IMG/VR virus record: IMGVR_UViG_3300047547_000372
Location: 1 to 34,684 of that record
DNA length: 34,684 nucleotides
Source: a virus
Strand: one strand, 5' to 3'
Position 1 is the stretch's first letter. Every line of letters starts with the position of its first letter. Under the pieces are notes generated by a model that saw only the letters and a program-made list of their open reading frames with translations, was not told the origin of the DNA and did not search any database. A program made the translations under genes and the position numbers. Positions 1-34,684 of this stretch are shown here, one piece after another.

Positions 1-179
1 TTGCGGACCTTCTGTATCTCAGGTACAGGGCTTTTCAGGTGCATGGGCATAAAACATACATTACCAGCAACTCCACCTATGCGAGTTTACAAACAAGGTT
101 TGGGCCACGGTTGGCCGAAAGGATGGATGAAATGTTTGTGGCTGTGGAGTTGAAGGGTGAGAGTAAAAGAAAGCGATAA
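1..179 (+). CDS. DnaC/IstB-like helicase loader, C-terminal part
   Basis: The reading frame is open from the left edge (codons from base 3) to TAA at 177-179, giving about 58 C-terminal residues. The visible part contains HKTYITSNST followed by a basic, Arg-rich helix (RFGPRLAERMDEMF) and a KGESKRKR tail. This matches the end of DnaC-type AAA+ ATPases, where sensor 1 'TSN' is followed by the GxRxxxRxxEM-type arginine region. Such proteins load the replicative helicase at the phage origin. The Walker motifs would lie left of the window. The stop overlaps the next ATG by one base (TAATG), so the genes are translationally coupled. Family assignment is fairly safe; whether it is DnaC or IstB-like cannot be decided from this fragment. 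Confidence 0.75.
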   Translation, partial: ADLLYLRYRAFQVHGHKTYITSNSTYASLQTRFGPRLAERMDEMFVAVELKGESKRKR

Positions 180-457
180 TGAGAAATATACAATACGCGG
201 ACCATTTAGAGAAGAAAATTACTGAGGCCCTGAATAAAGCAAATATTGAGTTTACTCATGAAAGTGAAAACAAAGAACAAATATTGGATTTTTATCTTCC
301 ATTATTTGATGTTTTTATTGAGGTAAAACAATTTCATACAGATAGAATTTCAAGACAAATGTCTTTAAAAGATAATGTTATTGCAGTTCAAGGTAAAAAG
401 TCTGTTGATTTATTAGTATCAATTTTAGTGAAAAGTAAGTTCAATTTAACTAATTAA
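179..457 (+). CDS. Small PD-(D/E)XK nuclease-like protein
   Basis: This 92-residue protein has the spacing of a minimal PD-(D/E)XK nuclease core: E11 in a first helix, D37 (LDFYLP) and E48-V-K50 (FIEVKQ) in consecutive strands. The pattern resembles the VSR/DUF559-type restriction-endonuclease fold. The role is unknown; a DNA-processing or repair nuclease is an inference from the motif and from its position between helicase-loader and DnaA-like genes. The gene is clearly more AT-rich than its neighbours, which suggests separate acquisition. Its ATG overlaps the stop of the upstream gene. It could also be an inactive relative, since no flanking domain helps. Confidence 0.55.
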   Translation: MRNIQYADHLEKKITEALNKANIEFTHESENKEQILDFYLPLFDVFIEVKQFHTDRISRQMSLKDNVIAVQGKKSVDLLVSILVKSKFNLTN

Positions 458-475
458 AAAATTAAAAACAACAAT

Positions 476-937
476 ATGAAATACAATACTTACAACGATG
501 AAGATGCAGCTGCATTGATCATCCGGTCTACAGAACGCAGGCTATCAAAACTATGGGGTTGCGGTGTACAAATTAACACTACCATGACATCCAATCCAAA
601 AACACTATCCCCCCTAACAATCAGTAGCATTGTGGCCGAGGTGTGCGAAACAACGCTTACAACCATGCGCAGTCCAACGCGTAAGCGTGAAGTTGTAGAG
701 GCCCGTCAAATTGCCATGACCATGATTTACAAACTACTTCCAGCAATATCACTTAAAAGTGTTGGTGATTTCTTTGGAGGTCGAGACCATTCAACCGTTA
801 TTCATGCACGCCAAACCGTTGAGGATTTGATGGTAGATAAAAACTTTCGCATTAAATACCGCAGGTGTATGGACTTGGTTGAGTACCGGTGCACTGGTAC
901 GAACAAAGAAATGCTTATGCTTCCAGAAGTGGTGTAA
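476..937 (+). CDS. DnaA domain IV-like origin-binding protein
   Basis: The protein has 153 residues. The segment from about 66 to 130 is a DnaA C-terminal (domain IV) helix-turn-helix: PTRKREVVEARQIAM, then the signature GGRDHSTVIHA at 101-111, then a helix ending in KYRRCMDLV. In DnaA this domain reads DnaA boxes. The AAA+ ATPase domain is absent and the first 65 residues are unrelated and short, so this is a stand-alone DNA reader. It probably binds the phage origin or phage promoters and may recruit or compete with host DnaA (inference). It follows the helicase-loader genes, in line with a replication role. Confidence 0.8.
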   Translation: MKYNTYNDEDAAALIIRSTERRLSKLWGCGVQINTTMTSNPKTLSPLTISSIVAEVCETTLTTMRSPTRKREVVEARQIAMTMIYKLLPAISLKSVGDFFGGRDHSTVIHARQTVEDLMVDKNFRIKYRRCMDLVEYRCTGTNKEMLMLPEVV

Positions 938-955
938 AATTTTTTGCACTTATAC

Positions 956-974
956 ATAAAAAACAAATAAAATA
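956..974 (-). promoter_or_regulatory. Operator-like T-rich element (reverse orientation)
   Basis: The minus strand reads ATTTTATTTGTTTTTTAT over 956-973, an exact 18-base match to the promoter tract at 17537-17554. No TAnnTTTG box follows at the expected distance on the minus strand and no gene lies there to transcribe, so it looks like a protein-binding site rather than a promoter. It sits just upstream of the sigma-like gene. Confidence 0.4.
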
Positions 975-990
975 TAAATATATTCGCATT

Positions 991-1791
991 GTGAATAGAG
1001 ACGAAATAATCGAGTTTGTTTTTAACGACCCGGAAAACCGTCTGGAGAGGTTCTGTAAATCCCTTACAGCATCGCAGCGCACTGGCGATTGGGAGGAGTT
1101 GCAGTCCATTGTCCTTGAACGCCTCTGCTCACTACCCCACAACCAGGTTGAGGATATGTGGTGCCAAAAGGATGGATACCGAGCACAAGCCCTGTGGATA
1201 TGGCTACACAAAACCGCCAAGATACAGGCGCACGGCAACCGCACTGCTTACCAAAAGATTGTACTAAAACCCAAAGAGGAGTTTAAAGACCAAGATTGGT
1301 TTGATGTACCTATGGAGAGTGAAGATTTAGCAGCAAGGCAAGCTTTTGAAAACCGTCTGGAAGAAACACACCAGAAGTTTGAGGCGCAGGTAGAGATGTT
1401 TCCCAAGTTGCTGCGTGTGGTGTTGGAGACTTACCTCCGTGGCAATATGAATGCAAGTTACATCTGCCGCATCAGTGGAGTGCCATACAACTACTACCTG
1501 AGCCAGTTGGATGAGATACGTTCCATCATGGAGGATTGTGCCGGATTTAAGCGCACAACCACATTGCTAGCACAAACACCAAAGGCACCAGTATTCCACC
1601 GCCAAACTTACACCCGCTGCCGCAACCTATTCCGCATCAGTCAGGAGTATAAGAAGCTGAACGAGGTACCGTACTGGAATTTACTCAAAGGCAGCTTTCA
1701 AGCGAGGGAACGCAAACTCTATCCACAACCCACCCTATTCCCAATACGGCAATACCTCCCATCCATTTACCGCAAAATAGCCATAGCATGA
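991..1791 (+). CDS. Sigma-70-like HTH protein, possible late-gene activator
   Basis: From GTG 991 the protein has 266 residues. The frame is open further upstream to an ATG at 889, but that start lies inside the DnaA-like gene; TATTC five bases before GTG 991 resembles the start-linked elements of later genes. The N-terminal third (EELQSIVLERLCSLP followed by ALWIWLHKTAKIQ) resembles a degenerate sigma region 2. Residues around 160-210 (FPKLLRVVLETYLRGN, then ICRISGVPYNYYLSQLDEIRSIM) look like the region 4 helix-turn-helix. Phage sigma-like genes next to terminase commonly drive late transcription, so a late activator is the best guess. The C-terminal 75 residues are basic and unassigned. Confidence 0.5.
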   Translation: MNRDEIIEFVFNDPENRLERFCKSLTASQRTGDWEELQSIVLERLCSLPHNQVEDMWCQKDGYRAQALWIWLHKTAKIQAHGNRTAYQKIVLKPKEEFKDQDWFDVPMESEDLAARQAFENRLEETHQKFEAQVEMFPKLLRVVLETYLRGNMNASYICRISGVPYNYYLSQLDEIRSIMEDCAGFKRTTTLLAQTPKAPVFHRQTYTRCRNLFRISQEYKKLNEVPYWNLLKGSFQARERKLYPQPTLFPIRQYLPSIYRKIAIA

Positions 1792-2072
1792 ACCACGTAC
1801 TCAATCAACTATACATCATCGCCACAGTGTGCCTGCTTATTTGCCGCACGCCTATCATCCGAAAAGTAAAGTGGTGGCTATACGGACACAAAACTGGAAC
1901 ATACACAGCATGGTTTAACCGCAGGATAAAACCCTTTGACTGTCCACTGTGCCTTACCTTCTGGGTGAGCATTATCATTAACGGCTATTTATTATCAATA
2001 CCACAGGCCATTGGTATCGCATCCATCAATGCACTGTTGGCCTCGGAACTGGAAAAGCACCTGAGAAAATGA
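1788..2072 (+). CDS. Small membrane protein with CxxC motif
   Basis: This 94-residue protein has a hydrophobic N-terminal segment (about 6-20), a basic stretch, a CPLC motif at about 52-55 and a second hydrophobic segment (about 56-80). It should sit in the inner membrane with two spans. I recognise no enzyme family. It overlaps the sigma-like gene by four bases (ATGA) and the next gene by four bases, so it belongs to the same operon. The CxxC could bind metal or form a disulfide. Confidence 0.6.
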   Translation: MNHVLNQLYIIATVCLLICRTPIIRKVKWWLYGHKTGTYTAWFNRRIKPFDCPLCLTFWVSIIINGYLLSIPQAIGIASINALLASELEKHLRK

Positions 2073-2413
2073 AAGCCAAAGACAAAACCTTACACAGAGA
2101 GCTGCAGAACATTGCAGCACGGTTGCCTTTCAATTACACCGAGGTTCCCGCATCTATTCCTGTACGTGGTGAGGACATGCTCAAAAACAACCCAGAGGCC
2201 ACAGACACCAGCGGAAAACCGCTTGACCCTAAAAAGGTGTACTATGTCAATGGCACACAGAAACACCCGGTAAACCATTATAAGCGCATGAAGCGCATAT
2301 TCCGTGACCGTGGAGAGGATGGAGTAAAGGCATACATCGCAGAGGTAATAGACCTGGAGGTACACGCAATGGCCCCAAAGAGCATTGGCGGCATTCAAAC
2401 ACAATACGATTAA
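2069..2413 (+). CDS. Hypothetical protein upstream of terminase
   Basis: The protein has 114 residues, is soluble and predominantly charged, with KPLDPKKVYYVNGTQKHPVNHYKRMKR in the middle (described here in parts: a KKVYYVN strand, then a basic HYKRMKR helix). No known domain is recognised. Its start overlaps the preceding stop (ATGA), and it is followed two bases later by another small gene, so it is part of the pre-terminase operon. A DNA- or RNA-binding role is possible from the basic centre but is not supported further. Confidence 0.6.
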   Translation: MKAKDKTLHRELQNIAARLPFNYTEVPASIPVRGEDMLKNNPEATDTSGKPLDPKKVYYVNGTQKHPVNHYKRMKRIFRDRGEDGVKAYIAEVIDLEVHAMAPKSIGGIQTQYD

Positions 2414-2415
2414 AC

Positions 2416-2736
2416 ATGAAATTCAATACAGAACAACTAAGGGTAATTCAAGAATCCCGCCCTATCTGGGAGGGGTACAATAATACCCAAACATTAAACG
2501 GATCCGATGTCCGTGTTGCCAACCTCAAAGCAGTCTATGAAGAAACATTTGGCATGAGTGGCCAAAACCCTGAGTGGAGTGGTGGCTGTGCTGCATGTGT
2601 GGTGCGATGCATGGGTTTGCTTTATGAACATGCCGACAAGCAACTTGGACTTGAAGCGGCCAGCATTGCCAGCGATGAGCAACCCGCCAAAAAGCCAGCT
2701 GCAAAAAAGCCAGCTGCAAAATCCAAAAAGAAGTAA
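2416..2736 (+). CDS. Hypothetical protein with Lys/Pro/Ala-rich histone H1-like tail
   Basis: The protein has 106 residues. The N-terminal 80 residues form a small domain containing GGCAACVVRC (three cysteines). The last 18 residues are low complexity: AKKPAAKKPAAKSKKK. The DNA shows the tandem unit 'aaaaagccagctgc' behind this tail. Such tails resemble histone H1 and bacterial HU-like extensions and usually bind nucleic acid without sequence preference. The gene directly precedes the small terminase, so a packaging or DNA-binding role is conceivable but unproven. Confidence 0.6.
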   Translation: MKFNTEQLRVIQESRPIWEGYNNTQTLNGSDVRVANLKAVYEETFGMSGQNPEWSGGCAACVVRCMGLLYEHADKQLGLEAASIASDEQPAKKPAAKKPAAKSKKK

Positions 2737-2752
2737 GTAATCCATTGGTGGT

Positions 2753-3220
2753 ATGGGTGCTCCTAAAGGGAATAAGTTCTGGATGTTACGGTCAAAGCAT
2801 GGCCGTGATAAACTATTTGCTACGCCTCAACTCATGTGGGAGGCGGCATGTGAATACTTTCAATGGTGCGAAGAAAATCCCCTGGTTGCAGAAGATTTTG
2901 TGGGTAGTGGGCCAATGGCCGGCACTATCGTAAACCTCAACAAGATGCGCCCGTTCACCATGCACGGCCTGTGTTCTTATCTGGATTGCAGTACAGCATA
3001 CTTCCGGGCGTTCAAATCTACCATGGACCCGGATGCTAAACATTACAAAGATTTTCTAACCGTCCTTACGCGTATAGAGGAAACCGTCTACAATCAAAAG
3101 TTCACCGGTGCCGCAGCTGGCTTCTTAAACGCCAACATTATTGCCCGTGATCTGGGCCTTATGGATAAGCAGGAAGTAAAGCATGAAGGCGGCATAAACA
3201 TCACAATCAAAGAGGTATGA
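2753..3220 (+). CDS. terS: Terminase small subunit
   Basis: The protein has 155 residues and begins MGAPKGNKFWMLRSKHGRDK, then (F)ATPQLMWEAACEYFQWC, the typical opening of Bacteroidetes phage small terminases (DNA-packaging protein gp3-like). An HTH-like region (FTMHGLCSYLDCSTAYFRAF) lies at about 65-85 and should recognise the packaging site. A C-terminal EGGINITI stretch is typical of the oligomerisation/terminal strand. It overlaps the large terminase start by four bases (ATGA), as expected for the pair. Together they form the motor that cuts and loads DNA into the procapsid. Confidence 0.88.
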   Translation: MGAPKGNKFWMLRSKHGRDKLFATPQLMWEAACEYFQWCEENPLVAEDFVGSGPMAGTIVNLNKMRPFTMHGLCSYLDCSTAYFRAFKSTMDPDAKHYKDFLTVLTRIEETVYNQKFTGAAAGFLNANIIARDLGLMDKQEVKHEGGINITIKEV

Positions 3221-4422
3221 TAGATGTTGAACTGCAGGTCTCAAAAGTATTCACCAAAACCCGCCAATCTAATACACGCATAGTAATTAACCGTGGAGGC
3301 ACACGGAGCACCAAAACCGTAACCATTTGCCAACTGATTGCCATGTGGTTGCTCAATGGTGTGCATAACCCGGATATGCCTCCAGATGCGCTTGGTGTGT
3401 TTACCATATTCCGCAGGTACAAGGCAGACATAGAACGCACCGTTTTGAATGATTGGTATTTTGCGATGGAACAAATCGGGCTGTTTGATATAGTGGAGGA
3501 GAATAAAACCCTAAAGACATTTAAGTTCAATAAACGCATGGTGCGGTTCATGGGTTTTGATGATGAGGCCAGCCTTCGTGGTTATGCTTCCACTCACTGT
3601 TACCTCAACGAAGCCGACCAAATGACCCGCAGCGCCTTCGACCAAGTTGCACCACGTACCACAGGCCGCATATTTCTGGACTTTAACCCGGATGATGAGG
3701 ATATATGGATTAACACCCACCTTGAACAGCGCAGGGCATTGGATAAGAAAGACGTTACTGTCATAGTTTCATCGTATAAAGACAATCCATTTTTAACAAC
3801 GGCACAAATTGAGGAGATAGAATACCGCAAAGACAATGACCCGCAGTGGTGGGCTGCCTTTGGTGAAGGCAAGTATGCATCAAAGCGTGGCCGTATATTC
3901 ACATTCGATATTTTACCGGAAGTGCCGGAGGGTGCTCCATTCAAAGGGTATGGCCTTGACTTTGGTTATACTAACTCCAAGACCGCCCTGGTTAAATGCT
4001 GGGAGAATGAAACCGATATATGGCTGCAGGGGTTGTTGTACGAAAGCGGACTGCAGAACCATGACATTGTTGCGCACTTTAAAAACCTCATACCAAACCG
4101 CCGGGATTACATTGTTGCAGACTGTGAAGAACCCAAGGCTATCGACTTTATTGCCTCCTATGGGTTCAATATACACAAGTCCGTTAAGGGCCCTGACTCC
4201 ATTGAAAACGGAATCAGCTACATGAAGGGTAAAAAGCTGCACCTCATTTCAGGAGACGACAACCTGCGCAGCAACTTCCGCAACTACAAGTGGAAAGAGG
4301 ACCGCAACGGCACCCCATTGAATGAGCCATTGAAGATCGATGATCACTACTGTGATGCTGCCAGATACATTTCCACCTTTAAACTGGGTGCACCAAAAAC
4401 CGAAAGAGACTTTTTTAATTAA
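3217..4422 (+). CDS. terL: Terminase large subunit (PBSX-like)
   Basis: The protein has 401 residues, a normal length for PBSX-type large terminases. The Walker A variant GGTRSTKT is at 27-34, Walker B with catalytic glutamate is at about 128-134 (CYLNEAD), and the coupling motif LDFNPDD is at about 151-157. The C-terminal RNase H-like nuclease begins with LDFGYTNSK near 248, has an acidic DCEEPKAID near 303 and ends with DDHYCDAARY near 380, supplying the metal-binding acidic residues. It translocates and cleaves concatemeric DNA at the portal. It is translationally coupled to the small subunit. Confidence 0.93.
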   Translation: MIDVELQVSKVFTKTRQSNTRIVINRGGTRSTKTVTICQLIAMWLLNGVHNPDMPPDALGVFTIFRRYKADIERTVLNDWYFAMEQIGLFDIVEENKTLKTFKFNKRMVRFMGFDDEASLRGYASTHCYLNEADQMTRSAFDQVAPRTTGRIFLDFNPDDEDIWINTHLEQRRALDKKDVTVIVSSYKDNPFLTTAQIEEIEYRKDNDPQWWAAFGEGKYASKRGRIFTFDILPEVPEGAPFKGYGLDFGYTNSKTALVKCWENETDIWLQGLLYESGLQNHDIVAHFKNLIPNRRDYIVADCEEPKAIDFIASYGFNIHKSVKGPDSIENGISYMKGKKLHLISGDDNLRSNFRNYKWKEDRNGTPLNEPLKIDDHYCDAARYISTFKLGAPKTERDFFN

Positions 4423-4424
4423 CC

Positions 4425-4961
4425 ATGAGCTGGAAGAAAACCAAACTAAAACAATTTGCGGACCTGCATGCCATTATCAGCAATCCAAATGCAGACCCCA
4501 AGGCGGTGAGCCTTACCATATACGAATACCTTACCGGAAAAGACCCGGTAACTCAGTCCTACTCATCCCTTGCCAAGTGGAGCAAACGCAATGCATGGGT
4601 GGGGCAGTACCCAAAGAACATTAAAAGCTGGTTGTGGTGTGGTGGTTTGTACCGCATTACACTTAACCCAGCCCACTTCAATGGTGATATGTTCACTACC
4701 ATGGCAGCGCACAGTGGCAATATTGTGGACCACCTGCCGGAAATTATGGCAACCCTGTGCAAACCGGTATGGAAGTTTGGCGAAAAGGACTGGGTAAAGC
4801 GTGTGCAATACTTCCGCAAGCACATGACAGTGTGGCAAGCCTATGGCACGGCGGTTTTTTTTTGGAGACTCTGGACGCTTTTACAAGCAGGTGGACTTCA
4901 ATATTCCCCAAACCACAACCACCAGACCCGGACAAACCTACCCCTCCACCAAAGTCCGTAA
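4425..4961 (+). CDS. Putative tail-assembly chaperone, zero-frame product
   Basis: In the initial frame the product is 178 residues. Residues 1-146 look like an authentic domain (KKTKLKQFADLHAIISN at the start, charged and helical). After base 4862 the last 32 residues (rich in N, H, Q and P) read like out-of-frame sequence. The coding signal instead continues in the -1 frame to 5176. This short/long pairing mimics lambda G and G-T and equivalent tail chaperones of many siphoviruses, although here the gene sits after terminase, not next to the tape measure. No family was recognised in the N-terminal domain, so the functional name is inferred from architecture. Confidence 0.5.
   Translation: MSWKKTKLKQFADLHAIISNPNADPKAVSLTIYEYLTGKDPVTQSYSSLAKWSKRNAWVGQYPKNIKSWLWCGGLYRITLNPAHFNGDMFTTMAAHSGNIVDHLPEIMATLCKPVWKFGEKDWVKRVQYFRKHMTVWQAYGTAVFFWRLWTLLQAGGLQYSPNHNHQTRTNLPLHQSP
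4855..4863 (+). other. T9 slippery sequence, candidate -1 frameshift site
   Basis: Nine T residues run from 4855 to 4863. In the zero frame they are read G-GTT-TTT-TTT-TGG, so T-TTT-TTT at 4856-4862 fits the canonical X-XXY-YYZ heptamer. A one-base backward slip joins the two halves of the gene with no stop between them. I did not find an obvious strong stimulatory hairpin immediately downstream. Confidence 0.55.
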
Positions 4962-5176
4962 ACAAGTCCGCAGCTGAGTGGGTTCAGCATGTAGAGAGTA
5001 TGGCTTTTGGAGACCCTGATCGTTTTAAACAAATAATGGAAATGCATCTTACTGAGTTTATGAACACCATGTACCGGCACCACCAAAAACAAAAGCGGTT
5101 TGAGGAACTTACCAAAGAGGCCACACCGGAAGCCGCACTTTACTTTCTGCACCGCTGGAAGTATGGCATGCTCTAA
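4862..5176 (+). CDS. -1 frame extension of the putative tail chaperone
   Basis: This frame has no convincing start of its own: its upstream ATG at 4757 lies in sequence clearly coding in the other frame. Read after a -1 shift on the T run, it adds 104 residues to the 146-residue upstream domain, giving a 250-residue fusion through AVFFLETLDAF. The extension starts with a proline-rich linker (PKPQPPDPDKPTPPP) and continues as a helical, charged domain ending in LHRWKYGML. It fills the space up to the neck gene, which starts 14 bases after its stop. Alternatives are a programmed shift or a lost T in the homopolymer (real or sequencing error). Confidence 0.6.
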   Translation: METLDAFTSRWTSIFPKPQPPDPDKPTPPPKSVNKSAAEWVQHVESMAFGDPDRFKQIMEMHLTEFMNTMYRHHQKQKRFEELTKEATPEAALYFLHRWKYGML

Positions 5177-5190
5177 GGCTATTCAATACC
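5177..5190 (+). promoter_or_regulatory. Start-associated GCTATTCA element
   Basis: GGCTATTCAATACC sits directly against ATG 5191. It can fold as GG-TAT/ATA-CC with a bulged C and a TCA loop. It is one of eight such elements placed immediately before start codons of late genes. Confidence 0.6.
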
Positions 5191-5790
5191 ATGGCAGTAT
5201 CTATCCGAGAGGCACAAAGCAGGCTCATGAGTTCAGGGGTACTCAACAGCCTGGGTTCTGAGGGAAAAGGCAATGAGCTGCCATACGATTCTGTAATTGA
5301 GGAGATAACACAACTGTGGGCAGACAAGGAGTTTATTCCAACGGTCCGCAAATCAATCCTCAGAAACAAACTCACAGCATCCAGCGACTTACTACAATCC
5401 ATTGCACCGGATGTGGTGGTGCGTGGCAACAACATTGTCCGCTTTAAGTTGCTTATGGCACCACACTGGGAGTATGCAGAGCATGGCAGGCGCAGGGGTA
5501 AGAGGCCACCAATCAAAGCCATTGAGAAGTGGATTACTGATAAGGGTATTCCGGTACGGCAGGATCGTGGGCAAAGTAAGCTAAGTGTAATACAGCGCAG
5601 AAGACAAATGGCCCGTGGCATTGCCATTGCCATAGGCCGCAGGGGAACAATAAAACGGTTTGGGTACAAGGGTTCCAACTTCCTGTCCGATGTTACACCT
5701 GAGCAAATGCGCATACTTGGCGACCTTTTGAGTAAGGCCCTTGGCTATACTGTAATACTAGACCTTAAGAGTGCTTTCAGGCGCAAGTAG
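5191..5790 (+). CDS. Neck/tail-completion protein, HK97 gp10-like
   Basis: The protein has 199 residues. The central part has HWEYAEHGRRRGKRPP, then IKAIEKWITDKGI, then RRRQMARGIAIAIGRRGT and a late GSNFLSDV. This order (aromatic-Tyr-Glu-Gly-Arg, a 'W...K' helix, an 'ARGIA...GT' helix, then 'LxD') is the pattern of HK97-gp10-like tail-completion proteins. Those proteins sit at the head-tail joint or tail terminator. The start at 5191 is supported by the start-associated element ending at 5190. It is 14 bases downstream of the frameshifted gene. Confidence 0.5.
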   Translation: MAVSIREAQSRLMSSGVLNSLGSEGKGNELPYDSVIEEITQLWADKEFIPTVRKSILRNKLTASSDLLQSIAPDVVVRGNNIVRFKLLMAPHWEYAEHGRRRGKRPPIKAIEKWITDKGIPVRQDRGQSKLSVIQRRRQMARGIAIAIGRRGTIKRFGYKGSNFLSDVTPEQMRILGDLLSKALGYTVILDLKSAFRRK

Positions 5791-5802
5791 CTATTCAATA
5801 CT
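5790..5802 (+). promoter_or_regulatory. Start-associated GCTATTCA element (GTG start)
   Basis: GCTATTCAATACT directly precedes GTG 5803 with the same spacing as the element at 5177. Its first G is the last base of the upstream TAG stop. Because spacing is conserved, it decides the GTG start. Confidence 0.6.
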
Positions 5803-8601
5803 GTGCTGCGCCTTACCATCAACAACACAGAGATTCCACTGCCGGACACAGCCGGACTTTCCATAAACAAAGCTTTGTTCGATCCATTGGAATGGGGTAA
5901 GCGGCAGGCGGACTTTTCCAAGACATTTACACTGCCCGGTACTCCAGAGATTAACAAGACGCTGGGCCACATATTCGCGCTCGATAAGCGCATAAGTTCT
6001 GCAGCTGATGCACAGTTCACCCCGGACTTTAACCCCAACTTAAAAGCCAATGCAAAGCTGGATGTGGATGGAGTGGTATTAATCAAAGGGTTTGTGCGAT
6101 TAATGGAGATACGCGAAAACTTGGATGGTAATGACATTGAATACGACCTTACCATCTTTGCCCCACAGGTAGATTTCTTCACGCAAATACGGGAACTGAA
6201 AGCTAAAGCGCTGGATTTCTCAGACCTAAACCACAACCTAACCGCCGCAAACATTGAGGACAGCTGGGCCACGTCATACAAGCGTGGTGGTGTGGACCAA
6301 TCCTTTGCGCTTGGTGAAGGGTATGTTTACCCAATAATGGTAAGAGAAGGTGAAATGCGGAAGGATTACACCAATTGGGGGGTAGACCAAATGCGGCCTG
6401 CCATATTTGCCAAAGAGATAGTAGATAAAATATTCGAGGGCAGTGGCTTTACATACTCCGCTGCATCGTTCTTTAACGATACAAGGTTTAAGAAACTTGT
6501 AATACCAACATCAGACAATGCATTTGAGGTTGGTAGTGCGGCTATGGATGCTGAAGAATTTTTGGCAGAAAGCACCACTGATGAATCTTTGAGTCTGGGT
6601 GAAATACTGAAGTTCAATAACGACAGCACCGGTGGAAATTTTGATACTCCGGGAACTTTTAACAATGCCACTTATCGCTATACCACAAACTATGGTGGGT
6701 GGTATGGGTTCCGGTACGTTGGCGACCTTACTTACATAAACCCGCATGCACATGTAGACCAGGTTAATATTGGTATTTATGTGGATGGGGTGGTAAAGCA
6801 GGTGCTGAAAATAGATTTTCCAGCAAGCGCCACCACTACCATTTCTGTGGACCATGACTTTACCATTTACTGCAACCAAGGTTCTGTTGTGGATTTGCGA
6901 TTGTACGCAATCACATATCTATCCCAACCAGTTACAGCAGGCTGGACACTTACCGAGGAAAGCGGCAGCACATTCACCGGCACCATTACTTCCGCCACCA
7001 TTGGCAGTGGTAATGAGTTGAACTTTATCCAAATCTTTAAATCCAATATTACCCAAGAGGCAATTATCAGCGGGTTTTGTAAGATGTTCAATCTTATGGT
7101 AACGGTTGATGATGACGACCCAACCATACTGAATTTTATTCCATACCCGGATTTTCATTCATCAACTGTAATGTCATTACAAACCCATTTGGATATGGGA
7201 AAACCAATAGCATCCATTCCTTTTGGAGAGTTGGCCGGTGATGTTTACAAATTCAAATACCAGAAAGCCAAAGATGCGGAGTCCGAATATTTCAATTCCA
7301 CCTTTGGTGATCCGTATGGAACCTACAATTACAATGTTGCCAATGATTTTGTAAAAGGTGTAAAGGTTGTAGAACCACCGTTCTGCTCCACCCCGTTTGC
7401 CCCTGGGGTTGAAAACAACATGGCACTCCCTTACTTTGGCGCACCCGGGCAAGTGGGTGAGGAGATTCATGTGCTCATATACGGCGGGCTAAAGTCCTGC
7501 ACAAACAACTGGGTGCTGTGGGATAGTATGAGTTATTCAGGTTCATACAACGCTTATACCACATATCCGTTCTTTGGGCATATTGATGATCCATTCAACC
7601 CAACTTATGACATATCGTTTGGTATGCCTCCTTTGGTGAACCTGCCAAGCGGAGGCCGTGTAACATATACCAATGACAATTTGTTTAACAAGTATTGGCG
7701 CAAATACATTGAACAAATCACCAATAAAGATTCGCGCATTGTAACGGCCAACTTTCGGTTGCGCCCCATAGATTGGTACAACATCAGTTTTGACAAGCTG
7801 TACCAGTTCCAAGGCCAGAACTTTATACTGTTGCGGGTGGATGATTACGACCCGGAAGGCACCGAAACCACCCAAATGGTGTTCATGAGAGATGTAAAAC
7901 CTGTGGCTTTTGTGGCCAGCACAGGCACCAAAGGCAGGGGGTATGATAATACGGATGGTTACAGCGATAGATTCCCTGGAGATAATGTACCCATTGATAA
8001 GCAGAACATTGCTCCAGCAGGTCAGCGACCTGTTAAGGGATCCATTATTAAGGGATTTGACAACAAATCAAATAGTGATGCCACTTTCCTACTGGGGGCA
8101 GGCAGTTTAATTACCGCCGATATGTCTGCCATATTTGGCTCATACCGTACACAGGTAACAGGGGAACGGGTCATTTCCATTCTTGAAGATGACGAGGCTA
8201 GAACCCAAGGCGGATTGTATATTCAAGGTGCAGAGGTAGAGTTCACTGCACCCGCCAATGGGTATGTACTTACCTACAACGCAGCCGCGGATAAATGGTA
8301 TGGGCAATCCCCTGGTGCCGGATCATTCAGTCCGGTAATAAACCTGATTACTACATCCGACACAGTAACTGAAACCAGTGGCTTTGTGGTGTACGATTGC
8401 AATGGAGCCGCCATAACACTTACCATGTCATCCGCTGTGGGCAATACCGGCATTTTCGTAATTAAGAACAGCAGCACCACACAAACTTTGGTTGTTGCTG
8501 CCGCTGGTGCAGAAACAATAGACGGTACAGCATCAATAAACATAGCCCCGGAAGACAGTGTAATGGTGTATTCGGACGGAACTAATTTAGAAATATTCTA
8601 A
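5803..8601 (+). CDS. Large tail protein (distal tail/fibre-like)
   Basis: The protein has 932 residues and begins at GTG, a choice backed by the start element. The N-terminal 130 residues (RLTINNTEIPLPDTAGLSIN, followed by FSKTFTLPGTPEINKTLGHIF) match a protein opening I know from Bacteroidetes phages and prophages, usually in tail modules. The middle 500 residues are beta-rich. The last 90 residues (DTVTETSGFVVYDCNGAAIT, then GNTGIFVIKN and ETIDGTASINI) look like a tail-fibre beta domain with the common 'SDGTN' ending. A baseplate hub or fibre role at the tail tip is likely; receptor binding is inferred only. It starts the adhesin cluster. Confidence 0.65.
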   Translation: MLRLTINNTEIPLPDTAGLSINKALFDPLEWGKRQADFSKTFTLPGTPEINKTLGHIFALDKRISSAADAQFTPDFNPNLKANAKLDVDGVVLIKGFVRLMEIRENLDGNDIEYDLTIFAPQVDFFTQIRELKAKALDFSDLNHNLTAANIEDSWATSYKRGGVDQSFALGEGYVYPIMVREGEMRKDYTNWGVDQMRPAIFAKEIVDKIFEGSGFTYSAASFFNDTRFKKLVIPTSDNAFEVGSAAMDAEEFLAESTTDESLSLGEILKFNNDSTGGNFDTPGTFNNATYRYTTNYGGWYGFRYVGDLTYINPHAHVDQVNIGIYVDGVVKQVLKIDFPASATTTISVDHDFTIYCNQGSVVDLRLYAITYLSQPVTAGWTLTEESGSTFTGTITSATIGSGNELNFIQIFKSNITQEAIISGFCKMFNLMVTVDDDDPTILNFIPYPDFHSSTVMSLQTHLDMGKPIASIPFGELAGDVYKFKYQKAKDAESEYFNSTFGDPYGTYNYNVANDFVKGVKVVEPPFCSTPFAPGVENNMALPYFGAPGQVGEEIHVLIYGGLKSCTNNWVLWDSMSYSGSYNAYTTYPFFGHIDDPFNPTYDISFGMPPLVNLPSGGRVTYTNDNLFNKYWRKYIEQITNKDSRIVTANFRLRPIDWYNISFDKLYQFQGQNFILLRVDDYDPEGTETTQMVFMRDVKPVAFVASTGTKGRGYDNTDGYSDRFPGDNVPIDKQNIAPAGQRPVKGSIIKGFDNKSNSDATFLLGAGSLITADMSAIFGSYRTQVTGERVISILEDDEARTQGGLYIQGAEVEFTAPANGYVLTYNAAADKWYGQSPGAGSFSPVINLITTSDTVTETSGFVVYDCNGAAITLTMSSAVGNTGIFVIKNSSTTQTLVVAAAGAETIDGTASINIAPEDSVMVYSDGTNLEIF

Positions 8602-8604
8602 TAA

Positions 8605-9504
8605 ATGGCATATAGTAAAAGAAACTCCAACGGCCAAGCAACAATGGCAAACAGTGAGCCAGTGGTGATTGCGTCAAACCAATCAGCAGTGCCTACATTG
8701 GACACCAATTCAGCAGCAACAAAGACAGCTGTGGAAGCAATCAACACGGTTCAGGGTGCAATTGCGGATGCCATTGTGGCGGCTGGAGACCCGGGAACAA
8801 TTTCAGCAAAGTTGCGAAGGGCCACGCAAGGACTTGAAGACCTGAAGACAGGCATTGTGTTGGCAGCGGGAACCAATTCAATTGGTAAGTTGGCAGCAAA
8901 CAGTGGTGTTGATATAGGTGATGCGACAATAAATAATGCCATCACAGAACCCGTGCCTGTTCAGTTAAGACAACGTAACCAGACATTCAGGTTATTTGTA
9001 CCAAAGCAAGCTGTAGGGGCAAATCTGGTGTATTTTGATTTATTCAACGCAAGTGGCTCAGGGGTGGTGTTGCGAATAATACAAGTGACACCAATTGTTT
9101 CTGGGGCCGTTGCAGTTACCGGAACTCTGGGAGTTGATTTGTTTCTGACAAAGACTTCAGCTGTTGGTACCGGAGGAACAGCAGCCACAGCCAATGGAAC
9201 CAGTTTAACGGCGGCAACCATTACCGAAATGGATAGCGGCAATACAAACCCTCATGCCAACATCACAGCAAGGCTGACCCCATCTGGTGGTGCAACAGCC
9301 GGTGCCGTTATTGGCTGGGCCTGTGTATTTCCTGAAGAAACAAATGCTGCGGCATATTTCGGACAAACCATTGACCTTGCAAGAAGAAACAACAATGATA
9401 TTCAGCCAATAATCATCAATGCCAATGAAGGAATCAGGGTGGTGCAGGGTTCTGTGGCTTCTGTAGGTAACATTGGATTTGATGTGGTTTTTGAAATTCA
9501 GTGA
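8605..9504 (+). CDS. Virion structural protein, fibre/decoration-like
   Basis: The protein has 299 residues. The N-terminus holds the widespread virion motif MANSEPVVIASNQSAVP (about residues 14-30), then a helical TKTAVEAINTVQGAIADAIV segment and beta-rich, Gly/Ala/Thr-rich sequence to the end. The motif is found in many phage tail and decoration proteins, often followed by adhesion domains. It begins four bases after the large tail gene. The exact position in the virion cannot be told from sequence. Confidence 0.6.
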   Translation: MAYSKRNSNGQATMANSEPVVIASNQSAVPTLDTNSAATKTAVEAINTVQGAIADAIVAAGDPGTISAKLRRATQGLEDLKTGIVLAAGTNSIGKLAANSGVDIGDATINNAITEPVPVQLRQRNQTFRLFVPKQAVGANLVYFDLFNASGSGVVLRIIQVTPIVSGAVAVTGTLGVDLFLTKTSAVGTGGTAATANGTSLTAATITEMDSGNTNPHANITARLTPSGGATAGAVIGWACVFPEETNAAAYFGQTIDLARRNNNDIQPIIINANEGIRVVQGSVASVGNIGFDVVFEIQ

Positions 9505-9513
9505 TAAAGCAAA

Positions 9514-9542
9514 CCATTGCTGTTGCTATTCATAGCCAATGG
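9514..9542 (+). promoter_or_regulatory. Start-associated element in an extended hairpin
   Basis: GCTATTCATAGC at 9525-9536 precedes ATG 9539. The inner stem GCTAT/ATAGC has a TC loop. An outer stem pairs CCATTG (9514-9519) with CAATGG (9537-9542), which contains the start codon. A folded mRNA could therefore hide the start. Confidence 0.6.
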
Positions 9543-9901
9543 CACAGCAACCGGATTACAGGGGTTCAGTAGATTTATTAATGGTGGAGGGCGACACCTT
9601 TGGCCCGTATGTTTTTAAATTCAGAACCGGAACAGATCCCGACACTTACGAAACCTTAACCGGCTGTACATTTTTGGCAGATTTGGTGCGTGATGGGGTA
9701 AGCGTTTTGGAGTCCACAACAGCCAACGGACGGTTTGATCTGACAGATACGGATGAGTTTACATGGACCATTTCAGCCACCGATGCTGCTGTGCTGGAGC
9801 CGGGCAAATACAGGTACGACATTCAGGTAAATTACTCCGGTGGAGTAAAGCGCACAAGGGTAAAGGGTACATTAACAGTTAAAGCACAAGTAAGTGAGTA
9901 A
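9539..9901 (+). CDS. Small beta-rich baseplate/fibre-associated protein
   Basis: The 120-residue product has an opening strand pattern (VDLLMVEGDTFGPYVFKF) followed by GCTFLADLVRDG, FTWTISATDAAVLEPGKYRYDIQV and a final RVKGTLTVK. This resembles the Ig-like N-terminal domains of baseplate upper proteins (BppU type), where 'GDTF' starts the fold. It is placed among fibre proteins and its 3' end overlaps the next gene by eight bases. The name is a resemblance, not a firm family call. Confidence 0.5.
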   Translation: MAQQPDYRGSVDLLMVEGDTFGPYVFKFRTGTDPDTYETLTGCTFLADLVRDGVSVLESTTANGRFDLTDTDEFTWTISATDAAVLEPGKYRYDIQVNYSGGVKRTRVKGTLTVKAQVSE

Positions 9902-10166
9902 CGAGGCTATTGTAATTACCCTGCCGGACAATACCATTCAGGTGGTTCCGTCATCACCGTTTGAAGGCGACATCACTGTTGAGGTAAGTCTTGTTGTAAA
10001 TGAAACACAAGTGGGTGCAGGTACAGGTGATGTGGTGGGTCCGGCAAGCGCAGTGAACAATCGCATTGCCGCTTTCAATGGCACCACAGGAAAACTAATA
10101 AAAGACAGCGGATACAGTGTGCAGAACGTGCTGGACGAGGCATTCACTTACGCATTAATATTTTAA
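9894..10166 (+). CDS. Small tail-fibre protein
   Basis: This 90-residue protein starts at GTG 9894, inside the end of the previous gene. Its centre, GPASAVNNRIAAFNGTTGKL followed by IKDSGYS, is the classical phage tail-fibre repeat ('GPASS..NAIVRFDGTTGKLLQNS'). It is short for a fibre, so it may act as an adaptor or linker between fibre parts. It lies between two fibre-like genes. The motif is convincing; the specific job is not known. Confidence 0.6.
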   Translation: MSNEAIVITLPDNTIQVVPSSPFEGDITVEVSLVVNETQVGAGTGDVVGPASAVNNRIAAFNGTTGKLIKDSGYSVQNVLDEAFTYALIF

Positions 10167-10177
10167 AATGATTTAAA

Positions 10178-11392
10178 ATGAGAGTAGTAATAACCACATA
10201 CACCTTTGATGCCTCGGCCAAAACCGTGGACTTTAGTGGGTATAGCAATTTTGATGAACAACGCCTGCAGGCCATTGTGAACATTACCCGTGGTGCGGTA
10301 ATTTATGCCCCTGGTTTATCCGGCAAAGGATTAACTAGCATTGCCGGTGATGTGCTCACATTGGAGTATGACACCACGGCCCATGCCGATGCGGACAAGT
10401 TAATGCCTATTTACATTGAGGCTCCCACCTCAACGGGGTTGGCCACCAGTGCAAAACAGGATACCATTATTTCCCACCTTGCGGATTTAAAACTGTATAC
10501 CGATACGTTGGAGGCGTTGATTACATCAACCAACGGGTATGTAGATAACCTTGAGTCTTTAATAACCACACTCAACGGATATGTGGATGGAGTGGAGGCA
10601 AAACTGGACAGTTTAATTGCCAAGGATTTTGCCACCGAAACAACACTTGCATCTGTGCTGGCTAAAATTATTGCAGCACCTGCAACAGAGGCAAAGCAAG
10701 ATACACAGCAGACCACACTCGCTGCAATCAGAACCGCTGTTGAGATAATTGATAACTTCATCAGTGCCGGTAAGGGATTGGTTACGGAGGATAATTCCGC
10801 AGCCATTAAGACTGCAGTTGAAACCATTGACAATTTCATTTCCGGTTCGAGAGGTTTGGTAACAGAGGATAACTCTGCGGCAATCAAAACCGCTGTGGAG
10901 GTGATAGACAACTTTATATCCGGCTCCAGAGGACTTGTGACTGAAGATAATTCAGCCGCAATTAAAACTGCCGTAGAAGCACTTGACAACATGATCAGCG
11001 GCAATTACGGGCAGGTGAAAGCATTTGCTGATACATCTGGTTCTGGTGGGCAGAGCATTAGCAGGGTAATTAGCGCTGCCTCTACCAATGCCACAAGTGC
11101 CAAGGGTAGTGCCGGAAAAGTATATACCATTATTGCCACCAACATCAATGCAGCTGTGCGGTATTTAAAACTGTACAACAAGGCCAGCAGCCCAACAGTG
11201 GGAACAGATACTCCGGTATTTACCATTGCCATTCCGGGCAATACTGCAGGTGCTGGTATTGTAATTTCATTTGGTGATACAGGTGTGAACTTCGCCACAG
11301 GTATTGCCTATGCCATTACCACAGGTGTGGCGGATGCTGATACCGGTGCCGTTGCTGCCAATGAAATAGTAGTTCAAGTTCTATACGCATGA
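10178..11392 (+). CDS. Repeat-containing tail-fibre protein
   Basis: The protein has 404 residues. The first 85 residues are beta-rich. Residues 90-180 carry heptad-like coiled-coil segments (AKQDTIISHLADLKLYTDTL, AKLDSLIAKDF). Residues 184-277 hold three and a half copies of a 26-residue repeat with the conserved blocks KTAVE-IDNFISGS and RGLVTEDNSAA. The C-terminal 120 residues form a beta domain ending in AANEIVVQVLYA. This is a typical elongated trimeric fibre layout. The 3' end overlaps the next gene by four bases (ATGA). Receptor contact through the last domain is inferred. Confidence 0.65.
   Translation: MRVVITTYTFDASAKTVDFSGYSNFDEQRLQAIVNITRGAVIYAPGLSGKGLTSIAGDVLTLEYDTTAHADADKLMPIYIEAPTSTGLATSAKQDTIISHLADLKLYTDTLEALITSTNGYVDNLESLITTLNGYVDGVEAKLDSLIAKDFATETTLASVLAKIIAAPATEAKQDTQQTTLAAIRTAVEIIDNFISAGKGLVTEDNSAAIKTAVETIDNFISGSRGLVTEDNSAAIKTAVEVIDNFISGSRGLVTEDNSAAIKTAVEALDNMISGNYGQVKAFADTSGSGGQSISRVISAASTNATSAKGSAGKVYTIIATNINAAVRYLKLYNKASSPTVGTDTPVFTIAIPGNTAGAGIVISFGDTGVNFATGIAYAITTGVADADTGAVAANEIVVQVLYA
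10727..11008 (+). repeat. 3.6 copies of a 26-residue (78-bp) coding repeat
   Basis: Copies cover residues 184-209, 210-235, 236-261 and part of 262-277 of the fibre protein. The protein units are nearly identical, but most codons differ at the third base between copies (see findings). Confidence 0.85.
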
Positions 11393-12060
11393 GTCTATTA
11401 ACACTGGGTATAACGGGAAACACTGACCGACCAGTTGCGGGTGGGCCCCCTTTCACATTCATCATCAGTTCGGAATATGCCGGATCAGCTTCAGGTGGTA
11501 CAACGCCTGGTGTTGACACAACAGGGGCAAATATTATTGTGATTGGGGTGCATTCTTATGCAGCCGGGAATATATCTGACAGTAATGGAAACACATGGAC
11601 AGCCCTAACAGACAGAATATCAACTTCAGATGTAAGATACAGGCTTTATTACTGTATTAATCCAACAGTGGGAGCCGGGCACACCTTCAGCACAACAGCC
11701 ACATTTGGGGGAATTGTTATGCAAGCATTCAGTTCTTCAGCAGGAACACCAGTGTATGACCAGGAATCGGGTAATGTTGCAAATTCTGTAACATCAATTC
11801 AGCCGGGAAGCATAACACCTTCGGTTGATGATTGTTTAATTATTACAGGCGGTAACTTTTGGGAATGTTCTTCAAATCCGGCGTCATGTAATTCTGGTGT
11901 AACGGTGACAGAAGGTGCACCATTTTCAGGTGGTGTTAATTTTGGGTATGCCGGAGGTTATCTTATACAGGGAACAGCGGCGGCAATCAATCCAACATGG
12001 AGTTGGTCAACAACCGCAACCAGCGGGCACGTATCAATGGCCGTATTTAAACCAAGTTAA
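11389..12060 (+). CDS. Putative receptor-binding/adhesin-like tail protein
   Basis: The protein has 223 residues and is beta-rich with low charge. The block SDSNGNTWTALT, then YRLYYCINPTVGAGHTF and VMQAFSSSAGTPVYDQ is a pattern I know from bacterial and phage surface proteins with a jelly-roll-like fold ('D..GNTWT...YYC.NPT.G..HTFT'). It overlaps the fibre gene by four bases and precedes a 53-residue gene and the holin, so it ends the adhesin cluster. A receptor-binding tip is the favoured role. Gly/Ser/Thr richness would also fit a fibre knob. Confidence 0.5.
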   Translation: MSLLTLGITGNTDRPVAGGPPFTFIISSEYAGSASGGTTPGVDTTGANIIVIGVHSYAAGNISDSNGNTWTALTDRISTSDVRYRLYYCINPTVGAGHTFSTTATFGGIVMQAFSSSAGTPVYDQESGNVANSVTSIQPGSITPSVDDCLIITGGNFWECSSNPASCNSGVTVTEGAPFSGGVNFGYAGGYLIQGTAAAINPTWSWSTTATSGHVSMAVFKPS

Positions 12061-12222
12061 ATGACACGGGAACAAGTAATACAACAATTGATTGCCGAAA
12101 ACCAGACCTATTTGGACAAATACAGAAATATGGTCAGGACAGCCGAAGTGACGACAACAATGGCAACAGAGTTCAGGTTATTATTAGAGAAGTACACAGA
12201 AATTTTAAGAAAAAGACAATAA
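12061..12222 (+). CDS. Small coiled-coil protein
   Basis: The gene encodes 53 residues (MTREQVIQQLIAENQTYLDK at the start, FRLLLEKYTEILRKRQ at the end). It is almost wholly helical and amphipathic. ATG follows directly on the upstream stop, and its TAA overlaps the holin ATG by one base, so it is sandwiched in a coupled operon. I recognise no family; a holin partner or small tail factor are both possible. Confidence 0.55.
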   Translation: MTREQVIQQLIAENQTYLDKYRNMVRTAEVTTTMATEFRLLLEKYTEILRKRQ

Positions 12223-12737
12223 TGAAGAAACTCAAGCTTTTACTTTTAGCAATTGCAACCGGAATACATGAATCCTTCTCTGAGCCACTAATTAAACTTT
12301 GGTATGTGTATTCAAACCCTCGTTGTTTAACGCTGGGCTTTTCAATTACAGCCCTATGGACGGCCTTTCGAATTGCCTTTGAGAGAGATCACAATATTTC
12401 ATTTGCTCTGGTATCCAGCATCATGTGGCTTGTTTTGATTGATACTTCTTTGGGGTTTTGGAAAAGTATTAAAATGGGCCGTGTTTCATCTAGTGGATTT
12501 GGTAAACTTTTCACCAAACTCATCATTTACTGGCTGTTTATTAAGATGGTGGACAAGGTAATTGTGGTGGATTTTTTGACTTGGGCAGGGGATCTGTTTC
12601 TTTCCGGTCTTATAATTCGTGAGGCCATATCAATAATTGAAAACATGGACCTTATTTACCCTGGTATTATACCACCTTGGATAAGCAGGAAACTTCACGA
12701 CTTTGATGATGACGGTGAAATCAATAAAAGCAATTGA
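12222..12737 (+). CDS. Phage holin family protein
   Basis: The protein has 171 residues with hydrophobic spans at about 35-52, 62-78, 98-118 and 124-140. The central DTSLGFWKSIKMGRVSSSGF followed by a long hydrophobic helix matches the holin 4/toxin-secretion family, where 'D...G..KA...G..SS..G' comes before the next membrane span. Holins open the inner membrane and time lysis. The gene lies in the tail module, 13.5 kb from the endolysin, so lysis genes are split. A second small membrane protein at 25298 could be an additional holin or antiholin. Confidence 0.65.
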   Translation: MKKLKLLLLAIATGIHESFSEPLIKLWYVYSNPRCLTLGFSITALWTAFRIAFERDHNISFALVSSIMWLVLIDTSLGFWKSIKMGRVSSSGFGKLFTKLIIYWLFIKMVDKVIVVDFLTWAGDLFLSGLIIREAISIIENMDLIYPGIIPPWISRKLHDFDDDGEINKSN

Positions 12738-12772
12738 TTCTGCAGCTCTGAACGTGGTAAGTAACCATTCTC

Positions 12773-12785
12773 GTTATTCATAACC
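12773..12785 (+). promoter_or_regulatory. Start-associated element (GTTATTCATAACC)
   Basis: GTTATTCATAACC abuts ATG 12786. The arms GTTAT and ATAAC are a perfect match around a TC loop. The compensated change (C to T on the left, G to A on the right, compared with GCTAT/ATAGC) supports pairing at the RNA level. Confidence 0.65.
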
Positions 12786-14474
12786 ATGCCCACTACCACA
12801 GAAGCCCTGATAATTGACATACAGGCAAAGAATGAGGACAAGGTAAAAGGTCTTAAAACCCAAATACGGGAAGCCACACAGGAAGTGGCGGCCATGACAC
12901 AGAAGTATGGCGAGTTTGATGCCCGTACCACAGAGGCATTAAAGAAACTATCCCAGCTCAGGGATGTGCAGGGCGACATTAACGACCGGGTAAAGGCACT
13001 TTCACCTGACAGATTTGAACGCATTGCCACCATAGGGCAGGGGTTGGTTGGTGGATTCCAAACATTCAGCGGAGTTATGGGTGTGCTGGGTGTGCAGAGT
13101 GAGGACTTTGAAAAGACCATGATTAAACTCCAATCCCTGACCAATATATCTCAGGGGCTGCAGAGTTTTAAGGTGCTGTATGAGCAGTTGAAGGCCGGCA
13201 ATATGCAACTGGGTATAATGACCGGATTGCAGAAAGCTAACGCAGCTGCCACTGCTGTGGCCACCACAGTACAGAGAGCATTTGGTGTTGCGGTTGATAC
13301 CACCAGCACAAGCTTTAAAGTATTGAAGGGGGCCATTGTTGCCACGGGCATAGGTGCATTGGTTGTTGTAATCGCTTTGGTGGTGGAGAAGTTTAACGAA
13401 ATGTCCGATGCTGCCAAGAAAGCCAAGGAAAGCACACAGGATACAATGAAGTATCTGAACGAGGTGCAGGACATTGACGACCAGGCGTTTCGTCAGGATA
13501 TGGCCAAGGCAAGGCAGCGTGGAGCCAGCGAGGAAGAATTGTACGGAATGCGGAAACGGCATTTGGAGGGAAGGCTTGCTCTGTTAAAGTTCCAGCGTGA
13601 AAGTGTAACCGATACCCATGAGTTGGACAAGGCTATTGCCGAGGAGAGTATTGCACTGGAGGAATTGAAGGCAGACAGGGCAGAAAAGATGCGCAGCGAT
13701 GCCCAGAAGAAAAGGGATGAAGATTTGCGCAGGGCGAAGGAGGAACAGGATAAGCGAATCCAGCAGCAAAAGGAGGAACTGGAAAGCAGAAAGGCATTTG
13801 AGGAAAGGGTTTTAGAAATTGAGGAAACTTTCCGAAAAGCCAATATTGATGCAGAAAACCAAAAAAGGCACGATGAATTTGTGGCTGTTCAAACCACAAA
13901 TTTCAAAATGATAAAGTTAGAGGAGGAACGCATTGCCGCCATCAACGCCCGTAACGAGTACCGAAAGCAAAAGGAAAAGGAAGCGCAGGAGTACACCGCC
14001 CTACTCCAGCAAATGGAACTAAACGGAGCACAGGCATTAGCCGGAAACCTCTCGCAATTACTTGGCACACAGACCACAGCAGGTAAAGCCTTTGCTCTGG
14101 CAGAGGTGGGTATCAGTGAAGGTCGCGCCCTTGCATCCGCATTAGCAAACGCCAACTCACCAACCCCAGACAACGTGGCCTCTGGTGGCCTTGCAGGGAT
14201 TGCCAAGTTCCTTACCATTGCAGCAAGCATTACGGCCACAGCATTAAAGGCCCGGAACATTATCAAAAGCGGTGCAGCTCCGGGTGGTGGATTGCAGGCA
14301 CCGGCAAGTGCGGGAGCAAATGCATCAACATCATTCTCCAGCAGGCAATTGGGTACCGGTACAGATGGTGGTAATAGTAGTAGTGGGTATGGTGCTCCGG
14401 TACTGGTAGTTGAGGATTACAATAAGGTGAACCGCCGTGTAACAAGAACCAGGTCTATTGCTTCAATGGAATAG
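12786..14474 (+). CDS. Tail tape measure protein
   Basis: The protein has 562 residues. Long amphipathic helices occur at 1-60 and at about 200-420, with charged coiled-coil runs (KKRDEDLRRAKEEQDKRIQQ). A hydrophobic segment (GAIVATGIGALVVVIALVVE) is at about 183-202. Another small-residue-rich segment is at about 415-490, and the tail is Gly/Ser-rich. This is the usual tape measure architecture, which sets tail length and takes part in DNA entry. At 562 residues it predicts a fairly short tail (about 80-90 nm by the usual rule of about 0.15 nm per residue). It is preceded by a start element rather than by the frameshifted chaperone gene. Confidence 0.8.
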   Translation: MPTTTEALIIDIQAKNEDKVKGLKTQIREATQEVAAMTQKYGEFDARTTEALKKLSQLRDVQGDINDRVKALSPDRFERIATIGQGLVGGFQTFSGVMGVLGVQSEDFEKTMIKLQSLTNISQGLQSFKVLYEQLKAGNMQLGIMTGLQKANAAATAVATTVQRAFGVAVDTTSTSFKVLKGAIVATGIGALVVVIALVVEKFNEMSDAAKKAKESTQDTMKYLNEVQDIDDQAFRQDMAKARQRGASEEELYGMRKRHLEGRLALLKFQRESVTDTHELDKAIAEESIALEELKADRAEKMRSDAQKKRDEDLRRAKEEQDKRIQQQKEELESRKAFEERVLEIEETFRKANIDAENQKRHDEFVAVQTTNFKMIKLEEERIAAINARNEYRKQKEKEAQEYTALLQQMELNGAQALAGNLSQLLGTQTTAGKAFALAEVGISEGRALASALANANSPTPDNVASGGLAGIAKFLTIAASITATALKARNIIKSGAAPGGGLQAPASAGANASTSFSSRQLGTGTDGGNSSSGYGAPVLVVEDYNKVNRRVTRTRSIASME

Positions 14475-14494
14475 AGTTTGTAGGTTTGCGGGTT

Positions 14495-14959
14495 ATGAAA
14501 GCGATATTCTTTATTTTTATAACCGCATTGTGCAGCTCAGTATATGGGCAGGACTGTGAAGATATTACCATGGAGGTAGATAAATTCAAGGGTGATACTA
14601 TTTATACATCACCATACCTTTCCTCTGTACATTTTGTTAGATACAAAGGCAAGAACGCTGGGAGTTTTTTGGTACTTACGGCCTATGGATCCACGTACAA
14701 TGCCGGAATAAAAGGTGTAATTGTGCTGCTGGATTCTGGTAAACTGGAATGGCCGGAACAGAAGATAGATGGGGATGTTGCCAGTGGCGCATATAGCGGG
14801 TTTAGTTTTACTTCATTTATACCGCTTACAGATTCAGAGCTGGAAACTCTGAGCAAGCGCAAGATAACTGACTTTCAGTTGTACATCTACGATGTAACTC
14901 TAAAGGAAAAGTATCAAGAAAAGTATCGAAATTACGCCAGGTGTATTCTTTCAAAGTAG
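14495..14959 (+). CDS. Secreted protein of unknown function
   Basis: From ATG 14495 the product has 154 residues. It begins with a clear signal peptide (MKAIFFIFITALCSSVYGQ), with cleavage likely after the G or Q near residue 18-19. A TTG nine bases upstream is in frame but less likely. The mature part is a compact mixed alpha/beta domain with cysteines near both ends (DCED and ARCILSK) that could form a disulfide in the periplasm. I recognise no family. Located at the end of the tail operon just before the minus-strand block, it may be a 'moron' gene acting on the lysogen or in superinfection exclusion. Confidence 0.6.
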   Translation: MKAIFFIFITALCSSVYGQDCEDITMEVDKFKGDTIYTSPYLSSVHFVRYKGKNAGSFLVLTAYGSTYNAGIKGVIVLLDSGKLEWPEQKIDGDVASGAYSGFSFTSFIPLTDSELETLSKRKITDFQLYIYDVTLKEKYQEKYRNYARCILSK

Positions 14960-15128
14960 ATTACTGTTTCATTTCTCAAAAAAGGTATAGAATAACCCCA
15001 ATGATTAATATGAATGTTATCTCTCCGTATATCATGCCACAATGAATTTAATATTTACCCCGTGTAAAACAAGGTAAAAAATAGGTGCTTGTTTGCTGAT
15101 CCGTTTTAATACTTTTTGTGTCATAGGT

Positions 15129-15347
15129 TTATTCTCCATAGGTTTCTTTGTAAAACTGTTCGCCACGTCCTAAAAATAATTCAGCCCAACTTTCACCATC
15201 ATTATAAGCCTCAATTATCTGCTGCTTTTCCATTTCTTTGGCTTGTTCAAATATTTCATTTTCAGTATTGTAAATTGTGCCTTTACCTGATACTAATGCC
15301 ATTAAATTTTGTCGGTAAAATTCAACGGCTGTCTGTTTATTGCTCAT
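15129..15347 (-). CDS. Small acidic phage protein
   Basis: The 72-residue product is acidic and helical; its second half (EQAKEMEKQQIIEAYNDGES, then GEQFYKETYGE) is a pattern common in small Bacteroidetes phage genes of unknown function. It is the last gene of the minus-strand operon. Its ATG overlaps the stop of the upstream 53-residue gene (ATGA). A convergent gap of 169 bases separates it from the secreted-protein gene; I see only a weak inverted repeat there. Confidence 0.65.
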   Translation of the reverse strand: MSNKQTAVEFYRQNLMALVSGKGTIYNTENEIFEQAKEMEKQQIIEAYNDGESWAELFLGRGEQFYKETYGE

Positions 15348-15505
15348 CTTTGATTACCCCCTATTGAAACTTTTACTTTTGTATCACTCCAAACCCAATT
15401 AATTGGAGGGGCTGATGTCGCCATTGCATCATTTTGTTTTTTAACAGCTTCTTCAAGCGTATAAACTCTTTTTATTTCAGTTAATTGATAATCGTTATTG
15501 CTCAT
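15344..15505 (-). CDS. Small protein, 53 residues
   Basis: The product starts MSNNDYQLTEIKRVYTLEEA and includes PPINWVWSDTKVKVSIGG near the C-terminus. It has a charged helix followed by short strands and is too small for a confident family. Its start lies within the repeated junction sequence shared with other genes of this operon: the ATGAGCAATAA bases both end the upstream gene (KDEQ-stop) and start this one, giving an 11-base overlap. Confidence 0.55.
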   Translation of the reverse strand: MSNNDYQLTEIKRVYTLEEAVKKQNDAMATSAPPINWVWSDTKVKVSIGGNQR

Positions 15506-15821
15506 CTTTGATTAATATTAATTCTTCACCTGTTAGTGCAAAGTAAAGGTTCTGTAATTGGTGGACGTACAATAAAACAACTCCTGTAAAATCACCACAA
15601 TACCATAAACAACCGTTTTCATCAATTTTAAAGTAGCTATCAATATACCCTATTTTAAACCCATTCCAATCAAACTTCAACAGCCATTCTTCTGTGAGTG
15701 GGATAGGTTCTGCTTTTGTTTCTTTTGACGTTTCTGTTGTGTCAATTATTGAAACCTGAAAAGGTCTTTTATCAGCTTTCCATTGTAGCCAATTCCCAAT
15801 TCTTAATTCATTCGCTTTCAT
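15495..15821 (-). CDS. '[11 protein letters not shown]' family phage protein
   Basis: The 108-residue product begins [14 protein letters not shown] and contains PIPLTEEWLLKF and YVHQLQNLYFALTGEEL. All three blocks are hallmarks of a protein widespread in Bacteroidetes phages with no assigned biochemical function. A compact beta-rich fold seems likely. It ends in LILIKDEQ, encoded by the junction repeat also found at the end of the next upstream gene. It is coupled with both neighbours by overlaps of 11 and 14 bases. Confidence 0.75.
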   Translation of the reverse strand: MKANELRIGNWLQWKADKRPFQVSIIDTTETSKETKAEPIPLTEEWLLKFDWNGFKIGYIDSYFKIDENGCLWYCGDFTGVVLLYVHQLQNLYFALTGEELILIKDEQ

Positions 15822-16119
15822 CTTTGATTAATATTAATTCGTTTGTTAGGTTGTTTGCTGTGCAGTAGGATTGCCATTTTCTTTCTATAATTTCAGTATA
15901 AGCAGAGATTGACCCCATATCCACTAAGCTAAATCGTTGCCCGATTGTTAATTCATTCGCACGACCAAGTATAGTCCATGTGCCGGGGGGAAATGCAATA
16001 TGCTTTGTGCCGCCAAAATATAACACCCTTACACCGTATATTAATCCCATTACAGGCTCTATGCCATCAGGCACTTCAACCGCTAACGCTTTAACCTTTA
16101 ATCCCGTTAGTTCTTTCAT
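15808..16119 (-). CDS. Hypothetical protein with shared LILIKDE C-terminus
   Basis: The 103-residue product starts [19 protein letters not shown] and has [15 protein letters not shown] in the middle. It ends [11 protein letters not shown], using the same 22-base sequence that encodes the end of the following gene. The predicted content is mixed alpha/beta, with no recognised family. It is coupled to the pentapeptide gene by ATGA and to the downstream gene by a 14-base overlap. Confidence 0.6.
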
Positions 16120-16724
16120 TTCTTTATAGCGTTTAAAACCTCAAATTCCTCAATCCACCCATATACTATTTTAGCAATAGGGTGATTATCGGGAGTGTCA
16201 CCTACATCAATTCCTAAGAAAAGACGTTCAATAGGTCGTGAGGCGTTTCTTTCACTTAAAACAAGATTAAAGGTATCACTGTCTCTGGGTAGTGATTTAC
16301 AAATTGTGCCATTGAGGCAGCAACAATCGCCCTCATAAACAGAACCATTTATATTACCTTCTTTCATCTTCGCCTTTAAATTTGGGATTTCTGATGTGGC
16401 AAGAGAAAGAACTTTAAATAAATCTTCTTTTGCTCCTCTGAGGTTGGCTCCTGCGAGGTCGGCTCCTTCGAGGTCGGCTCCTGCGAGGTTGGCTCCTCTG
16501 AGGTTGGCTCCTGCGAGGTTGGCTCCTCTGAGGTCGGCTCCTGCGAGGTCGGCTCCTTCGAGGTCGGCTCCTTCGAGGTCGGCTCCTGCGAGGTCGGCTC
16601 CTTCGAGGTCGGCTCCTGAATCAACAGCATTTTCAACAGTTTTTTTAACTGTATTATCTTCGCACCCTAACTCAAATAGGGTGTTTAATGTCCAACGGTG
16701 TTTAATTTGTATTTTGATATTCAT
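16116..16724 (-). CDS. Pentapeptide-repeat protein with C-terminal domain
   Basis: The product has 202 residues. Residues 1-37 form a charged lead-in; residues 38-97 are 12 uninterrupted pentapeptides of the form A(D/N)L(E/A/R)G, followed by AKEDL. Twelve repeats make three coils of a right-handed quadrilateral beta-helix. The 105-residue C-terminal part contains CCC (GDCCCLNG) and [20 protein letters not shown], unrelated to the repeats. Known pentapeptide proteins such as MfpA and Qnr mimic DNA and protect or inhibit gyrase, but they have longer solenoids, so this role is only a possibility. It sits in an ATGA-coupled accessory operon. Confidence 0.8.
16434..16613 (-). repeat. Twelve 15-bp tandem repeats (pentapeptide array)
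   Basis: The 15-base unit, on the plus strand GGCTCCT(G/T)CGAGGT(C/T)-like, repeats 12 times. Units differ at only a few positions and are otherwise identical, unlike the diverged repeats of the fibre gene. Slippage or unequal crossing-over should change copy number easily. Confidence 0.9.
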
Positions 16725-16981
16725 GATTTTATTTTGTTTAAAATGTAGTTTGCGCCTGCTTCAAATTCAGTTACCGCTAAATCAAATTGACTTCTATCCC
16801 ATCCAGCATCTATTATCTCTTCACTTGTTGGTAAGTCAGGAAGTTTGCAGTTTTCGTGCGGGGTTTCTGATTGAATGCTTATTTCAAATGGTTCGTCTGA
16901 TTGGCCACAATACTGAACTTCATCCCTCCATAAAAACGCATACGGGCAATCCCTACACCCTTTTATTGTTAAAACTTTCAT
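16721..16981 (-). CDS. Cysteine-rich small protein, possible zinc binder
   Basis: From ATG 16981 the protein has 86 residues. The frame is open 13 codons further upstream, but the ATGA overlap with the upstream gene favours this start. It begins [16 protein letters not shown] and continues with QYCGQS and [10 protein letters not shown], so four or five cysteines are placed C-x2-C, C and C. This resembles short Bacteroidetes phage proteins with 'CxxCP...C.LP' that probably bind zinc. No function is assigned. Confidence 0.65.
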
Positions 16982-17193
16982 TCGTTTATTAAAAATAGAT
17001 TTACTTCCTTTTGAACACACAGGTCTAATTCACGTTTTGCGGCTTCGCGGGTTTTGAATAGATACGGGATTTCTAAGCCAGTATAGAAAATGTATGTTAC
17101 CCATTTTTTGCCGTACCATTTATTGATTTGTCGCTGCACAATGAAGCCATCCAACTCACCCAAAACCAACACCTCTTTTATTCTAAATTTCAT
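16978..17193 (-). CDS. Hypothetical protein, 71 residues
   Basis: ATG 17193 is preferred because it follows the winged-helix stop by four bases; the frame extends 26 codons upstream without a better start. The product ([20 protein letters not shown], then [17 protein letters not shown] and a C-terminal charged helix) looks like a small beta-sheet plus helix fold. It is common for phages to carry such genes; I recognise no specific family. Confidence 0.6.
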
Positions 17194-17197
17194 CTTA

Positions 17198-17509
17198 TTA
17201 CTGATTATACTTATAAACGTGCTCAGGTCCGCCATTGGGCCCTGGTACTGTATGCCGCTTTTCCAGCACACCAGCCTTTTTCAAAACCGATATTGCCCTG
17301 CGAACTGAGGTGAGTAGTATCTCACTTCCATAATGCTTCTTCATTTCCACATGGCACCGGCTGGCGGTCATAAATCCATGTTTGCGGAATAATTCTTTTA
17401 CCTGATCCGTTTGCTTGCCCGCTGTTTCAGTTTTATCCTGTAATGGCTGGTCTGTTAAACCAGTGGTATTGAAATATACCTGCGGTTGGTTAAATAAGTC
17501 TGGCTGCAT
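17198..17509 (-). CDS. Winged-helix DNA-binding protein
   Basis: From ATG 17509 the product has 103 residues. The N-terminal 40 residues are polar and disordered-looking. Residues 40-100 (QVKELFRKHGFMTASRCHVE, then SVRRAISVLKKAGVLEKR and EHVYKYN) form a winged helix, with the recognition helix in 'TSVRRAISVLKKAGVL' and a wing afterwards. It is first in the accessory operon, so it may control that operon or other phage promoters. Its ATG lies seven bases after a candidate -7 box, which implies a very short leader. Confidence 0.7.
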   Translation of the reverse strand: MQPDLFNQPQVYFNTTGLTDQPLQDKTETAGKQTDQVKELFRKHGFMTASRCHVEMKKHYGSEILLTSVRRAISVLKKAGVLEKRHTVPGPNGGPEHVYKYNQ

Positions 17510-17516
17510 AACAGCA

Positions 17517-17548
17517 CAAACTAAATACAAAAAGAAATAAAAAACAAA
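17517..17548 (-). promoter_or_regulatory. Bacteroidota-type promoter of the accessory operon
   Basis: On the minus strand TTTG (17548-17545) is followed after 20 bases by TTAGTTTG (17524-17517), one mismatch to TAnnTTTG. The spacer is the T-rich tract shared with other phage promoters. The gene ATG starts seven bases later. Confidence 0.6.
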
Positions 17549-17554
17549 TAAAAT

Positions 17555-18775
17555 CTAAAATCTTTGTGCAAAATCTTTCAGCGCATATGCCAACTCAAAG
17601 TCGTACTGCACCGCTTCAAATTCTTCGCCCGTCTTTTTATTGTGTGCAGTGCCGGTTACTGTCATACCGGTTACTACTCCATCCTTTAACATATACACCA
17701 ATGGAGAGGTGGCCAATTGGTCCAGCAGTTCCATTTCGGTACTGTTGAGCCAGCGGGTAGTGAGCTGCACGGACTCGCTAACTTCCGTGAAGTGGTTTAC
17801 CATACCCAATCCATCAGCGGAATACAGGTAGTTGTTGCCACTTATTGCCCGTTGGTTGCGCCTGTATGCCTTACGCTGGGTATCACTCTTATATTGGTTC
17901 TGCCCATCAAACACAAAGCTGTCAAACCCACCGTACCGGTTCATCCAGTACAGCACCACAGGCGTTGTAAAGTTGCTCTCACAGTTTACATCAAACCTCA
18001 TTACCTCACCCGTAAGTGCCGGAGCTGCACTGTTGTACATCTGCAGGGTATAGTAAACCGTGGTGCTCGGAATTACAGAACCTGGTGTTCCACTCACAAG
18101 GGTTACAATACCATTCAGATTTTCCGGGTGTGCGGGTATTCTTATAAGTGTATATGCAGGATCGTTGGTGGTTAATCCAGTGGCAAAGTAACTGGTAGTT
18201 GTTGCACCTGCAGAATCGTAGGCCACTACCTTTACCCTATCCGGTGGCGCACTGGGTTTCTGCAACAACCACAAATGCCCCCACTGGTTTAATGTGGTGG
18301 GGTAGTTGCTGCGAATGGGTGTAAGAAACCTGCCAACACCCGTGCTGCCATTGTCGTACTGCCACGATGAAATACTGAAAGCCGGGAACTCGTATGTCTT
18401 CAGGGCTGCATTCCACACAAAGGTGGTGGTTCCGGTGGCAAGGTTCAGATATTCTGTAACTGTGCTGCCGTATTCCTCACCAAACTTAATGTAGTAACGG
18501 TAATAGCTACTCAGGTTTTGGCTGCTCACAATCTCATTGTATGCAAAGTTGTAACTGAGGTAAGCCTCAATGATTCTCCCCAAACTAAACCAGCCTTTTG
18601 TTGTACCGGTTTCAATGGGTCGTTTTAATTTACACAGCAGGGTGCCGCCTGCGCTGTATACCTCTGCAATAAACTGGAAGTTTGGCTGTGCCGTGTTGTT
18701 GGATGAAACCATCCAGTTCTGATCATTAAACACAGGCCCTGGTGTGGTGGGTTCCTGTAAGATTGTGATTGCCAT
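17555..18775 (-). CDS. Virion structural protein on the minus strand
   Basis: From ATG 18775 the protein has 406 residues. TTG 18781 is in frame, but the start element abuts ATG 18775. The beta-rich sequence contains the block LYWMNRYGGFDSFVFDG followed by QRKAYRRNQ (about 283-315), a pattern I know from Bacteroidetes phage tail or baseplate proteins. The C-terminus has EEFEAVQYDFELAYALKDFAQ. Its orientation opposes all other structural genes, and it is divergently arranged with the protease gene. It ends near the promoter of the accessory operon, so both minus-strand units may be read in series. Confidence 0.65.
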   Translation of the reverse strand: MAITILQEPTTPGPVFNDQNWMVSSNNTAQPNFQFIAEVYSAGGTLLCKLKRPIETGTTKGWFSLGRIIEAYLSYNFAYNEIVSSQNLSSYYRYYIKFGEEYGSTVTEYLNLATGTTTFVWNAALKTYEFPAFSISSWQYDNGSTGVGRFLTPIRSNYPTTLNQWGHLWLLQKPSAPPDRVKVVAYDSAGATTTSYFATGLTTNDPAYTLIRIPAHPENLNGIVTLVSGTPGSVIPSTTVYYTLQMYNSAAPALTGEVMRFDVNCESNFTTPVVLYWMNRYGGFDSFVFDGQNQYKSDTQRKAYRRNQRAISGNNYLYSADGLGMVNHFTEVSESVQLTTRWLNSTEMELLDQLATSPLVYMLKDGVVTGMTVTGTAHNKKTGEEFEAVQYDFELAYALKDFAQRF

Positions 18776-18790
18776 TTGCAATGAATAGCC
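18776..18790 (-). promoter_or_regulatory. Start-associated element, minus strand
   Basis: The minus strand reads GGCTATTCATTGCAA directly before ATG 18775. Together with the plus-strand copy at 18796 it makes an 8-bp inverted repeat (TGAATAGC-6 nt-GCTATTCA). Confidence 0.6.
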
Positions 18791-18795
18791 TTTAC

Positions 18796-18808
18796 GCTAT
18801 TCAAAACC
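18796..18808 (+). promoter_or_regulatory. Start-associated element, plus strand
   Basis: GCTATTCAAAACC directly precedes ATG 18809. The 33-base divergent intergenic region therefore consists almost wholly of two head-to-head start elements. Confidence 0.6.
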
Positions 18809-19462
18809 ATGTACCCAACAGACTTGCCTGTCTTTAAAATGACATGCTCAGAGTTCGACAATATGGAGGACTGGGAAAGCATCCACCTTGTTGAGAACCC
18901 TGCCATAAAAGAACACTGGTTGCTTTTCTCAGAAGAAAAAACACCTTTCGTTTTCACAACCTCCAGCGATGAGCAGCGCATAATCACTGGACCTATACTT
19001 ATCCCTGACCTTCCTGTTAGGCGATTCCAGCCTGTGGTAAAAGGTGGTGAGCCCATTAAGTTTTATGCAGTAGCGGACAAGGAAACTGTACGGGCCACGG
19101 CCAAGATGTATGCCCGTAACCGCAAGCTGAATGCCATTGGCATTGAGCACGGCCAGCAATACCCGGAAGGGGTGCATCTGTTCCAGGTCTTTTTAAGCGA
19201 TGCGGATTCTGGCATAAGTAACCCCAAAGGCTTTGAATCCTTACCCGATGGAACCCTTTACGCCTCATACCTCATAGACAATGACAAGGTGTGGCAGGAT
19301 GCCAAGGACGGCAAACTCAACGGGTACTCCATTCAGGCATTGTTTGGATTGGAGCCTGTAAACGTGGATGCGGATGAAGATGCGGAAACCCTTGTGGAGT
19401 TGGCAGAGTTGGAGGAAATGGTTGAAAAAATCACAAACAAATTTTCCGCTGCTATTCAGTAA
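18809..19462 (+). CDS. Capsid maturation protease, XkdF-like
   Basis: The protein has 217 residues. The order WESIHLVENPAIKEHW, then DEQRIITGPILIPDLP, IGIEHGQ (about 110-117), VFLSDADSG and SYLIDNDKVWQDAKDGKLNGYS matches the PBSX XkdF-type serine protease family. The conserved 'IEHGQ' His and the 'NGYSI' Ser region fit the catalytic residues of that family. The C-terminal 45 residues are acidic and helical. It cleaves the scaffold and primes the procapsid. It is followed 12 bases later by the scaffold gene, the expected partner. Confidence 0.82.
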   Translation: MYPTDLPVFKMTCSEFDNMEDWESIHLVENPAIKEHWLLFSEEKTPFVFTTSSDEQRIITGPILIPDLPVRRFQPVVKGGEPIKFYAVADKETVRATAKMYARNRKLNAIGIEHGQQYPEGVHLFQVFLSDADSGISNPKGFESLPDGTLYASYLIDNDKVWQDAKDGKLNGYSIQALFGLEPVNVDADEDAETLVELAELEEMVEKITNKFSAAIQ

Positions 19463-19474
19463 GCAAATCCAATT

Positions 19475-20068
19475 ATGGCAACCACTATTAAAGAAAAAAT
19501 CGCCAGCCTTAAAGACTTAGCAAAACAGCTATTGAGCTTTAGCGAAGAAAATGGAGCAGGCGACCCCCCAGCATCCACAGAGGGTGAATACAAATTGGCA
19601 GACGGCACAATTGTAAAAGCCGCCAGCCTCAATGCAGGAACAGCCGTAACGCTTGTAACTGCCGATGGAGAAGTTCCAGCACCGGAAGGTGATTACTCCC
19701 TTGAAGATGGCCGTATCCTTAAAGTGGATGCAGCCGGAAATATTGTGGAGGTAATGGATGCTCCAACAGAGCAACCCCCTGCAGAAGAAGCCTCAATTGA
19801 AATGGCTGCCATTGTGGAGCAGGTAATGGAGAAAGTACGTGCCGAGTTCAGCGCAATCCTTACCGCCAAAGACGAGCAGATCGCCGCAATTGAAAAAGCC
19901 AACACGGCCCTTATCAACAAGAACAAAGAAACCACCCTTGCATTCAGCCAATTGGTGGAGTTGGTAGATGAACTGGGCAAAGTAACACCTGCCCCCATCA
20001 CCGACCAGAAAGGCGCTGAAAAAACAGAGAAGGACCTGCTTGGGTACTTCCGCAAAACCAACTCATAA
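19475..20068 (+). CDS. Capsid scaffolding protein
   Basis: The protein has 197 residues. An N-terminal helix (TTIKEKIASLKDLAKQLLSF) is followed by two related beta modules (EYKLADGTIVKAASLNAG and DYSLEDGRILKVDAAGNIVE) at about 36-92. An acidic, proline-rich linker (PTEQPPAEEAS) then leads to a long coiled coil at about 105-170. The doubled 'GDY.L.DGR...V' module is typical of Bacteroidetes phage scaffold proteins, located between protease and capsid. The protein should guide shell assembly and then be removed. Confidence 0.75.
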   Translation: MATTIKEKIASLKDLAKQLLSFSEENGAGDPPASTEGEYKLADGTIVKAASLNAGTAVTLVTADGEVPAPEGDYSLEDGRILKVDAAGNIVEVMDAPTEQPPAEEASIEMAAIVEQVMEKVRAEFSAILTAKDEQIAAIEKANTALINKNKETTLAFSQLVELVDELGKVTPAPITDQKGAEKTEKDLLGYFRKTNS

Positions 20069-20091
20069 AAAAACATAGGAGAACATAAACA

Positions 20092-21033
20092 ATGTCATTT
20101 TCAACCCCTGCGCTAAATGCGTGGTTCAACGAAGCCGACAACCGACTGGGGTTTGTCAAAAAAGCTATCCTTGGTGGCGATACCGCTGCTGTAGTGAAAA
20201 AAGCCCCAGGTATTAAGTACAAGCTGCCATTGAATGGCCTGTACACTACTTCCACCTTTGTTGCAGACAGCTGCGATGATTCAGCCTCCGGCACTACCAC
20301 CTTCACACAGCGTGTGTTGGAAGTAAAGCCATTGAAGGATGTTGAATTGATTTGCGCTGCCGACTTGCAAACCAAGTGGACAAACGCTTTGATGGCATCA
20401 GGTTCGCCTGACACAGTGCCAGCAGAGATTGCCACTTTGATCATGGATGAAAAAGCCCGTGCACATCAGGGAGCTTTGGAAACTGCTGTATGGCAGGAGA
20501 CTTCCTTGTTCAGTGGGTTCAACAAAATCCTTGAAGATTTGGGATTTGGTGGTGCAGGGGATCCTATCAACGGAAACCCAACAGGTATTACCGCTGCCAC
20601 CGGCATTGTTGCATCCAACATTATGACCATTATGGACAACATGTATTCATTGATTCCTGCGGCTGTTAAAAGTCAGCACAAAGATGAATTGGTTTGCTTC
20701 ATGGGTTATGATGTATACAGTGTGTACAGCCTGAAGCTGCGTGACCTTAACCTGTTCCACTACAAACCCACAGACGGACTCGGTGAGTTGTACCACCCTG
20801 GTACCAACATGCGTGTAGTTCCTGTAGGTGGCCAAAATGGAACTTACCGGATGGTGAGCACATGGAAAGACAACCTCATAATTGGTTGTGATGTAGATTC
20901 AGAAGAAACCAATGTTCGCTGGATTGACATTAACGACAAAGATTATGAAGGCGTGAAGGTTAAGACCAACATCAAAATTGGTGTACAGATTGCCTTGACT
21001 GAGGACTGTGTGTATTTTGACCTTGTACCTTAA
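20092..21033 (+). CDS. Major capsid protein
   Basis: The protein has 313 residues. It lies after protease and scaffold and before a strong terminator, the usual place of the capsid gene. Recognisable blocks are VLEVKPLKDVELICAADLQT (E-loop/P-domain region), MDEKARAHQGALETAVWQ, and the C-terminal NIKIGVQIALTEDCVYFD. These fit Bacteroidetes phage HK97-fold capsid proteins. Unlike most genes here, it has a purine-rich AGGAGAA 12-6 bases before the ATG, possibly an unusual Shine-Dalgarno site for a highly expressed gene. Confidence 0.8.
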   Translation: MSFSTPALNAWFNEADNRLGFVKKAILGGDTAAVVKKAPGIKYKLPLNGLYTTSTFVADSCDDSASGTTTFTQRVLEVKPLKDVELICAADLQTKWTNALMASGSPDTVPAEIATLIMDEKARAHQGALETAVWQETSLFSGFNKILEDLGFGGAGDPINGNPTGITAATGIVASNIMTIMDNMYSLIPAAVKSQHKDELVCFMGYDVYSVYSLKLRDLNLFHYKPTDGLGELYHPGTNMRVVPVGGQNGTYRMVSTWKDNLIIGCDVDSEETNVRWIDINDKDYEGVKVKTNIKIGVQIALTEDCVYFDLVP

Positions 21034-21063
21034 TCTGATTTAAGAAGCAGTAAAACCATAACG

Positions 21064-21089
21064 GGGCGGGTGAACAGCCCGCCCTTTTT
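21064..21089 (+). terminator. Intrinsic terminator after major capsid gene
   Basis: GGGCGGG (21064-21070) pairs with CCCGCCC (21078-21084) around a seven-base loop, followed by five T residues. It is a very stable seven-pair GC stem. It probably trims capsid mRNA or attenuates read-through to the tail-tube gene. Confidence 0.9.
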
Positions 21090-21116
21090 GTAAAACCTAA
21101 ATAAGAAAAACCAGAT

Positions 21117-21635
21117 ATGTGTACCTTAACCGGATCAATCTCACTGGCAGCCTGCGACGGTAGCGGTGGCTTTACACGAATGAAGGTGACCCCAAAGAGC
21201 AACGTGCTTACCTGGGCAGATGCTTCCAACGTGATTACCCCTACCGTAACCAGCAATGCCAGTATATTTGAAATTGAAGTACCCAATGATATGATCAAGG
21301 GTAAATCAGTTCAGCAAGACACCAGAGCCAACAATGTGGCCCCTGTGTATGACCATGAAGTAATGGTTACCACCCAAAAGAACGATGCGGCAACACGCCA
21401 CTTTCTTAACCTTTTGGGAAGCAATGAAGTTGTTGTATTTTTGAAGGACAACAATGGCAAGTGGCTTGTTTTTGGCGACATGACCCGTGGACTGCGCACT
21501 GTGGTTACCGGTAAAGACCATGCAAAAACAGGTGATACCTATGGCTTGGATGTGAACCTTAAATCTTTTGGCAACTTAAAGCCAGAGGGTGAAGTAGCAT
21601 CAGGAGCTGTAACCACACTTGCTCTCGAATCATAA
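21117..21635 (+). CDS. Putative major tail (tube) protein
   Basis: The product has 172 residues. The N-terminus (MCTLTGSISLAACDGSGGFT) and the later blocks VAPVYDHEVMVTTQKNDAAT, NEVVVFLKDNNGKWLVFGD and GLDVNLKSFGN resemble the small Bacteroidetes phage structural protein that opens with 'C.LT.GI...C.D..GG'. These are usually considered tail-tube proteins. It is set off by terminators on both sides, so the transcript is monocistronic and probably abundant, consistent with a major virion protein. The exact identity could also be a capsid-associated protein. Confidence 0.5.
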   Translation: MCTLTGSISLAACDGSGGFTRMKVTPKSNVLTWADASNVITPTVTSNASIFEIEVPNDMIKGKSVQQDTRANNVAPVYDHEVMVTTQKNDAATRHFLNLLGSNEVVVFLKDNNGKWLVFGDMTRGLRTVVTGKDHAKTGDTYGLDVNLKSFGNLKPEGEVASGAVTTLALES

Positions 21636-21665
21636 GAAAACCACCTCTCTTTCATAAGCCGGAAG

Positions 21666-21695
21666 CCCTGCACCAAAAGTGTGGGGTTTCTTTTT
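21666..21695 (+). terminator. Intrinsic terminator after tail-tube gene
   Basis: CCCTGCAC (21666-21673) pairs with GTGTGGGG (21679-21686) around CAAAA, with two G-U pairs, followed by TTTCTTTTT. The next start element begins four bases later. Confidence 0.7.
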
Positions 21696-21698
21696 GGT

Positions 21699-21712
21699 GC
21701 TATTCATAAAGC
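21699..21712 (+). promoter_or_regulatory. Start-associated element
   Basis: GCTATTCATAAAGC directly precedes ATG 21713. It decides the start of a short gene that might otherwise be missed. Only a short GCT/AGC stem is possible. Confidence 0.55.
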
Positions 21713-21877
21713 ATGGCAAAAGAAGAATCTAAAATTACCACTCCAAAGCCCAAAGTAAAGGAGGGTGTACTAGGTGCTCTGGTGCAAGTTCGTAAAGGGG
21801 AGGCTTTTATAGTTGAACCAACAGCGGAGTGCGCGAAAAAACTTCAAAAACTTGGCTTAACCGATTACCTGGAATGA
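21713..21877 (+). CDS. Small protein before head-tail genes, 54 residues
   Basis: The product begins MAKEESKITTPKPKVKEGVL and ends AKKLQKLGLTDYLE. A basic, flexible N-terminus precedes a short beta-helix segment (GALVQVRKGEAFIVEPTAE). Evidence that it is real: start element directly before the ATG, terminator before that, and a four-base ATGA overlap with the next gene. No family is recognised. Confidence 0.65.
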   Translation: MAKEESKITTPKPKVKEGVLGALVQVRKGEAFIVEPTAECAKKLQKLGLTDYLE

Positions 21878-22215
21878 TACTTTCTAAGCAGGAGGATACA
21901 ACCATATACCCCCGCTGCTACGATGCGGCCAGTTCTGCTGCGCCTGTTTATGCCATGGAGTTATACAACCGGGAATCGGATGTTCTGCTGCGTATGCAAC
22001 TCACTGACACAAGTGCCCGGCCAACATCATTTCAAAAGTTCACCATTAAGCCATGGCAGCTGCAAATTTCACCCGGTGTTTACAAGTACAGGATTATTGA
22101 TACCAGCGATTCCGATAAGGTACTGGAGAGAGGCCGTGCAAATGTTACCGATATAAACCACACAACTACATCACATGCAATCACAGACACCATTAGGGCA
22201 CACAGTGTTGAATAA
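21874..22215 (+). CDS. Small beta-rich structural protein
   Basis: From ATG 21874 (ATGA overlap with the upstream gene) the product has 113 residues. The frame is open 15 codons further, but that part overlaps coding sequence. The pattern VYAMELYNRESDVLLRMQL, then SPGVYKYRIIDTSDSDKVLE and RGRANV is an Ig-like beta sandwich seen in small phage virion proteins ('G.Y.YRI.......E.G...V'). Its 3' end overlaps the portal frame. Role unknown. Confidence 0.55.
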   Translation: MILSKQEDTTIYPRCYDAASSAAPVYAMELYNRESDVLLRMQLTDTSARPTSFQKFTIKPWQLQISPGVYKYRIIDTSDSDKVLERGRANVTDINHTTTSHAITDTIRAHSVE

Positions 22216-24205
22216 CAAGGGCACACAGATAATCAGATTTAATTTTAGCGATGATAAGTTGCCTGTGTTTGTTGAGGAAAAAAGCAAGGATCTTGTGCGC
22301 TTTGGTTCGGACAATAACTATCCTGCAAAACTCATTGACTATTTTAACAACTCCACCTTTCACGGGGCCATTGTAGCCCGTAAGGCTGACTTTATTGCCG
22401 GTGCCGGCATTGAATACAACGAGGATTTGCCACCTGCAGAAAAGGCAATTGTGGAAAGGTACATCAAAAGGCCAAACAATTTCATGAACTTGGCTACCTT
22501 AATCCATAGAGATGCACTGCACCTTTGTTTGTTTGGGGCCATTCCCCATCAGGTTGCATGGCAGACAAGCGGTAAAGGTTTTGATGTGTACTTTGTGCCT
22601 TACGAGAAACTTCGCACCAACAAAGACCTGAGTAAGATTTACTTTAAGGATGACTGGACAAAGGACCTAAGCAAAACCGGAACAGCATACGATGCATTTA
22701 ACCCGGAGTTGAGAACCGGGATCCAAATTAATTATTTCCGCATGTTCCGCCCTGGTATGGACACCTATCCATTGCCGGACTATATCAATACCATTAAGAG
22801 CATTGCGGTAGATACCAAAATAAGCACCTTCCACAACAGCAATTTGGACAACGGCTTTGCAGCCGGCACCATGATTGAGATTGTAACAGGGCCAATTACC
22901 GACACAGATACCAAAGACAAGATTGAGAATAAGCTTAAAAAGAAAGTTGGAGGTGCTGAAAATGGTGGCAGCATACTGCTCAACTTTATTGAATCCGACA
23001 ACCAAAAGAGCAATGTGGTGCAGCTTACCGGCAACGATTTGGATAAGCGCTTTCAGCAATTGTATGACCAAGCCCGTGATGCCATCTTTAGCGGCCACGG
23101 CGTAACCAGCCCCACACTTTTTGGAATAGCTACTCCCGGAGCATTGGGCCAGCGTGCTGAGATGCTGGATGCATATGAGTTGTTTTATGCCACTTATGTG
23201 GAAATGAGGCAGCGGGTAATTGAGGAAGTGCATAATGGTTATCTCAAGGCCATGGGTGTAAGTGATCCAGGGTTGAAGATTAAGAAAAGCCAGCCAATTG
23301 GATTGGATGTGGTTACCATGATTGAAAAGGGATTTATTACCAAAGAAGCTGCTGCACAACGCATGGGTGTTTCACTGGATGAAATGCCACAGGAAGTGCA
23401 GGCCACCGAAACCCAGCGCACCATTGAAGCCATCAACACCCTTTCTCCACTTGTGGCCAATAATGTACTGGCAAAAATGACGGACAACGAGATCCGTGCA
23501 CTTGCAGGATTACCGGCCATTGATGGAGGGGATAAAATCAACGGAGCAAGTGTACCACAGCCCGTTACTTTCTCTGCCATACCTGACGACTATGAACCGC
23601 CTGCAGATGCGGACAAATGGAAGGATGAAGACTGTGAACTCTTTGCCCAATTTGGTGAGGTGGCAGACGATTACGAGGTATTGGTGGAGCTCCAGCATGA
23701 TTGGTTGGATGAGAAACACTCATTCACCTTTGCGGACATTGGAGATATTGAAGCCAAGATACTGGACCTTATTGCTAAAAATGAGAAGATTGATGTTACC
23801 CAGCTTGCCGATGTGGCAAAGTTGAATATTGACGATGTGATCAGTATTGTAGGCAAACTGGCAGATAAGGGTCTTTTGAAAACTGCCAACTCAGGCGGAG
23901 GTGCTTTGATTATTACCCCGGATGGAACACTGGCTGTAAAGGATTACGGCAAAGAGTTCCGGCAGGTGTATGTGAAGTGGAAGTACAACGGCCCACAGGA
24001 TGACAGGAACAGGCCGTTTTGCTCTGAGATGTTGAAGATGAACCGCATTTACAGCCGTGCAGAAATTGACAAACTGAGCACCATGCTTGGTTACGATGTT
24101 TGGAAGCGCAGGGGTGGGTGGTATCATGTACCAGGAACCGAGGTAAACCTGCCGTATTGCAGGCACACATGGACACAGCAAGTTGTACGTAAAAAAATAG
24201 GATAA
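22175..24205 (+). CDS. Portal protein with C-terminal minor-head-like extension
   Basis: From ATG 22175 the product has 676 residues. TTG 22208 is an alternative that would cut the overlap with the upstream gene from 41 to 8 bases. Residues 1-440 are the portal: SDNNYPAKLIDYFNNS, FHGAIVARKADFIAGAG, and GHGVTSPTLFGIA in the channel region. Residues 460-570 contain an acidic helix bundle with winged-helix-like sequence (VTQLADVAKLNIDDVISIVG). The last 75 residues (DDRNRPFCSEMLKMNRIYS, then GGWYHVPGT and LPYCRHTW) match the MuF-like C-terminal region of Bacteroidetes phages. Normal portals are about 450-500 residues, so this is a fusion. No separate MuF gene is present. Confidence 0.8.
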   Translation: MQSQTPLGHTVLNNKGTQIIRFNFSDDKLPVFVEEKSKDLVRFGSDNNYPAKLIDYFNNSTFHGAIVARKADFIAGAGIEYNEDLPPAEKAIVERYIKRPNNFMNLATLIHRDALHLCLFGAIPHQVAWQTSGKGFDVYFVPYEKLRTNKDLSKIYFKDDWTKDLSKTGTAYDAFNPELRTGIQINYFRMFRPGMDTYPLPDYINTIKSIAVDTKISTFHNSNLDNGFAAGTMIEIVTGPITDTDTKDKIENKLKKKVGGAENGGSILLNFIESDNQKSNVVQLTGNDLDKRFQQLYDQARDAIFSGHGVTSPTLFGIATPGALGQRAEMLDAYELFYATYVEMRQRVIEEVHNGYLKAMGVSDPGLKIKKSQPIGLDVVTMIEKGFITKEAAAQRMGVSLDEMPQEVQATETQRTIEAINTLSPLVANNVLAKMTDNEIRALAGLPAIDGGDKINGASVPQPVTFSAIPDDYEPPADADKWKDEDCELFAQFGEVADDYEVLVELQHDWLDEKHSFTFADIGDIEAKILDLIAKNEKIDVTQLADVAKLNIDDVISIVGKLADKGLLKTANSGGGALIITPDGTLAVKDYGKEFRQVYVKWKYNGPQDDRNRPFCSEMLKMNRIYSRAEIDKLSTMLGYDVWKRRGGWYHVPGTEVNLPYCRHTWTQQVVRKKIG

Positions 24206-24762
24206 TGGCAGAGCAAAAATTATTGATAGATGTTGATTACCTGAAAAGCCGCAGGCGGGAAATCAACGAAAATGTAACCAACGGAGCATTTGAAACCGCT
24301 ATCCGCATAGCGCAGGATTTGGATGTTTACCCACTTATTGGATCCGGCTTGTATGCTCAGTTAATTTCTCAGGTAGAAAATGACAACTTGAGTACATTGA
24401 ACACAACCTTGCTGGACGATTACATTGCACCGGCACTGGCGGAGTATGCATATGCCAGGGGTTTGATTGGCAACCACTTTAAAATTACCCAAAAAGGGGT
24501 GCAGGTGCGGTCCTCTGACTTTAGCGAAGCCACAGAAATGGCAAACCTAAAGCAGCTGATTGCCGATGCGCAGAATGTGGCCAACCAATACGGGCAGCGG
24601 TTAATCAATTACCTGTGCGACAACAGCCAGTCATACCCATTGTACACGGCACCGGGCACAGGGCAGTCTGCACAGTACCCAAGTGGTAGCGCCATCAATT
24701 CTGCAGGTGGTATATGGCTTGGCAATTCACCCTCTTATCCGCCACTTACCATCAATGACTAA
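24205..24762 (+). CDS. Head-tail connector protein (DUF6712-like)
   Basis: The product has 185 residues. It starts one base within the portal stop (TAATG). The helical blocks IRIAQDLDVYPLIGSGLYAQL, YIAPALAEYAYARGLIGNHF and VANQYGQRLINYLCDNS fit the Bacteroidetes head-tail connector family that follows the portal. It would form the ring below the portal. The C-terminal 40 residues are Gly/Ser/Pro-rich and probably disordered. Confidence 0.65.
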   Translation: MAEQKLLIDVDYLKSRRREINENVTNGAFETAIRIAQDLDVYPLIGSGLYAQLISQVENDNLSTLNTTLLDDYIAPALAEYAYARGLIGNHFKITQKGVQVRSSDFSEATEMANLKQLIADAQNVANQYGQRLINYLCDNSQSYPLYTAPGTGQSAQYPSGSAINSAGGIWLGNSPSYPPLTIND

Positions 24763-24880
24763 AAAGCCTGTTCCTGCCAAGGTGCGCAAGGAGAGAGAGG
24801 TGATATTAAAACTACAGCAATTTATACAATCCAATGACCCCAAACCCAATAACAGTAAAGTACCTGAAAGAAAGGATTGA
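24755..24880 (+). CDS. Small basic protein, 41 residues, overlapping
   Basis: The product starts MTKKPVPAKVRKEREVILKL and ends NNSKVPERKD. It starts within the connector gene (8-base overlap) and its end overlaps the next gene by 47 bases in another frame. It is highly basic. The 77-base space between connector stop and the next ATG would otherwise be empty, which supports it, but the long overlap makes it uncertain. Confidence 0.4.
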   Translation: MTKKPVPAKVRKEREVILKLQQFIQSNDPKPNNSKVPERKD

Positions 24881-25301
24881 GGCGGCTGTAACAGCTCACC
24901 CTTGGTTTAACTCCTCTGTTGTGGGAGAGGCATACGACTTTGATGAGAATGTGCCATCGTTTCCAACACTGTGGATTGTACCAAACCAACTATCCCCACA
25001 ACCACAGGACCGCATTACTGAAATATCCTTTTACATATCTGCCATTGACAGGGTGGACGACACTACTGCAGAGGTAGATGTACTGAGTGCATGCGGCACG
25101 GCCCTGCATGACATTTGGAATACGCTAATGGCATCACTGCGCACCGGAGGAGATAACCAGGGCGAGATGTGGAGGCTGGCAAAAATGGAGGGCAAAGATA
25201 AAATCATTGACAGCCTGAGTGATCATGTTGTTAATGGATGGATGGTTGAGCTATTCTTTCATATACCATTCGAACAAGGAACCTGTAATATACCATCATG
25301 A
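24834..25301 (+). CDS. Neck or tail-terminator-like protein
   Basis: The product has 155 residues. It opens with a helix (ITVKYLKERIEAAVTAHPWF) and has strands in FPTLWIVPNQL and ISFYISAIDRVDD, then helix EVDVLSACGTALHDIWNTL. The alpha/beta layout and position after the connector resemble head-closure or tail-terminator proteins (gpU-like) of siphoviruses. The four-base overlap with the next gene (ATGA) places it in the head-to-lysis operon. Assignment rests mainly on context. Confidence 0.5.
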   Translation: MTPNPITVKYLKERIEAAVTAHPWFNSSVVGEAYDFDENVPSFPTLWIVPNQLSPQPQDRITEISFYISAIDRVDDTTAEVDVLSACGTALHDIWNTLMASLRTGGDNQGEMWRLAKMEGKDKIIDSLSDHVVNGWMVELFFHIPFEQGTCNIPS

Positions 25302-25516
25302 CCGTTTCAGACAGAATAAATAAGAAAATGAACTCTCATTACAAGGGGCAGAATGCCCGTGTAATTGGTGATTTGGCATTGGTTTTAATACCTGTGCTGG
25401 AAGCTGTAGTGTCTAATGCCCCAAACATAGGTGATGAAGGTAAGTATTGGTTGAGTTCATTGCTTACAACATCACTGGTTCTGTGCAAGTTCATCACCAA
25501 ACTATGGCAAGAGTAA
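25298..25516 (+). CDS. Small membrane protein, possible holin/antiholin
   Basis: The product has 72 residues, with a basic N-terminus (VSDRINKKMNSHYKG) and hydrophobic spans at about 22-38 (VIGDLALVLIPVLEAVV) and 50-66 (YWLSSLLTTSLVLCKFI). It overlaps the spanin gene by 13 bases. Two spans and direct coupling with lysis genes suggest a class II holin or an antiholin partner to the protein at 12222. No family signature was recognised. Confidence 0.5.
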   Translation: MTVSDRINKKMNSHYKGQNARVIGDLALVLIPVLEAVVSNAPNIGDEGKYWLSSLLTTSLVLCKFITKLWQE

Positions 25517-25953
25517 TTTGGTTGGTGTTATTACTGGCAAGTTGCAGCCCACAGAAAAGGCTTGCAAGGCTGCTGGATAAGCACCCAAATTTGACAGATT
25601 CAGTTTGGACAGAAATTGTCCTAAATAAAACCATTACCGAAATTGACACCTTCACCTTGCCGGGTGATACCGTTTCAGTTCCATACGAGGTATTGAAGCG
25701 CGATACAGTGTTTAAAGTTGGCAGGGTAACACTTAGTTCATCTGGTGGAAAGATAAGCGCATACACGAAGCCTGATACTTTTATTCAAAGAGATACAATA
25801 CGATTCAAAGAAGTGGTCCGACTTCCCACAAAAGTTATTGTTCGACCTTGGAAATTGTGGCAATCCATAGTATTTTGGTTGCCTATATTTTTACTGGGAT
25901 TTATCCTTTACAAACGTGCCCAATTACTTAGACGAAAACGCCCTTTACATTGA
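25504..25953 (+). CDS. Candidate unimolecular spanin (lipoprotein with C-terminal TM)
   Basis: From ATG 25504 the product has 149 residues. It begins with a lipoprotein signal (MARVIWLVLLLASC), the lipobox being LASC at 11-14 with C14 as the lipid site. The periplasmic part (about 15-115) is beta-rich (FTLPGDTVSVPYEVLKRDTV, GRVTLSSSGGKISAY). A C-terminal hydrophobic helix (QSIVFWLPIFLLGFILY, about 120-136) ends with a basic tail (LLRRKRPLH). Outer-membrane anchor plus inner-membrane span in one chain is the definition of a u-spanin, as in T1 gp11. It would fuse the two membranes in the last lysis step. Alternative: unrelated envelope lipoprotein. Confidence 0.7.
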   Translation: MARVIWLVLLLASCSPQKRLARLLDKHPNLTDSVWTEIVLNKTITEIDTFTLPGDTVSVPYEVLKRDTVFKVGRVTLSSSGGKISAYTKPDTFIQRDTIRFKEVVRLPTKVIVRPWKLWQSIVFWLPIFLLGFILYKRAQLLRRKRPLH

Positions 25954-26179
25954 AGTTTTGACCCATGTGGGTGAAACGGATTGGCGGAGTATGGGTATTG
26001 CACCACCAGAGGATTGTGTGGAGCAGATGGTTGTGCCGTTTAAAAACATCATGTACATAGTAACCGAGAATAATTACACCAAGATTAAATTGAATGATGG
26101 AACGGTATGGTTGAGCACCATTGATGTTGATACTGCTTTTACAGGTTTGGTGGCATACCTAAAAAGAAACCCACTGTAA
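25916..26179 (+). CDS. Hypothetical protein, 87 residues
   Basis: GTG 25916 is the only convenient start and overlaps the spanin gene by 38 bases. The product (MPNYLDENALYIEVLTHVGE, then KNIMYIVTENNYTKIKLNDG and TVWLSTIDVD) is a small beta-rich protein; the second half vaguely resembles a LytTR-type DNA-binding sheet, but the match is too weak to name. It sits between spanin and endolysin, so a role in lysis timing is possible. Confidence 0.5.
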   Translation: MPNYLDENALYIEVLTHVGETDWRSMGIAPPEDCVEQMVVPFKNIMYIVTENNYTKIKLNDGTVWLSTIDVDTAFTGLVAYLKRNPL

Positions 26180-26196
26180 TGGCTATTCATAGCCAT
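26179..26196 (+). promoter_or_regulatory. Start-associated element as 18-base near-palindrome
   Basis: ATGGCTATTCATAGCCAT spans the endolysin start: arms ATGGCTAT and ATAGCCAT match perfectly around TC. The second arm ends in the first two bases of ATG 26195, so an mRNA hairpin would hide the start codon. Confidence 0.7.
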
Positions 26197-26686
26197 GTCA
26201 GATTTAATAACTATTCAACGTATTGCATTGCTTCACCCTAAACTCAGAGAGGAAGCATTGTCAATTTATGAGGAGATTTGTGAGGCATTAACAGGCCGTG
26301 CGATTTGCCGGTTCAGCTACACACTGAGAACCTTTGCAGAACAAGATGCGCTGTATGCCATAGGCAGGACCGTAGGAGGCCGCAAAGTAACCAACGCCAA
26401 AGGCGGCCAGAGTTACCACAATTACGGGCTTGCCGTGGATATTGTGTTGCTGGTGGATAAAGACAAAAATGGATCCTTTGAAACCGCCAGCTGGGAAACC
26501 AATGTTGATATGGATGGAGATGGTAAAGCGGACTGGATGGAAGTGGTGGCAATCTTTAAAAGACACGGCTGGGAGTGGGGTGGTGACTGGAAGTTTACCG
26601 ACAAACCGCACTTCCAAAAGACCCTTGGTTTCAGCATTGTGCAACTTGCCAGCATGCCAAGGCCAAACGGATACCCGGTATTGTAA
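26195..26686 (+). CDS. M15 family endolysin (peptidoglycan peptidase)
   Basis: The product has 163 residues. SYHNYGLAVDIV (74-84 region) gives metal ligands H75 and D82, and KPHFQ supplies H139, the triad of M15C peptidases such as CwlK and T5 endolysin. It should cut L-Ala-D-Glu or related peptide bonds in the cell wall. Between the metal motifs lie two calcium-type loops: DKDKNG at 88-93 and DMDGDG at 105-110. T5 endolysin is known to be activated by calcium through a loop in this region. There is no signal peptide, so release should depend on the holin. A terminator follows 130 bases later. Confidence 0.85.
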   Translation: MSDLITIQRIALLHPKLREEALSIYEEICEALTGRAICRFSYTLRTFAEQDALYAIGRTVGGRKVTNAKGGQSYHNYGLAVDIVLLVDKDKNGSFETASWETNVDMDGDGKADWMEVVAIFKRHGWEWGGDWKFTDKPHFQKTLGFSIVQLASMPRPNGYPVL

Positions 26687-26687
26687 C

Positions 26688-26708
26688 CGTACCCCCTTAC
26701 AGTACCCC
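26688..26708 (+). repeat. Integrase arm-site-like repeat, copy 1
   Basis: Two GTACCCC heptamers (26689 and 26702) lie 13 bases apart, separated by (C)TTACA. The 21-base unit recurs at 26884 with one mismatch, 196 bases away, in the same orientation. Confidence 0.7.
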
Positions 26709-26816
26709 AAAATCACGGGCACATGCGCAATGCCAAGTGGGTATTGGATTCCGGCACAAAAGCGTTAATCCGGTTCCGACCTCTAAAACAAATAACAGCT
26801 AACAACTGAAAACGAG

Positions 26817-26842
26817 AAACCCCGTATTTGCAGGGGTTTTTT
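26817..26842 (+). terminator. Intrinsic terminator after lysis genes
   Basis: AAACCCC (26817-26823) pairs with GGGGTTT (26833-26839) around a nine-base loop and runs into six T residues (26837-26842). It closes the late operon before the integrase. Confidence 0.85.
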
Positions 26843-26843
26843 A

Positions 26844-26873
26844 TTTGTCCTTGTTTGTGGTTGTGTGTGTTTG
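26844..26873 (+). promoter_or_regulatory. Weak candidate integrase promoter
   Basis: TTTG (26844-26847) is followed after 18 bases by TGTGTTTG (26866-26873), one mismatch to TAnnTTTG. The second arm-type repeat begins just downstream at 26884, so integrase binding could repress its own transcription. Confidence 0.3.
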
Positions 26874-26883
26874 TCCTTTAATT

Positions 26884-26904
26884 CGTACCCCATTACAGTA
26901 CCCC
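26884..26904 (+). repeat. Integrase arm-site-like repeat, copy 2
   Basis: The unit repeats copy 1 with a single C-to-A change; its GTACCCC heptamers start at 26885 and 26898, again 13 bases apart. The repeat ends four bases before the integrase ATG. Confidence 0.7.
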
Positions 26905-26908
26905 TTCT

Positions 26909-28081
26909 ATGTTTTCTCTTTACTTAAAGGACCCAAAAAGCAGCAGAACAACGGCCATCAGGTTGCGGGTTTATTTAAAGGGGAAGCCACACCATTACTC
27001 CACCGGAGAAAGCATTTACCCCGATGCGTGGGATACTGTGGAGCAGCGATGCAAAACAGGGGTAAAGTTTCCCATGGCACAGAATACCAATTTACGGCTT
27101 GGCAGAATAATACAGGCAGCAGGGTTGGTGAAATCCCGGTTTGATACCGATGGAGTAAAGCCAACATGGCCACAGTTTAAAGCGGCACTGGATATTGCAC
27201 TGGATAGGGGTACGGACGAGGGTATTGGTTTTTGGACGTATGTAGATAGGCTAATGCATAACCTTGCTGCCAGCAGGCCGGAACTTACAAAGGGATTGAC
27301 CCGCAATTCCATACTTACATCATACCGGCAGACATACAATTTGCTGCGATCCTTTGAGGCCACATTTAAGAAGTTGGAGTGGGAAACATTTGATGGAAGT
27401 TTTTATGTGAGGTTTGTGGATTACTGCCAGCGCAAAAGGGGGTACGGTGTAAACAATACCGGCAAACACATTAAGACCTTAAAGACCTGGTTGAATGCCG
27501 GGCTGTTGGATGGGGTAAATACAGGTCTGTATTTTAAGCGGTACAAGGTTTTATCCGAAAGAACAGCAGAGGTGTATTTGACCCGGGCTGAAATTGATGG
27601 ATTGATTGGGTTGGATTTGCACGGACAGGCGGCATTGATTAGGGATATATTTGTTTTTGCATGCTATACCGGACTCAGGTATGTTGATTATACCTCAGTT
27701 AAAAAAAGCGCCATCCATGACGGGAATTTGTACCTGCACCAGAGTAAGACAGGAAGCCCTGTAATTATACCACTGAGGCCAGAGTGTTTGAACGTACTGA
27801 ACCGGTACGGAGGGGAGCTGCCAAAGCCACCCGAAAACCAAACCATGAACAAGGTGTTGAAGGAGTTGGCCTTTTTGTCAGGAATTGACAAGTCAAAAGC
27901 TGACAAGGTTAAAACCCATACAGCACGGAGGAGTTTTGCCACCAATCTGTATTTGGAAAACTTCCCATCCCACGACATAATGAAGATAACCGGGCACAAG
28001 AGTGAAAAAAGTTTTCTGCTTTACATTCGCATGGCTCCGGCAGAGGCGGCCAGACGACTGAGTGAGCACTGGAAACTGTAA
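26909..28081 (+). CDS. int: Tyrosine integrase
   Basis: The protein has 390 residues. Residues 1-60 form the N-terminal arm-binding domain (SLYLKDPKSSRTTAIRLRVY), about 105-215 the SAM-like core-binding domain, and 220-390 the catalytic domain. All catalytic residues are visible: R257 (YTGLRY), K280 (QSKTG), H337 and R340 (HTARRS), H363 (TGHK) and the nucleophile Y372 (LLYIRM). This is the common Bacteroidetes phage/element type. It inserts and, with a directionality factor, excises the prophage. The HTH protein at 32215 is a possible partner. It directly follows the arm-type repeats. Confidence 0.93.
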   Translation: MFSLYLKDPKSSRTTAIRLRVYLKGKPHHYSTGESIYPDAWDTVEQRCKTGVKFPMAQNTNLRLGRIIQAAGLVKSRFDTDGVKPTWPQFKAALDIALDRGTDEGIGFWTYVDRLMHNLAASRPELTKGLTRNSILTSYRQTYNLLRSFEATFKKLEWETFDGSFYVRFVDYCQRKRGYGVNNTGKHIKTLKTWLNAGLLDGVNTGLYFKRYKVLSERTAEVYLTRAEIDGLIGLDLHGQAALIRDIFVFACYTGLRYVDYTSVKKSAIHDGNLYLHQSKTGSPVIIPLRPECLNVLNRYGGELPKPPENQTMNKVLKELAFLSGIDKSKADKVKTHTARRSFATNLYLENFPSHDIMKITGHKSEKSFLLYIRMAPAEAARRLSEHWKL

Positions 28082-28097
28082 ATATATTTATATAATA

Positions 28098-28129
28098 TTT
28101 GTTTTTTATTTCTTTTTGCAGTAGGTTTG
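28098..28129 (+). promoter_or_regulatory. Bacteroidota-type promoter of the methyltransferase operon
   Basis: TTTG (28098-28101) and TAGGTTTG (28122-28129) are separated by 20 bases, a full match to TTTG/TAnnTTTG. The spacer carries the shared tract TTTTTTATTTCTTTTTG. ATG 28134 lies only four bases after the -7 box, so the mRNA should be leaderless or nearly so. Confidence 0.75.
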
Positions 28130-28133
28130 TGGC

Positions 28134-28328
28134 ATGAGTATCACAGACCTAAACCCACCAATATCCGCTGAGGATTGGACATCCAAACATTATGTAGAAG
28201 TATTTGGACACTTCACCCCTGTGGAGAAAACAGCCATCCACATCATGATGAATGCGTATGTTCAGGAATGCCTGCGGCTTGAAGCTGCCAGTGGTATAGT
28301 TGAACCCGTTGAGAAGGAGATGGATTGA
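28134..28328 (+). CDS. Hypothetical protein before methyltransferase, 64 residues
   Basis: The product (MSITDLNPPISAEDWTSKHY, then FTPVEKTAIHIMMNAYVQEC and an acidic tail) is acidic and helical. It is first in the operon under a strong host-type promoter. Its TGA overlaps the methyltransferase ATG by one base. No family is recognised; small helical genes in such positions can be anti-restriction or regulatory, but nothing here proves it. Confidence 0.6.
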   Translation: MSITDLNPPISAEDWTSKHYVEVFGHFTPVEKTAIHIMMNAYVQECLRLEAASGIVEPVEKEMD

Positions 28329-29926
28329 TGCGAATAATCAAAAAACGTAGCGACTCTGGCATTACTGTAACTGACCAATTTTGTGGGGCTGGTGGAAGCA
28401 GTCAAGGAGTGCGCAATGCTGGTGAGTTAATGGGTGGTGGCCTTGAAGTAAAGCTTGCACTAAACCATTGGAAATTAGCAATAGAGACACACAACACCAA
28501 TTTCCCCAATACTATACATGAATGCACGGACATCAGTGCCTGTGATCCAAGAAGATACCCCAGCACAGATATTCTCATTACCAGCCCAGAGTGCACAAAC
28601 CACAGTTTAGCAAAGGGCCAGCCACAAGTTAAAAAGCAGATGGACCTATTTGCCAGTGGCAAGTTGGATGCCGCTGCAGAACGTAGCCGTGCCACAATGT
28701 GGGATGTTCCTCGGTTTGCCGAGTACCATAGTTACAATATAATTGTTGTTGAGAATGTTGTAGATGCCCGGAAGTGGGTAATGTTTGATGCATGGATTCA
28801 CGCTATGCATTGCCTTGGATATAACCACAAACAGGTTTACTTGAACAGTATGCACTTTTACCCTTGCCCCCAAAGTAGGGATAGAATGTATGTGGTGTTT
28901 TGGAAAAAGGGAAACAAGGCTCCTGTGCTGGATTATACACCAAGTGCTTATTGTACAAAATGCTCAACTAACGTTGGCGCAATACAGAGTTGGAAAAAGC
29001 CAGATGCCAAATATGGTAAGTACAAAACGCAGTATATCTACAACTGCCCAAAGTGCAGCAACCAGGTTCAACCATACTACTATGCAGCATTTAATGCAAT
29101 TGATTGGAGTGATATTGGTAAACGCATTGGAGACCGAGAAAAACCATTGAGCAGTAACACAATCAAAAGGATTGAGTATGGCTTAAAGAAGTATGGTTCC
29201 AACCCCATATTATTTCACAGGGCCTATGGTGATGAAGCGCGAGGGGTAGTGCGTGGGATGGATTCTCCATTCTTTACTCAAACCACAGTTGAAAGCCAAG
29301 CAATGGCAACTCCGTTTGTGGTTAATGACCAGCACAGCACCGGCATTGATTTTAGAGTAAGGGGTGTGAATGAAAAGTTTGACACCATGGCAACCAATAA
29401 CCACATGAAGTTGATAACTCCATTTATAATTAAAGGCGAACACACTCTAAAAGAGGGTTATACAAAAGAGGTTACAGGCCCATTTCAAACCCAAACAGTA
29501 AGGCAAAGCATGGCGTTGGTTACTCCGTTTACATTGCAAATGAATAGGACCGGCAAAGCCAAGCCTGTAAGCCAGCCAATGGATACCTTAACCGCTGGCG
29601 GCATTAACCATGGCGTTGTAACAACTGAAGCATGGAATGCTTTTTTAGCATACAGTTATAATGGTACACAGGTAAGCCACATTACTGAGGCTACCGATGC
29701 AGCAACCACAAAGGACCGCATGGCTTTACTGAGTTACAACACTCCAAAGTTGGAGGATTGCTACTATAGAATGATAAAAGCCCATGAGGTTAAACTTGCA
29801 ATGGCATTTGATAAAGACTATACTGTGCTTGGTAGTAGCAAGGACCAAGTAAAACAATTGGGCAATGCCGTAACGCCACCAGTAATGCAGTGGCTAGTAA
29901 AACAATGTGTGGAGAGCCTGTCATGA
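28328..29926 (+). CDS. DNA cytosine-5 methyltransferase with zinc ribbon
   Basis: From ATG 28328 the product has 532 residues. Motif I is FCGAGGSSQG (18-27, SAM binding). Motif IV is SPECTNHS with catalytic C89, instead of the usual PPCQ. Motif VI is VEN (141-143), motif VIII is QSRDR (182-186), and motif X is GNAVTPPV (512-519). Between VIII and the target-recognition part lie CxxC pairs at 209/212 and 240/243, a zinc ribbon. No restriction partner with an obvious matching role is adjacent, so it is probably an orphan enzyme that shields phage DNA from host restriction. The recognition region at about 290-490 shows internal 'TPF...' repeats. Confidence 0.88.
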   Translation: MRIIKKRSDSGITVTDQFCGAGGSSQGVRNAGELMGGGLEVKLALNHWKLAIETHNTNFPNTIHECTDISACDPRRYPSTDILITSPECTNHSLAKGQPQVKKQMDLFASGKLDAAAERSRATMWDVPRFAEYHSYNIIVVENVVDARKWVMFDAWIHAMHCLGYNHKQVYLNSMHFYPCPQSRDRMYVVFWKKGNKAPVLDYTPSAYCTKCSTNVGAIQSWKKPDAKYGKYKTQYIYNCPKCSNQVQPYYYAAFNAIDWSDIGKRIGDREKPLSSNTIKRIEYGLKKYGSNPILFHRAYGDEARGVVRGMDSPFFTQTTVESQAMATPFVVNDQHSTGIDFRVRGVNEKFDTMATNNHMKLITPFIIKGEHTLKEGYTKEVTGPFQTQTVRQSMALVTPFTLQMNRTGKAKPVSQPMDTLTAGGINHGVVTTEAWNAFLAYSYNGTQVSHITEATDAATTKDRMALLSYNTPKLEDCYYRMIKAHEVKLAMAFDKDYTVLGSSKDQVKQLGNAVTPPVMQWLVKQCVESLS

Positions 29927-30222
29927 ACCAAACAATCACAGCCCAACTCAACCGCCTGCCTGAGCCATACCGCACTCAGGCGCTATACAATCATGAGCAC
30001 CACCCTTTTCCACCCAAGGCCATGGAGAAAGCACCAAAAATCACCATGCCATCACAAGCCATAATGTGGGGGTTTATGCACTTTCAAACCTCAGAGGGCG
30101 GGCACTACTGGAGGCAGGCTGCACAGCGGTTTGATTACCATTATTTTAATAGGCACGTTATGCCGGATGATGGTTTTATTGTATCAGATTTAACTAACAG
30201 CACCAATGCCCAGAAACCTTGA
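29923..30222 (+). CDS. Hypothetical protein, 99 residues
   Basis: ATG 29923 overlaps the methyltransferase stop (ATGA) and fits better than an in-frame start 33 bases upstream. The product begins MNQTITAQLNRLPEPYRTQA and has GHYWRQAAQRFDYHYFNRHV in the middle; it is rich in His and aromatic residues. It overlaps the nuclease gene by 17 bases. No family is recognised. Confidence 0.6.
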   Translation: MNQTITAQLNRLPEPYRTQALYNHEHHPFPPKAMEKAPKITMPSQAIMWGFMHFQTSEGGHYWRQAAQRFDYHYFNRHVMPDDGFIVSDLTNSTNAQKP

Positions 30223-30577
30223 ATCACAACTGCAAATTTCATGTGTACGGTGGTTTAAATACCAGTACCCACAACACCTTATCGCATCCATTCCCAACGG
30301 AGGGCACCGCAACAAAGTAACAGCAGGCATAATGAAGGCCGAGGGGGTGCTCTCTGGTATGCCGGATCTATTCATACCCGTTCCATCACTTTCCAATTTT
30401 GGGTTGTTTATTGAGATGAAGGCGGGAAAGGGTGTGTTGAGTGCCAACCAAAAGGATGTGATTGAGAAGTTACAGAAAGAGGGTTACAGGGTTGAAGTGT
30501 GCCGAGAGTTGGAGGAGTTTATGGAGGTGGTGAATGACTATTTAAAATACCATAAAATATTTACCATACCCAAGTAA
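30206..30577 (+). CDS. VRR-NUC domain nuclease
   Basis: The product has 123 residues, the standard size for phage stand-alone VRR-NUC proteins. E6 (LESQLQ) starts the first helix, IPNGGHRN follows, then GMPDLFIP with D54 and LFIEMKAGKG with E70 and K72, ending in a Q-K-helix (SANQKDVIEKLQKEGYRVEV). These are the PD-(D/E)XK active-site residues. VRR-NUC enzymes act on DNA junctions; in phages they are linked with replication or recombination. It overlaps both neighbours by a few bases. Confidence 0.85.
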   Translation: MPRNLESQLQISCVRWFKYQYPQHLIASIPNGGHRNKVTAGIMKAEGVLSGMPDLFIPVPSLSNFGLFIEMKAGKGVLSANQKDVIEKLQKEGYRVEVCRELEEFMEVVNDYLKYHKIFTIPK

Positions 30578-31089
30578 TGCAGAATATTCCAATGACCTGT
30601 GATTCTTGCCAAACAGACTGGTATCATAATTGCCCGTTATGTAAAAAAAAGTGTAAAACCCCAATAGCACAACAACCTGTTGCAGCGCCAAGACAACCTA
30701 CGGCTGTGCGCAGTAATCAAATACCGAAAACCCCGAAACCGGAGCAACCATTACCTATCACCATTGAGAACTTTTATATTTCTACAACCGCAACATTTAC
30801 TGAAATCAAAAAAATACCCGATGGGTTCTTGGAATTTTTCAAATCAAAAGGGAGCCAATATTTTACCAATGAACTCAAAGATGTTGTTGTTAGAAAGTCC
30901 GACCATTGGGGTTATGGAATTAGGCATTGTAATTGGTTTTTAAAAGGTCATGAAAAAGAGTTTTGCGGTCATTGGAAAAATCAAAAAGGAAAGTTTATGT
31001 ATATCGGAATTGCTTTGATAAAATCATTTCAGCCAAATGTTAAAGGTGTCGAAATCGATACCTTTAACTCACCTAACCAAATATCTTGA
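30577..31089 (+). CDS. Zinc-ribbon protein of unknown function
   Basis: The product has 170 residues. The N-terminus has CDSC (8-11) and CPLCKKKC (19-26), a probable zinc ribbon, followed by a Pro/Gln-rich linker to about residue 60. The C-terminal 110 residues form a mixed domain (EFFKSKGSQYFTNELKDVVV, KSDHWGYGIRHCNWFLKGH). The gene is AT-rich compared with its neighbours. It shares one base with the nuclease stop and its 3' end overlaps the converging S24 gene by 21 bases. Function unknown; nucleic-acid binding is plausible. Confidence 0.6.
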   Translation: MQNIPMTCDSCQTDWYHNCPLCKKKCKTPIAQQPVAAPRQPTAVRSNQIPKTPKPEQPLPITIENFYISTTATFTEIKKIPDGFLEFFKSKGSQYFTNELKDVVVRKSDHWGYGIRHCNWFLKGHEKEFCGHWKNQKGKFMYIGIALIKSFQPNVKGVEIDTFNSPNQIS

Positions 31090-31533
31090 ATAATCCCTAT
31101 TGGTATCATGCTTCTGTACAAAGTACCACAACTCTCGCACTTGGTTTAAGTCTACCTCAAAGTCCGGGTAATACTCGTTTATGCTGCGAAAGGTACAAAT
31201 GTTTTCCTTTTGCTTCACCAGTAGCTTAACCTGCAGGCCCATCTCGTCATGGGCAAACACAAACACCCGTCCTTTAATAAGTTTCTTCCACAAGGTAGGC
31301 TCCAAGTTCTTAGCATCCACAAGGCAACCACTTGGGAAATCCGGCTCCATACTATCACCCTTAACTTCAAAGGTTCTGTAAAGCCCTGGTTCATCAATGT
31401 ATATAAAATGTTCCGGCAAGGTTTGTAAAAAATTATCATCGTTATGCCCACGCAAATACCCGCCAAAGGCCTGTGCATGCACCACTCTAGCACGCTGGGT
31501 GTGAGATGGCCCATACCCTGCATTGGATTCCAT
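31069..31533 (-). CDS. S24 peptidase-like (LexA/CI C-terminal) domain
   Basis: The frame encodes 154 residues from ATG 31533, which lies inside the end of the HTH gene in a different frame. FEVKGDSMEPDFPSG places the catalytic serine at S61, and QVKLLVK places the lysine at K103, the dyad of S24 repressors. The upstream part (VVHAQAFGGYLRGHNDD) corresponds to the linker and cleavage region, but has Gly-Gly where Ala-Gly is usual. Normally this domain is fused to the HTH part. Here it needs its own start or a +1 shift. Confidence 0.75.
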   Translation of the reverse strand: MESNAGYGPSHTQRARVVHAQAFGGYLRGHNDDNFLQTLPEHFIYIDEPGLYRTFEVKGDSMEPDFPSGCLVDAKNLEPTLWKKLIKGRVFVFAHDEMGLQVKLLVKQKENICTFRSINEYYPDFEVDLNQVRELWYFVQKHDTNRDYSRYLVR

Positions 31534-31930
31534 AAGGTTTAGGGCAGGTGGACTGTGGGTAGGCCTTTAAATCAAACCCTATTTTATGCAACAACTCCAA
31601 AAGGGATGAAGAAAAACGCTGGGATGTATAAAGGTTTGTAATGTACTGTGGTGCCTTACCCAGCTTCTCAGCCACATCTTTGACCTTTAAATTATTACTG
31701 TCAATAAACTGTTTGAGTTTGTAACCGTCTGAATTTGGGTTCTGGTGCTCCGCCTCTATGTCAAATCCGAGTGCCTTTAATTTGGCCCGGTGCTTTACCG
31801 GTATCTTTTCCCTGCTTAAAACGTAGGATATACCGGATAGGTATATTCCCAACTTTTCAGCAAGCTGTGACTTGCTAATACCCTGCTCTATCAACCACCT
31901 TTCAAGCCGGGCACCTTCGTGCTCTTTCAT
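31487..31930 (-). CDS. Tandem-HTH repressor N-terminal part
   Basis: The product has 147 residues. It contains two XRE-like helix-turn-helix units: about 9-56 (LERWLIEQGISKSQLAEKLG, ending ALGFDIEA) and about 70-122 (LKQFIDSNNLKVKDVAEKLG, ending KIGFDLKA). The similarity of the units shows internal duplication. After about residue 122 the sequence (CPKPYGIQCRVWAISHPAC) appears out of frame relative to the S24 segment. This is the lysogeny repressor by position, divergent from a Cro-like gene. Tandem HTHs should read tandem half-sites, and a perfect 11-base tandem repeat lies in the adjacent intergenic region. Confidence 0.75.
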   Translation of the reverse strand: MKEHEGARLERWLIEQGISKSQLAEKLGIYLSGISYVLSREKIPVKHRAKLKALGFDIEAEHQNPNSDGYKLKQFIDSNNLKVKDVAEKLGKAPQYITNLYTSQRFSSSLLELLHKIGFDLKAYPQSTCPKPYGIQCRVWAISHPAC

Positions 31931-31940
31931 TATGTTTAGA

Positions 31941-31978
31941 ATTTTATTTGTATTTTATTTGTTTTATCAATAGTTTTG
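31941..31978 (+). promoter_or_regulatory. Cro-side promoter with tandem operator repeat
   Basis: TTTG (31947-31950) and TAGTTTTG (31971-31978) are separated by 20 bases. ATTTTATTTGT occurs twice in perfect tandem (31941-31951 and 31952-31962), overlapping the -33 element. It would suit a repressor with tandem HTH domains. Confidence 0.7.
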
Positions 31979-31992
31979 CCAGTGTAATTATT

Positions 31993-32000
31993 CAAAGATA
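31993..32000 (-). promoter_or_regulatory. Candidate repressor promoter -7 box
   Basis: The minus strand reads TATCTTTG, a full match to TAnnTTTG, about 62 bases upstream of the repressor ATG. No good TTTG lies 19-20 bases further upstream, so the call is tentative. Transcripts would cross the tandem operator. Confidence 0.4.
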
Positions 32001-32005
32001 TAGCA

Positions 32006-32218
32006 ATGTCTAAAGAAAAAAGAAAGAGAAGTGCGCACCCTGTTATCAACAAAGGGTATTATCATGGCATCCACAATGATGTGCACCTGCGTACCGGTAT
32101 AACAAAACCCGTTATCCATGCAGCGTTGAAAAACAATGATACCAGCACCCCAAAGAGGTTGGAGGCCATAAAGGCTGCACTGGAAATTATTAATGAACGC
32201 CAACTGCAAAGCGCATGA
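32006..32218 (+). CDS. Cro-like HTH protein
   Basis: The product has 70 residues. After a basic start (SKEKRKRSAHPVINKGYY) comes a compact helix-turn-helix (GIHNDVHLRTGITKPVIHAA, then LKNNDTSTPKRLEAIKAALE). Divergence from the repressor gene and the small size fit a Cro-type switch protein that favours lytic growth. Its ATG is 27 bases after the -7 box. It overlaps the next gene by four bases (ATGA). Confidence 0.65.
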   Translation: MSKEKRKRSAHPVINKGYYHGIHNDVHLRTGITKPVIHAALKNNDTSTPKRLEAIKAALEIINERQLQSA

Positions 32219-32487
32219 CCGGGTTAATGCTGGAAGGGGTGAGTGTGGATCAGCTGCGGGAAATAATCCGGCAGGAAGTTCAGTCTGCCCTGGTCTCGCT
32301 GCAGCGCAACAACCCAAGCAAGCTGCTTACATACCGAGAGGTGGAGAGTAGGTTTGGCATAAAACGGCACCGGCTGTATCAACTCAACAATGCCGGTGTG
32401 CTATTCTATATAAAAGAAGGTCGTAAAACTGTTTGGCGCGAAAGCGATGTTCAGTCGTACACCAATCAACTAAGAGCAACCGGGTAG
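32215..32487 (+). CDS. Excisionase-like HTH protein
   Basis: The product has 90 residues. A coiled N-terminal segment (VDQLREIIRQEVQSALVSLQ) precedes a MerR/excisionase HTH_17-type domain at 37-85 (LLTYREVESRFGIKRHRLYQ, then IKEGRKTVWRESDVQSY). Such proteins act as recombination directionality factors or as regulators. Because the genome has an integrase without another visible Xis, this is the best candidate. A strong terminator follows 22 bases after the stop. Confidence 0.65.
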   Translation: MTGLMLEGVSVDQLREIIRQEVQSALVSLQRNNPSKLLTYREVESRFGIKRHRLYQLNNAGVLFYIKEGRKTVWRESDVQSYTNQLRATG

Positions 32488-32509
32488 GATTGTTAATTCA
32501 TAGATTTGG

Positions 32510-32542
32510 TTCCCTGCATTGGAAACGGTGCAGGGAATTTTT
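32510..32542 (+). terminator. Intrinsic terminator of the cro operon
   Basis: TTCCCTGCA (32510-32518) pairs with TGCAGGGAA (32529-32537), nine perfect pairs around a ten-base loop, followed by five T residues. It separates the switch operon from the next promoter. Confidence 0.9.
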
Positions 32543-32563
32543 ATTTAATATATTTAAACTTTA

Positions 32564-32594
32564 TTTGTTTTTTATTTGTTTTTGTGTATCTTTG
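32564..32594 (+). promoter_or_regulatory. Bacteroidota-type promoter of the recombination operon
   Basis: TTTG (32564-32567) is followed after 19 bases by TATCTTTG (32587-32594), both perfect. The spacer is TTTTTTATTTGTTTTTGTG, sharing the operator-like tract. ATG 32599 begins four bases after the -7 box, suggesting leaderless translation. Confidence 0.8.
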
Positions 32595-32598
32595 AACC

Positions 32599-32730
32599 AT
32601 GGATTACATGATAAACAAGGCCACAGAGATACAAGAAAACCAACCAGAGTTAAGCTTTGACGATTGCAAAGATATAGCTGCCGACCGTTGGTTGGAGATG
32701 TTGGCCGATGCCGAGGGTGAAGACGAGTAA
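32599..32730 (+). CDS. Small acidic protein, 43 residues
   Basis: The product starts MDYMINKATEIQENQPELSF and ends DAEGEDE; it is very acidic and helical. It directly follows a perfect host-type promoter, with ATG four bases from the -7 box. It is the first gene of the recombination operon. The size and charge are typical of early phage inhibitors or DNA mimics, but no family is recognised. Confidence 0.6.
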   Translation: MDYMINKATEIQENQPELSFDDCKDIAADRWLEMLADAEGEDE

Positions 32731-32765
32731 CCCTCTCAAATAGTACAATTCTAATAAATCAATAT

Positions 32766-33389
32766 ATGAATCAGTTAAACACAGAACAGCTTGCCCTGCT
32801 AAAGAAACTACTACCAGCGGAGGCTATTAAGCTACACCCTACAAAAAAGGGTATGTCCACCATTAATGCCATCCATGTAATTGAACGCCTCAACGATGTG
32901 TTTGGGGTAGGTGCATGGCAAACCGGCACCACATTATTGAAGGAGTTCAGCGAAGTTAAAACAAGTGCCGCTGGCAGAACCTACACAGAATATACCTGCA
33001 TGGTTCAAACCTGTTTTACCGTTCCGGCCTATGCCATTCAACACTGCGTTATTGCCTCCAGCACCAATGAAGATATTGGAGATGCTGCCAAAGGGGCCAC
33101 TACCGATGCCCTTACCAAAATTGCAAGCTGGCTGGGTATTGGTATGGACATTTGGAAAACGAGGGATAACAACACCGCACAACCCCAAACAAGTGCGCAA
33201 CCATCCACCACAGCAACCACACCCGCACAGAGTAATGACCTGCCATGGTTGAAGGACACCGAGGTTGAGTCTGCAATTATGCACATTAATACCGGTGGTA
33301 CTATGGCCGACATAAAAGCGAAGTATAAAATCAGCCGGGCCAACTATGACAAAATAGTGGCCGGAACGAAAGGAGCTCAAAATGGTTGA
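32766..33389 (+). CDS. Rad52-family single-strand annealing protein
   Basis: The product has 207 residues. Residues 15-135 match the Rad52/Rad22 phage recombinase pattern: LHPTKKGMSTINAIHVIERL with 'NDVFGVGAW', a strand pair, IASSTNEDIGDAAKGATTDA and LTKIASWLGIGMDIW. The block 'GDAAKGA.TDAL.K.AS.LGIG' is characteristic. A Gln/Thr/Ala-rich linker follows (about 140-160), then a C-terminal helical domain. It pairs complementary single strands during replication-linked recombination. No dedicated exonuclease is adjacent, though the VRR-NUC and PD-(D/E)XK genes could serve. Confidence 0.82.
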   Translation: MNQLNTEQLALLKKLLPAEAIKLHPTKKGMSTINAIHVIERLNDVFGVGAWQTGTTLLKEFSEVKTSAAGRTYTEYTCMVQTCFTVPAYAIQHCVIASSTNEDIGDAAKGATTDALTKIASWLGIGMDIWKTRDNNTAQPQTSAQPSTTATTPAQSNDLPWLKDTEVESAIMHINTGGTMADIKAKYKISRANYDKIVAGTKGAQNG

Positions 33390-33837
33390 GAATTGGAGTG
33401 AGGAGGTGGCCGGAGAATATCTGGCTACCATTCCATCCGAATGGGTGGCGGACACAGTACAAGCCAGTGAAACTGGTTACACAAATTCTCTTACCTGTTA
33501 CCTACGCCTTGCGCGTCTTGCCAAATTAGTTGCCGAGGGCATGGAGCAGATTAAAGACAGCGCTATTAACGAGGCACAAAAGTACCCCAAAACCTTCCAG
33601 TTTGAAGGTGCCGAAATACAGAATAAATCCGGGGCATCTCGGTTTGATTTTAAATCTGTGCCGGAGGTGCAGGATGTTACAAACAAACTGGCTGCTATTC
33701 AGGAGAAGTACAAGGCTGCATTTTTGGCCGCTGAGAAAGGACTTGCCACTGTTACTGATGACGGTGATCAGGTGGATGTATCAGCGGTTAAGTTTACACC
33801 AGGGCGTGACACCATTGCAATAAAATTCATATCATGA
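33382..33837 (+). CDS. Recombination-operon protein of unknown function
   Basis: The product has 151 residues and overlaps the annealing protein by eight bases. Helical segments (LRLARLAKLVAEGMEQIKDS, then VPEVQDVTNKLAAIQEKYKA) surround a short beta part (FEGAEIQNKSGASRFDF). Proteins of this layout often follow annealing proteins in Bacteroidetes phages. A structural partner or single-strand-binding helper is conceivable; no enzyme motif is visible. Confidence 0.6.
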   Translation: MVENWSEEVAGEYLATIPSEWVADTVQASETGYTNSLTCYLRLARLAKLVAEGMEQIKDSAINEAQKYPKTFQFEGAEIQNKSGASRFDFKSVPEVQDVTNKLAAIQEKYKAAFLAAEKGLATVTDDGDQVDVSAVKFTPGRDTIAIKFIS

Positions 33838-34061
33838 TCAAACGAAGATTAATACCACAGAGTTTGCTCCGCCAAGTGCGGACCACACAGCCAAAGGTAG
33901 TGCATAAGAGTAGTGCACAATTTGTTGATGTGATTTTGGCAACTGGACAGCGTACACGTATCAATGCCCGGTTACTGCCTGACGACCTACCAACACAACA
34001 GGAGTGGTTCCGTATTCGTATATGGGATGATGAAAAGAGTGGAAGGAGCCTTACCGGATGA
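33834..34061 (+). CDS. Hypothetical basic protein, 75 residues
   Basis: The product begins MIKRRLIPQSLLRQVRTTQP and includes QFVDVILATGQRTRINARLL. It is basic at the N-terminus and beta-rich after that. ATGA overlaps couple it to both neighbours. No recognised family. Confidence 0.55.
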   Translation: MIKRRLIPQSLLRQVRTTQPKVVHKSSAQFVDVILATGQRTRINARLLPDDLPTQQEWFRIRIWDDEKSGRSLTG

Positions 34062-34165
34062 TTACTTTAGGTTTACCGGAATTGGAATGGATTGTTGTGC
34101 CCATTGCCATTATTGCTATTGCACTACTGGCTATCCGTGACGAAAAGAAAAAATCACAGAAATAG
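34058..34165 (+). CDS. Small membrane peptide, 35 residues
   Basis: The peptide has one transmembrane segment (IVVPIAIIAIALLAI, about 12-26) and a charged C-terminal tail (RDEKKKSQK). It overlaps the upstream gene by four bases (ATGA). It lies at the end of the recombination operon, just before the next promoter. Single-span early peptides can act in superinfection exclusion; this is speculative. Confidence 0.55.
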   Translation: MITLGLPELEWIVVPIAIIAIALLAIRDEKKKSQK

Positions 34166-34166
34166 T

Positions 34167-34198
34167 TTTCTTTTTTATTTCTTTTTTATTTAGATTTG
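34167..34198 (+). promoter_or_regulatory. Promoter of the replication operon
   Basis: TAGATTTG (34191-34198) matches TAnnTTTG exactly. TTTC lies at the -33 position with 20-base spacing. The spacer is TTTTTTATTTCTTTTTTATT, again the shared T-rich tract. ATG 34211 lies 12 bases downstream. Confidence 0.65.
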
Positions 34199-34210
34199 AA
34201 TTTTAATTCT

Positions 34211-34684
34211 ATGTCTCGTAGAGATCAACCATACCTACCACTATACATTCAGGACTTTCTGACCGATGAGAAACTTGCTGAGTGCTCAGCCTCCGCAACC
34301 GGTATTTATATCCGGCTGATGTGTTTGATGCACAAATCTGATACCTATGGTAAAATTTTGCTTAAGCAAAAGTACAAGCAAAACACGAAGCAAATTTTAA
34401 ATTTTGCTTCACAAGTTGCTAAACATTTTCCTTACCCTTTGCTTGAAGTTGAATCCGGGCTGACTGAATTATTGGACGAGGGTGTGTTGATTATTGAGGG
34501 TGATTTCTTGGTACAAAAAAGAATGGTGCGCGATGAAGATATTAGTTATAAAAGGGCTTTGAGTGGTAGTAAGGGCGGTAAAAAAAATCAGCCTTTTGAA
34601 AAAAGAATTGAAATATCAATACCAAATTTTGCTCAAGCAAAAAGTGAAGCAAACTCTGAATATGAAAATGAAAATACAATTGAA
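34211..34684 (+). CDS. DUF1376/DnaD-like replication protein, N-terminal part
   Basis: The frame is open from ATG 34211 to the window end (158 residues, incomplete). The start RRDQPYLPLYIQDFLTDEKL, then ATGIYIRLMCLMHKS and the later FLVQKRMVRDEDISYKRAL with GSKGG form the winged-helix N-domain of phage replisome organisers ('PYMPLY..D.L.D...L....G.Y..LL', then 'K R...E......R...G..GG'). Such proteins bind the origin and recruit DnaC-type loaders, as in the DnaD-DnaC pairing. The matching loader end is at the left edge of the window, which suggests that the module is continuous in a circular genome. Confidence 0.75.
   Translation, partial: MSRRDQPYLPLYIQDFLTDEKLAECSASATGIYIRLMCLMHKSDTYGKILLKQKYKQNTKQILNFASQVAKHFPYPLLEVESGLTELLDEGVLIIEGDFLVQKRMVRDEDISYKRALSGSKGGKKNQPFEKRIEISIPNFAQAKSEANSEYENENTIE

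Follow-up and report, generated by a model that had tools for sequence, protein, structure and literature searches.

The locus described here raises the question of why neighboring copies of a peptide repeat should be nearly identical in protein and yet have so few codons in common. The window that we analyzed is a whole virus record of 34,684 bases with genes for a terminase, portal, holin, integrase, and cytosine methyltransferase, and the repeats lie in a virion-type protein (Table 1). Three 26-residue units follow one another in tandem at 10721-10954 with a partial fourth directly after them, and Tandem Repeats Finder reports a period of 78, 2.8 copies, and 71% matches. At the protein level the repetition far exceeds what chance would give. 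Between units 2 and 3, 25 of 26 residues are identical, but only 4 of 25 codons are; the two units differ at 9 of 9 fourfold sites and agree at 53 of 78 nucleotides, while unit 1 matches either of them at 21 of 26 residues. A first-pass annotation of this DNA had pointed out these units and explained them by strong protein-level constraint together with selection against repeated DNA. The observation itself is real, and the three codon series that it quoted for LVTEDNSAA are correct; of the explanation, the part concerning the protein is well supported, and the part concerning repeated DNA is not.

Table 1. Features of the window discussed in the text
Feature	Position	Strand	Size or evidence
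Repeat unit 1, AAIRTAVEIIDNFISAGKGLVTEDNS	10721..10798	+	78 nt, 26 aa
Repeat unit 2, AAIKTAVETIDNFISGSRGLVTEDNS	10799..10876	+	78 nt, 26 aa
Repeat unit 3, AAIKTAVEVIDNFISGSRGLVTEDNS	10877..10954	+	78 nt, 26 aa
Partial, diverged fourth unit, AAIKTAVEALDNMISGNYG	10955..11011	+	sequence reading, unit comparison
Repeat-bearing virion-type protein, 404 aa: N-terminal domain, helical stalk, C-terminal beta domain	10178..11392	+	ORF; AlphaFold2 model
Long helix predicted at residues 91-150 (stalk, upstream part)	10448..10627	+	AlphaFold2 model, pLDDT about 61-71
C-terminal beta-sandwich domain, residues 284-404	11027..11389	+	155 relatives in viral contigs; AlphaFold2 model
Neighboring protein containing a single related helix motif (NSAATKTAVEAIN) and, from the same superfamily, a GVDIGDATIN motif	8605..9504	+	ORF translation; blastp to L002 and L021 proteins
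Antisense ORF facing the repeats, 197 codons	10411-11004	minus	open frame
Pentapeptide-repeat protein, PF00805	16116-16724 (array 16432-16618)	minus	profile match; repeat finder

The dN/dS and saturation analysis that the annotation had proposed as a check gives, for units 2 and 3, a dN of 0.056 and an undefined dS with saturated silent sites (NG86). With dN far below dS, the units look essentially as expected of copies that duplicated long ago and have since been under ordinary purifying selection, the outcome that the annotation itself had named as refuting its proposal. Its point that amino acids, too, would have changed by drift does not hold, because under purifying selection the silent sites saturate and the residues are held; the same saturation means that the duplication of the units cannot be dated. 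Our preferred reading, to which we assign a probability of about 0.75, is that the units arose long ago as copies of a conserved stalk module of 26 residues and reflect purifying selection with saturated silent sites. Purifying selection would hold the peptide, the silent sites would have mutated to saturation, and the codons of each copy would now be roughly independent of those of the others.

The module is seen, with the consensus IDNFISG[SAT][RK]GLVTEDNSA[AS]I, in 12 viral contigs, one of them near-identical to the window. This near-identical relative (L013) is the same contig as L001 and L005, carries the same three units, and differs from the window at a single position over 13.2 kb and nowhere over 12.7 kb. 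For the comparison between viruses we used 18 module copies, drawn from the window together with 11 other contigs. At twelve core positions all 18 copies have the same residue with mixed codons, although this apparent invariance is inflated at the residues of DNFIS[GA]x[RK]G and LVTEDNSA, since a match to one or the other was a condition of the scan. Out of 2,919 pairs between viruses, 942 have the codon in common against 969 expected (mean z -0.09, sd 1.01), and an identical 24-mer, IDNFISGSRGLVTEDNSAAIKTAV, occurs twice in the window and also in L006 and L012, where any pair shares only 4-8 of 24 codons. The units inside the window gene differ from each other about as much as from the copies of unrelated viruses. 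Within genes, 54 of 160 codons are in common against 62.8 expected; module sharing is low in the window (17 vs 26.8 expected) and L014 (6 vs 8.9), high in L009 with its three unit copies (24 vs 19.7), and neutral in L002. When carriers were compared with the window (blastp 1e-4, fetched flanks), they matched in this protein and in short motifs of the 8605-9504 protein, besides the antisense frame, and the 11 other carrier contigs appear to share almost nothing else detectable with the window phage. The protein-level constraint proposed earlier is borne out by these data: the same peptide is kept in otherwise unrelated phages with silent sites randomized.

A linker-blind scan with the helix pattern IKTAxExIDN only, which is free of the residue bias of the first scan, returned 69 distinct copies. 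Their linkers fall into an EMQVDV type (54 copies), a FIxxx[RK]GLVTED type (7 copies, of which the near-identical relative L013 contributes two), and others (8 copies), and no intermediate between the EMQVDV and RGLVTED types occurs among the 69. With those seven copies as its basis, the scan supports a discrete module. Nearly all carriers are metagenome contigs. By tblastn the repeat was found in none of the deposited phage genomes, and host genomes (one genome each from 84,980 species) gave no confirmed relative of the module and the helix pattern in 2 genomes. Against Pfam, the best score of the 26-residue unit is 18.8 bits, below the cutoff of 40; PHROGs gave weak matches only, with the best (E 0.0004) outside the repeat; and no solved structure is convincingly related to the unit by sequence, the best match being a ribosomal protein at E 0.058. 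In the collection of papers that we searched, nothing was found that deals with codon-diverged phage fiber repeats or with modular phage proteins of this kind.

As a measure of codon sharing within the window gene, we counted amino-acid-identical positions with the same codon, summed over all unit pairs. The 31 codons observed in common compare with 31.7 ± 4.0 expected from a synonymous shuffle inside the repeat (P 0.51), 39.0 ± 5.2 from window-wide usage (P 0.06), and 43.5 ± 5.6 from the gene's own usage (P 0.009). Codon use is more even inside the repeat than across the gene; gene-usage nulls score this evenness as signal, and the local shuffle removes it. We do not rely on the local shuffle alone (P 0.5), because it is blind to the evenness of codon use inside the repeat, which could hide diversification. 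Adjacent units have 15 codons in common against 21.9 ± 3.6 expected, the gene reaches z -2.3 at lag 12-40, and a whole-gene synonymous shuffle gives z -1.87 (P 0.029), which is not significant after allowing for the 41 genes tested. Depending on the null, codon sharing in this gene is typical to mildly low, and the codon difference between units is about that of independent choice per unit or mildly beyond it. The longest exact match between units is 9 nt, against 13.2 ± 3.1 under random codons with window usage, and a match of at least 20 nt arises in only 4.7% of random-recoding trials.

To place the window gene among its relatives, loci were gathered by the module or its helix pattern and by the C-terminal domain, and all internal protein repeats of each gene were compared with whole-gene synonymous shuffles. 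The 41 related genes have 2427 codons in common against 2305 ± 39 expected, and 15 further genes have 626 against 562 ± 19. With redundancy removed, the 22 genes with closely spaced repeats (lag 12-40 residues) give 478 against 458.5 ± 17, and the 51 genes taken over all distances give 2682 against 2508.7 ± 40.5; a few large genes weigh most heavily in these pooled counts, and the median z per gene of 0.29 at short lag and 0.27 overall agrees with them. At lag 41-100 the related genes give 565 against 546. We looked for depletion of codon sharing in the related genes at every distance, adjacent units included, and did not find it; across genes of this kind, sharing is not below that of independent choice. 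In the nonredundant set, z is below -1.64 in 4 genes and exceeds +1.64 in 8. None of the 22 genes has a lower short-lag z than the window gene (as L001), which ranks third from the bottom among the 51 overall, and L014, which carries the same unit, has z -1.8 at lag 12-40. One gene this low is expected among about fifty tested.

Repeats of other kinds in the same loci provide a control. The 57 other repeat-bearing ORFs, picked by length alone so that some are antisense or spurious, have 2747 codons in common against 1770 expected and range widely, many being near random and some near-identical in DNA. In L157, 538 of 607 repeated codons are identical, and the pentapeptide array of the window repeats a 15-bp DNA unit about 12.5 times (88% matches), its repeated codons agreeing at lag 5 in 43 of 44 cases. 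This array and the control ORFs show that both this genome and the assemblies used here contain DNA-identical repeats. We note that in the protein encoded by the ORF at 2347-3339 of L107 a [PV]AGT[NA]NIGDVDV motif occurs seven times, with inter-repeat codon sharing near random (188 vs 170.8 ± 12.0).

These results bear directly on the idea that synonymous changes breaking identity are favored because identical copies recombine and get lost, which we now regard as highly unlikely. The shortfall between adjacent units of the window gene and its short-lag value, the P of 0.009 against gene usage, the low z of L014, and the difference at every fourfold site between units 2 and 3 all point toward such avoidance, and codon diversification does stop recombination in engineered vectors (PMC12365220). 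However, avoidance predicts codon sharing below random, and it is unsupported because the related genes show no such deficit, their sharing being random or slightly higher at both lag ranges. In L009 the units have more codons in common than expected, the window genome retains its 15-bp array, and random codons alone keep exact matches below 20 nt in 95% of trials. We therefore reject selection against repeated DNA across the related genes; in the window gene alone it may have a small effect, given a mild depletion of z about -1.6 to -2.3 against gene- or window-wide use that becomes zero against local use. Alternatively, instead of being duplicated within this gene, the copies could have come from other phages whose own copies had diverged, recombination bringing them in already different in DNA. 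Codon sharing within the gene as low as that between unrelated viruses would fit such acquisition, as would the many combinations in which the modules and C-terminal domain are found and the lack of DNA-identical neighboring copies of the unit among those seen, but for none of the units did we find a donor whose DNA matches, and old local duplication predicts the same data, so that we consider it unlikely.

Two further explanations can be given very little weight. Since short-read metagenome assemblers collapse exact repeats, the recovery of codon-diverged arrays only could be an assembly bias, and the prevalence of metagenome contigs among the carriers is in keeping with this; it is nevertheless very improbable, given that DNA-identical repeats were recovered in the same contigs (L157 and the window pentapeptide array) and that L001/L005 reproduce the window array. 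Barely credible is an overlap of two genes, in which the antisense ORF would constrain both peptides and leave only silent sites to vary. Its frame is open, its peptide is similar in other carriers, and, as read from the sequence, antisense wobble positions lie opposite sense wobble positions. However, the repeat residues include no Tyr, His, or Gln, whose codons would give antisense stops, the antisense similarity follows from sense conservation, and synonymous recoding yields an antisense run of at least this length in 6.7% of trials. On this last result, we rejected an antisense gene as the cause of the codon pattern.

The reading of the units as old copies of a stalk module can be set against the predicted structure of the protein. 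Residues 2-82 resemble an annotated virion structural protein in MW202722. The AlphaFold2 model contains helices at residues 91-150, 173-196, 204-223, 230-249, and 256-288 with short loops between the stalk helices, at a low confidence in the stalk (pLDDT about 50-71 in the full model, average 71 in a stalk-only model). From residue 291 onward, the C-terminal domain has a pLDDT of 84-97 per ten-residue block, and at least 155 relatives of this domain occur in viral contigs (L097-L175 among the loci) behind very different upstream stalks. Similar proteins are also present in Caulobacter, Xanthomonas, and Synechococcus phage records. From the model we infer a layout in which an oligomeric helical stalk joins an N-terminal attachment part to a C-terminal knob and the conserved peptide is probably an oligomeric stalk element. 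Each unit would comprise a short helix (AAIKTAVExIDNFIS) and a loop (GSRGLVTEDNS), and the units would help to form an oligomeric, probably trimeric, predicted stalk between the N-terminal part and the beta-sandwich knob. The copies would be stable against recombination because their codons are randomized and the longest exact match is 9 nt; low recombination between them would then be a by-product that needs no special selection. It is possible, though in our view doubtful, that the peptide is carried between unrelated environmental phages as a discrete module and kept almost unaltered past the saturation of its silent sites for a role more specific than holding the stalk together, such as binding a conserved partner or guiding assembly; the linker split without intermediates fits a discrete module.

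Fold comparisons of the C-terminal domain gave middling matches, with phage cement proteins standing beside unrelated nucleoplasmins. The domain aligns with the KHP40 cement protein (7dou) at Z 7.2 and rmsd 3.3 over 100 residues, a Z that is typical of common beta-sandwich arrangements and is equaled by the unrelated nucleoplasmins. Stalk matches to helical bundles (Z 8-10) were not used, since bundles score so by their common arrangement and the model is weak there.

Phage fiber and virion surface proteins can have stalks built from repeats, as trimeric coiled-coil or beta elements. The window protein is like them in its predicted layout of attachment-like N-terminus, repeated central stalk, and compact C-terminal beta domain and in the constraint on its repeats at the protein level, but differs in that its unit lacks a Pfam match above cutoff and has weak PHROGs matches. 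Persi, Wolf and Koonin (2016, PMC5120217) describe new repeat copies as diverging rapidly within a protein before fixation; in both cases single repeats become fixed and stay conserved for long periods, whereas the window copies are almost identical in protein with saturated silent sites. Codon-diversified constructs (PMC12365220) likewise combine a near-identical peptide with different codons and short exact DNA matches, but were designed to differ, whereas the related phage genes are close to random codon choice.

A simple account thus replaces an attractive but unsupported one, in which codons are shaped to stop recombination, and a cheap test is available for such claims: inter-repeat codon sharing can be compared with random choice and with copies in unrelated genomes. 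The results point to a few short peptide modules that recur in many environmental phage proteins with conserved residues and randomized DNA, and for which there is neither a Pfam family model above cutoff nor a convincing relative among solved structures. The conserved module is itself interesting as a putative stalk element. The integrase gene of the window (26909-28081) matches Phage_int_SAM_5 and Arm-DNA-bind_5, which suggests that the phage is temperate; going by the distribution of these two domains, its host may be a member of the Bacteroidota.
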